Shown here one piece after another: positions 1-64,000 of a stretch of 64,000 nt of DNA. How positions within the stretch are numbered: position 1 is the stretch's first letter; each line of letters begins with the position of its first letter. The stretch comes from Chrysoperla carnea (taxonomy: Eukaryota; Arthropoda; Insecta; Neuroptera; Chrysopidae): contig NC_058339.1 in NCBI RefSeq assembly GCF_905475395.1, positions 24,312,001 through 24,376,000 of the forward strand. The letters run 5' to 3'. Both the position numbers and the translations under genes were made by a program. Under the pieces are notes generated by a model, which did not search any database, had not been told where the DNA came from, and saw nothing but the letters and a program-made list of their open reading frames with translations.

Positions 1-2100
1 GCTGTTATATTGATTATCTATCCTAAATGTCTTTTGATAAAAGAGTACTTCGGTTTAATTAATCAAAATAATCTCAAAGTGGTGCAATAGAAATGAATCT
101 TAAATGTTAATGACTTCAAGAACGGCGATATCTATTCTATAGCTTACCTCGTAATACCTTCAATATGTCCCTTAAACAAGACCCTCAGCTCAATCAAGAC
201 CTACTTGATTCATTGGAAACACATTACTTCGATAAGATTACTTGATTACTTCGATAAGTTGATTCGATTAGCCACTCGAAAGCCACTTTCAAAATTTCAT
301 TGATTAATATTTTGATGAGTGGAAATATATATTCACAGATAAGCAAACTCGCACTTTAACATAAGCATAAACATTAATTCAGCACAAATATCATAACAAG
401 TGCTCTATACAGGAACTCTCCGTGAGCGGAAGGAAGTGTTTAGTTATTTTAAGGAGTTATATCCAGTTGCGAGCGCAAAATACACATTTTTTAAATTATG
501 AATTCAAAAATTTGATATGGTACTGCTCCTGTGGGCGATTTTCTATAGGTCCTCCTTCCTCCAAAAAAAAGGTTTCTGGCTGTGACCACCATATCTCTGG
601 TTGAGACTCTTCAAAATGAAAAAATACAAAAAAATTTTTTTGTCGATAAATGAATACAGGTATTGATTGAAGAAATAGTCAATATTAACAGCTTCCAAAA
701 AAATTTCAAATTCTTCAAAAAATTTGAAGTGATCTAAAATATAGTCGGTCGAGCCGTTTCGGAGAAATCTTGCTCATCGACTTTGAAAATGCTGTTTTGA
801 AAAAAACACGTTTAAAGTTTCAAAAGACGTTAACACGCAGTTCAATTTTTTTTCTCATTTTCGTGAATATTTATCGGATCAACTTGAAATTTTCAGGGAA
901 TATACTTACTTTTTCATGTAATATGATATAAATATATGTACTTTTTGAAAATGCAAAATCGATTCTTTGAAAATTCTAGCTGGTATGCCCCCTGTAATGG
1001 CTAAACGATTATTATTTTCTTAAGTTTTTCTCTTTTCTATTCGAATCGTTTATTTCGGCTGATTTGACACGGAAATAATATCATTTTCCTCTTGATGATG
1101 ACGTCTAGATGGAAATTACTCGCTTCAACCAATATTATTTGCAAATAGTATGTTTTTGATCGGGACTCATTATACGAAATGAATTTTGGTACGGATTTCT
1201 AAAAATCAAATATTATAATAATTTGTAATTATAAGCTGATAACAGACACGTAAAACATTTACGAAAACATCTTTATTTTAAAAGAAAAAAACCAATTCAG
1301 TTAGTTAGTGTACCCCTACCTAAACAAACCCTATAATACTCTTTTCTTTCTGTCCACCGAACTACTCTAGTATACATAAATTCAGGTAATATGTTCCTCG
1401 TCATCTTCACATTATCTGCAACAGAACGAGTTTTTTTTTTCTTCAGTTTCGTTACATATAATATTATATGAACTGTTTACTTCTTGTATGATCATCAGAC
1501 CCTGCTGTTTGGTGAAAGATCTTCTCCGCACACTATTATTATGTGTAATTGATGAGAACAACCGCTTTTTAACACACCAACACATAAACTTTTGAAAGGA
1601 ATATATGTTGAAATAGGGTGTCATCACCATAGTTTAAGCCTCGTTATTTTATCACGAAAATATAGGTCCGAATTGTATGCAAAAGGAAAATGACTATTTT
1701 TTGTGGTTTTAGTATCTTGGATTGTTCAGAAAGTGTAACTTTTCTTACATCGTTCACAATCTAACCCTTCATTTTGGAACTATGTTCCTTATCGCACGAT
1801 ATTTGGTTGGGAGTTAAAACCAAAACTGCAACAGTCACCAAAAATCGACATCTAGGTTACCTAGGAAACTAAAACTTTTTCAATCGATTCAAGTTGCCAT
1901 GAATTTTGAGAAAATGCAAAAATTTTGTACAACTATGAATTTGTATTTTTTGTCAAATTTATGTTTCATCATTTAAAAAAAAATGAGTTGTGAAAGTTAT
2001 CAGAAGTTAAAGAAAACAGAGATAATTTAAAGTAAGTACAAATTCTTAATAATCAAACAAATATTTGACTTACATAAATAATACCTTAAATCAGGAAATA
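1..2100. other. No recognisable gene
   Basis: AT-rich sequence. Parts (about 690-1000) read like old dispersed repeat. A minus-strand frame at 1412-1630 has AG/GT-like borders but no recognisable product. Nothing else seen. Confidence 0.5.
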
Positions 2101-2164
2101 TCTTGTGAATAAAATAAGTAAGCGCTACATTTAAAATATACCCAGGTACGAAAGGAATATAGTT
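2101..2164 (+). repeat. Direct repeat, copy 1 of a 64-nt unit
   Basis: This stretch recurs at 3186-3249 with about seven mismatches; the shared core is AAGTAAGCGCTACATTTA. The less conserved match extends roughly 40 nt upstream of both copies. The spacing is 1085 nt and the putative minus-strand exons lie between the copies. Confidence 0.7.
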
Positions 2165-2442
2165 GGATATATATTAGACTTCCAAAATCCCAAATACAAA
2201 CCCAATTTTACAATGTTCTGAAAAGATAACGATCTTTATTTCAAAAAAAATGTAATAATTACAATGAAAGTAAGAAGACATTCTGTATACAAATTTGACA
2301 AAATCTACACTTCAGCTCTTAATAACGAGATATCAGAACAAGAACATATGTGTATTGTAGCACGCCTAATATACGGATAACAATAACTATAATTTCTATA
2401 TATTTGCTTCAAATAATTTCTTAATTTACACAATTTTCTGAG

Positions 2443-2944
2443 TTATACATAAAAAAGACCACTTCGTGTAGTTAATTTTACTTCTTCTCCTTCGTTTTGA
2501 CTTCCCGATAAATCGTCTGAAGTATTCGTATCAGCTGGAAAATGTAATAGCAAAACATTTTACATCTAATTCCTACTGATTATAAAACTTTAAGTACCGG
2601 CTGTTATTCATTTCCATAATAGAATGAATTGCATAAGAGGTACGTTTATTTCACATTCACCCACTGCTGCACATAAGAATATTGATACCCTGTTGGATAG
2701 AACGATTGTAATAGTATCAGGAGTAGAAGGCCCATTGTACCCACCCGAAATAAACTCTGCCTCCTAAGCTTCTTCTTCTTCTACAACATCTGGTTCGTTT
2801 CCTCTTCTTCTTTGAATACTTTTGAACCTACCTATTTTCTTCACAAAAGACAAGACAGAGCTCCATATAGATTGTTTCCCTTCCAATTCCTTCTTTTGAG
2901 GCGAGCGAAAAGCTAGATAGCTCATTTCTGCTTTACGTAGACAT
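2443..2944 (-). CDS. Last two exons of an unrecognised gene (putative)
   Basis: Minus strand. Exon A runs 2944 to 2832, after acceptor CTTTCTGACAG, and ends at a strong donor ATAG/GTAGGT. Exon B runs 2534 to 2443, after acceptor TTTTCCAG, and ends in TAA. The phases fit (one base left over plus two). The joined peptide includes CLRKAEMSYLAFRSPQKK, then SIWSSVLSFVKKI, then an acidic tail ADTNTSDDLSGSQNEGEE ending RSGLFYV. If the intron is retained, exon A reads on through a basic RFKSIQRRR and a run of Glu (from GAA repeats) to a TAG at 2764-2766. Both readings look like a protein C-terminus. No family recognised. The pair is flanked by a ~64-nt direct repeat (2101-2164 and 3186-3249). Confidence 0.4.
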
Positions 2945-3185
2945 CTGTCAGAAAGGATGTATCATTCTTTGGAAATTTTTATGTTATGTCATAATAAATA
3001 TCATATAAAACCAAACTACTACTAAATCTGAAGTACATTGACTAAACCAGAAGTATGTCTTTTTTAAACTAATATTACAATTAGTTCATACAGTAAAAAC
3101 TAAAAGTAGCTATCAAATTAAATTCTTTAAAGAATTGAATAAGTATTTGACTTCTAAAATTGATACCTTAAATTTTCAGAAAAAA

Positions 3186-3249
3186 TCTTGTAAATAAAAA
3201 AAGTAAGCGCTACATTTATAATGTACCAAGGTACAAAAGGAATATAGTT
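3186..3249 (+). repeat. Direct repeat, copy 2 of a 64-nt unit
   Basis: Second copy of the unit at 2101-2164, same orientation. See that entry for the shared core. Confidence 0.7.
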
Positions 3250-3802
3250 CCTACCGGGTGCCCACGACACCTCTCTTCTTTTTTTAATTTACTCTCTAAA
3301 TCAAAAACGGTGAACTCTAGGAAAAAATCACAATGTACGTTTTTGACGTAAATTTACCCAAAAAACCTCGGTTGGCCTTATTTGATTAAAAAAATTGACA
3401 TTTAACTATTTTGGCTTACTCAACTCTATCTAGCGCCTGATCTAACTATTATGTACCACTTTGTCGATTGAAATATAGTTATTATTTTATGATTGATACA
3501 AAAATGTAGTTTATAAAAAATACTTTTGACTATAATTTCTTATACTACTCCTGATCTGATATATAATACATATTATATATAATCATCGTTTTATATACAC
3601 CTAGATATATTATAATATAGTATACTTACTCTTGTATGTACATCACACATACCTTTGGGAGTTTGGGCATGATTTGCTTACCTACTGCACGCGGGATAAG
3701 ATGATGGTACACAACACAGATAGGTTAAGTAATATTATTATTCGTAAAAAAATTATCATGAATAAAGTCATTATCTTCTATTGCAGTGTTAGTCGCATCG
3801 AT

Positions 3803-4277
3803 GAATGTTTTTACTCGGGAGTCGTTAATAACAGCTTCGATTTTGATGATTTTTTTTAAATATTATTTAAAATCAAAAACACTCCAGAGGGGGGAAATAA
3901 TCTTGAGGGTGAATAGGCAATGTCGCGACTGATATATCGAATTGCTAATGATAGAAGTTTGGAATTTCGAGAAGATATTGATTTTAAACTGCAGATGTCA
4001 TAAAAGAAAGGATTTATCGAAATTCATCCGCTAATTTTGAAAAATCGTTTCTTATGTGACACTTACAGTATAAAATCAATATCTTCTCAAAATTCCAAAG
4101 TTCTATCATTAACGATTCAGGCTGGGCGTCGATATACCAGTCGCGGCATTGCCTACTCCCCCTCCAGATTATTTCCCCCATCTAAAATGTTTCTGATATT
4201 AAATAAGATACAAAAAGAATAATTTTGAAAAAAAAAATCATCAAAATCGGAGCTGTCATTGAGGACTCTCTAAGAAT
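3803..4277. mobile_element. Foldback (palindromic) element
   Basis: The left arm (about 3803-4012) is repeated in reverse complement by the right arm (about 4044-4277), leaving only ~30 nt at the centre. Matching landmarks are GATTTTGATGATTTTTTTT on the left against AAAAAAAATCATCAAAATC on the right, and the two AGAAGATATTGATTTTA / TAAAATCAATATCTTCT segments. It has no coding capacity. It resembles a miniature foldback transposon. The open frames 3632-3859 and 4037-4222 are by-products of it. Confidence 0.7.
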
Positions 4278-4489
4278 GGCTATTTTATGTATTCCTTTAT
4301 CCGACTATGAGTATATGTTTGTATACTTCATCTCTTTTATACACATACATAAGATATGTTATTATTATGTATATTTGTGAATATATTAATGTGTACAGTA
4401 TGGTAATCACAGAAAGGCTTTTAGAGTATATGGTTGAGTGTTCTGCAGAAAAATTGAAACTCAATTAGATCATAAGGTTGTGTAAAAAT

Positions 4490-4990
4490 AGCAAGATACT
4501 TTCACGAACTTGAAGAAGATTAACCAAATTATTTGCTGGCGTATTAGCCAATCGTATCACCTGGTGGTTTAAGCTTTCCAAAAATATATTAAAAATGCAA
4601 CAAAATAACTCTGGAATATGAGGAGTATTTCTAGAAGTTCATAGCCAAAAGATGGTAGACAGATTGCATTGGCGTAGCTGATAATTTTGGCTACAATCCT
4701 TAAGGTTATATTCTGCAGATATTGTAGGAGAGTTGGCTACTCATCAAATCAAGCAAACTATACTATAAGAGGGAGAGAAATCCAACCAAACCCCATTTAT
4801 TCAGACGTTAAGCAAGGTTGGCCACTCAGTTCTATTATCTTTAATTTGCCACAAAAAGGGTGCCGGATTTGTTACACAGGGTGGTAACACGCTTCATAAT
4901 CACCATTTCTCCATCAAGAAGAATTTGCAAGAGTGATGTCACTCATGAGCCATTTACAGTTGTGGGCAAGATAATCGCACACTGGTAACG
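4490..4990 (+). pseudogene. Non-LTR retrotransposon reverse transcriptase remnant
   Basis: Broken reading frames on the plus strand carry LANRITWW near 4545 and SDVKQGWPLSSIIFNL at about 4798-4848. The second matches the conserved G-V-K-Q-G-x-P-L-S-P-x-x-F-N-L block of non-LTR reverse transcriptases. Downstream text (CRICYTG, then degraded sequence) fits the part leading to the YADD active site, which is lost. Several stops and frame changes make it non-functional. The clade is uncertain. Confidence 0.55.
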
Positions 4991-5717
4991 TCAAGCGTAA
5001 TGAAATTATAGAAGAAGGTTTTCTTAATGGTCTGGAAAAAGCACGGACAAGACATTAAAGTTAGCTAACCGTACGTCTTTGTAGCTTTCGATTTTTTTTA
5101 TAGGAAAATAGCGGTTTTTGTTTTATTCTGTTTTCAAACAATCTTATAATCCTCTTTACAAAGAAGTAGATATCGTGAGGGTTTAATGAGGATCTAGGAG
5201 ATTACGACTTCTTAGTTGGTATTTTAAATACTAGTGAGCTTGGTTAAAATATGTAAATATTTTAAAAGGAAAGGCAACAGGCAATAAACAGAATTTTAGA
5301 ACTCCTAACTGAACCCTTCAACCTTACAACTTCCTTCAAAATCGGAATTACACTTACAACGACTCCGGTCCTGAATGTATACGGCATGTAAATAATCATC
5401 CAAGTAATACGTAAATATATGCATTTATATTAGTTTAATAAGATAGGTATATAAAATTGTTAAAAAAAAAAATTACGAACCACCAAGTAAGACTTTGTAT
5501 GTAATGTAGTACCAATGTATATTTAATACATACACTTAATATTTTATAAATATTTTAATTTATTTAAATTTTTATTAAAATTTGTTGTGTTATATTTTTT
5601 GCACACATTTTTTTTATAAAAATAAAACTAGGTAATTAATTATAAATTTAACATTATTAAACAGTTTGAGTAAAAAAAAAATACTATGATCATCCAAACA
5701 CCACCTAGTCCAGCCTG

Positions 5718-6110
5718 CAGTGGCGTCTTTACGACATTTTTTTAGGGGGGGTAATAACTTCAAGAAGTCGCCTTGTAACTGCAAGAGAGGGTTATAGGTA
5801 TACCAGAGAACCGGTATACCAAGTTCTCTGAATTTTGGAAAATTAAATGCGCGGAATGGGAAAGTCGGAATTCTCGTAACAGACTTGGAAGGATATTTAA
5901 ATCTGATTTTCGATACAATAATTGAATTATGACTCTGGGAACTAACTACTACCGAAGATTTGATTTTGTTTTCTCTTTAAGATTCATCTATTCCATTGTT
6001 TTTGTCAAACTTCAAATTTTATTTGAGACCCGATATTCGTTTTTGTTTCCTGATTTCTGGGGGGGGGGTAGTTACCCCTGTTACCCCCCCCCCCCGTAAA
6101 TACGCCCTTG
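5718..6110. mobile_element. hAT-like miniature transposon with G/C tracts
   Basis: Left end CAGTGGCGTCTTTACG is inverted at the right end as CGTAAATACGCCCTTG. The TIRs run into a G7 tract on the left and a C13 tract on the right, with another G9 run at 6060. AGTCCAGC at 5707-5714 and AGTCCAGG at 6111-6118 look like an 8-bp target duplication, although 3 nt lie between the left copy and the TIR. CAGTGGCGTA-type ends with 8-bp duplications are typical of hAT elements. No transposase is present. Confidence 0.6.
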
Positions 6111-6144
6111 AGTCCAGGAGCTAGAAGCAAACCTAATCTTTTCA

Positions 6145-6270
6145 GCTGTGATGCCAGTTTTTCGCTAGCTATCACTTATATGCTTAATTTTGGGACCAGG
6201 ATTACAAATTCATGAAAATTATTAGATCTAGGCTAATTTTGATCTCAAATTTCAAAAGTATGACATTGTG
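6145..6270 (-). repeat. Fragment of the TGACGTCA tandem-repeat family, reverse orientation
   Basis: TTCGCTAGCTATCACTTATA and the following GGGACCAGGATTACAAATTC are the reverse complement of unit starts in the array at 7290-8190. The element flanking 6270-7290 is AT-rich and unassigned. Confidence 0.6.
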
Positions 6271-7289
6271 AATATGGTACTTTTTGATACTTTTTAATGA
6301 ATAGCAAATATATTTATAATAATTACAATTTTAATCCAATTTGGTTTGTATTACTCTGTATTATTTACTTTATTTATTACCAACAAAATTTCGATTTTGG
6401 AGGTTAAGCAGTTCCTTATGCAAAATATCGCAGTATTAAATAAACTAAACTTACCATACCTTGATATATGTCATATATAAATGATATAATTTTTAATTAT
6501 TTATTTAAAAACAACAAAAAATTTTCATGGTATGTTAATTTAAAATAATTATTAACTTCTGGAATAAAACATTCAAATACAAACAACAAATTTATCTAAT
6601 AATAATTATCATATTATTAATAATATAAAAAAAAATATTTATAAATTATTTATTTAAACGAAAAAAAATGTTTGAGTATTTAATAAATATATTTTGGGTA
6701 TGTTTAACACACAATCATATATTAAGAAACAACCTTATATTAAAAAATAAAAACTTTAAAATGCCGCTTATAAAATTTATGGCACATTGAATTCCACTAT
6801 ACTATACCTGATAATCAAGATACATAATTCATTGAAATATCTATGACATACACGCATATATCACACCCCGACTAAAGATTGGTCAGTTAGTGTACCTATT
6901 TTATTCGTATATACGTGAATACCGATGTGTTGCGCTAACCATTGCGTTCGTTCGTTCGATCTCTATGCTGGCTGGAGCTGTATTATTATTATTTTTATGT
7001 ACGGTTTTCTTACCTTATAACAAACATGTATTTTTACTGACTTGACCGCATACCAAATATACAACTTTATTATAAAATGTTTAATAAATAAAAAATTATT
7101 TTGGAAAATAAACCATTATTTATTTACATTGCGTTATCAAATAATTTTATCATAACTTTTAATCATTTTTGTAGAAAAAGATTGACGAATTTTATAAATA
7201 TTGTTGTATTATTATTAACTACAAAGAAATCAAGTCGAGTTAATCATTGGTTTATTATTATTCTTACGGATTGACAGAAAATGTAGAAT

Positions 7290-8190
7290 CCTGTCCCTGG
7301 AATTAAGCACACAAGTGATAGCTAGCGAAAAATCGACATCACAACTGATTAGAATGACCCAAAATTAGTGGGTTTCAAAAAAAATTTTAATAAGATCGGA
7401 TCAAATTTGCCTGTATTATCAAAAAAATCGAATTTATTAACTTCATGACGTCATCAGAATCCAAAAAATTTAATTTTGCTCTATCACATCAAAATTTTAT
7501 CCAATTTTGATAAACCAAGTATGTAATCCTACTAAGTTTGGGTCATACTTTCCAAATTTGTGATCAATATTTACCTAGCTCTAATAGGTTTCCAGAAAGT
7601 GGAACCCCGGTTTCGGAATTCAGCATATGAGTGATAACTAGCGAAAAACTGGCATAACAGTTGAAAAGAACAACCCAAAACTAGTGGATTTCAAAAAAAT
7701 TTTAATAAGATGGGATCAGCTTTGCCTGTGTTATCAAAAAAATCGAATTTTTTAACTTTATGACGTCATCAGAATCCAAAAATTTAATTTTGCTCTATCA
7801 CATCCAAATTTTATCCAATTTGGATAAACCAAGTATGTAATCCTACTAAGTTTGGGTCATACTTTTCAAATAGCTAAGCTAGCTAAGCACATAGGTGATA
7901 GCTAGCGAAAAATTTACATCACAACTGAAAATAATGACCCAAAATTAGTGGGTTTCAAAAAAAAATTCCATAAGATCGGATCAAATTTGTCTGTATTATC
8001 AAAAAAATCGAATTTAGAACTTCATGACGTCATCAAAATCCAAAAAATTTAATTTTACTCTATCACATCCAAATTTTATCCAATTTTGATAAACCAAGTA
8101 TGTAATCCTACTAAGTTTGTGCCATACTTTTCAAATTTGTGATCAATATTAACCTAGCTCTAATAGGTTTCCAGAATGTGGAACAGAAGA
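7290..8190 (+). repeat. Tandem array of three ~264-316 bp units, each with TGACGTCA
   Basis: Units begin with GTGATAGCTAGCGAAAAA-like sequence at 7315, 7631 and 7895. Each contains TGACGTCATCA (7446, 7761, 8025), AATTTAATTTTGCTCTATCA and AACCAAGTATGTAATCCTAC. The palindrome TGACGTCA is the CRE/ATF consensus, but there is no evidence of regulatory use here. Related copies in reverse orientation lie at 6145-6270 and 55690-56290. It is most likely the internal repeat of a non-autonomous transposon. Confidence 0.75.
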
Positions 8191-8199
8191 AGACATTTC

Positions 8200-9730
8200 T
8201 AAAATTTGGTTATAAACTCAATTCTCAATGTTTCAATCAATTTTTCTTAATTTACAACAATTTATATCAATTGGCAGAAGACATTTATATTTTATGCAAA
8301 TGGGAAGAAATAAAGTTTATTAAAGAATGATATCGTTTTTCAATGTTCAGAGAAAAAACGTAGATATTCACTATACCATTTCACCATACCGCATCACTCC
8401 CATAAAAAGGCTTGGTAAATAAACCACGATATCTATCTGTAATGCATTGGACGTTTAGGTGGATATATATATATGATTGTGAATATATTATTGTATATCT
8501 TAAAAATTATTCGAGCAGCAAATATATTTTTTCGGAATTATCAAAACGTATTTAAATGAACCGACATATCAGGCACGTACCAAACCGGCTTTGCATGAGG
8601 GTAGTAGTCAAAGAAATTATATTTAATGAACATCTTTTGCTAAAAATTTTTCTTTTTCTTAATAACTATTCATCAGTCGGTACAACATAATTAAAATAGA
8701 ATGAAATACACAAGAATGGAAAATGTTAACAATCTTTACGCAATAAACAAAAGTTTCCTGTCTGGAACGGAAGCTTGTGAATCGTCATTTTCAGTATTGA
8801 CCCTAATCATGTGGCCAAAACGGATAAGCATGTCGACTGATTGATTAAATAATTATTCGTCACTGGCTTTCGAGTACAAACAATTTGAGTCTACAGATCT
8901 AGACATGGTTTTAAAAGGTTCAACGCACTAAAATATCACAAATTGCAGTTATTTAAGAAAGTGATTTATTGTGATTGCCTTAGAAAAAAAATTAATGGAA
9001 AACACATTACAAACTATAAAAGCAAATTTCTTCATTGCTTTCCTTTTCGATTTTAACTTCCAATCGATTACATATTTGAGAAGGGGAGAGGGGGCAAAGA
9101 GCTGACAGTAGTAATAATTTGAGTCGATTCTATTATTTTTGGAAAATTCTTATTGCGGAATAGATCTAGGGTTGGCAACACAGAACTTTGAGGAGTCCCA
9201 TTTTCCTCTTATCGGTTACCACCATGACTAACTTTACTTTGGTTAAAAATTATTAAAAGTGAGTTTTAATTATTTGAAGTGAGATTCAAAATCGATCGAA
9301 TGTCGGAAAATGTCACTGACAGGGTAGTATTGTCGTATTTTAATATCATAAAAAGCATTCCAGCTTGATAGGCTAGAAAAAATTCCTGTTTAGAAAAGCT
9401 TTCAATTAGCTATCAACAGATTGAACATGAAACACGATACCCGTATGAAACCGAATACAAGTATGCCTATAATTATTTTATAGGCATAAAAGTATTGCTA
9501 CACACCTACTTAATCTTTATTTGAAAAAATCTCATGACATGTACTTGAATGCATTGTTTGCATTTAAAGAAATATTTTTAGAGGTTATAATTCATCCGAA
9601 TATAATATTCATACAGTACCAAATGTTACAAAATTAAGAAGCATTGTCATGTTTTTTTGGCTATTTATTTATTACTATAGGTTATATAGAAGTTACCCTT
9701 GTCTATAATTCACTAAACTACAGGAGCTAT
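8200..9730. other. No recognisable gene
   Basis: AT-rich intergenic sequence between the TGACGTCA array and the long-TIR element. I see no coding exon, tRNA or clear repeat boundary. Confidence 0.5.
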
Positions 9731-9733
9731 TTT

Positions 9734-10462
9734 ATTATTTAAATAGGTTCAATATCACGTATTGAATGTAAATGCACAAAATTCTTACTAAAATAGGCGG
9801 GGGAAGTGCTTCCATTTTAAGGAAAACCGTTTTAGGCTATATCTCCATAACAGTGATCTTTAAACCAAAAATGGTAATCATCTTTATTGTAGTTAATTAA
9901 ATTATCTACCTTTTTTGTAAACTAATTTTTTTTTGTATCACTAACAGTCTGTGATTTATACGACTGTGATGATTTACTTATTGACTATTTGACCGATATG
10001 TCTTCTAATATCTGTTTAAACAAGAAAATGATAATAACTTCACTTTTAAATCTACAAATTTCTTAAAACATTTACTTCAAACATTCTTCCTACATTTTTA
10101 TGAAGTTATAACGCGTTTAATGTTGCATCCACCGGGTGCAAGATTAATAAAAAAGAAGTTTACAAAGCGTAATGATAAAAATTCAATAAATTAATGAAAA
10201 ATGTTAACGATAGTGATATAATTAGCAATAAATAGTTGTCCTACTTACCTGCAAAGGCAGCGACAACCCCTTGAAATTTTTTTTAAAATTAAAAAAAAAA
10301 ATACTAAAATGATAGGAAATTTTATTATCTACAAAAAAGGTTATTGCCATTTTTGGTCTAAAAAACGGTTTTCCTTTAAATGGAGGCACTTCCTCGCCTA
10401 TTTTTGTAAGGATTTTGTGCATTTACATTCAGTACGTGACACTGAACCCATTTAAATAACGC
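9734..10462. mobile_element. Element with long terminal inverted repeats
   Basis: The left arm 9734-9915 (AAATAGGTTCAATATCACGT, then AATGCACAAAATTCTTAC, then AGGCGGGGGAAGTGC) is inverted at 10320-10462. Arms of ~140-180 nt flank ~400 nt of AT-rich filler. A further copy of one arm is at 22497-22665. Non-coding. The minus-strand open frame at 10222-10422 is the TIR itself. Confidence 0.75.
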
Positions 10463-12180
10463 CTGCAATTTAATGCAGAAAAAAATTCTCTGTAGTCTGA
10501 AGTATATCTTTCAGTCTACAACGAGTATTTCCAGACTTTTGTCCATCCCTGTATATACGTATGTAATATACAAGGATTGTAAAATAATAATTAATACTCG
10601 TTTACAAAATAATAATATAACTACCTAACATAACGAACGTCCAATAATAATTAGTATACCTATACATACATATATGATAATGATTGGATTTTGTTGGAAC
10701 TGTTTTAATAAATTAAATATAAAATAATAAAAAATAATAAATACTTATTATATTTATATTCCTCGATAAGTGAAGGAGGTTGGTTCATTTAGTTTGGGTA
10801 TTATACCTTCATAGTATGGCGGCCTGGTATGGTTTTACCCTCAATAAGGTTGTTCATTTATAATACTAACCGTAAAGAGCCCCGCAATATTAGATAGTAA
10901 AATGGCTTTCTGTGAAACTTTTTCATAATGTTTTTTGGATCATTCTGATCCAAACCTCTCCGGGCCACCTACTTTTTTCAAGAGTAGTTTTCGAGCTACG
11001 GACGATGAAAGCTACTCTACCTTGGGACTATAGCAAATTTTCTTATTCCATTGTACCTGGTTGTGAAAAATGAAAATTGGGAAAAATTACAGATGGGAAA
11101 AATAAAAGTACCCAGGGCAGGTACAATATGAATACCTATAACATATCCGAATTTCAAGGCAATCAAGTAAAAGATATAATCGAAGTACTTGCAATTCAAT
11201 TGTATCTTTAACCATTCTTATCTGGAAAACTGTTTATCTTAATAAGTTTCTTTCCATGAATGAATATATAAAGCTTCACGCCATTCAAAGAATGTTTAAA
11301 ATTTGTACAAAGCAACCTTTTTCGAACTATGGATTCATCTCTTAAATAAAATTTATTTAGAAAATTAGTCACCATTTCTTTTTCAGCGTACGCAAATAAT
11401 TTCACTTTTTTTAAAAGTTTTGTAAAATTAATGGAGAAACAACTCTTTACAACGATAGACCGATAGACATAAGCGATAGTAACTTCTGACGTTTATGTAA
11501 CGTACTATGATCTTCATTTTTAAATTAGTTTGGAACTTTTTGGATAAATTCAAAATGATATTGTTTCATAATGACCAATCGATAGAATCTTTTTTGGAAC
11601 CCCAAAATTTTCGATGAATCAAATTCAAAAGAAAAACTTATATAAATCAAGGTTAACGGATTGCTAACGGGCTACCGTACTATTATGCACATTATAAACT
11701 GCATCACCAATAATCAAGTATCAACATATACAAAAGTATAATATAATAAAAGTGTACATAACTTGGCCCTGACAGTTTGGACGTCTTTGATTCATGACTG
11801 CAATTGCACACCAAGATAATTGCTAAGAAATCAACACATTTGATATCGACAACTCTTCTCTTCTTATTCATCTTCATTCTTTAATTCTCTTGTTTTTAGT
11901 GTAAGTGCGTGTGTATATGTTTTATTTTACTTGATATTAAATATAACGTAACATTTACAAATAAAATATATATACTATATGCTGTGTACAGTGTGATTCG
12001 TTATATTCCGAATGACCAGTTTTTGACACTCCATTCATTATTTTTCTTATGGTGCGAAATAATTAAAAATAAATAAACGTAGTAGGTATTTAATCATTTT
12101 TAATCTATACTCAGAAAGCGGAAATAACTGATAGCAAATGAAGCGAAGTTTAAAACGAAATAGTCTTTATATTTAAAAAT
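10463..12180. other. No recognisable gene
   Basis: AT-rich. Two minus-strand frames (11017-11199, 11208-11405) lie close together but in different frames with no splice support or family match. The stretch 10890-11010 (CTCCGGGCCACCTACTTTTT) looks like an old dispersed repeat. Confidence 0.4.
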
Positions 12181-12181
12181 T

Positions 12182-12935
12182 GTAATTGCCCAGCGAAGCG
12201 GGTGGGTAGAGTTTCTGAGATATCGAAATGTTTGGATCGATTTTCGTCTGTATCTCAAGAACTATTCGACCAGTCAACAAATGCACTCGATTTTTGTACT
12301 TTTTGGGTCAAAATAACCTTATATACTAACTTTTATCGAAATTGGAGATACAAAAAATTTTTCGATTTTTTGCAATTTTTTTAAGGGATACGTACCCCTT
12401 TGAAAAAATCGAGAAAAACGCAAAAGATAATTTTGTTTGGGAATTTGATGAAACTCGGTTAATGGGGTAATTTTGACCCAAAATGTATAAAAATCAGGTT
12501 AATTTAATGATTGGATGCAGAATTTCTAGGATATCACCATATTTGGATCGATTTTAGTCCGTATCTCAAAAACTATTAGACCAATTAACAAATACACCCG
12601 ATTTTTGTACTTTTTGGGTCAAAATAACCTTATATACTGACTTTTATCGAAATTGGAAATACAAAAAATTTTTCGATTTTTTGCAATTTTTTTAAGGGCC
12701 CTTTGAAAAAATCGAGAAATACGCAAAAAATAATTTTATTTGGGAATTTGATGAAACTCGGTGGATGGGGTAATTTTGACCCAAAAAGTATAAAAATCAG
12801 GTTAATTTAATGATTGGATGCAGAATTTCTAAGATATCACCATATTTGGATCGATTTTAGTTCGTATCTCAAAAACTATTAGAGCAATTAACAAATACAC
12901 CCGATTTTTGTACTTTTTGGGTCAACCAAAAATAC
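12182..12935 (+). repeat. ~307-bp tandem repeat array, copy 1 (Helitron-associated)
   Basis: About 2.4 units. The marker ATTTGGATCGATTTTAGTCC-type sequence recurs at about 12230, 12540 and 12845. Each full unit contains TTTTTGTACTTTTTGGGTCA, a TTTATCGAAATTGGAGATAC block and a GGGATACGTACCCC-type palindrome. The array is preceded by GCCCAGCGAAGCGGGTGGGTA (12189-12209), which resembles the Helitron 3' hairpin seen at 59057-59085. The period is not a multiple of three and frames are broken, so it is not coding. Confidence 0.8.
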
Positions 12936-13339
12936 AGTGTACCTGATAGCACTATCCTTTTCTTTTTGCATCGAGTAGGGAAAGTTTTTCCACATAAAGC
13001 ATATCCAATAATATTCGAATGTCTTTCGTTCCTATATTTGAATGCAAAGACTGTATGTTATTTAAATATAGTGACTGTCTGGTATTATGTGTCATAGTTA
13101 ATACAAAACTAAATCTTTTTTAACATCCAATAAATTAAATGTGTTAAACATATAAATATTGTACAATTTTATGTAAAATAGGTATATTTAATGCTTGACA
13201 ATATAAAACGTTGTGATCTCATTGTTTGAAATCTGTGTTTTATGATGATTCTAGCCAATTCAAGATTTCAACAAACCGCTTGCGCAAACTATGTTGTATG
13301 CAAATAATTTAATGGTGTATCAAATGACAAATCTGGTTG

Positions 13340-13700
13340 TAAAAACAATTTTATTGGAGAAAACCTTATCACGTCATTTGAAAGCGTTCAAGTAACGTTC
13401 ACTTTGAGAAAAGAAACGTGTCCTGCTGTTATATACACCTGGGTATACACCTTGATAGAAGACTTACTTGGCGTAAACACATCTGGTTGAAAAGAAAACA
13501 GCTAAACTTGAAATTTTCTAATTCATATTGGCTCTTGAACAGCTATCATTGGACAATAAAGTGTTAGTGTATAAAACAATACTCAAACCTATAGCATTCA
13601 GCTATGGGGAACTGCTAGCAATAGTCATATCGAAATTCTGCAAAGATTTGAATCAACCTGGCACGCATTAAGCAGCATCCAAACTCTGAAGTGATCATAC
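13340..13700 (+). pseudogene. Jockey-like non-LTR retrotransposon ORF2 C-terminal remnant
   Basis: Frame-broken plus-strand translation gives FTLRKETCPAV (about 13400), HLGIHLDRRLTWRKH (about 13434-13478), KRKQLNLKF, then QLSLDNKVLVYKTILKPI (about 13540-13595), then IQLWGTAS and IEILQRF. This order is the thumb and C-terminal region of Jockey-clade reverse transcriptases, where YLGIHLDRRLTW, YKTILKP and IQLWG occur in this sequence. At least three frameshifts separate the blocks, so it is dead. Confidence 0.75.
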
Positions 13701-13734
13701 CCTTGGACAATTGTGACAGTGTGAACACACAAAA

Positions 13735-13905
13735 CAGACAAAACGTGCTAGATTTGAGATTTAGATTTATTTAACAGCCATTGTGAATAGACTAAATAGA
13801 CAAAACGTACTAGAGTAAAGATTTTGGTTTATTTAACAGTCATTGTGAACAGACTAAGCAGACAAAATGTGCTAGATTTAAAATTTAAATTCATTGAACA
13901 TAATC
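13735..13905 (+). repeat. 62-bp tandem repeat (~2.7 copies) behind the Jockey remnant
   Basis: AGACAAAACGTGCTAG-like unit starts occur at 13735, 13797 and 13859, an exact 62-nt spacing, with TTTATTTAACAGYCATTGTG conserved in the first two units. It directly follows the retrotransposon remnant, so it is probably part of its 3' untranslated region. Confidence 0.75.
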
Positions 13906-14725
13906 ATTAGATTAAGGCAATTCATATACTTAGTTTAAGCATATAAGGTTATCACCAGTGGATTACCATTCAAGTCTTCCTTTTAATCACTAGATCTATT
14001 TATAGTTCTTTTAAGAACTGATAATAGAAAATAGGAATAAAAATTTTAAAAAAATTTGAAATCGGCCTCTCAATTCAGAACTTTGGCCCATATATAATAC
14101 TGTGTAATCTAATTCGCTGAACTAAATCTAGAAGAAATAATGTTTTATATGTAGAAATTTTCAGAAAGTTTTCCTTTTTTCATAGACTCCTTTATTCATA
14201 GACCGTGTAAGTATTTAAATTTTAACATTTCGGACTTAAACAGTAACACGTATTCTATAACCATAAAGCATGACCTATTTTTTTTTATTGTATATCTAAC
14301 TTTAGTAGGTAATATAAAATAAACTTTGGCTTTGCAGTTGCCATCTTTGTATTGTATGCAATGCAACTTTATAATATAACATATAGTGGTGCTTACAAAT
14401 ATGTATATTTTATTTTATTATTATAAATAGATTAATACTATTCAATTCAATTCAAATCAAAAAGATTATAATCTTTTATAGTTGGTATGAAATGGTATGG
14501 TATTGGTATTGTTATACAATAGGTAAATAGATTTATAATTAATTCAATATTTACATGCATTATTTCAAAACATTGATAAAAATGAATACATATATAATAA
14601 TACCTACAATAAAATGGTTTAGGATGAATCTATAAAGATTATATCATTATAATAAATATCTCTCACGATATTTTTATATACCGTATGTATGCCGAATATG
14701 TAGTGGGTACATACAAGTTATTTAA

Positions 14726-15345
14726 GGATGTATGAGCACGGTAGTGAGGCACAAATATAAAAAATACATATTTTCAATTTTGATGATAAATTATATTATA
14801 ACTTGACAAGACGAAAAGTAAGAAAAAATTTTTTCGATATCTGGCATAATTTTCAAAATTGAAAATTTTGTTTAATTATTCATCTTTCGATATTTCAAAA
14901 ACCAAGGTACATATCGAAAAATTTTATTTTTATTTTTCTTCTACATTCATGAAATTAAAACAAAATTGATCATCAAAGTTGGAAATAAGATAAAAATAAT
15001 TTCAACCCTAAATCTACCCTGCTCTTACATCCCTTATATGGAAGGATATACTGGGTTTTTTCTTTTCTATGTCATTGCTTATGTGTTTAGTTTCTATTAA
15101 AAAGTTATTTTTTATTTGTTTTCATTCATTCCAAGTGAAAATTATCAAACACTTTCAAAATATGTCAATTTTGAGATTCCTCCATAAGATCCAATGTATT
15201 TTATATCGATTTTCAATGACTTTTTCTTTAAAATTTGCACGAATACCTATGCTGGAATTTTAACGACATATTCTTTGAGTAAAAGTCTTCCGATAAAACA
15301 ATTTTGAGCCTTTAAATCAAACATTGTTGTCATGTTCATACATCC
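14726..15345. mobile_element. TTAA-flanked miniature transposon upstream of LDH copy 1
   Basis: GGATGTATGAGCAC at the left end is inverted as ATGTTCATACATCC at the right end, and both are bordered by TTAA (14722-14725 and 15346-15349). The TTAA duplication is the signature of piggyBac-type insertion. The 620-bp interior is AT-rich and has no transposase. It ends 230 bp before the LDH copy 1 start codon, so it may lie in that gene's first intron or promoter. Confidence 0.6.
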
Positions 15346-15574
15346 TTAAAGTGTTTTTCATAGTGTTATGTAGATATTCATACGAGTTCCCGATCTGGGA
15401 TATTTCTAACTCCAGGAGCTGAATTTTTTTCCATTTTTTATCTTTCCACAAAAAGATTTCCTTTATCAGAAATTATGCTATATATATTCGTAACTTCATT
15501 CTATAACATTACCTTCTAGAACTAAAACAATATGAGTCGATAATTAATAATTTGGTTTTTATTTTACAGCCAAC

Positions 15575-18500
15575 ATGAATAAAAATCAAACAGCAAAAGC
15601 AATTTTAACACCAATGTGTCCCGAAGATGCAAAAACAAGAAATATTAAGATAACAGTGGTTGGATGTGGACAAGTTGGGATGGCCTGTGTTTTTTCTATT
15701 GTCTCACAGGTAATTCATTTCAACTTTAATTATTTTAAATTATATTTCATTCACATTTTTGTCTTTTTTGAATTTTGACAAACTACACAGCATATGTTTT
15801 TAATTAATTTTTAATAGATATTTTCTTAGTTAGTTTTGATGATAATAATTCAAATCACAATAATTTAAAAAGAAAATTTCCATTGTTCTTTTGTAAAAAC
15901 AAAAACAGAAATAAAATCTTCAAATAATAAGAGATATATAACAATACTTTGCACTTAATTAAAATACCAAATTACCAAAGTGTATACAGTGAGCGACTAA
16001 TATAATGGCCTAGATAAAACTAACTTAAAGAAAACAGTTTAAATATCACTACTTTATATATCACGGTGTGATTTTACATTATCGAAACATGAATGCCTCA
16101 TAACTAAATTTACTACAAGCATTGCTTAGTTTATTCTATTGGTTTATTTAAGGTCAAGAAAAATAGATGAAGCATTTTCGATACTGTTCCTCTGCTAAAA
16201 TTGATTTACTTTAAGGAACTTTGCAAACATAAGCAAAGAATGGATTGACCCAGCATAAAGTAATGATATCTTAAAGGATTTTGAAGGAACATGAGACATA
16301 ATCAGCCCTTCCAATCTGTCCAAACGATTGATTTAAGCCCCGCCAATAGGAAATAACAACCGGGCCGATATTCGTTAAAACTCGGGTGAAGATTATCGAG
16401 CATTGAGCCAAAGGCTGCAAACGAAGACTAGCCCAGTGTCTTATAAAAGACACTTGCCTAGGTCTGACAAAATACATCAAGGTGGGAAAGCCTAGAGTGC
16501 TTAACTGAGAGGATTGATACATTAATCGGCATTGCTCCTCTCGACAATCATTTGTTCTGCTTTATGGAGAACTATATTAAAAATGCAAAGCTTAATTCAG
16601 AATAGTATATGAAATGATTCTTCCAGATATTTGCTCAGAAATCCAATAAGTTCCACAGCTTATCGATCAACAAAGCACCTGTTTTATTGAATAAGGTTTA
16701 TTTAAAATTTAAAACAAATTTTTTATCCTTATGCACGTAACATATAACATCTTAAATCGGCTCTTCTAGACATAATATTTTAACAACATTTTAAGCAACC
16801 TTAGCTGTACACATAGAATTTTTTGCAATATTGTTCGCAAAAATAATTGTTTTAAAAAACATCCCGACCGTTCTGCTAGTATACTTGTTAAAATACCTTT
16901 GTGTTGTGACTTTTTATAGTTACAATTTTTAATGTTTATAAAAAAAACCAGAGTTTTTTTATTTTTGTAAAATTGTTTTGTCTGTATTGACTTAAATAAA
17001 TAAACTACTAGTTGGAGTGTCTAAAGTAGTAAGTTCAGTTAGCAGTAAATGGAATGTAACTTACACGAAAACATGTTACGATAAAGTAAATGGTTTTTTT
17101 TTTACAAAATAAAAAAAATTTTAACTTCCAATGTCAGAACAATGTAACTATAATGTGTACATTAGACTTTTTTAAAAGGCGCTAGGGACAATATATTACA
17201 GGCTTCTTATGTCCTCGTAACCATATTGCATCATGTGGCGTGTTTGTTGTTTATAATGTTGTATGTGTATATACTGTCTGTATAAACTTTACCTCTAAGT
17301 ATGTTTGAGAAAGTTCAAAGGCCTGCTAACTAACTATTAATATAAACATTTAATGTATTTATTTAACAAAATATCTGAAAATTAAAAAAAAAAAGTTATT
17401 AATCGCCAGAGCATTATTTGATCCTCATTCAGAAACTTATCCGTAACTCGTTTAAATATTCAAAAATGTTTCTTTATTTTCTAATTCATAATTAATGTGC
17501 ATTTCTTTTCTTTCTTTCAGCCAATTTGTTCTGAGCTTTGTATAATTGATATGAACGACAAACGAGCCCTAGGAGAAGCTATGGATTTATCTGGTGGAAG
17601 TCCATTTACTCGGGGATTTCCTAGAATTGTATCATCGTCAGGTAAACAGAAACTGAATAACTAATAAATATGAAATGTAATGCTAATTTCTTTTTAGATT
17701 ATTGTACGTCTGCGGGATCCACAATTGTTGTAGTAACAGCTGGAGCACGACAAAAAGAAGGCGAAAGTCGTTTAAGTTTGATACAACGTAATGTTGAAAT
17801 ATATAAATGTATTATTCCACAATTAGCAAAAGCAAGTCCAGAATGTATTTTTGTAATTGTTAGTAATCCGTGTGATATACTTGCGTATGTAACAATGAAA
17901 TTGACAGGGTTTCCATCTAATCGTGTTATTGGATCGGGTTGTAATCTAGATTCAGCGCGTTTTCGTCACTTAATTGCACAAAAATTAAGAGTTGCACCAA
18001 CAAGTGTAAATGCATGGATTATTGGTGAAAATGGTGATTCAAGTGGTAAAATTTTATTTTCTTTATTAAACGCCGCTTTTTTCAATCTTTTCAACAAATT
18101 TTGATGTTATTATGTAACTTTTATGTAACGATTAGAGCAAATTCGAGATCATTCATTCACAAGAAATCGCGGACGAAAAAATCTCTACGAACGAAAAAAC
18201 ACACATGCGTCACTTTGGTGACTTGCCGAATATCCGAATCCGCATTTGTGGATATCTACCATAAATAAAAGTTCCAAATAGTATAATAGTAATAATATAT
18301 TATATCATTGTGTCCGTTTCCGTTTCCAAATAGTATAATAGTAATAATATATTATATTATTTTCAAAGATAATAAATTGAATTAAAAAAATTTCAACCTT
18401 CAAATTAAAAACTTTTCAGTCGCTGTTTGGTCTGGTGTAAATGTATCTGGTGTACGCTTATGTGATATAAATCCATCAATTGGTACAAGTGAAGATCCAG

Positions 18501-19458
18501 AAAAATGGAATGAAATACATGAAAAAGTTATAAATAGTGCATACGAAATAATATCTCTAAAAGGATATTCAAATTGGGGAATTGGATTCAGTGTTGCTCA
18601 CATATGTTCTGTAATTGTATCTGATGCTCGTGAAATTGTTCCAGTTTCTACTTACATAAAGGTAAAAAATTTTATTATACTTAATATACAGGCGATGTAA
18701 TTTTTTTAATTTTTATATTTTTTTGGTGGAAGCGCAAGGAAAACGTATATTGAATGACAACTATAAATAGAGAAAGTTATAAATTTCGATTTGGTGGCGA
18801 AAATTAGCAAAGAGTAACATTCATAATAAGAGTAATCACTAGCTAATTCTTACTGATGATGACTACTTGGTAGTCGAAAATACGTATTTTAAAAATACAA
18901 AAAACTGATCTAGGAAATTGGGCAAAAATCGAAATTTATTTCGATATATCCTAGAGTTCTCATTTATTATCTTCGATAATATTTATAGAGAAAGTTATAT
19001 CTTTTACTGTTTCTACCTCTTCCATACAATCAATTCTTGACGGCCTACGATGTTAAATAAGCAAATCTGAGAACTATAACCTGGTTTCAAAAATAAACTT
19101 TGATTGATTAATTCCAACTCCATCAGAAAAAAAAACTTGATATAAAAGGGGTGATAATAATTACTAAATTTAAAAAATATATTTAAAATTATCTGCAAAC
19201 CTTGATAAACTCGGTGCTTAGATTGTATAAAAAGTTTTAATTTGTAATTTAAAAAAAAAAAAATTCTTTTCTTTTCTATTTAAGGGATGCAAACATGGAG
19301 TTGACAAGGATGTATATTTAAGTTTGCCAGTTGTACTTGGATCAAATGGTGTCTTATATATTGTGAAACAAGCTTTATCTCAAGCTGAAAAGAAAGCGTT
19401 ACAAGATTGTGCGAATAACTTGTATGAGTTGCAACGAGACATTAAATTGGATCTTTAA
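15575..19458 (+). CDS. Ldh: L-lactate dehydrogenase paralogue lacking the catalytic histidine (LDH copy 1)
   Basis: Five coding exons join to 339 residues: 15575-15709, 17521-17641, 17698-18045, 18420-18661, 19285-19458 (stop TAA). All introns are GT-AG. The ATG lies 5 nt after an acceptor at 15568-15569, so a noncoding 5' exon lies upstream. The fold is LDH: dinucleotide-binding VVGCGQVG (residues 28-35), the NAD-ribose Asp in CIID (55), Gln104 in GARQKEGES, which marks lactate over malate specificity, Arg110, and Asp170/Arg173 in LDSARFR. LDHs interconvert pyruvate and lactate with NADH in the cytosol. The catalytic His of the GEHGD motif is Asn197 here ([10 protein letters not shown]). The substrate-side Thr of KGYTSW is Ser252, and NPVDIL reads NPCDIL. 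The frame is otherwise intact with good splice sites, so this looks like a retained pseudoenzyme rather than a decayed pseudogene. It is slightly longer than a typical LDH (about 332 residues) because of an extended N-terminus and last exon. Confidence 0.9.
16271..16570 (-). pseudogene. Possible non-LTR retrotransposon C-terminus inside LDH1 intron 1
   Basis: The minus-strand reading CREEQC, then [12 protein letters not shown], then [10 protein letters not shown] recalls the cysteine-rich end and LG-P segment that follow RNase H in some non-LTR elements. The segment is less AT-rich than its surroundings. It lies within the first intron of LDH copy 1, antisense to it. The match is weak and could be coincidental. 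Confidence 0.3.
18271..18356 (+). repeat. Short tandem duplication in LDH1 intron 3
   Basis: A 33-nt segment starting TCCAAATAGTATAATAGTAA occurs at 18273 and again at 18325, 52 nt apart. It is intronic. Confidence 0.7.
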
Positions 19459-22160
19459 AAACCAAAAATATATATGATATTTCATTTAAAATTATAATGC
19501 TTCTTATAGAAACTGTAACTTATTTTCAAAGAATATATTAACGAATAGTTTTTAAAAAATAATTTTAAAAAAAGTTATTATTATGAAAAGCTTTTATTTT
19601 ATTAGCAAACTCATTCCACTTCCTTTTATCAGATCAAGTTTTGCAAACATATCCTGTAAAACTGGAGAGTTACGAACGAAAATTTTAGAGGCATTGTATA
19701 TAAGGCACTTTTAAAGGCATACCAAAGGAGAACAAAGGTGGCCACTTGCTCCTACCTCGTATCTTAAATACCTCTATATTTAGCTTGATAATTACCTGTA
19801 TATTTCTGAAATTATTAGATCAAAAATTGCTACCCCCCTCTCTATTGAGACAAAAACTGGGCATACCCATGCGCCTGTAAGTGAAAATGTAGGACTGTGG
19901 GTGGTAGTTCTAATACCCAGATTCTGTCAGCATTCTTGTCAAATCGTCTTGTAATCTCATACTGGAGGACTATACAGAGACTTACTGGAGGACTATATAG
20001 AGACTTTGTGGTATTAGTACCAGATTTTTTTCAGCTTGTAATTTATATTCAATTAGTTGATAATGAAATCAAATGTATTCTAGACAGTGTTTTGACAAAA
20101 CAATTATTTCATCCCCGATTTCCATACTGGTTTCTATCACCTCATTTAGATATGGTCTACATATATGTATTTGTTTATGTATGTGTATTGAATATACTGA
20201 GAGGCTTAATCATTTAAACTTCAATACAAGAACAAGTTTATAATATTGTTGAACATTTTTCATACTTATCATTTTTATATTACTTCATACAAAAGGAAGG
20301 TTTGTGTTGCCAAATATAAAATAATAACAATTCGTAAATTTGTTAAGCTATCTTAACAAATTTGTTCAAAACGGCAAAGGGAGATACAAATTTTTAAATC
20401 TTTCCTAAAACTAAAAAGAAAATGTTTTCAAATGAGCTATTTTGGGTCCACATTCGGTGTTTTTTCACAGAGATACAGCTCTTTGAAATTTTGGTAAAAT
20501 TTAGTGTAAAAATTTTGTTTCTTTAAATATTTGAATGTGTATAAGTTACAAAAAAAATTCACCCTCAATTTGAAAAGTGTAGGTTTTAATAAAAGGGAAA
20601 AAAGTTCAAGATTTCGATTTCGGAACGTTATATTGCATTTTTATGCTTTCCGACTTCAAATTTCTAATGATCTTTGAAACTCTGAAAAAGCCGATTTTGT
20701 GAATGTTTAACAGCTAATCTATCGAGATGATAAAAATACGTTTCATACAACCTAAAAATGTTTCTAAATTGTTTCTAAAAAGGAAACTTAAATTTTAAAG
20801 TTGTTTTTTATGATTTTGCATATTTTTACAATCTCTTACGATTTAATAAGATGACGTTATTTGAACAAAGTAACTAGCTCAATTTTATTTCTTTAAGGCG
20901 GTTAGAAAACGGGCTATTAAAAGTTCACACTAAATTTTTCGTGCAAGTATGTCATTTGTTCTGTCTTTCAGTGTACGTATAGGTATGTGTAATATACATA
21001 CATATGTATTCATGAATGTGTGGGGTCTTCGAATGCTTATAACAACATACTTTAGGTATTTATTTTATTATTAGACATTTCAAACTTAACTAGAAAGTTA
21101 ATTGAGTACCATTTGATAAACATTCAGTAAAATTATGATGATAAATATATGCGATACAGGCAGACTTTTGACCATAAAAACATTACCGAAACTGAAAACT
21201 CAAAATGTTAGAGGTGCATGGTCCTTTGCATCGACTCGGTTTTTTCACTATATTCAACCATTAAGAGCTAGAGAATACTATGGATCAATTAAACTTAATA
21301 GGCCTTGCTATTAGGTACATTTTCAGCAGTGCGAGCTTAGGGTCCCCTACCCGAAAAAACTAAAAAATTGGCGTTAATCTTCAAAAGCGATTCAGTTTGG
21401 AAAAGGCATGACATATAATTTTAACAAATAAATAACTAATTACTATGGAAATAAATGGTCAAATTAACCTGGCTCAATTCATTTCGAAAAGTGTAATTCA
21501 AAATAACAAAGTCAACTCAAATATTTCAAATTCAATTAAAATATTTCCAAAAATTTGTCCCAAAAATGATAGCTCTCTAAGTATCCTTTTCATTTCATCT
21601 GATGTCCTTGACCATCACTTTGATATTGGTTTAAGAAGGAGTGTTAAAAGTTTAAAGTGTTTATCTGTGCGCCTGTGTGCTTCTCAGTGGTATCGTAGCT
21701 CTTAAACCATCGAACCGACTTGATTGAGAATATTTTATAGCTAAGTTTCCAAAAATCGGTTTACAAGGAATGAATCGCATTTGCCAGAGGGTTTTTTAAA
21801 TTTTGTAAATTTCACTTGTTTTAGAATTTGATATGTACTCGTCGTCAAATGAAAAGAAACTTAAATAAAAATATGTATCTGAGATAAACGTTCTAGTTTA
21901 ATTACAATAATTTAATTTAATTCGAATACATTAAAATGTCTTACACGGCGGGCTTGATATCAACAGTATTACTATTATTATAAACTGCAATCTGTGTGTA
22001 TTCTTTTATATTTATTTCTTCTTTTCTTGGCATTATAGTCAACTTGTTGCTCATAGAAAATCGAAGAAAAAAAAATTCGATATGTAACTCTCGTTTTCTG
22101 TTATGTCATATTTTATATTCAAAGTATTGTAAATGAAATATTTAAATGAATTATAATTTC
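19459..22160. other. Intergenic sequence between LDH copies 1 and 2
   Basis: Contains a 24-nt tandem duplication (ACTGGAGGACTATAYAGAGA at about 19960-20007), the hairpin at 20336-20363, and repeat-like text at 21150-21720. No convincing exon. The frame 21445-21705 ends in repeat-like sequence. Confidence 0.45.
20336..20363. repeat. Perfect 12-bp inverted repeat
   Basis: AAATTTGTTAAG and CTTAACAAATTT are separated by CTAT. It is a strong hairpin in otherwise featureless sequence; no terminator T-run follows, and no function can be assigned. Confidence 0.6.
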
Positions 22161-22167
22161 TTATATC

Positions 22168-22394
<227 letters not shown>

Positions 22395-22496
22395 TATAAC
22401 AAGGTATTCTAAGTTTAGTTCCAAGTTTGTAATGCTTAAAAATATTAATGCTACACGAACAAAATTTTGGTATAGGTTTAGTTCACAAAAAAGGTA

Positions 22497-22665
22497 GGTA
22501 ATTATCTACAATAAAGGTTATTGCCAATTTTGATCTAAAGTCCACGGTTATGGAGATGTAGCCTAAAACGGTTTTCCTTAAAATGGGGACATTTCCCCCG
22601 CCTATTTTTGTAAGGATTTTGTGCATTAACCTTCAGTACGTGATACTGAACCTATTTAAATAATA
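22497..22665 (-). repeat. Single arm of the long-TIR element at 9734-10462
   Basis: This matches the right arm of that element: TTATTGCCAATTTTGATCTA, then AAAACGGTTTTCCTT, then TTTTTGTAAGGATTTTGTGC and CAGTACGTGATACTGAACC. Only one arm is present, so it is a truncated copy or a solo end. Confidence 0.7.
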
Positions 22666-23568
22666 ACATAATTCCTGTTATTTAGTGCATTATGGGCAAA
22701 AGTAACTACTATATAACTACCTGGAGTTTGCTTAGTTTCCTACTAAAACTGGATTTTCGGTTTATTTGGAAAATACACGAAAATTTGATTTATTTTTCTC
22801 TTAATTTGATTCGTTGTTGAAATAAAAAACAAACATTGAATTTTACGAAATAAGCAAAGATGTTTCCATCGGCTTGCTATATTCGCCGATTTATGAAATC
22901 CAAACGTGAGAGGTAGGTCATGAAATGTTTCCAGGGAAAAATAATATTAAAACTTTCTTTTTTGACATTTATTAGCAAATGTAGGTACATTTTTATTTAT
23001 ACACGAGGGATATTTTACAGGTATTTCATTTTAACTACCAATATACTTTCTTATATCTTCTAAATGTCATGAAATTTCGCAACGCCATCCTTTTTTTTAT
23101 ATTACTTATATTTAATTTATTATTTAGATTTTATTGGTCTGTAATGTGTTCATATTTACCCCATTACGCCTATATAAAAATATAATAGATCTATGCAATC
23201 ACAATACACAAAGCGAAAAAATCGTTACAAAGCCAAAAACATGTATCAGAATTTCGTTCGATCAAATAGATTGAAAACTGCTGAAGTAATGAGATCAATA
23301 CGAATTTTTGGTGGTGAGAACTCCAATGGAATACCCTTTTTTTATCCAATAAGGGAAAAGAAAAATTGTTGTGAAAAGTCTAAAAAAGGTAGTGATATTG
23401 GGTCATTTATACAACTACAAAAAAAAAACGAATGATTTTCTCTCTAGTTAATCCCCCTCCTTTCATCTCTAGTTAATCCCCCTCCACGTTAACAAATCTA
23501 TATTAAGAGCTACGATTCAGGAACACAAACAAGCAATCCTTTTAAGATCATAGCACTTCTTTGGTCTG

Positions 23569-23818
23569 TTACTTTAGAGTTTCACACAAACAAGAAGCAA
23601 ATAAATCTAATATTCGTTTTATCAAACAAAGTTTTTCAAGCCAAATTGTTTTATGACCTTGAATTTTTACAAACTCATGAGCTTTAGATTTAGCAAAAGA
23701 AAATTCGGGTCCATGCTCAATATAAAGACGGCATGGTCGGTCGACAGTACTAATACGTATATAATTGACCATTCTAATTAGCACTGAGCTACCTATCGAA
23801 AATCGAATAAAATCATCC
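23569..23818 (-). CDS. Terminal coding exon of an unrecognised antisense gene (putative)
   Basis: Minus strand. After acceptor CTCATTTCAG, one base plus 82 codons run to TAA at 23569-23571. The peptide begins DDFIRFSIGSSVLIRMVNYI, contains STVDRPCRLYIEHGPEFSF and GHKTIWLEKLC, and has a balanced composition typical of a real protein. I do not recognise it. It lies only 70 nt from the first exon of LDH copy 2 on the other strand, so its upstream exons must lie across or beyond LDH copy 2. A phase-compatible candidate is the minus-strand stretch 27045-26943. No AATAAA follows closely. It could also be a transposon-derived or decayed fragment. Confidence 0.4.
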
Positions 23819-23887
23819 CTGAAATGAGCTGAAAATTAAAAAAATGCGGAGGCATTTCTAAAATAGTAAATTTTTTTTCACTAATTT

Positions 23888-25799
23888 ATGTTCAAATATT
23901 TTGCAGGTACATCAGCGGAAAAATTGTTTTCCAAATTGTCTGATCCAATAACAATAAGCCACAAAAAAATCACTGTGGTTGGAGTTGGATCCGTTGGCAT
24001 GGCATGTGTGTTTAGTTTACTTACTAAGGTAATCAATGAAAAAGAAAGAAAAATTTTTCACTTTTTAGTAAAGTTAATTAATCGCAATTTTGTTCAATAG
24101 AATGTTACAAATGATATAGCTCTCATCGATAAAGATAAAAAAGCGTTGGAAGGAGAGAATTTAGACATACAACAAGGGGCATTATTTTTAAAAAACTATA
24201 ACATCCAAGCCAGCAGCGATGGTAATTATTTTAGTCCGTGGGGGCACCACGGTTTTTTTAAATGATAAATACATATTTGAAACTTCGTGAGTGGCATCCT
24301 TTTGACGAGTCTACTAAAATTTTTTCTACGATTTTTTTCGAAAAGGCTGCGTTTTCAAACGAGCAGGATGATGTCATATTTGAGTTATCGTTCTGAAAAA
24401 ACGCAGCAGGGAATTTGTCGGACACTAATGATCACTTAATAAGATTTATAATTATTAAAAAATAGATTATTTTGTTCGACAAAAATACTGCTCCAATGAG
24501 CTTGTATAACACCTCGAATATGCCGTCAAAACAAATAAGTAATTTAAGCTTTATTATAGACTATTCAATAACAAAAAATTCACAAATTTGCATAATTACT
24601 GCGGGTGCAAGACAAAAAGAAGGAGAATCAAGACTTAATTTAGTTCAACGTAACGCAGATATTTATAAGTCGATAATACCGGAGCTTGTGAAACATAGTC
24701 CAGACACTATATTATTAATTGTTTCGAATCCTGTGGATATACTAACATATGTTGCATGGAAACTGAGTAGTTTTCCAGTACATAGAATAATTGGTTCGGG
24801 TACACATTTAGATACAGCTCGATTTAGATTTTTATTATCACAAAAACTCAAAATTGCACCGAGTGATTGTCATGGCTGGATTATTGGTGAACATGGTGAT
24901 AATAGTGGTAAGAATTGTTGTTATTTTCTAGAAATCTAGGTAATTATATAAACTGGATAAAAACATATGTGAAGTGAAAGTGTAGTGTGAATGATAAATT
25001 ACACCTTAGAAATGGTGTCAACGATTCTATAGGTGAATTCGGCAGGTGTATAATGGTTCTTGTATGCGCAGAATTTATAGTCGCGTCAAAGGATACATAA
25101 AATCGGCAATCTTTGGCAAGTACTCCAGAACAGCTCCGGTTTTCATTATTCTTTTATCAGTATCATATTTTCTGTAAGCCAATAAAAAATACATGTATGG
25201 TAGGCACTAGTAATCGTAAGATTTATCAATTTTTTTTATAGTTCCAGTATGGTCCAGTGTAAATGTATCTGGAATGAATTTAAACGATTTAAATCCAAAC
25301 TTTGGTACATGTGACGATACTGAAAAATGGGCAGAAATGCATAAAGAAGTTGTGGAGAGTGCCGGTACAGTTATTAAATTAAAAGGCTTCACAAACTGGG
25401 CCATAGCTCTTGGCGTAACGGATATTTGTATTTGCATTTTAAACAATTTGAAGTCATTGTGTACCATTTCAACTCTAGTCAAAGTAATAGTTTTTAATAA
25501 AATTGATTTGATTTTTGCTTCTTAATAAGACATGAAAAGTAATTCTGATTTGTAAAAAGAGATGCATATTTTAAAGAAAATTTAATTTTAAAATGATAAT
25601 GGAATTTTTTCATATTTTATTGTTTAATTTTCAGGGATTCTATGGCATTGAAGATGATGTGTTTTTATCACTTCCTGCATCCTTAGGTGAAAATGGCATT
25701 ATACAAGTAGTTAAGCAAAAATTGGAGAAAACCGAGCTGTCTAGTTTTCAAAATAGTGCGAAAATTATAGCCGATATAAATTGCAAAGTAAAACTATAA
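23888..25799 (+). CDS. Ldh: L-lactate dehydrogenase (LDH copy 2), start uncertain
   Basis: Coding exons: 23888 or 23907 to 24028, 24101-24221, 24560-24907, 25242-25483, 25635-25799 (stop TAA). Read from the ATG at 23888 the product is 338 residues. Key residues by that numbering are present: VVGVGSVG, Asp57 (ALID), Gln106 and Arg112 in [10 protein letters not shown], Asp172 and Arg175 (LDTARFR), catalytic His199 in GEHGDNS, and Thr in LKGFTNW. An active cytosolic pyruvate/lactate enzyme is expected. Exons 2-4 have the same lengths and phases as in the flanking LDH copies. The start is odd: TTTTGCAG at 23899-23906 looks like the acceptor used by the sister genes but lies 18 nt downstream of the only nearby ATG. 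Either transcription begins close by and 23888 is used, or an unseen upstream exon supplies the start and ends with one base of a codon. I found no AATAAA close after the stop. The motif IALGV replaces the usual IGLSV. Confidence 0.9.
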
Positions 25800-26942
25800 C
25801 TCCAAATTTACAGATTTAGAAACCTGGCAAAAAATGCTGTCAAGTAAATTATATTTTAAGAGGTTCATTACTAGGGATGAACTAATTATTATTTGATCAT
25901 GTTTTTCGTTATTTTAGAGTCATAAATTTTATCACTATACTTACATTTTATTACATTTTTTTTAAATCAATGTGTTTTATTTAAATATACAATTGCTTAA
26001 ATCATACTTTCGTTTCATTTTTAAATATGGTTATTAATTTTAATTATAATAATAAGCAAATTATTATATAATCAGTTAGGTCATGGAAAAGAAGGGAGCA
26101 TGGGAGGATGGCAATAACAATACTCAAAAGAAAGTAGTAGAGGCCATGAGAGCCAGAGTGTCCTAACTGCATTTTTTCAATATTGAGCTCTGTATTGGAA
26201 TCTGCTCTGAACGGTAACTCTGGCTCTCATACTGGGCATAGACAAAATATAGTAATGGATGTTACTGGAATAATGTAAATAATCTAATTTTAGGGAGTCT
26301 TGAATCAAAGAATACAGATACATATACAATGTATCTAATATAATCCAATGAAATCATGTTATAATTTTCAAAAATCCCTACCTTAGTTGAATATTATTAA
26401 ATGAAATTTACTAATATCTTCTGATTATCATTGGCTACTCGTTATCGAATCATAGTCAGTGAATAAACAAATTTATCAATTTTTTTCGAACCTGTAGTTC
26501 TCAAATTAGGGCTCAAATCCAAATTTGGAAAAGTTTTTTTTGTTGCTCTTGATGAGCTTATTTTGGGAAGTTGGGTTTCTGCAGTTAATAACAGAACACG
26601 TTGTATATGTATCTGTATTGTAGCTCTGCCTTTGAGTTTCTTGATCAATTTAGTGTATACAGAGTCACCTGTACGTTAGCTTCAGTACTAAAATATACAA
26701 CATTACAGTTTCCTATTTTATCAGTATATTTTTACATATATTATTCTACCAAATACAAAATTTAAAAAATAACTTCGATGTGATTATTTAATATTTATTT
26801 TAAGTTTTGATTGATAAAGAAATTTTAAAAATTTATTTTAAATGGCGCATCAAATATTTAAAATAAATATTATAAACAAAATAATAGATTTTTTAATGAG
26901 CACTGGAAAATCATCAGAGGCTGCAAGTTTTGATAAATATAC

Positions 26943-27045
26943 CTAACGGAGTGTGGAAATTTAACAGCAGAAATTTTCCAAATATCGACAAAATTCCAAG
27001 TTATAATGGATGGTACATTTACAATTATCCTACTATTTAATGTCG
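26943..27045 (-). CDS. Possible internal exon partnering 23569-23818
   Basis: Minus-strand open stretch RIIVNVPSIITWNFVDIW then KISAVKFPHSV, ending at a donor-like TTAG/GTATAT (exon end 26943) with two bases left over. The exon at 23818 begins with the single base needed to complete that codon. The upstream acceptor is not clear (AG near 27028 or higher). The whole stretch could equally be a chance open frame. Confidence 0.2.
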
Positions 27046-27242
27046 AGTCCAATCGAGAAATTCAAGGCATGTTTATTCTCATCTGGTTTTAATCCAATTG
27101 AAAGTATAATCATCTTAAATAAAACCTGGCTTTTAAGGAAAAAAAAATGATTTAAAAACATTAACAGATAAGACATACATTAAATTCGATGAATCAAACA
27201 AAACAAGTAACTTGAACTCAAATGTGAATTCAGAGAATGAAT

Positions 27243-27335
27243 TGGCGTAACCAATTCCGTCCGCGTAATGCATAGGGTAGCGGGTTCGATTCCCGCCGTC
27301 GCAACAAAATTTAAATAATAGTTGTGTTGGGCTGG
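27243..27335 (+). mobile_element. tRNA-derived SINE, 3'-truncated copy
   Basis: It contains the RNA polymerase III B box GGTTCGATTCC (27283-27293) in the context GCGGGTTCGATTCCCGCCGT, as in a tRNA T-arm, followed by GTCGCAACAAAATTTAAATA and GTTGTGTTGGGCTGG, which match the copy at 46871-47112. A functional tRNA is excluded because no 5' acceptor strand pairs with CGTCGCA. TGGCGTAACC at the start may be the decayed A box. Confidence 0.7.
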
Positions 27336-27940
27336 AATTCAATACGAGTCCATAAATTTCGATCAGTCACCATGTCATTCACAAAATATGATCGCGATTC
27401 TTTAATTTCAAATTTGTTTTGCTACAGAATACAAGACACGTACAGTTACATTAAACATTACAATTACTCCTGTTTTTCTATTTAAATCGATATATAGCTT
27501 TTCTTAGGTGGAATGTCGAATTGACTCGGAAATTAAAGATTTAATAGCGTTTGCAAAGGCCGTTTAACTCATATATCAAGTGGAAGAAGAGAGTTCGTTA
27601 TTTCGGCTCTTGCTTATTATCTTTTTCGATCTTCTTTGGTCGTCGAACTAATAATTTTGTAAAAATGGATATTTTCAACCCTGAATAAAGTCATGTGTAC
27701 AGACTACAGAGCCTAATATAAGAAAAAACTTTTCCTACATCATGATGTAGTCAAAACAAAAATGTATAATAAATAGAAATTATTTTCAATTGTTTTTAAA
27801 ATTTAATATTCATTCTAGATAAACATGTCACATTTGACATATTATACATTGAATATGAATTAAAATTAAATAAAAATAACTTTTGCTGATGATTTTTTAG
27901 ATTTATATTTAAAAAAATTAATTAACGTTACTATAGACTG

Positions 27941-27950
27941 CTATATAAAA
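27941..27950 (+). promoter_or_regulatory. Possible TATA box for LDH copy 3
   Basis: CTATATAAAA is followed by a locally GC-richer stretch (TTCGCGAGCG) that stands out from the AT-rich surroundings. It lies about 500 nt before the first coding exon of LDH copy 3, which begins after a splice acceptor and so needs an upstream noncoding exon. A start near 27970 and a donor near 28050 (AATAG, then GTGATA) would suit. This is inference from position and motif only. Confidence 0.3.
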
Positions 27951-28468
27951 TTCGCGAGCGTGATTGTGTTGTTAACAGAGGTCGTCACTTTTAAAGCGTA
28001 TGTTCAATTTTAAATTCTTTATAAATAATTTACTTAATATTATAAAATAGGTGATATGAACCGAGTCGATTTTAAACGAAGCTTCTAAAAGTGAAACTGT
28101 AAAATCCAGAAGATTGCAAATTTTTGGGGAGCTACGAATAGTATGTTTTATTGATCCAATGGCTTACCAATCCTATCCAATTTCCAACAGATTTGATCAT
28201 CAAGAGTAGGAAACTGGAATACTCATTCTGTGTGAATGCGAAAGCTCTTAAACGGCACAATAATAATACAAATAATGGGTTAAACAAAATTACTTAGGAT
28301 GATGTGGGATGAACTGGACTCCAATAAAATGAAATAAATGAATAGTCACCAAGCTATATGCTTAAGTTTATTAAAGTTGCCCCTCGTTACTATATTGCTC
28401 ATAAACATTTCTAATTTTATTATACTAAGTGTAATTTTTTATTTTCTAGTAAATTAAACAAACAAGAC

Positions 28469-30470
28469 ATGGCATCGAAGCCAACGTATGGGAAACTCTT
28501 TACAGATGTCTCTGAACCTGTGACTAAAACTGGTAACAAGGTGACTATTATTGGTGTTGGGGCTGTGGGTATGGCTTGCGCATTTGCTCTGCTTTCAGAG
28601 GTAGGTGTATACTTTGACTTTGCTTATAGATTTTAGATAGGCTATATCAGAGCTTTATGGATTCAATTTTTTGTACTAGTAAGAGATAAAGACTTAAAAC
28701 AGCAAATCTTATCTTTATTTAAAAAAGTGGTTAACGGAATAATATCCAGGATTTTTGGCTATTGTATTCCCGAATCACTATCCTCGTCACTTACTGTTTG
28801 CTTGCAGATCTCGAGCTTGGGATCAACGAATATACCAATTTTTAAATTTAATGAATATCAACTTTTTGATTCGTGTGACATGTATGTATGACCGACTATC
28901 TCTCTTTACTTACTTGACGTGAAAAAACAAACGATTCCGTAGTCAACACTGTCTATACATGGTATTTAAAAAATTAACTCAGCAAATGGTTTGTTTTCGC
29001 TTGTTTTTGATAACTTAGAGTAAGATACTTATCTAATTTGATATATTAATCAAATGGTGCAGAGATATTTATCAGGACGATTTTGATTACAGAAACAGAC
29101 AAACGATTTAGTCCTAATGGATATGGATAGAAACAAATTAAAGGGGGAAATGTTGGATTTACAACAAGGCGCAGCATTTTTAAGAAATGCTAGAATTCAA
29201 GAAAGTGCTGATGGTAGATATTTTAACGAAATTCAATACTTTGAATAGCTTAAGAACTTATTTCAAACTTGAAACTTTGAATCAATTTATCTTGGAAAGA
29301 CTTGCGGAGAAAATATTTTATTTAAGCTATATTCGAATGTTTTTATATTATCGAGGATAATCGGCTAAACAAATGTATATTTCTTTTGTTTTTTCCCAAT
29401 TTTCGTTCATAAAAACAATCGAAATTAAACTTTGTGTTTTCTCCAAACTCTTCTTTCCACTTAAACTTCTTAAACTTTTCTTTAATTTTCATTGAGCTTT
29501 TATTTTTAGACTATTCCATTACGCGAGATTCGCGTATCATTATAGTAACGGCAGGAGCACGTCAGCGCGAAGGTGAATCACGGTTGGCTTTAGTTCAACG
29601 TAATACGGATATTTTTAAATCAATTATACCAAAACTCATGGAATATAATAAGAATCCTATCCTAATAATCGTTAGTAATCCTGTAGATATACTAACTTAT
29701 GTTGCATGGAAGTTAAGTGGATTGCCAGTACATAAAGTAATTGGCACTGGAACAAATTTAGATACATCACGTTTTAAATATTTAATATCACAAAGATTAG
29801 ATATTGCACCATCTAGCTGCCACGGATGGATTATTGGTGAACATGGCGATAATAGCGGTATGACTTTTTAGTTTAGATTGAAAATATTTATTCAATAAAA
29901 CCACATCTGCTGAATTTAGTGCCCTTAATTTCTTATATTAGCTTATATGGATCAGGCAGCTAAAATATTTGATCGCTAAAATATTTGTTTTAATTCTAGT
30001 TCCGGTTTGGTCGAGTGTAAATGTATCAGGTGTAAGACTGACTGAATTGAATCCAAAAATCGGTACTAAAGAAGATGAAGAAGATTGGCTCAGTTTGCAC
30101 AAAGAAGTGGTTCAAAGTGCTTATGAAATCATCAAATTAAAAGGTTATACATCATGGGCCATTGGTCTCAGTGTTTGCGACATAGTTAGTGGTATTATGA
30201 GAAATACCAATAATCTATATGCACTTTCTACGCTAATTAAGGTACCGTTTTTTTTTTTTCAACCAATAAACCACCGGAAGGCTCAATTCTATGTTTGATT
30301 TACAGGGTTTCCATTGTATTCAAGACGAGGTATTTTTGTCATTACCAGCTGCTGTAGGCGTTGATGGTATTTCAAAAGTTGTTAATCAAAAGTTAACACC
30401 TTCTGAAGTTCAACAATTACAAGAATCTGCAAGAGTTATAGCTGAAGTACAAAAGGGTATACAGTTCTAA
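28469..30470 (+). CDS. Ldh: L-lactate dehydrogenase, canonical copy (LDH copy 3)
   Basis: Five coding exons give 335 residues: 28469-28600, 29093-29213, 29510-29857, 30000-30241, 30306-30470 (stop TAA). The ATG is 19 nt after an acceptor at 28448-28449, so a noncoding first exon is expected upstream. This copy matches the LDH family best: [11 protein letters not shown] at the NAD site, Asp54, [17 protein letters not shown] with Gln103 and Arg109, [23 protein letters not shown] with Asp169 and Arg172, catalytic His196 in [13 protein letters not shown], and [10 protein letters not shown] with the substrate-binding Thr. It should catalyse NADH-dependent pyruvate to lactate conversion in the cytosol. 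Introns are short (492, 296, 142, 64 nt). AATAAA at 30512-30517 lies about 40 nt after the stop. It shares the Asn of GDNS and the LQQGA motif with copy 2, so copies 2 and 3 are each other's closest relatives and copy 1 is the outlier. Confidence 0.95.
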
Positions 30471-30511
30471 TTGATTTATTTTTATTTCAATGTAAATTTT
30501 TTGTACTTTTT

Positions 30512-30517
30512 AATAAA
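30512..30517 (+). promoter_or_regulatory. Polyadenylation signal of LDH copy 3
   Basis: AATAAA lies 42 nt after the stop codon of LDH copy 3, followed by T-rich sequence. The position and motif fit a cleavage and polyadenylation signal. Confidence 0.6.
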
Positions 30518-30894
30518 GCTCGTTTTTTGTTTTAAATTTTCTGTTTTTATTGAAATTATTTGTTGGTATTTTATAGTGACGAAAATTTATTGTGCGCTTC
30601 ATTTACCATAGTCTGATGAACATCATACAATGATTTATCCTTGAAAAAGTTCTTTGTTTTTTAGATAGTCACATCACTTTTAGTGTTCCGTTTCATAATT
30701 TCTTAATGAATTTACGAATTTTAGTAGATAAAATGATACGTTTCGTACAGAATCAAATTTATATTGCTGCGTATGGAAATCTTTTGATTCATTAAAAATA
30801 TAGGCAATATTATTACTTAAATGATGAGGTCATTGTTTAAAGACTCATCTTATATATTTAAACGAGCAATTCTTGTATATATATATATATATAT

Positions 30895-31275
30895 CAACGA
30901 TCTTGGAAATGGCTCCAACGATTTTCATGAAAATGAGTATGTAGGGGTTTTTAGGGGCGATAAGTCGATCTAACAAGGTTTCATTTTAAAAAAAACGTCG
31001 TTTTATTCGTTTTTTCATGAAAAACTGAAACATACATCGCAAAATATGACTGTTCCTGACATCTTTTGGTGTATATCGTAGTTAATGAAATACAATGCAA
31101 ATTATAACTCTTCCTGACATCTATTGGTGTATATCGTAGTTAATGAAATAAAATACATTACCGGGACATTCAAATTGGTATTTGTGTGGAGACATTTAAA
31201 ACGGTCTTCTATTAGTGATAAAATTTGTGTCTTTTTAAGAATACCGAGCGAAGCTCGGTCATCCAGATATTATTA
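30895..31275 (+). mobile_element. Helitron-like 3' fragment with a 58-bp tandem duplication
   Basis: ACCGAGCGAAGCTCGGT (31241-31257) is a perfect 7-bp stem with a GAA loop, followed by CATCCAGATATT where a Helitron would end in CTRR about 10 nt after the hairpin; the CTRR seems mutated. Upstream, TTCCTGACATCTWTTGGTGT recurs at 31053 and 31111 (58 nt apart). No replicase or helicase is present, so it would be a non-autonomous remnant. Confidence 0.5.
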
Positions 31276-33070
31276 ATAATACAGGATGAAAAAATAGTGA
31301 ATAACAGAAATTGATGACCTCTAAATGGAATTAAAATATGAAAAGTCCTGATGTGTTTTTCGAATTGACACTCCGTTTACAAGTTAGGGCTTCGTTAATT
31401 ATTGTTTTTAATATTTAAAAATTCTTGACTAGTGAATAAAGTTGAAATATATAATTTTGGGGGGCAAAAAATTTTAATTGTTTTTGTAATTGGCCAGAGA
31501 TCTAAGCACATAATTTATAGATAGGTTCATGCTTCACGGTTTTTTTTTTGCAAAAAAAATTACTATATAAAATATATAATCAAAATATTCACACCAATTA
31601 TTGTTATTGTTCCGTGATTGATGAAAAAAAGTTCATGATTAAGTAATATTCTTTAATTTAATGCCAAGGTAAATTAGGTAAGAAATTATTTACAGATAAT
31701 GATGACTTCATATAAATACTTAAGGTAGTTCTTCAAAAAGTGAGTGAATATGATTTTGAGACAGTCGTTTCGAGTTTTGATGATGAATTAGTGAAATTAC
31801 AAAAACTTATAGAAGTTCAGAAAAAAATTTGGTAACTTTGGAAATTTGTATATTTTTGGCACCTATAGGCTGTACTATACCAAAAGTTTCAAACTGTACA
31901 AGGGAAGGAGCATGGTGGCTTTTTAAGAAGGAATTTCCCCATTTCTTTTTATTGTATCTTCATAACCATTCAGAAATAAAGGTGGATTTTCATCAAAAAG
32001 TTTTTATTTATATTCATTTTTCTTGTAGTAATCACAATTACCCTAGGGCTAGTACTATGACGATATATTTATGCTTTACCCTTATTGTAAACTGTAGTTT
32101 TTGTTTCGATAAAAAAAAAGCGATGATGTTAGAAAAATGAATAATTTTTATATCCTTTAAACATTATATTAAAAAGGAATTAATTTGGCAATCTATTAAA
32201 GAAGTAATGCCCTAGACCTACTGCTATTATGCCTTATTATGAACCCATTCTGATTTTCATTAAGTATAAAATAATTTGTTTCTTGCTATATGGTTATGCA
32301 ACTTGTAGTACCTAAATGTTATGCATTATATAATTAACATATATTTTACTCTTTTCTCTATTTTCATGAAATATTAGTTTACCAAAAAAAAAGAAGAAAG
32401 ATTCAATTTATTTTAAGAATAGAAAAAGGGCCTTCATAATCAAATGTCCTGAATTTAAGTGTTTTATAAAATGTATTATTCAATCGGTATTTATTTACCC
32501 ATATTATTCGTATAATGTAAGTTCAAATCTTTGGCAAAATAATAGCTAAAATGGTTCAAAATTATGAAAATTTACTAGATTTTGTTATGATCTCTTTTGT
32601 TTTTGGAAATTTTAATCATTTTTCAAAATTTTTAGAAACTTTTTAAAATTTTTTCCATAGAGCAAAAAAAAGTATATAATTTTCCACAGAACAAAATTTA
32701 TTTTAATGGTAAAAAACATTTTCATTTGGTGACATGAAATCTTTCATAACTTCCTGTGACATTTTACAAATTTCCAAAGTCCAAAAAAATGTTTAATAAA
32801 TTACAGGCGCCTATTCTTTGGCAAATTTTAATAACCTTTTCGAAATATTTGAAACATTTTAAAGTATTCCATTTGCATTTAAGCCAAAAAATGAAAATAT
32901 TAAAAAAATTCGCATTTTGTCTTTGGTGAATTATAAGCATTTTTTGTTTCTTGCAATTTTTCTGTACCGAGATAGTTTTCGATTGCAAAAATTTAATTTA
33001 TTTCTTAAATCTTTAGTCAAAACGTCCCAAACATAGGTATGTATTGTGTAAAACGTATGTATATATAGAA
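30930..33070. other. Gene-poor stretch downstream of the LDH cluster
   Basis: After the Helitron-like tail ending near 31275 the sequence is AT-rich with poly-A/T runs. The frames 31829-32140 (+) and 32764-32988 (-) are low in complexity and match nothing I know. Confidence 0.45.
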
Positions 33071-33119
33071 TTTATTTCATTTAAATATTTGGAATTTAAT
33101 TGTTGTGTGTGTAGCTAAG

Positions 33120-33397
33120 CTAATCTACATAAAACATATCATTTAGTTGTTTAAGCGTTACATTATTGCTTTGATACCCGTATTCTGTCGTGTGCGCATA
33201 TATTTTAACCTGAGCTAAGTAATATGCCGTCATAATGCCCAATGATACAATACGTAAACACACAAAATTATAGAGTGATTTTTTAAAAAGTTTCGAAATA
33301 CTTTTTTCAAGAAAAGATTGGAATATAAAAATTTGTTCCCATATACCTACATTTTTGACACCGCATTTCACGTAGACAATTTTTTTATTGACAAATT
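33120..33397 (-). CDS. Terminal coding exon of an unrecognised gene
   Basis: On the minus strand a good acceptor (TTATTTTCAG, exon from 33397) opens 2 bases plus 91 codons ending in TAG at 33120-33122. AATAAA (minus strand, 33071-33076) follows about 45 nt later. The translation is mixed in composition, unlike the low-complexity shadows around it: it begins FVNKKIVYVKCGVKNVGIW, has a hydrophobic stretch CLRIVSLGIMTAYYLA in the middle, and ends LKQLNDMFYVD. The hydrophobic stretch could be a membrane segment. I do not recognise the family. Upstream exons would lie at higher coordinates, towards or overlapping the bestrophin exon on the other strand; I could not identify them. Confidence 0.45.
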
Positions 33398-33489
33398 CTG
33401 AAAATAACTATTATTTGTACAGTTTTATTTTTATCGAAATTATATTTTCTTTTACTATTCTGTTTAACCCCCGAACTAAAAAAAGAGTT

Positions 33490-33985
33490 GTTATAAGTTA
33501 GACCTATATGTGTGTGTTTGTCTATCTGTCTGTCGGTTCAGTTTGGAAAAGTTTTTAAGGAAAAAGATAATTTAATAGTGTTCTTAGTCGGAGGTTTATT
33601 AAAACGAACTAAATTTCAGTAAAATTGTTCATAAAATCACTAAATTAGTCCATTTCCGTTTGTCCGACCATCCGTACGTCCGTTTGGAATAACGATAACT
33701 ACAAAACGAAAAGAGATATCAAGCTTAAATTTTTATAGCGTTCTCAGGACGTAAAAAGTGTGTTTTAATTCGAAAATAAGCAGCATAGGTCAACTGAGTC
33801 TAACAAACCGTTAGAGATAGGCATTATAATAAAATAAACTACGTTAATTTGGAACATTTTTTTCGTTAGCATCATTGTATTCCCGTGAGGGAGCAAATTA
33901 GGGTAAGCTTTGGAGTCTATTTTCTCCAAAACTATAAAAGACATAGAGTTGAAAATTCGTAGTTAGCTTCAACTAGTGAGTCTTA
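33490..33985 (+). repeat. Dispersed transposon-derived repeat
   Basis: The segment 33534-33589 (CGGTTCAGTTTGGAAAAG to ATAGTGTTCTTA) is repeated in reverse complement at 38344-38403, with scattered differences. The surrounding text (GTTTGTCTATCTGTCTGTCG, then GTCCGACCATCCGTACGTCC) is repetitive in style and resembles retrotransposon 3' regions. There is no open frame of note. Confidence 0.4.
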
Positions 33986-34898
33986 TGGAAGTATGGTTTT
34001 TAAGACACTCAATATATTTAAATTCGTTTTTGGTTTGATAACTAAGCTCAATATTGAACACAGCAAGCAGTAAAACAATCTAAAATACATACATACAGGT
34101 ATGAGGTATGTATGGTTTAGTTATAGTAGGTACTACACACATACACTTAGCATACCTACCTATAAAATCAAGTTAAGAGTCATAAAGTTTTGTGGTAACT
34201 GAAATAAAATAACACATGCATACACTGATGTATAACTGTTTGGTATACTATAGATAGGTCTATGGTTGTAGTAACTTACACAAACACACTGTACACACAT
34301 CGAATCTGTATTGTTTGTTCATACCTTCTATAATACATACATAGGCAGTTTACCTTTTTGTGGTAAATCTCTTTTTATTTGAGTATAGTTACAACAGGTA
34401 TTTTATTAGCCAGTATTATTAGTGCAATTCAAAACATTGAAACAAGTAGTGTAAATGTTATATTCTTGTATATTTTTATTATTATTTGATTTTAAAAGTA
34501 TTTTAATTGTTGTGTGAATAAATAATTTTAACTAAAGTAACAAAAATTTTAAGTGAATTTTAGTGCCTTTTGTAATGAATTGTATTATTTATAAACCAAA
34601 ATTAATATATTCAAATGTGTTGCTCAATTAATTATTTAAATTATTTATGTGATAACAATTATATTAATAATAATTTGACAAAAATGTGTAAATATAATAG
34701 TCGTCATAATATTTATTATTGTTTTTGATAATGATTTTAGTGCCTTAGTGTGGATATATTTCTAATTTCAATGTAATTAATATTTGAATTATTATTTTAT
34801 TTTGTTACTAAGATTGATTATTTCAAGAATTTAAACAAAAATATTTATTTTTAAATCAATTTTTTATACATTTGTGATATTAATTTTATAATAACAAG

Positions 34899-34969
34899 AT
34901 GACTATCTCATATACTGGTGAAGTGCCAAATGGAAGTAGTTTTGGATGTTTTTGGAAAATTTTATGGAA
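34899..34969 (+). CDS. Best: Bestrophin, first coding exon only
   Basis: ATG at 34899 opens 23 codons plus two bases before a strong donor, GTAAGT at 34970. The peptide begins MTISYTGEVPNGSSFGCFWK. Insect bestrophins begin MT-I-T/S-YTGEV followed within a few residues by FGCF, so the match to this family's N-terminus is close. Bestrophins are calcium-activated chloride channels of the plasma membrane. The next expected exon (starting near WKGSIYKL) and the RWWNQY region were not found in the remaining 29 kb, so either the first intron is very long or the gene is broken. The family assignment rests on a short peptide. Confidence 0.6.
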
Positions 34970-37590
34970 GTAAGTTCTTGTTATACATATGTTTCGTAAA
35001 TATTTCACCATATGGAAGTATTTATTGGTACCTTTATACATTTGATACATGAAAACTGAACCTTGATTTCATGTATTGATTTACATTTAAAAATAATATA
35101 CTTAAATATGATTTTAGGTTATTTAAGACATACTTTTAATTGAATTTAGTTCAATTAAAAATATATAAAAATCACTTGTGATTGATAAAAATATATCGTC
35201 AGCCATGTTTTCAAAATTAAATTTTTTTTTATAAAAATTCCATAATTTCAAGATACCTATATTAATTTGCATAATTGATTAATTTTGAATTTAAATTGAA
35301 ATATTATTAATTAATGTTATGGATCTTGATATTCGTACACAAGCGTGTAAGAAGGTTTTAACATGAGAAACCATCGAATAAATTTAGAATTTGTCGACAT
35401 TTTGGATGCTGTATTGACGGTATTTTACTTACCTAATCAACTTCTCGAGTACATTTTGTCTGAATAGCGAACTCACAACTTACTTTCGGTATTGAGATTT
35501 TTAAATTGGTGTAAGCAAACGGAGTTGTTTTGGTATTGCCGAAAAGAAAATGAAAAACTAAGCAATATTTAAAAAATAAGATTTCTGTGGTTGATATTGC
35601 GGCAACATTCTTTTTTAGGTTTTCTTGGAGTTTGATGCTTTACAAAATCCAATAGCCGGGTATTACTATGAAATGGCAAGTAGGTGCGCTGGATAGTTTT
35701 TCGTCAATTTTGATCACCGAATATGATGTAAATAAATTTCGAATACGAAGAGTGTACAAGGCCGAAAATAGAGCTGAAATGGCCCCGGGCAAAACCAACT
35801 TTGGGAGCCCCTTCCAAAACTCACTCGAGGGTATTTTGTCGGTCGATCATAAAATTTTTGTTCATGTTTTATACTAATTTGTAGAAACAGTTAGAATATC
35901 ATCATGATATACTAAAAAATGTAAAGAAAATCCTAAAGAAAATATATTGAATTAGTCCTTCAAATTTTGGCCATTGAAATTAAATTTTCGTTCTTGATGT
36001 TTTCGATAACCACTCAGTAATATGGGTCATAACTTTCTTATGTGCTTAGATTTAGATACATATTTGACGTATATCAATTGTAGTGAGGTTTGATTAAGTA
36101 ATTGGTATCTCAAAATATAATTTTAATCTAAAGTATTGACAACAAATAATTTTGTGCGACTACTTTTTTAGTGCAAGCAAAAATTATTTATGTAAGTGCA
36201 AATATTAATCACTATCTACTCATTTAGATGGAAAATATTCAAACTTTTTAAACAAATACCGCTGCACAATATCCTTGACTCCCGTTTAACCTCCTTAAAA
36301 CCCCCTTCACTCTCCTTACGCCAATGTACATTTATTTGTCTTAAAGGACCTAAAACGAGCATGATTTTAGATAATCGTGGATTTTCAACTCATCCTGTAT
36401 GCATAGAAAATTAATGAAAGTTTTTCATATTATGCGATGCAATTTTTTTATTGAGTTTTATGGTGAATATCATTTATTTATTAATGGTGAATAATGAAAG
36501 TAAAAATGAGATATTATGAGAGATTATGGCTTTAAAATATGAATTTTATTAATAATTAATATAATGAAAACTTTATGCTTAGTATTTGTGCAATATTAAA
36601 ACAAATATTTTAACGAATGTATGCAATTTTTACATTCTTTATAAGTTAAAGAAAGGATTCAGTATGTTTTTGTGTTATAAAAATATGCTTACATCGCGTT
36701 AAGTATAAAATAGTTTGTTTATTATGAATTCAAAAATTGTATTTTGTAATTATTCAAAATTAAAAACGTGACTTTACAATTGATATGTCAATGTGTTTTC
36801 AATTCTCCTATAAATCATAATTTGCTGAAATAAATAATAGTAGAAAGAAACTTGGCGAACGAAGTATATAAATTTCTTTCGGTCATTCGTAATTTTGAGT
36901 AATTTATTAATTTTTAATTTTTTCACAAACTCTTTTAAACATTTATATCAAATATAAACTACTCATTGGGGATTATGCTTTTGTTCCTAATTTACTACTT
37001 TTTAAGGGTTTGAAAAAAATTTTGCTTGTTTTGGAGTTATCGTGTTGTCAGACAGACAGACGGAAAACCGTAAGTGTTAGCTTAGATTATTTTATGAACA
37101 CCTATACCAAAATTTTGTTTGCAGCATCGATTTTTCTAAGCACTGCAATCTTGGGACTTGGGATTAGTATACCTGGATATAGTATATTTCACAGGGTTTA
37201 AAAATGGAGTCAGCGTCAGGAATTCATCTGCAAATAAATTTACATAAGCACTAAAAAACATGATGTGATTGTGATATCAAATAATATTATGCAGGCAACA
37301 AGCAAGCGTGTATTGTTATCCACCATACCAATAGAATAGAATATGATTTGACTCGGCCTCAATATTATTTATCATTCATTGTTTTGTACTAATCGTATAA
37401 ACATTACCGTGACATTATTTTTCGCCTACTGATGTTTAAATATTGCAAAATTCATAAAAGTAAATGGCTATAAACTATTGTTTTAATAAAAAATAATTGT
37501 ATTATCAAAAAAAAGAAAAAATTGGAGTGATAGATTTTCACGCACGACTTCTATATAGGCGATTCTAAAACGAAACGTCCCGACACAAAA
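34970..37590. other. Presumed first intron of the bestrophin gene, proximal part
   Basis: AT-rich. An AG-preceded stretch at 36229 (RWKIFKLFK) was checked as a possible second exon but does not match the bestrophin sequence expected after FGCFWK. Nothing else found. Confidence 0.4.
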
Positions 37591-37597
37591 TATTATT

Positions 37598-38050
37598 AAC
37601 TCCCCAGAGGGAGTTAATGTAATGGGGCCGATTTTGAAAATTTTCAGTTGTACATATTTCCGCGGTTTCAAGACCACAATATCCGAATCAAACTTTTAAA
37701 ATGTGATGTCTGCGTATGTACGTATGTGCTTATGTTCGTTCTGATTCTTTCGTCTCGATTATCTCGCGAACCAGTTATGATATTAACACCTGACTAGGCT
37801 TATTCAACGCGTAATCGCTTATTTAAGAACTGAAAGAGTTTTAAGCAGAATTAGTTGAGCCGTTTTTTAATGGTAATAAAAAAACTGGAAAAAAATAAAT
37901 AAACAGAATCTGAAAAGTGGATAAAACACATCATTTAAGAAGAATAATCTATGAAGGCTAACAAGACCTTTTTTTTAATGTTTTTTCCCTCCTCTGGGAA
38001 GTTAGTGGTGTGGACTACAGGGGTCGCACTCTTACGACTTCAGTACCACA
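37598..38050 (+). mobile_element. AACTTCCC-ended repeat element, copy 1
   Basis: Starts with AACTCCCCAGAGG (37598-37610), inverted at 37991-38003 as CCTCTGGGAAGTT, then a shared tail ending CGACTTCAGTACCACA. Internal landmarks shared with copies 2 and 3 are TTTCCGCGGTTTCAAGACC, ATCTGAAAAGTGGATAAAAC and GAATAATCTATGAAG. The start itself folds into a short hairpin in copy 3 (AACTTCCCAGAGGAAGTT). Non-coding; superfamily unknown. Confidence 0.75.
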
Positions 38051-39054
38051 TGAATTGCCAATTTTTATTGTATTTTGTTTAGAATAGTAAATTTTTCCAT
38101 TAAATTGTTCCGAATTTTAGTACGAGCTTGAGGTCATGCTGGTGAAGCAGTATCTATATTATTGTTAGGAAATTCACAGTGTTGAGCAATGCGTTCAAAT
38201 CATAAAACTTTGCGATATATATCCATATTATATTCCATATACCCAGTTAATGGACAATGGCAGCCAAATTTGTATGAGCTTAATTGAATCAAATACAACA
38301 ATGGATACTCTGCACAACAAAAACTCCCACTTAAAACGTATCTAAGAACACTATCCATTAGATAACTTTTTGCTTAGACCCTTCTCCAAACTGAACCGAT
38401 TTTGAGGATCATCGCCTATTTTTTAGTTATTCCGAGTACGGGCGTTAAAAATAATTCTTGGAAGTCTGCAAGGCACAAAACTGATAATTATTTTGAAATT
38501 CAGTTTGGTTCTACGAAATTGAATTACTGTATTACCGTCTTATTTATCATCTATCTTAATCAAATCCAGTTATACCTCATTCATTTACAATTTGCCTTGA
38601 TTACATAAAGTATTAGCTGTGCCCTCGGCATGGACACCATACAATTGGTGTATTACCCATACTAGTATGTAGTTCATAAATTTTATACTTAATAAATTTT
38701 GCAATTTATTAAGCTTTCAATTTTATTAATTTATTGAATTTACTCTTAATTTGTTAGGATTACGTAACAACGAATTGTAGTATAGCAAGTATTTCGTTCA
38801 ACTGAACATATATTTATTCTCTCTATCTCATTCAAGTCACCATGCGGACATCCTGCTCCTATTTCATACTACTCTATACAATAAAAGTATACAGTGTGTT
38901 CATTTCAAAAGTATCCACCCTTAATAACTCTTGACCTGATGTGAATATTATTTTGAGTGAAAACACTCCGATTTAGATATCGAGGGGAAACTAAAAAATG
39001 GTACCTAGAAAATTTAAGGTTTTATCCCTTCATTCCCACTCACCTCAATTACTC

Positions 39055-39306
39055 ATTTCAAATGGCACCCTCTACTTTGTTACACTTCATTAGAAAAGGC
39101 ATAAAATTCTCTCTTAAACCATGATCAAGAAATTGAAATCGATCGATGGGTCTTAAGATAGACTACACATAAGATGGAAGGTATGAGTTCTTCTGGGTAG
39201 TCTATCTTAAGAACTAATCGATTGATTTCATTTTTTAATCATGTTGAAGAGAGAATTGCATGCCTTATCAATGAGCTATCACAAGGTAGGGGATGCCATT
39301 TGAAAT
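39055..39306. mobile_element. Foldback element with ~115-bp arms
   Basis: ATTTCAAATGGCACCC at 39055 is inverted as GGGATGCCATTTGAAAT at 39290-39306. The arms continue inwards through AATTCTCTCT / AGAGAGAATT and TCTTAAGATAGACTAC / GTAGTCTATCTTAAGA, leaving about 20 nt at the centre. Non-coding. Confidence 0.7.
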
Positions 39307-39309
39307 TTC

Positions 39310-42060
39310 AAAGTTGAGGAAGAATTTGAACTCCAAAATGATAAATATAATGATTTCAATTTCTAGAATATAAAAAAAAATTCTTCATACCAAAAAGAAA
39401 AAGGAAATGAATCATGTGATGAATTTATTAAGAGGAATCAATTCTTCGTCTAAAATGATTCTGTCTTCAACACCAGTGATGAATATTTCATATTTAATTT
39501 AAAACGAAACACAATCATACAAACCATATATATTACGAAATGTAATCTAAAACCTTGGAAAATATAATTTTGTATTTATAACAACTAATATGGCCTTATC
39601 ACCGTGTTCAAATTAATTACTATAAACGGTCTTTTATAACTGATAAAAAATGTGTTTTTTTAATCATGTGAAATAGTCAATAACTAAAAAAAAAACAACG
39701 AAAAAAACACAAAAATTAACACACCATTTTACAGAAAAAAAAAGTGTTACACAACACGAAGGTACGAGAATTTATTTTTAATTAAATGGTATAATTCGTA
39801 CTTATTAACATGCGTGATATACGCGGAAATCAACTTATATCTTCATCTAAAGTTATAATAGATAGATACTGAAAAAAAAGAAACAGTATACGTAATACCA
39901 TGGAAATAAAAAATGAACTTTGAACTAAATACCAAGTGTACGAGATTTTATCAAGTCACAATGTAGGACTCGAAAAAAAATCGCAAAGTATATTCTAGGA
40001 AAATTGCTAATAAAGATAGAAAAGATATTTTGAGCCAATTTAATATAAAAAATATAATTTAAGACTTTAGCTATGTATTTTCGACCTTAAATAATTCTAT
40101 TCAAATTCTTAACTTTAAATTTTCAACGTTTTGAGTACTGTAAATGCTCTTCTTTAATAAATTTAAATTAAACACATCGGCGTATCAAATGTCAAATTTG
40201 AATCGAAAATTCCTAGAGTTCTCGTTTATTATTTTCGATAATACCTAGGTAATAGTTAAATATCACAACACCAATCTCATTCTACTTGATACCTCAATTG
40301 CCTCCTTCCTATCATTATTCAACGCCGTTGAATATTGGAATTTTGAATTAAGTTGTTGATCAAAATTTCTTTTTTGGCAAAAATGGAAAGATAGCATATA
40401 AGTTTTAAAACACAACTGTTTTATTTTTTCATAATAATTTGAAAGTTACATACAGTTTTAAAAAACTTTTCAAAAGAGAAACGAAAACTCCCGACGAAAA
40501 AATTTTCGTAAAACATCGTGTGACGTAATAATCTTAATTATGTATGAATATAGTTTGAATTTTAAAATTTCTACTTCACGAATATGGCACGCTATGCCTA
40601 AATAACATTTATAATCTGTGAATTTTTTTGTACATGCTATTCATATTAATTAACTTATACATAGCTTTTAAAAAAGTTTTCTTGGCGAAGTTCAATATAA
40701 TTAATGATAAAGAATTGAAATAAGATACAAAAATTGATAATTTTTGTTTATACAACAACTCAATTTTCATAACGATAATTTTTACGTGTTTCTTTTACAT
40801 TTTTGGCTAGCGATCGTACATACTTATTATACATATAATTATTTACATTCATAGGTACATATTTGCAAAAAATGTAGCTCGTATTTTGCAGTTGATTAAT
40901 AAGCCGTGCATTATAAATTCAAAACATTTATGTAATTTCTAACATAAAGAGTTCGTGTAAAAAGAAACACCAAAAGAATCAATATCTAATTGGCAATTAT
41001 ACATTCAATAAATGAATGTTAAAAAAATATGTACTGTATACACATACTTTTGATTGTTTGTAAGTGCATTTTCTACTAAATATTCTTAATTACTTCTTTT
41101 CATGAAATTGAATATTTAACAAAAAGAAAGTACCCAAAAATGGTAACATATATATTATTTGTCCGTGACTATTCTCTTAGGACCAAAGTTGCTTTACAAA
41201 AAATAATCCCAATAAAATTGATGTGTATAAATATAATTCAAAAATAAAATTCAAAAAATCGAGTGGAGTCAAATAATAGACGAGGTGTTAAATATATGTT
41301 ATCGAACCCTAGCTAAAAGTTAGCTTTAAAAGTTTTCTCTCTACTACTGCTTTTCTTTAAAAGCATTTTCAAGCCAGCCCCGGCTTTTACCTACAGAACC
41401 TAAACAGTTGAAGTAATCACATTTCTAGTATGAAGCCAAGATAATTATGCAGGTATATAAATTACATATAAACATATATAATTTGCCAAGCAAAAATGAA
41501 ATGTTTTCAGACTTTAATTATAGTACGTCTCCAATTCTCTATTAAAAATTTTACATGCATTCATACACATACAATGACTTTGTATTTAATAAATTCTTAT
41601 TAAAAAATCCGATAGGTTCCTGTTCCCGTATAAAAAAACTAATTACATTTTCATTTCTCCCTAAAATCATCCCATACATATTTTTTTTGTTTTATGATTT
41701 TTCTTTCCTTTTTCGAAATATAAGGGTTAATGAATAAATAATAAGAATGTCTGTAATATGCAATCACAAAAAAAAATACTGCAGTTGATATACATATAAT
41801 AAATACATACGTATTGAAATAAATTTGAAAGTTACAATCATTTTAAAATTCAAATGAACAATTTCAATATAGATACCATACGTGAATAAGTTTGTATCAA
41901 ATACAAATTTATGATTTATTTAAATTATACTCATTTTATTAAATATAAAAATGTATAAACCAATTAAAAAGAAAACTATTTTTTGTAATTTTAAAAAAAC
42001 TACCTTGCCAAAAAAAAAAAAAAACTAATAAAGTAAATAAAATTTAAATAAATTGACAGA
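39310..42060. other. AT-rich sequence without recognisable features
   Basis: Poly-A and poly-T runs, no clear open frame, repeat boundary or RNA gene. Confidence 0.5.
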
Positions 42061-42065
42061 ACAAA

Positions 42066-42627
42066 GTCGGTGTGGTACTGAAATCGTGTAAGTGCGACCG
42101 CTCTAGTCCACAGGGTTGGAACATTGAAAGAATGTCTTGTTAGCCTTCATAGATTATTCTTGGAACATGTACTACAGATTATGCTGGAACGTTAATTATC
42201 TCCATAGATAAATAATGCGTTTTATCCACTTTTCAGATTCTGTTTATTCAGTTTTTTCCAGTTTTTTTATTACCATTAAAAAACGACTCAACTAATTCTG
42301 CTTAAAACTCTTTCAGTTCTTAAATAAGCGATTACGCGTCGAATAAACCTAGTGGTTCGTGAGATAATCGAGAGGAAAGAATCCGAACGAATATACGAAC
42401 ATGCGTACACACACACACACACAGACATCACATTGAAAAGGTTTGATTCGGATATTGCGCTCTTGAAACCGCGGAAATATCTAAAACTGGAGATTTTCAA
42501 AATGGGACCCATTATTTTTATTTAAGTACATACTAATCATACTTGTAAAGGGTTAGCTGCCCGTTTATAATAAATAAATAAATAAATAAATAGATAAATA
42601 AATTACATAAACTTCCTCTGGGAAGTT
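42066..42627 (-). mobile_element. AACTTCCC-ended repeat element, copy 2 (reverse)
   Basis: Reverse-complement copy of the element at 37598. CTTCCTCTGGGAAGTT (42612-42627) is its start and GTCGGTGTGGTACTG (42066-42080) its end. It includes a CA run (42407-42421) and an (AATA)n run (about 42572-42602). The CCGCGGAAATAT and GTTTTATCCACTTTTCAGAT blocks match the other copies. The minus-strand open frame at 42288-42512 is part of the repeat. Confidence 0.75.
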
Positions 42628-43064
42628 AAAAATCAAAAACTCGACTGCGCCAAATAAAATTGAAAAGAGTGAAACAAGTCCAGTAGTTTACATAGAAATT
42701 TTAAGAGGCACGATTCATTAAAACCTAGTCCGGCTCAAATCAGTACAAAAGCAATAGCTCTATTTCCTTCGACAATTCGCTAAACAATCATTACAAGAGA
42801 TTTTAATTTTTTATTTTTGCGATTATGAACATCAAATCAGATTCAAATATCCAATGACAACTGCATTGAAGAATTTTTTTATAAATCTTTTTATTTCTTA
42901 AATAAAATATTTTCAGTGTCACCTTCATTAATTTTAATAAAGACATACCAAATTAAGAAGTTTATAGGAAGCATTAAAAATTGTTTTATATTAATTAAAA
43001 TAATATTTTAGTTAACAATACATACGTCAATTTATTAATTAAAATACAATTTGCAATGTCTATA

Positions 43065-43417
43065 CAGAGTGATTCAATAATACATTGACATTGAACATAT
43101 GGTGTACTTAAAACTTTTCGTATTCAATATACAGGGTCATAAAGTTTTAAAACAAATATATCATAATTTTTTTGAGATTCCTTGCATACCTTTTCATTTT
43201 CGAGATATACAATCATAAAGTTTTTAAACTTATGTTCCAAAAATTTATGATTGAGTTTCCTAAAAATAGAAATTATGTAATGGTAATTTTATATGCCCTA
43301 TTTTGTTGTTTTTTGTAAAGTATCTCAAAAAACCAATATATTTACCATTTCCATATTTTTGTTTTTAAAATTTTTCACCCTGTTTCATTTGATGGAAGGT
43401 ATTATTGAATCACTCTG
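43065..43417. mobile_element. TA-flanked miniature transposon (Tc1/mariner-like)
   Basis: CAGAGTGATTCAATAATAC is exactly inverted at the right end (GTATTATTGAATCACTCTG), each end bordered by TA (43063-43064 and 43418-43419). It is 353 bp with no open frame. TA duplications and CAG-type termini are usual for Tc1/mariner-derived miniature elements. Confidence 0.75.
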
Positions 43418-44944
43418 TATATTGTATTATTATATTGTTGTTATTTAATAATGTTTATGACTAATTGCAAAGCGTAATTACAAAATAATTGTCGAATAAT
43501 AGAGACATCAAAAAAATACATATACTTGACGAAACTCGTACATCGAACCTCTTCCAGCGTTTTTAACCTCTTCTCGGCATAGCGAAATTCTTGTAATAGA
43601 TCCGAAAATTCAAATCGAAATTTCTAGTATATCTTTTCACGTGACCAGAAAAATATTTTTACGTCACTTTTCGAGTGATGTATGTATGAAAGAATGTGTG
43701 TGTGGGTGTCTACGGGGACATTGTTTCGTTCACGATTTCTCGTGAATGAAAAATAATAGCGATATTGAAGTTGTATTAATCGTTACGTAATAATATAAAT
43801 CTGTGCCGAAATTTTTCTGTAATTAAATTTGAAATTTAGTTATAGAAAATCATTTAATCAATAATTTATCCCCTGATTACTTTTTCTGTAAAACTAATAT
43901 TCACTATTTATTGATTGAAACAAAAATTCCGAAAGCTTGGAGATAGAGAATGTCAAAAATCCGCTGATTTGATTACAAAAGCTTAAAATCTTTTTTTGAA
44001 AAAATAACTATTGATTAAAATTACGAAATAATTGTAATATGTTTACTTCGGCTTTTAGCAGAGCCTTTTTGCCAGGCTATGTGATGTTAAAAAATAGTAT
44101 GATCTATAAAAATATTAGATACACTTACAGTAGATTTACACTAGAAAGGCGTTTTCATTTACACGGCATTTTGACCTAGTTTTTAATGTATATAAACAAT
44201 GAAATAAAGTATTCGTGATATATGGAAATTGACGTGATTTCTATAAAATAAGATACATTTTTATTATTCTTTAGCACGTACTTAGACTTACCAATGTCTT
44301 CATTTAATAAATAAATTATTTATGAAAATATGTAATTAATTAATTAAAATATAAATAATTCATTTAAAAAAAAAAAAAATTCTGAGAAGAGATATATTTA
44401 AACCTTGTTGTAAAATAGTCAAAAATTCAAGGCAAAATTATCTATGGAAATTATAAGTTTAAGTTTAAAAGTGGGCACACTTTACTAACAAAACAAAGCT
44501 ACAAAAAATTTCGAGTACTGTGTTATTTTTCAAATTATATATTATTATAATAAATAGTATATTTTATTATTTTTAAATGATGAACACACATTTTTAACAT
44601 TCTTAGACTAAACTTGAAGACATGCGAAAAATCGCTTAGTGATATTTTTTTTATTATAGTTACTACCAAAAATTTATTTAAATATTGTCTACTTACTTCT
44701 TTATGCATTTTTTTGAATTCGCTTCTATTTTTATCCGACTGAGTACCGCAAAGGAGTGGTAATGTGTTTATCAGTCTATGTCTGCTACTCTGTTCTTATG
44801 TGGCACACTAGAGACAAAACGTGTCGGCCGATTTTGATAATTCTTAAGTCAATCGATTTGTCTTAACCTTGCGAGTGCTACTGAAGATATGGCAGTAATG
44901 AAAATTCAATATGGCGGCCACCAGACGCATTAAAATTTTTTTTC

Positions 44945-45262
44945 AAATCCATTCGGTAGTTTTTGCGTGAAAGCTTAACAAATAAACAAGCAAACAAAGA
45001 AATATCTTTACTTTCAGATTTATAATGTATGGGGGATTCTTTAAATTGTAAGAAGTATGTCTGATAACCGAAATTGAACAGATGTCGATAATTTGTATAA
45101 CTCTTTCACTCTGTTTTATGAAATGCCAAAACAATAAATACATTTGTTTAAATATTTTAAGAGCTATATTATTGTCAATCATTGAAATCCATTTGGTAGT
45201 TTTCACGTGAAAGCGTAACAAACAAACAAACATCCTTACTTTCACATTTATAATATATAGAG
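44945..45262 (+). repeat. Two direct copies of a retrotransposon-tail-like sequence
   Basis: AATCCATTCGGTAGTTTTTG with TGAAAGCTTAACAAATAAAC and CTTTACTTTCAGATTTATAA (44946-45030) recurs at 45186-45260 as TTTGGTAGTTTTCACGTGAA and so on, ending TTTATAATATATAGAGGATG. The spacing is about 240 nt. The (AAC)n-rich end followed by TTTATAATAT looks like the 3' tail of a non-LTR element. That family label is inference. Confidence 0.5.
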
Positions 45263-46126
45263 GATGGAGATATTAATAGGGATATAACATATCGTTTAAT
45301 ACGCAGAGAAGTTTTCATTTCAAAAAATTAAAATGAAAATTTTGAAAAATTTTCCACGGCGGTGAATCTATTGTAAAGAACAATATAAATTATATAAATT
45401 TTATATCACGGGATAGCGACTGCAAAAATACTAAAATCCTTTTACATGCAATTATTATGACTTTCAAAAAACCTCAACTATCAAACATAAAGTCATGAAA
45501 TGTAACATTTATATTTATATTTTAGCATAATAGATCGTAAGCTCATAATGCAGCGGATTTTTTATGATTCTATTTTATTACAATTTGGAAGAATTGTAAA
45601 GGTGAGTTTGATAACAACGAAAAATGTGGTTTTATGCAGACTCGATTGCCCAATTTCTAAAAGATTTTCTTTGTTTTTTATTTTTGCTAACTTTTTTAAA
45701 CATAGAAAGCCATTGAGTTAGCTATCACTTTGAAGTTTTTGGCATCTTTCTTTAAATATAAACAGCTCTCTCATGAATAAAAAAATCGTCGATAATTCGA
45801 AAATCGAAAAACTTGATTAAAGTAAAACTCTTATTTCTTCTTTTTTACCAGACTTATTTTTATCAATCCCCCAAATGACCAAAATGAAGACAATCATTCG
45901 CTTCATTATGGGCTCACTGTTTTTGTAATATAAAAGTAACATGGACATTGTAACCAAGAGAAAAAGTTTAATGAGAATTATTTTATTCGGTTATAATAAT
46001 TGTGTTTATTTTTAAGTAATTTTGAAGGTTATTTCTAGACATGCGTTTTATTATTGTATGTTTTTGTTTTTCCATAAATAAATAACTTTTGATGTTTTAG
46101 TTATATTGACCCTTTTTTTTAAGATA

Positions 46127-46369
46127 CAGGATGGACTATTTTAATCTATAATGGCCAAGAGCTCGTTCTGTAGCTAACCAATCAAAAAAATAACTTGAAC
46201 AAAAATTTTGGGATTTAATGTGGGACATCCTGTTCTGATATCAGATTGGACCTAGTTTTCCGGGTTGCTGTAAACAATGTCAGAACATGATGACCCACAT
46301 CAAACTTTTGTTTAGGTAATTTTTTGATTGATGAACTGAACAAGGTATTAGCCATAATAGTCTACCCTG
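46127..46369. mobile_element. TA-flanked palindromic miniature transposon
   Basis: CAGGATGGACTATT at the left end is inverted as AATAGTCTACCCTG at the right, bordered by TA (46125-46126, 46370-46371). Inner matches such as CCAATCAAAAAAATAAC / GTAATTTTTTGATTGATG and TGTGGGACATCCTGTTCTGA / TCAGAACATGATGACCCACA show the whole 243-bp element is nearly a palindrome. Confidence 0.75.
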
Positions 46370-46870
46370 TATATTTTTCAGCGTTTCCTTTTAATTCTAA
46401 TGAGATTAAATTTGGTATGTAGACTTGTTGCTAACGATATGAGTACCGGCTAGTTTCCAAGTTGTTTCCAATTTCGATGGCTTTCCGTATCTGTTACAGC
46501 TCTTACAAATTCACTTGGATGGTTAAAAATCTGTAAGCAAGTTCAATTGGTGTCGAAGTAAGAGTAAAAAATAGAGTATTTTTGTTATTACGAATTGGTT
46601 GGGTTCTGAAGTTTTTAGCCCTTGCGTTCAAATATGAGACACTATTTCAGAAATTATTTCCATCTATTTTTTCCTAAATCCAGTGTCAAGGATCAGTCTG
46701 TTTATGGGGTAACTTTTTCCAGGCACTTTGCCCTATTTAATTTCTTACTCTCCTAAATTGAGCTGAGAATTCAGTTAATTTATAGGAAGTATCTTTTAGT
46801 CCGTTTGAATTGCGTTATAAATGTGTTAACTTTAAAGAAGAAACACAATTTATTGCAACTAACGGCATAC

Positions 46871-47112
46871 CTTCGGTATGCTTAGGGTAGCGGGTTCGAT
46901 TCCCGCCGTCGCAAGAAAAATTAATTTTATTAATAGTTGTGATGGGCTGGTGTAGTGCATGGTATATGCATGAAGGGGGTGCACTTAGCCTCTGAAATTG
47001 AGGAGCTGATAAACGAAATTATCAGTGGAAAGGTGGTAAAACACATATATAGTATCACAATGGGCTCTATAGCCTAAGTGTGTCCTTCGTGGGCAGCCAA
47101 TATAACCTAACC
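46871..47112 (+). mobile_element. tRNA-derived SINE with telomere-like tail and target duplication
   Basis: The 5' end is truncated and enters the tRNA-like part just before the B box GGTTCGATTCC (46893-46903). The body includes GTTGTGATGGGCTGGTGTAG and GTGTCCTTCGTGGGCAGCC. The tail is TATAACCTAACCTAAC, ending in copies of CCTAA, the complement of insect telomere repeat TTAGG. TAACGGCATACCTTC (46860-46874) and TAACGGCATTCCTTC (47113-47127) are the target site duplication, differing at one base, so insertion was fairly recent. Confidence 0.8.
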
Positions 47113-47922
47113 TAACGGCATTCCTTCTTCAACCTAGCAGATACTCGTGGAAATATATGATTCTTAATATATGTTTATAATGTTTAGTAAAAACATAATG
47201 TATGAAATCTATGGTTTTAGATAAAAAGAAAGTTCTAATACGACTGAGCTGCACAATACACAGTATGTGTTGGTGTCTACTGAAATTGTCTAAAAAAGAA
47301 AAGAAACAATAATCAATGATGAAGGTTAAATATTCTTTTGAAAATTCTAATCTTTATTGTATATGATTTTTTTTTAACAAGGCCATATTACCAATGACGG
47401 AAAATAATGTAATAATTTTACAAAAAATCAAATATAACTAACTCAATCAGTAACTAGTTTATTGATGTTTTTTTTTTGCGATAAAATAATTAATAAATGT
47501 TATGAGACGAAAAAAATTATTAATGAATGGCACGACAAATTGCAAAAACTTCCTTATTATCTTGAGAATTTTTTGTAACCTGTTTTTGATGACTGGCATG
47601 TAGGTACGTATGTGTTGTTAATCGAGCACTAGAGGCGCAGCGGGAACTTATCAGGATCAAACAAAATAAATAATAGTCCTGCCTAATCTGGCCATTCTTG
47701 CGTCAGTAGTCAGTAGTCAAAGCAAGTTAAGACTCCTTAACTCGGCTACATGGCGACTTCAATAGCTAGTTAGATATTTGGTTAATTGGAGTTTAATTTC
47801 CTTGTGTAGTCTCCATGCGTATCACCTTCACTTCTACTATACGTGTAGGCTTTCTGCTCGAGAATTATCGAAAAATTGAATTATCGAAATTTTTTTGATT
47901 AATCCTTTTTCTTTTATCACAC

Positions 47923-47959
47923 AAAAATACTATTTTTCTGTGATAAAAATAGTATTTTT
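47923..47959. repeat. Perfect 15-bp inverted repeat
   Basis: AAAAATACTATTTTT and AAAAATAGTATTTTT are separated by CTGTGAT. No function assigned; possibly a tiny transposon relic. Confidence 0.6.
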
Positions 47960-49154
47960 GGGTTTTGCATATAAAACTTGTGATTAAATGTTGCAATATT
48001 TCAGAATAAAAACTCTATATTTAATTAATTGAAATAAATTAACATCAATTAGATTAAAATTAATTTTATAACCTTGTTTTAATTTTATTAAAATAATTTT
48101 TAGTATATATTTATAATCATAATTAATTCGTATCAATCTGTTAACACCCAAAAGCTATTGCTTTCAACGAAATTGATTTTTTTTTTTGCACAACTCATAT
48201 TTTGAACTAATTCGGGGTCATTTGTCAATGATACATATACATGTATCTAAGTAACTAAAAAGAGTTAATTTTACCAATAATAATAAATTATTTTTATTTA
48301 ATTAATAGGCCAAATCGTGGTTTTAATAATTATAATTAATAATGAACTTTTTTTTATATTTATTTTAGGAAGTGATTCAAGGAATCTACTTTTATTATGA
48401 TACTTTATGAATGTGGTTTATATATCATTTAATATTTTATTAAATTCATTTAATTATAATTCGTCCTTTTAACACATTTGTATCACACCTTTTTTCTGGG
48501 AAGGAATTTAAAGTAAAAATATTTATAATTCAAAATCTTTGTTTTCACTCTTAATTAGAAAATAAATAATGGAAATTTATGTATTTTTAATGCACACAAA
48601 ATAAAATTTTTAATTAGGTTAATAGATTTGCACTTGAAAGAAATAATGTTATCTGTTTTACCATCTGATAAAGATCAGAATTTTCGGAATTTAGTAAATA
48701 ATTTTAAAGAATTTGGTTTATTATTGGACAAGGTTCATAGAGGTATCGTATATAGTCACTGCATACTTTCTTAAGTAGTTTTTGATTCGTACAAACTTCG
48801 ATGCTGCGGCAGTCCCCAATTTCCCCAATAATACTAGTTACCCCAAGAAGATCTTTTAAATATGAAAGGCAATGACGACATCAAACGGTCAGATTGATAT
48901 AATACTCTGTTTATTTTTAAATTAAGTGATGCTTGTTTGAAAACAAATCTTTGTAGGTGGAAGCGCTTTTATTTAGTTTCACCTATCTCGTTGTCTGTCT
49001 GTAATCAAATCTTGCAAGTCAAATTTGATCCACTTCCCGGTTTCCGATGGATCTGAAATTTTGCATGCACATTTACTTTGGATGACAATGCATGGTCAGT
49101 TCTGATTTTCCCATCGCTTCCACCATATTTGATATAAATAGGCATGTGGAGCAG

Positions 49155-49287
49155 ATTAGGCGTTCCGATTCATTTTTGATGTTTTAAATTGTGCGCCTCA
49201 AGCTTTTGCCAATAGTCGAGTATGAGTGACTCAAAGTTAAAATTATTTTCTACTTTTTAGTACAATAAAAGCTTGTCCCTTAAAAAA
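49155..49287 (+). repeat. Dispersed repeat, copy 1
   Basis: TTTTAAATTGTGCGCCTCAA, then GCTTTTGCCAATAG, then TATTTTCTACTTTTTAGTAC and AATAAAAGCTTGTCC recur at 54806-54925 with moderate divergence. The unit probably extends upstream (GTGGAGCAGATTAGGCGTTC against ATTGAGGTGCTCC). Confidence 0.65.
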
Positions 49288-52200
49288 TATTTGTTATTTG
49301 AAATTCTATTATATGATGAATTTTATTTAGGTTAATCTAAAAAATACCCTTCTTTTTAATTTTTATCAGTAAGTAAATTCTGTTTTTATGGTATGCAGTA
49401 ACAATAATCTGACTAAGCTATGAAGAATTATCTAAATTATTTACATTTTTCTTGTAAAATCTTTCGTTATCAACTACAAAAATTCATTTTAAACTAGTAT
49501 ATAGGGAGTTTTTGCTAAATATAATAATTTCTACAAAATTATTCTGATGCAATGTATTGCATACATTTCCGTTCAATTTTATTGATATAATCTGAATTAA
49601 AATGAGTTATTTGTATCAAAAGAGATCCCTGAATCCCAGAGTTAATTGGCATTCTTTTAGTATGACATATTATTTGTCGAAAATTATTGTTTTTGCTTTT
49701 TTTGGAAACTGGGATGCTTTAAAATTATTATTATGTGATTCAAATATCTGAAAAGTTTAAATAATCAAAATTGTTTACAAAAATTTTAGGAACAATATTT
49801 AAAGATGTTCGGTCATATATTGTTGGCGCTTACTGTACAACTCCTTCTTGTTCAAAATACATTAGTATAATTATTTTGGTATACAATGCATCTTCGATGA
49901 TTCAAAGTACTTGAAAATTTTCATGATATTTAACTAATTAGCTGTGGTTACCAAATTTTTTGTTTGTTTTCGTTTTTTTGTTAAGAGGTCTTTTTAAAAA
50001 TTTACATCTATTTATAAAACATTTCTCATACACAAGTCAAATAATACCTTGACAAAAAAAATTATCAATTATAATTTTATTATAATAATATAACAATTAG
50101 AATTATAATAATTTCACTCAGCTAAAAATACTCTTAACTTCCTTATGGGTATAAATGTTATTTTTATGAAAGTGATGATTAAAAATTCAATGAAAGTTAA
50201 AACAACAGTTGTATTTTAAAAATTTGTTTTTTTATAAACAAACAAAAAATATATTTTTCAATGTTATGAAATTAAACAAACTCAATTAGATGACATGGAC
50301 GTTGGACAAGTGAATTCAAGGAGGATTATTTTTGCTACGGGTCATGAAAATTCCTGTTACAATTAACTCAAAGGATCGAAGTCTTGCCAATACAATCGGA
50401 AAATCAAGACCATTTTTAACAGGAAAAAATATTTCCCCTAGCGTACAGCGCATGTAATGCTAATTTTTATGGCAAGTGTTATGATTTGTAGAGAGTCTTA
50501 TATAAGTTACGGTCTCGAGATATGAACATACTTGGATATTTCCAAGTTAATATATAAATATGAATGTATAGTAATCCTATTTACATCAAAATCTAGCTCA
50601 ATCAGAAGCCGATAAGTGAGTCAAATTTGCAAAATTCCAGAACATACACACATGCATATACATTATAATTGAAGTTGAATAAAAGCTTGTAAAAAAAGTA
50701 TTTTTCCGCTAAATAAAAAATCTTTCCAATCAAAATTCAGTTTAAATTTTTCAAATTTTTTCTTTCCGAGAAATCACAACTGGATACATTTTTACCACAG
50801 AGTATCATTTTTTATCATTTTATTTTTGTATAAAATACCAGAAATCGAAAGAGTTATACAGTTCCAATCTAAAAAAGCTTAGTCAAGTTTATCGAAATTT
50901 TATAGACAAAAGTAAACATAAAATAAAGCTCATAAAAGAACAGCGCTTTTTCATATCTACACTTTTCGAACAATAACTTAGTAAAAGTCTTTGTCATGAA
51001 AATATAATTATGTACCCGCGAAAAAGTATGTCAGAATTTGCTTTTTTTACGAATATTTTCCTCGTTTCAAGTGGAAATTAAAAACCAAGGAAAAGTTGAT
51101 GTATCTCAATATTTACTTTTTATTTTTGCTAATTTTAAATAATATTTTAAGTCCTGCAGCGACAAAATACTTTTTATGTATTTTTTTCCTGCTACCTGTA
51201 ATTATCCCCTAAGGCTTTACATGTGATTTTTATATACTCAAACGTTAAACAAAATGTTGCTATGCAAATTTTCATTCATGTAACCCGCTATTTTTAGACG
51301 ATGTTTTCAATAATATGTGTATCGAGCCGAGGCGAGGGTAGTAAATATTCTACCTCAGCCGAGACCGAGGTGTGGCGAGGATCATTATAAAAGAAGGGAA
51401 GTGAGGCGAGGTGATACCAAAACCTCGCCTCGTCTCGTACTTCGTGAAACACTACAAATAAACTAGTCAAATAGCTCACGATGGGGGTTTATGGAAAAAA
51501 TTAGGGAGTTTTGAAAATAAGTATAGTTATTCTATGGTACCTCTACTAAAAGTTTAAAGCTGCTGAAGGGGGGGGGGGTTATAAAATGAGCTTTTCGCTT
51601 TTTATGCTTATATCTTTGTAACTATCAATTCTACAGGCATTCCATCCAAATACAAAATTAAAGTGAACAAAATTTCCAACAACGTTTCCTGGTTACCCAG
51701 AGGGACTGGAGCAAATCCGGAATTTCGGCATATTATAATTATAGTATTTAGGCATTTATATAAGCGAATTTCCGAAGGAAGTGTAGAAGGAAATAGTGCA
51801 CAGTACAAAATTTTGAATTGAAAAAAAAATTTATTTTGTATTTTTAAGCAGTTTTAAGAAATAAAAATTCTTGAAAATTTAAAAATGCAACCTTCGATTT
51901 TCTGTCTCTGAATGAATTTGCTTAGTAAATGCAGCTCCTGTGCTACGAATTATTTGATTCTGTAAATAATAAACAAAAATCAAACTTGAGTGTTAGAGGA
52001 GAAAAAAGTTATAAAATGCTACAGGTTTTTCCAAACTTCAAAAATAATAAAAATAAGAATTGATTCATCACATATTTTTTATCACAAAGATAATTTTCGT
52101 CACAAAGAAATATCTAAATATACGGTTTATTGATTTATGAATGCATAATTTATATATTTATAATTCAAATTATGCATTCTTGTTATTGATTATTAAATTA

Positions 52201-53206
52201 AAGTTATTTTTATATTGAAAAAATTTGTTATTTTTAAAATATGAATAATTAACATATTTACTGTCAAATAAATTATGGTACGAAGAAAATAAACATATTT
52301 TTTTTTTGTCTTTTTAATTTTTTAAGGAATATAATATCCATTGACAAGGTTAAGTTTACAAAATTGTTTCTTCAAATAAATGATTAATAATGAAATATTT
52401 AAATATAATTATATAGTTAATACATATTCAAAAATGTTTTTTTTTAAATAGCCTATGATTATTTATTGTAAAATGGAAAAATTGTTACATTTAATTTATG
52501 TTCTAATCTGAAGGGAAAAATAATAATTTTTACCTGTAAGTAGCCTCACATAGGAGGAAATTTTATTCATAAAATATAGGATTAAAAGTTTACATTGAGA
52601 AGTAAAATTATTTTATGGGCAGGTACATTTAGTAATTAGTATGCAAATTATACCTGTATCTGTATACATAGTGGTCCATGTTATAACAGCAAGCTTTCAT
52701 GAAATGACAAATCATCTTATAGCCGGATAGTCCTTTTCGAGCCCTTTTCTAGATATAGAGTGTTAAAATTTTACGAAAACGTGATACTAGTACGAATATT
52801 TTGCTAAAACGGTTGTTTAGAAAAATTGAAAATTTGGCATGGATACAATATAATTAATAGAAATGTGGGTCATTGTTAGTAGTGATGAGCGAGACCAAGA
52901 CCATAGTTATCATGGACTTGTTCTTGATCTTGACGATTGTACCCAAACTGTCTTGGTCTTGCACCCAAACTGTGTTATATCGAAAGCTAGTGGATAAGTT
53001 CTTGTTTTTTTTTTTTTTTATTTCTCTGGTTTTACTTAAAATGCGAAAGAAAAATTTACTCAGGAAAACTTCTTTAGACGCAATTGGCTTTGGGATGGGG
53101 AAAGCACTGGACTGGAGTGATCGTCACGGAGTGAATCTCTAACCTAAAACTTCAATCTGAATTCAACCTACCTGGGAGATCTGTGGTATCACTTCAAAAA
53201 CTGTGT

Positions 53207-53371
53207 TCGAAACAATCATATCCGATACATTTCAAAACAAATACGAAGCTTTTGGTCATACTCCTGTGCGTGTAGATGGAAAATACGTTTAGATTTTCTG
53301 AATGTATTGAATGTTACCATCACCCATTTTGAAAATTGTGTTATTGAATTTTATTAGAAAGATATGTTATA
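53207..53371 (+). repeat. ~165-bp inverted duplicate, arm 1
   Basis: AATCATATCCGATACATTTC through AAATTGTGTTATTGAATTTT is nearly identical (about 95% by eye) to the reverse complement of 55516-55680. A partial open frame (KYEAFGHTPVRVDGKYV) ends at TAG in both copies; I do not recognise it. Confidence 0.8.
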
Positions 53372-54805
53372 ACGCAGTCATAAATTATTTAATATTTTTT
53401 TATGCCCACGTTACTAATTTCAATTAAGAAATTATGAAATTTGTATTATTCATACTATAATAAATAAAAAAAATATAGTTATTCCAAAGTTTAAGATAAT
53501 CACTTCCGTCGACAGGCCTCATGATTGTCTTTGTATATATAAATTTTTACTTTCATTGTATAACACAGATTAATTTTAATTTGAAGTTAAAATATGGTTG
53601 CTTTTAAGGGAGCAGCCTGTAGGATTATTACAGAAATTTAGTAATATTTTCGATAAAATAGTTTTTGCTCAATTAAGTTTAGCATACGTACCTATAAGCC
53701 TAAATATCACATTTTGACAAAAGCTGATTGTTACTGGTTCAATTATTGACATACAAAAATTTGATAGATTACAACTAATTTTATATTAATATTGTATTTT
53801 CTTTGTTTTAGGTAAGTTTACATGAATTTTTCTCTGCAATCACAAAACTGTCTTCAATTAGTAAGTAAATAAAAAATTCCTCTGTAGTTTTTAGTTTTGA
53901 TTTTTGAGAAGACTGAATCCTTTGCGTACAGAAACTGCAGACACTTTGAATAATAATTTTTTCAAATAAAATCTTAATCAAATACCTTAATTGTCTTTCT
54001 GATTCTCTTGTAATACTGAAAATAGAACCACGAGTAAAAAATATGATTGGAATTTGGAAATGTGTCTAGTTTTCTCGCTTTCCTTGACTTTAAATTATTA
54101 AAATTTCTAATGACTTTTTTTAATAGGAAATATTTTAGTGAAAATTGATTTTCTATTTTCATGGTCAAAATTACTTTCATATTCTACATTCTTTGTAAAG
54201 ACCTTTCGAATTAAAAAAAAAGAACATTTTTATTGCACTAAGATAGTAAACATTATTACTTATTAAAACAAGTAAATGTAATTGAATTAACAATTTATTT
54301 TTGTTAATTTTACAATAGGTGTTAATTTGTGTCATAAGTTCATGTATTGACATTGTTCAAAAACAAAATGTGGTTTGCTTAATTAAATTAAAATTCAAGG
54401 GTGATGAAATTAACTAAAGTGATTATTTGAAGACCTTAATCTTTGAAGCTATTAAAGAGGGATTAACCAATCTATTTGAATAAAATTTCATACTACCATA
54501 ATTAATCCATTTAGTATTTTAATTAACCACTGCCGTGCGGAGAACATAGTTAGTAGTTTTATGAAATAATTTATTTTTTTGTGAATATTAAAATAGATAT
54601 TGAAATGATTTTGCATTTGCAAAAAAAATTTGGATAAAAAATACTTTTTAAAGCACAAGCTTTCATTGTATTTAAGAGTAGAAAATAATTTTGTATTAGT
54701 CACTCATTTACATTACTATTTGTAAAAGCTTAAGTCGCTCAATATCAAAATTTAGTTCCAAGATTCCGCCCGAACAAACATAGTTACATAGGTGAATGCA
54801 TTGAG

Positions 54806-54925
54806 GTGCTCCGAATCATTGTTGATATTTTATATTGTGCGCCTCAAGCTTTTACGTATAGCCCATGTATAAGTGAATACTACCAAATTATTTTCTACTT
54901 TTTATTACAATAAAAGATTGTGCTT
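54806..54925 (+). repeat. Dispersed repeat, copy 2
   Basis: Second copy of the unit at 49155-49287: ATATTGTGCGCCTCAAGC, then ATTATTTTCTACTTTTTATT and ACAATAAAAGATTGTGC. It lies just upstream of AACTTCCC element copy 3. Confidence 0.65.
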
Positions 54926-54940
54926 TCAAAAGTTTATTTT

Positions 54941-55253
54941 AACTTCCCAGAGGAAGTTAATGTAATGGGGCCGATGTTGAAAATCTCCAGTTTTACATAT
55001 TTCCGCGGTTTCAATATCCGAATCAATGGTAATAAAAAACCTGGAAAATAACTGAATAAATAGAATCTGAAAAGTGGATAAAACACATCATTTATCTATG
55101 GAGATAATGATCGTTCCAGCATAAGTTGTAGTACATGTTCGAAGAATAATCTATGAAGTCTAACAAGACAAGTTTTTTCTGTTTTTTCCCTCTGGGAAGT
55201 TAGGCGTGTGGCCAACAGGGGTCGCATTCACACGACTTCAGTACCACACCGAC
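54941..55253 (+). mobile_element. AACTTCCC-ended repeat element, copy 3 (internally deleted)
   Basis: Starts AACTTCCCAGAGGAAGTT (a perfect hairpin) at 54941, has CCTCTGGGAAGTT at 55189-55201, and ends CAGTACCACACCGAC. Compared with copies 1 and 2 it lacks the middle segment between AATATCCGAATCAA and ATGGTAATAAAAA. Confidence 0.75.
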
Positions 55254-55515
55254 TATGTACTGCCAATTTATTAATTTAGGCCTAAAAGAGGCATGCACAC
55301 AAGTGAAGAAAATAGCCTCGTAATGTTGCACTAAACTAATGTAGAGTATTTTTATATATTTATCGTTTCTTTATAAAGCAAATCATTTATTAAGAATGAT
55401 AATTTATATTAATTACTTTAAAATATGTAAGTGGAAAACTAAACAAACAACTAACCTCCATATTAAACACTCAACTGACCATAAATGTATGTACTGTAAA
55501 TTATACTATACTTAT

Positions 55516-55680
55516 ATCTTTCTCATAAAATTCAATAACACAATTTTCAAAATGGGTGATGGTAACATTCAATACATTCAGAAAATCTAAACGTATTTTC
55601 CATCTATACGCACAGGAGTATGACCAACAGCTTCGTATTTCTTTTGAAATGTATCGGATATGATTGTTCATCCTAATAGA
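55516..55680 (-). repeat. ~165-bp inverted duplicate, arm 2
   Basis: Reverse-complement partner of 53207-53371. The arms are 2.1 kb apart and enclose unrelated AT-rich sequence plus AACTTCCC element copy 3. The open frame 55501-55686 on the minus strand is in this repeat. Confidence 0.8.
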
Positions 55681-55689
55681 CCTCAAAAT

Positions 55690-56290
55690 TTTGCTACTAG
55701 AAGCCCTGAGCTATTTTGTCATCCGACTGTTGCTATCAATCACTCATGTGCTTAATTCCGGGACCAGGATTCCACTTTTTGGAAACCTATTAGAGCTAGG
55801 TTAATTTTAATCACAAACTTGAAAAGTATGACTCAAATTAAGTAGAATTACATACTTGGTTTATCAAAATTGGATAAAATTTGGATGTGATAGAGCAAAA
55901 TTAAATTTTTTGGATTCTGATGACGTCATAAAGTTAAAAAATTCGATTTTTTTCATAACACAGGCAAATTTGATCCGATCTCATTGGAATTGTTTTTGAA
56001 ACCCACTACTTTTGGGTCATTCTTTTCAGCTGTGATGTCGTTATTTCGCTAGCTATCACTTATGTGCTTCATCCCGGGACCAGGACTCCAAATTCTTGAA
56101 ACCAATTAGAGCGAGGTTAATTTTGATCACAAATTTGAAAAGTATGGCCCAAATTTAGTAGAACTACATACTTGATTTATCAAAATTGGATTAAATTTGG
56201 ATGTGATAAAGCAAAATTAAATTTTTTGGATTTTTATGACGTCATAAAGTTAAAAAATTCGATTTATTTGATAACACATTCAATTTTTAT
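55690..56290 (-). repeat. TGACGTCA tandem array, reverse orientation, ~2 units
   Basis: Two units ~318 nt apart, with TATCAMTYATGTGCTT at about 55736 and 56054, TGACGTCA at 55921-55928 and 56237-56244, and GAGCAAAATTAAATTTTTTGG-type blocks. It is the reverse complement of the family at 7290-8190. Confidence 0.75.
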
Positions 56291-56592
56291 GAGGCTTTTC
56301 TATTTTTCTATAAACAATCACAATCATAAAATTGATGAGTCATTCATTTATTGTCACCACGCATACCAGTCATAATAATATGTCATAGTGTGTATAATGA
56401 AGTGTGTTTATGTATTTTATTAATTTATTGTAGAATTTGTTCCAGTTAATTAATTTTTTTAATCTATGTGTAAAATTATTTATATTATTTACATATTTAT
56501 ATGAAAAGTAAACTCATTTTTGTATTAAATTTATAATTACGTTATTATTAAATTATTATTACGTCAAATTCAGAAACGAAATAATCTATTAA

Positions 56593-56835
56593 TATAGCCA
56601 AGCGAAGAGGGTGGATAGAATTTCTGAGATATCGCTATGTTTAGATCGATTTTAGTCCGTATCTCAAAAAACTATTCGACCAGTCAACAAATGAACACAA
56701 TTTTTGTACTTTTTGGGTCAAAATTACCTTACACACTGAGTTTTATCGAAATTGGAGGTAAGAAATTTTTTCTATTTTTTTTTTCAATTTTTTAAAGGGT
56801 ACCCCTTTAAAAAGAAAAAAACGAGAATAACGAGG
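56593..56835 (+). repeat. ~307-bp repeat family, single partial unit
   Basis: AGCCAAGCGAAGAGGGTGG leads into TTTCTGAGATATCGCTATGT, GATCGATTTTAGTCCGTATC and TTTTTGTACTTTTTGGGTCA. About three quarters of a unit, degraded at the end. Confidence 0.75.
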
Positions 56836-57475
56836 ATTAAACTTTTTTTTTAAGTCTAAAAACTGTAATAAATAATAAATAATAGCTTGGCTAAACCAAC
56901 TATTTTTCGTCAAAATAATTTTTTTGCTACGTGCATCACCCGTGTGATGGACATATCATTTTTTACCTTTCATTAATAATTAATTTATTGAAATATATTA
57001 ATTAGCATTTGATATGTATTACAAATTATATCTTGTAGTTTGAATATTTCAATAAATTAATATTTCAATTCAATGTAAATGAATTTTACCAATGTTATTC
57101 GTAATTTGAAACATATTCATCAACAGCAAGTGACATGTGACCTCGAATAACTAGTGTTGAGTGCTGAGATTATACTTTTTAAAGTTATTATTATTTCGTC
57201 AAATTCTTATTAGATTTTAAAAGAAACTGTATCAATTATTAGCAGAAAATTTAATTTAGGAGAGATTAAGGTAAAAAGATCCCACGTCGTTTTAAGTCGA
57301 GTAAAGTAGTGTCATCGTTGAATAATTGTTAACAGCAATTTTCAATTTGCACATAACTTGAAAATTTGGGCCATAATATATACATTTTTCATTAGGTCAT
57401 TTTCCCCCAATCTCCTCTATTTTTAAAGTAAATATTACAATAAGTTTAAGTAAATATTATAATCCATGTATGAAT

Positions 57476-57880
57476 CTATTCGTTGTGTGCGTAGTTATGG
57501 TAGGGACAATAAAATCGATGCCAGCGCTTTCAATGAAAAATTTTGGCGATAAAGGAGGCTGTTATGACTAATTTGCAATTCTTTACATGTTTACAATCTT
57601 ATAGAAAATTAAAAATTAAAATTATTAAAAAACACTAATTAATTAAACTTAATGCATTAAAAATTGTGAAAATAAGAAATCAAATTGCACAAAAATTATT
57701 TTTCAAGTGTAAATTATCATAATTATTTATTTAAATTTGTGAGACAATAATATTAAATTTTCAATGTAAGTCATAACTGCAATCCATACAATTATATATG
57801 CATCCATACAATTCTATAATTAAAGTAGTGTATCGTTACCATAGAAACGTCTCCTATAAAACTCACGCACGACGCGAATA
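57476..57880 (+). mobile_element. Uninterrupted copy of a ~405-bp repeat (empty site)
   Basis: Begins CTATTCGTTGTGTGCGTAG and ends ACTCACGCACGACGCGAATA. The ends are imperfect inverted repeats (CTATTCG and CGAATA). It matches 60796-62208 almost throughout, but here CAATTATATATGCATCC is continuous where the other copy carries a 1-kb insertion. Non-coding. Confidence 0.8.
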
Positions 57881-58489
57881 AAGAAATATCTATGAAAATT
57901 GTTTCGTTTTTAGTATATCTACCAGGACATGTACCGCTGGCAGAGCGGCAAAAGTTTGGAAACAATCGATGTAATTTCTTGTTACTGTATTTTTAAAATC
58001 GCATACTTTCGGTTCCATTCTGTATGATTTTGCAAAATGCCTTTGTAAGTATTTGTTTTCTTACTTAAACCTACTAAATATTGATTTTTCACAATAAGAA
58101 ACTAATCACTAAATAAATATACTAATAGCCGTAACGGTTCTGGATTAAATAAATTTTACAGTACTCAATATTCACACATATTATAATCATATTCACCAAA
58201 GTAAATATACGTCTAATTTTAATAGCGGTTTTCTGGATGACCAGCTTTATACGCTCCACCCCCTTTTTTCTCAGGAAACGAAATTTTAAAAAATATGAAA
58301 TATAGATATGTAACTAATAATTTTTTATCTAGTTTATTGTAAGCAAATTTTAGCAGATACTGCATCCAACATATGATTTTCAAATGGGCCCCTATTTTGT
58401 TAATCGTTTATGAAATTTATTGGTCGAAAAATCTATTGATATTCATAACTTAGTTTTTAGTTCTCCTACCCAGCGAAAGCGGAAATAAG

Positions 58490-59085
58490 TGAAGTTTATA
58501 ACAAAATAGTCTTTATATTTTAAACTACAATTTCCCAGCGAAGAGGGTGGGTAGAGGGTGGGTATTTCTGAGATATCGCAATATTTTGATCGATTTTAGT
58601 CCGTATCTCAAAAACTATTCGGCCAGTCAACAAATGCACCCCATTTTTGTACTTTTTGGGTCAAAGTTACCTTATATACTGAGTTTTATCGAAATTGGAG
58701 ATAAAATTAATTTTTCGATTTTGCAATTTTTTAAGGGATTCCCCTTTGAAAAAATCGAGAAAATCGGGGAAAAAATTTTTGTTTTGGAATTTGATGAAAG
58801 TCGGTGGGTAGGATTATTTTGATCCAAAAAGTATAAAAATCGGATTAATTTAATGATTGGATGCAGAGTTTCTGAGATATCGCAATATTTGCATTGATTT
58901 TAGTCTGTATCTCAAAAACTATTTGACCAGTCAACAAATGCACCCAATTTTTGTACTTTTTAGGTCAAAATTACCTTATATACTGAGTTTTATCGAAATT
59001 GGAGATAAAAAAATTTTTCGGTTTACGCGATAGTCTTTGTTTTTTAAAAGGAGGAATTGCCCAGCAAAGCGGGCGAGTATCTGCT
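58490..59085 (+). mobile_element. Helitron-type element: ~305-bp tandem units with hairpin-CTAG 3' end
   Basis: Two units, with TTTCTGAGATATCGCAATAT at 58563 and 58868, are followed by AGGAATTGCCCAGCAAAGCG, GGCGAGTATCTG and CTAG (59082-59085) before T. GCCCAGCAAAGCGGGC folds into a short stem, and CTAG lies about 10 nt further, which is the Helitron 3' signature (hairpin then CTRR, inserted before T). CCCAGCGAAGAGGGTGGGTA also precedes the array. No Rep/helicase gene is present, so it is non-autonomous. Confidence 0.65.
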
Positions 59086-59411
59086 AGTTACAATATATAT
59101 GACAAAATATTTAAATTATTATATTTATGTTGTTTATAAACATTTAATCTAATCTTAATAACGTGTTTCATTTCACATACATAATATTATGTTCATTATA
59201 CTTACCTTAAGATAAAAATATAATAACATAAATTAAATTAAAAAAGCCTGTTGCTACTTACCTGCCACAGTTGTTGCTACTCGCAATGTGGATGTTTAAA
59301 AAAACAAATATTTTTAGAAAAACGTGCTTTAAATTAAAATGTACAATAAATGTTAAAAAAATGCATAATAATATGAATCATATTTTATGTCATATCAATA
59401 AACGATAAATA

Positions 59412-60016
59412 CAGAGTGGCACGAATTTTTTTTTTTTTAGAATATCCTGAAATTTACGCATTTCAGAACAAATTGGTCCCAAGTCAATCTATTCCTTAAT
59501 TATTAAAATTCTAAGATCCATCATTTGATGAACAGAGACTATTATAATTAGAGTACCTATTGATGATAGAAGAGAGATATTTATATTATCAAATTTATAA
59601 ACAGCACTTACACACAATAAAATATATATTTTTTTAGTTACGTGGTATTGTAAAGCCAAAAATAACTCCCTTACTTGACTACAAAACATGTATTTGGTTT
59701 ATATGTATGTATCGTGGAATAAACCAAACCTTTCTTACAATACTGTACAATCACCTTAACGCTCACTTTAATTTAATTTTACTATGGTAACTTTTCATTA
59801 GCTTAGATTTTGACACTAATTTGGCTATTTTCAATGGTTAAAAATGATAATAACTATTTATCCAAGCAAAAAGTAGTTCGCTTATCTCTCGGGCGTAGAT
59901 AAAATTGTCGAAATTTTTTTTCAATGCGTTTATAAAATAAACAATTCTCGGCACAACCTTTATAAAGAGTAAATTTACCTTAGTTTTTTGTATAAATTTT
60001 TTTGTGGCACACTCTA
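59412..60016. mobile_element. TA-flanked TIR element (probable)
   Basis: CAGAGTGGCACGAATTTTTTT on the left is approximately inverted as AAATTTTTTTGTGGCACACTCTA on the right, bordered by TA. About 605 bp, AT-rich; the minus-strand frame at 59489-59689 is not recognisable. The inverted ends are imperfect. Confidence 0.5.
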
Positions 60017-60019
60017 TAT

Positions 60020-60790
60020 GCTACTTGTAATATATACTATATAATTATTATTATAGAATTAACAGTAAAATTATTCATTAAATTGATAAAAAAAAATACA
60101 ATTGGTGCAATTCTCTGATAACTATAAATATAAATATTTATTTTAGCTTCTTTACTTATATCTATCTATTTGGGTTTTTCTCGAGATGGAATTTGATGAC
60201 ATATTTGTACAGTATGAATCAATGAGTAAATAAGAAAATTATGTGAGTTATTTATTTAAGAAACTCTTATATTAGTCACAATAGTTTACGCTAAATTCAT
60301 CGATATTATTTTTCATGGGTGATACTGGGAAAGGAATCTTTTGCCGTTTTTAACGTATTTGGTTTTCGATAACTATGTTTTTACTTTAACGGCAGAAAGA
60401 AAAATCGTCGTAATGATTAACGTATGATTAATTTTAGACTAATATTTGCGCGTTTTTACTCTCAGAGCTCTGAAGTACATAGATAAAACGTGGGAGAATT
60501 CGGCTTGTACACTTTCTCATTATGTTACGGGACCTCATTGCTCTAGAAAGTGTTCGTCACCTGATTATATGTGGTGTATGATTGGATAGATTTATTGATT
60601 TTTCAATGTCAATATCTCGGAAAGTATGCACCAGATCTAAATTTTTTAAAGAACTTTTTCGTTCATCTATTTGAGCAGAATCTCGTAGGAAAGTTTTCCG
60701 GGGTCAATTAAAGAACACCCTGTATTTTATTTTTTCAAAATTCTGCACTCTAAGAAATAGAAGAGACTGGAGTGTTAAGAATTGGCACCC
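60020..60790. other. AT-rich intergenic sequence
   Basis: GAACACCCTGTATTTTA (60713-60729) resembles a TIR end of a TA-flanked miniature element, but I could not find the partner end. No gene seen. Confidence 0.4.
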
Positions 60791-60795
60791 GATAC

Positions 60796-62208
60796 CTATT
60801 CGTTGTGTGCGTAGTCATGGTAGGGACAATAAAATCGATGCCAGCGCTTTAAGTGAAAAATTTTGGAGTTAAAGGGGGCTGTTATGACTAATTTGCAATT
60901 CTTTACATGTTAATGTAATAGAAATGTCAAATTAAAATTATTGAAAAACACGAATTAATTAAACTTAATGCATTAAAAATTGTGAAAATAAGAAATCAAA
61001 TTGAACAAATATTATTTTTCAAATGTAAATTATCATAATTATTTATTTAAATTTGTGAGACAAGAATATTAAATTTTAAATGTAAGTCTTAAATGCAATC
61101 CATACAATTATACTGGGTGTTCCAAACCACCCGTCCAGGCTGATTATTCTGAATAGTTTTAAAAAAAAATTGAAACGAAAAAACACGTATCAAATATTTT
61201 TTGAAACTCTATCTAACCATACAAAAACACCCTCCACCCTCAACCCCTGTTAGGGGTAGGGGGTGTAACTTGAAAAAATCAAATGGAAACCCCTATTTTT
61301 TTCTGCAGATTTGGATTCTTCAGAAGAAAAGACAAACATTTTGTCTAAGAAATTTTTCCCGATTTTCGGTAGATCGCGCTACAATCGACAAAAATCATTC
61401 TTTTAGATTTGGCATAAGAATTGCGCCGTTCAATGGCAAAAATCAAAACGAAAAAGTAAAAAAAAAAATAAAAACACAAACACACAGAACCAAAACAAAA
61501 GCAACACAAAAGTTAGAAATTCAACGAAAATAAAAGAGAAGCGAAAGTGTCGAATTGCGGTAATTGAGGTAAACCACTAGACAATTGGGAGGATGCTAAA
61601 TAAAGCTCTTAGAAAGAATTAGATATGAATCATTTTAGATTTAATTTTTTTTCAGACTTTCCAAAATAAAAAAAAACATTTTTACAAAAATAATTTTTCT
61701 AAATCATAATAAAATATGAAAAATAAAAACAGAATAGTCTTTTCTTCAAAAAAACAAAAACAAAATTGAAAATAACTATTCTCGACTCAAAAAACTTTTC
61801 TCGCCTTCACTTGAACTGCAATTCTAATGCCAAATCTAAAAGAACGATTTTTGTCGATTGTAGCGTGATCTACCGAAAATCGGGAAAAATTTCTTAGACA
61901 AAATGTTTGTCTTTTCTTCTGAAGAATCCAAATCTGCAGAAAAAAATAGGGGTTTCCATTTGATTTTATCAAGTTACACCCCCTACCCCTAACAGGGGTT
62001 GAGGGTGGAGGGTGTTTTTGGTATGGTTAGATAGAGTTTCAAAAAATATTTGATACGTGTTTTTTCGTTTCAATTTTTTTTGAAAACTATTCAGAATAAT
62101 CAGCCTGGACGGGTGGTTTGGAACACCCCGTATATGCATCCATACAATTCTATAATTAAAGTAGTGTATCGTTTCCATGGAAACGAAACTCACGCAAGGA
62201 GCGAATAG
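60796..62208 (+). mobile_element. Second copy of the ~405-bp repeat, split by a nested insertion
   Basis: The left part (60796-61112) and right part (62131-62208) together match 57476-57880. The ends are CTATTCGTTGTGTGCGTAG and ACTCACGCAAGGAGCGAATAG. The split is at CAATTATA / TATATGCATCC. Confidence 0.8.
61113..62130. mobile_element. Nested 1,018-bp transposon with ~310-bp inverted repeats
   Basis: CTGGGTGTTCCAAACCACCC at the left is inverted as GGGTGGTTTGGAACACCCCG at the right. The arms stay nearly identical through CACCCTCAACCCCTGTTAGG and GATTTGGATTCTTCAGAAG to TTGGCATAAGAATTGC. Comparison with the empty copy at 57476-57880 shows exactly one TA was duplicated, which points to Tc1/mariner-like integration. 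The interior (about 61430-61800) is A-rich filler. The open frames 61201-61533 (+) and 61787-61972 (-) are the two arms read in their own frames, not a transposase. Confidence 0.85.
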
Positions 62209-62209
62209 T

Positions 62210-62974
62210 TCATTAAGCCTATAAAAATATTAAACAATTTTTTGCAGTATTATAAAATTTAAAGCATGGCTGGTAGAGGTGAGGAGGATCATCTCTGTGT
62301 TGGCTCTAATTTCTGGATTACGCTTTATAAAGAAAGAGACAAATATAGTTGGTTAGATTAGATTACACCTTCCTTCGCACTAGCGTCCTTCTAACTTGTA
62401 CCTGAAATACTCTTACGCTTTCCAGTGGACACTATTTTATTTAAACTTCCAGATAACGTAATCCTCCTTAAATCTACTCTCCATAATGTATACGAAAGAA
62501 CTTACTAGAAAACATCTACCATCAAGTATTGATAAATGCAATAAAATAGATCTTTTAAACATAACGTACAAAGAAGTACGCTGGTTATACAAGTACTTAT
62601 ATTATTTATTATTGGCGCCATTTAATTGTTATGTTCTGAGTAAAATAAGAAAAGTACATTTTATGCCGTTTTTTTTTTTACATTATAATGCAACAAAAAG
62701 TGACAGTGTAACACAACTATAATGAAATCATATAATTTTCTCTTTTTTTTTACAATACCTTCCCAAGTATCTTATTTATATACATTTAATATCTGTAATG
62801 AGTTTCATTTATTTGTTAATTTTAACCGGATCGGTATAGAAATATAATTTATATAAATGATGAATATTCAAAACTATAATGCAATAATGTTGTTTGTACA
62901 GTACGGTTTCTTAAGGTAAATAAATCATCGGATTTAAATTAATTAAAGATGTAAAGAATAAATGTTTAAAATAA
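62210..62974. other. AT-rich intergenic sequence
   Basis: A plus-strand frame at 62486-62722 (EVRWLYKYLYYLLLAPFNC) has no family match. Nothing else seen. Confidence 0.4.
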
Positions 62975-63680
62975 TCTATACTCGGTGGTTTTTGGGGTCG
63001 TTTTGATCCAAAAAGTATAAATAAATATATCGGGTTAATTTAATGATTGGATTCAGAGTTTCTGAGATATCGCAATATTTGGATCGATTTTAGTCCGTAT
63101 CTTAAAAACTATTCGACCAGTCAACAAATGCACCCTATTTTTGTACTTTTTGAGACAAAATTACCTTATATACTGTGCTTTATCGATATTGGAGATAAAA
63201 AATTTTTATCGATTTTTTGCAAATTTTTTAAGGGGTACGTACCCCTTTGAAAAATTCGAGAAATCGGGAAAAAAATTGTGTTTTGGAATTTGATGAAACT
63301 CCGTAGATGGGGTAATTTTGATCAAAAAATTATAAAAATCAGGTTAATTTAATGATTGGAGGCAGAGTTTCTGAGATATCGCAATATTTGGATCGATTTT
63401 AGTCCGTATCTCAAAAACTATTCAACCAGTCAACAAATGCACCCGATTTTTGTACTTTTTGGGTTCAAATTACCTTATATACGAGTTTTATCGAAATTGG
63501 AGATAAGAAAAATTTTTCGATTTTTTGCAATTTTCTTAGAGGTACCCCCTTTGAAAAAATCGAGAAAATCGGGAAAAAAATTTGTGTTTTAGAATTTGAT
63601 GAAACCCGGTGGATGGGATAATTTTTATCCAAAAAGTATAAAAATCAGGTTAATTTAATGATTGGATGCAAAATTTTTTT
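62975..63680 (+). repeat. ~307-bp tandem repeat array, ~2.3 units
   Basis: TTTCTGAGATATCGCAATAT recurs at 63059 and 63367, and GGTTAATTTAATGATTGGA at about 63032, 63340 and 63648 (308-nt period). A perfect 18-nt palindrome AAGGGGTACGTACCCCTT sits at 63230-63247 in the first unit. Same family and orientation as the arrays at 12182 and 58490. Beyond 63665 the sequence diverges. Confidence 0.85.
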
Positions 63681-64000
63681 TACTGAAAAAATAGGGCTTC
63701 GTATTTCACTTCTATACCTAAGCCTCGAAAAAGCTAGATCCGCCCCCTAGATAAAAAATAAATAAATAAATTATGTAATAATACAATTTTTGTGATTAAG
63801 TCACAATAACTCCCAAATGTATCTATTTATTTTTAATTATTGTTTGTAGTTAATTAGTAAATGTAAGTTTTTTTCTAAGTTCATAATTATATTTAATTGA
63901 AAAAAATATATTTAATGAGACAATACAACGTATTGGTATATGTACGTATTTTTTTAATGAGTGTAATTAACATTTCTGAAAAAAATATAAATAATTGGAA

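Follow-up and report, generated by a model that had tools for sequence, protein, structure and literature searches.

A lactate dehydrogenase (LDH) gene with an asparagine codon at the position of its catalytic histidine raises the question of whether its product is still an enzyme, whether the gene is on its way to decay, or whether it is kept for a role other than catalysis. In the LDH mechanism, His195, together with Asp168, passes a proton and NADH passes a hydride, while Arg171 and Arg109 hold and polarise the substrate (standard LDH numbering). Asparagine is incapable of acting as a general acid/base. The catalytic residues are named in the accessible parts of PMC4109310 and PMC11085338. 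The gene in question, copy 1, is one of three LDH genes (copies 1, 2, and 3) that lie in tandem on the + strand of the window, the whole 64,000-nucleotide stretch analysed here (C3:24312001-24376000, 28.7% GC).

Spliced translation yielded a five-exon gene of 339 amino acids for copy 1 (window positions 15575-19458, + strand). Exon 1 (15575-15709) encodes the N-terminus, including the NAD-binding motif GCGQVG, and ends at a GT donor. Exon 2 (17521-17641) is bounded by AG and GT, and exon 3 (17698-18045) retains the mobile-loop residues Gln104 and Arg110, as well as Asn142, Asp170, and Arg173. The codon AAT at 18030-18032 places Asn197 at the position of His195. Exon 4 (18420-18661) reads KGYSNWG, with Thr252 replaced by Ser, and exon 5 (19285-19458) ends in the stop codon. 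The introns are GT-AG, with acceptors CAG, TAG, and CAG for exons 2-4 and AAG for exon 5; all 339 codons are open, and the single stop lies at the end. The internal exons measure 121, 348, and 242 nt in copies 1, 2, 3, and 4 alike. The earlier note had described an intact LDH gene in which AAT replaces the histidine codon, Gln104, Arg110, Asp170, and Arg173 remain, and the threonine of exon 4 is serine, and this description was confirmed. The ATG context CCAACATG lies directly 3′ of the acceptor-like TTTTACAG, which suggests that an upstream 5′ leader exon is likely. No AATAAA was found within 500 nt past the copy 1 stop, and copy 2 also lacks one.

Copies 1 and 2 are separated in part by a TA repeat of 230 bases (22162-22391), and tandem arrays of 303-base units lie at 12208-12925 and of 265-base units at 7631-8136. 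Pfam searches of ten other long open reading frames of the window, out of 21 listed, gave only two matches, both below the cut-offs, so that no neighbouring gene could be named.

Copy 2 (23888-25799, + strand; exons 23888-24028, 24101-24221, 24560-24907, 25242-25483, and 25635-25799) and copy 3 (28469-30470, + strand; exons 28469-28600, 29093-29213, 29510-29857, 30000-30241, and 30306-30470) both read GEHGDNS at the catalytic site. Exon 1 of copy 2 overlaps the acceptor-like TTTTGCAG, which makes the true 5′ end of that gene uncertain. Copy 4 lies on a contig other than that of the tandem (loci L009/L010, C6:22232538-22238010). It shares 79% identity with copy 3, and the introns of the two genes sit at the same positions; a move of one LDH gene between chromosomes, introns included, seems to have taken place.

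The genome searched comprised 559 Mb in 337 contigs. Queried with the DNA of copy 1 exon 3, the assembly returned the exon itself (100%), copy 2 (69%), copy 3 (66%), and no other match, and a protein search with copy 1 added copy 4 and MDH-type genes. Among the matches listed in these DNA and protein searches, no second copy, haplotig, or retrocopy of copy 1 was found. The catalytic His is kept in eight of the nine LDH/MDH-family genes among the genome matches listed, a list that may be incomplete; the five MDH-type genes, one of them bacterial-type, all keep it.

Two of the MDH-type genes merit separate description. A diverged, exon-split MDH (L008/L055/L056), which from its look we take to be mitochondrial-type, lies at about 26.06 Mb on C3, ~1.7 Mb from the LDH cluster, and keeps GGHS. 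The bacterial-type malate dehydrogenase (L001, C1:139247231-139250647) is 317 aa long, scores above the PRK06223 and MalateDH_bact cut-offs, and is flanked by open reading frames that resemble IS-element transposases. A bacterial-looking threonyl-tRNA synthetase reading frame and a 542-aa open frame matching COX1 share with it a stretch of roughly 0.4 Mb close to the end of C1 (also L073, L076, and L080). The labels of IS element, ThrS, and endosymbiont are our presumption, based on the look of these sequences. The region would appear to be a chromosome end rich in mobile elements that includes, or is joined to, DNA of endosymbiont-like character.

Profile searches placed copy 1 within the LDH family. 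Pfam found LDH domains only, with Ldh_1_N at 137.3 bits and Ldh_1_C at 104.1 bits (cut-offs 27 and 22.6). The NCBIfam L-LDH equivalog TIGR01771 scored 354.4 bits, above its cut-off of 303.55, and the prokaryote L-LDH subfamily model PRK00066 scored 314.8, under its cut-off of 339. By these profiles, copy 1 belongs to the L-lactate dehydrogenases of the LDH/MDH superfamily as a homologue. All five of Gln102, Arg109, Asn140, Asp168, and Arg171 (standard numbering) are present. Sixteen first-shell active-site positions were taken from the MDH list in the accessible part of PMC4109310 and transferred to the numbering of copy 1. Copy 1 agrees with LDHB at 13 of these 16, compared with 14, 15, 15, and 16 for copies 2, 3, and 4, and the LDH of PDB 6or9, respectively. 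Its three differences are at 195 (Asn), 246 (Ser), and 239 (Ile, shared with copies 3 and 4). In copy 2, first-shell positions 237/245 are Gly/Phe, with Tyr in the five other sequences compared. Judged from its sequence, copy 1 lacks at Asn197 the histidine expected of an active L-lactate dehydrogenase, and it combines an intact gene with a missing conserved catalytic residue, as a pseudoenzyme would.

The rarity of the substitution was assessed in an alignment of copies 1-4, LDHB (PDB 1t2f, which we take to be the human protein), 6or9, and 40 confirmed prokaryote LDH-like loci; the search patterns for the prokaryote loci end before the catalytic His. The column is H in 44 of the 45 other sequences, with one gap. 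With copies 1-4 set aside, 37 columns do not vary among the remaining 42 sequences. Copy 1 departs from four of them (V144C, H197N, T252S, and S324C), compared with 0, 1, and 0 for copies 2, 3, and 4. With LDHB or 6or9 as the sequence withheld, 2 of 39 such columns were broken in each case, so that copy 1 exceeds these controls only modestly. With the conservation threshold at 95%, departures numbered 10, 6, 6, and 4 of 51 columns for copies 1-4, and 6 and 5 of 53 for 6or9 and LDHB, indicating that copy 1 is not broadly decayed. At sites where the five other animal-type LDHs agree, copy 1 differs at 27/127, copy 2 at 12/112, 6or9 at 8/108, and LDHB at 4/104; the counts for copy 3 (5/105) and copy 4 (1/101) are lowered by the close kinship of these two genes. 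C189V and G191A were considered as further oddities of copy 1 and were dropped: they stand out among animals, yet no residue is more frequent at either position across the full alignment (34 and 38 of 45).

The changes in copy 1 are not clustered around the seven catalytic residues taken together (p = 0.51, 0.66, and 0.83 for windows of 6, 8, and 10). In a split of the pocket chosen post hoc, the carboxylate side was depleted in changes (p = 0.043, 0.025, and 0.062, same windows), and the hydride/proton side showed no significant enrichment (p = 0.30, 0.22, and 0.16). With post hoc windows of 8, changes at animal-invariant sites numbered 1/24 near the carboxylate-holding residues versus 10/34 near Asn142/His197/Thr252.

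Copy 1 shares 47% identity with copies 2, 3, and 4, 52% with LDHB, and 51% with 6or9. Copies 2-4 formed a clade excluding copy 1 in both trees (UFBoot 91 in each), whereas the placement of copy 1 among animal LDHs received support of 46-58. None of four constrained trees, one of which pairs copy 1 with Drosophila Ldh, was rejected by the AU test (p = 0.11-0.45); of these trees, bp-RELL and c-ELW exclude just the one in which copy 1 is sister to copies 2-4. The Drosophila Ldh tip is a presumed sequence, and the tree that includes it places the prokaryotes beside copies 2-4, with support of 57. Copy 1 has the longest branch among the four LDH genes. A recent tandem duplication as the source of copy 1 was discarded, given 47% versus 52% identity and the clade of copies 2-4 without it. 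By these comparisons, copy 1 is no close sister of copies 2 and 3.

Selection was examined with our own implementation of a GY94 branch model, using 332 codons of the four LDH genes. A single omega for all branches (M0) gave 0.076 (lnL -3814.84). Fixing omega at 1 on the copy 1 branch gave lnL -3847.98 versus -3810.82 when free, a cost of 37 log units; the same test on the copy 2 branch cost 20 (-3832.91 versus -3812.55). In the free fit, the length of the copy 1 branch runs into its upper limit, which makes the omega of 0.0037 for this branch unusable as an estimate. The branch also spans time before the His loss, so that the test reveals long past constraint and says nothing of the present. 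The earlier note had proposed dN/dS on this branch as a check; omega = 1 is rejected, on a branch where dS is saturated and time before the loss is included. The copy 1 coding sequence carries a purifying signal over the whole branch, with dS saturated.

Copy 1 resembles LDHB and the 6or9 enzyme in both domains, the specificity Gln, and the substrate Args, but differs from them in having Asn for the catalytic His, Ser for Thr246 (standard numbering), and Cys for the Val that follows Asn-Pro. The accessible text of PMC12223287 describes Plasmodium LDH2, in which every LDH2 molecule has His in place of Asp168, and whose deletion in P. berghei hampers the formation of male gametes. Like copy 1, it is an extra LDH kept near the main LDH gene with an altered His195-Asp168 pair, so that an altered pair in a kept LDH is already known. 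The pair is altered differently, however, since LDH2 keeps His195 and copy 1 keeps Asp168; LDH2 is also a protist male-gamete protein with an extended specificity loop. UEVLD/UEV3 is another partial parallel, in which an inactive E2-like domain and an LDH-like one form a single protein (PMC12513931, in part), whereas copy 1 has LDH domains only, and no His loss is stated for the UEVLD domain in the portion available. The accessible part of PMC4772804 names Drosophila CG13334 as an LDH gene that the fly has in addition to Impl3 (Ldh), and by description it is thus, like copy 1, an additional LDH gene. In the pseudoenzyme review PMC10211241, as far as its text was available, inactive paralogues regulate in other families and LDH is mentioned only as a crystallin. 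In partial coverage of the literature on LDH pseudoenzymes, LDHs with His changed to Asn, UEVLD, and fly LDH duplication, no LDH without the catalytic His was met.

Several explanations of the Asn codon can be weighed against these results. AAT and CAT are one base apart, and the assembly yielded no second haplotype, so that the species might in truth carry CAT, hidden by a mistake in sequencing or assembly or by an uncommon allele in the animal sequenced. We consider this very unlikely, since V144C, T252S, and S324C are changed in the same gene, and elsewhere in the gene the reading frame is unbroken. RNA editing that restores His was discarded by reasoning only, because A-to-I editing of AAT would yield Asp-like or Ser-like codons, and never His. 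It is also improbable, in our view, that copy 1 still works as a dehydrogenase with residual or altered activity, with the proton relayed by water or another group, or with a different substrate. The retention of the specificity Gln, both Args, Asp170, and Asn142 would suit such an enzyme, as would the Ser at Thr252, a residue that the bacterial-type MDH L001 seems to share (GSAYYAP, read by eye). Plasmodium LDH2 is credited by its authors with LDH activity despite Asp168 being His (PMC12223287, accessible part). However, the conservation of His in the aligned LDH-like sequences and in the five MDH-type genes of this genome argues against it, as does the established inability of Asn to serve as a general acid/base.

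A young loss of function deserves more weight, and is nevertheless unlikely. Here the His change would be recent, and copy 1 would now be drifting, with its frames not yet broken. The length of its branch, its excess of differences at animal-agreed sites over copy 2, 6or9, and LDHB, and the absence of a nearby AATAAA point in this direction, although copy 2 lacks that signal too. The long branch would also fit loosened constraint. On the other hand, the frames, the splice sites, and most residues of the catalytic pocket are intact, and the alteration of several invariant sites suggests more than a single fresh hit. With the single needed His absent, the substrate-holding residues kept, and the frame open, copy 1 is most likely a non-catalytic relative of LDH. 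We therefore lean, with some reserve, towards a retained pseudo-lactate dehydrogenase that would bind its ligands and not catalyse. The earlier note had proposed such a pseudoenzyme, and the intact gene, the missing His, the kept clamp residues, and the purifying signal agree with it; the roles proposed there, of tetramer regulator or NADH sensor, are surmised.

For this retained pseudoenzyme, binding without turnover is the natural prediction, given that the holding parts are kept. Copy 1 would remain able to bind NAD(H) and to grip a 2-oxo acid, and turnover would be lost or very low for want of proton transfer. LDHs are tetramers, and the genome holds three His-bearing paralogues, and on these grounds copy 1 would most likely serve as a subunit that binds ligands and does not catalyse, a step taken with lower confidence. 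In mixed tetramers or in tetramers of its own, it could tune LDH activity or buffer NADH/pyruvate in the cells that express it. A tentative possibility is that copy 1 stems from an ancient LDH lineage, gave up catalysis, and was kept as a dedicated, substrate-binding but non-catalytic subunit, which may set the activity of the three His-bearing paralogues in mixed tetramers, or may report the NADH/pyruvate state.

Copy 1 clears the L-LDH equivalog cut-off with the His absent, which is a caution for annotation by profile. The His is present in every other compared sequence that covers the position, and a kept LDH gene without it would cleanly test roles of the LDH family beyond catalysis, such as tetramer tuning and NADH/pyruvate binding.
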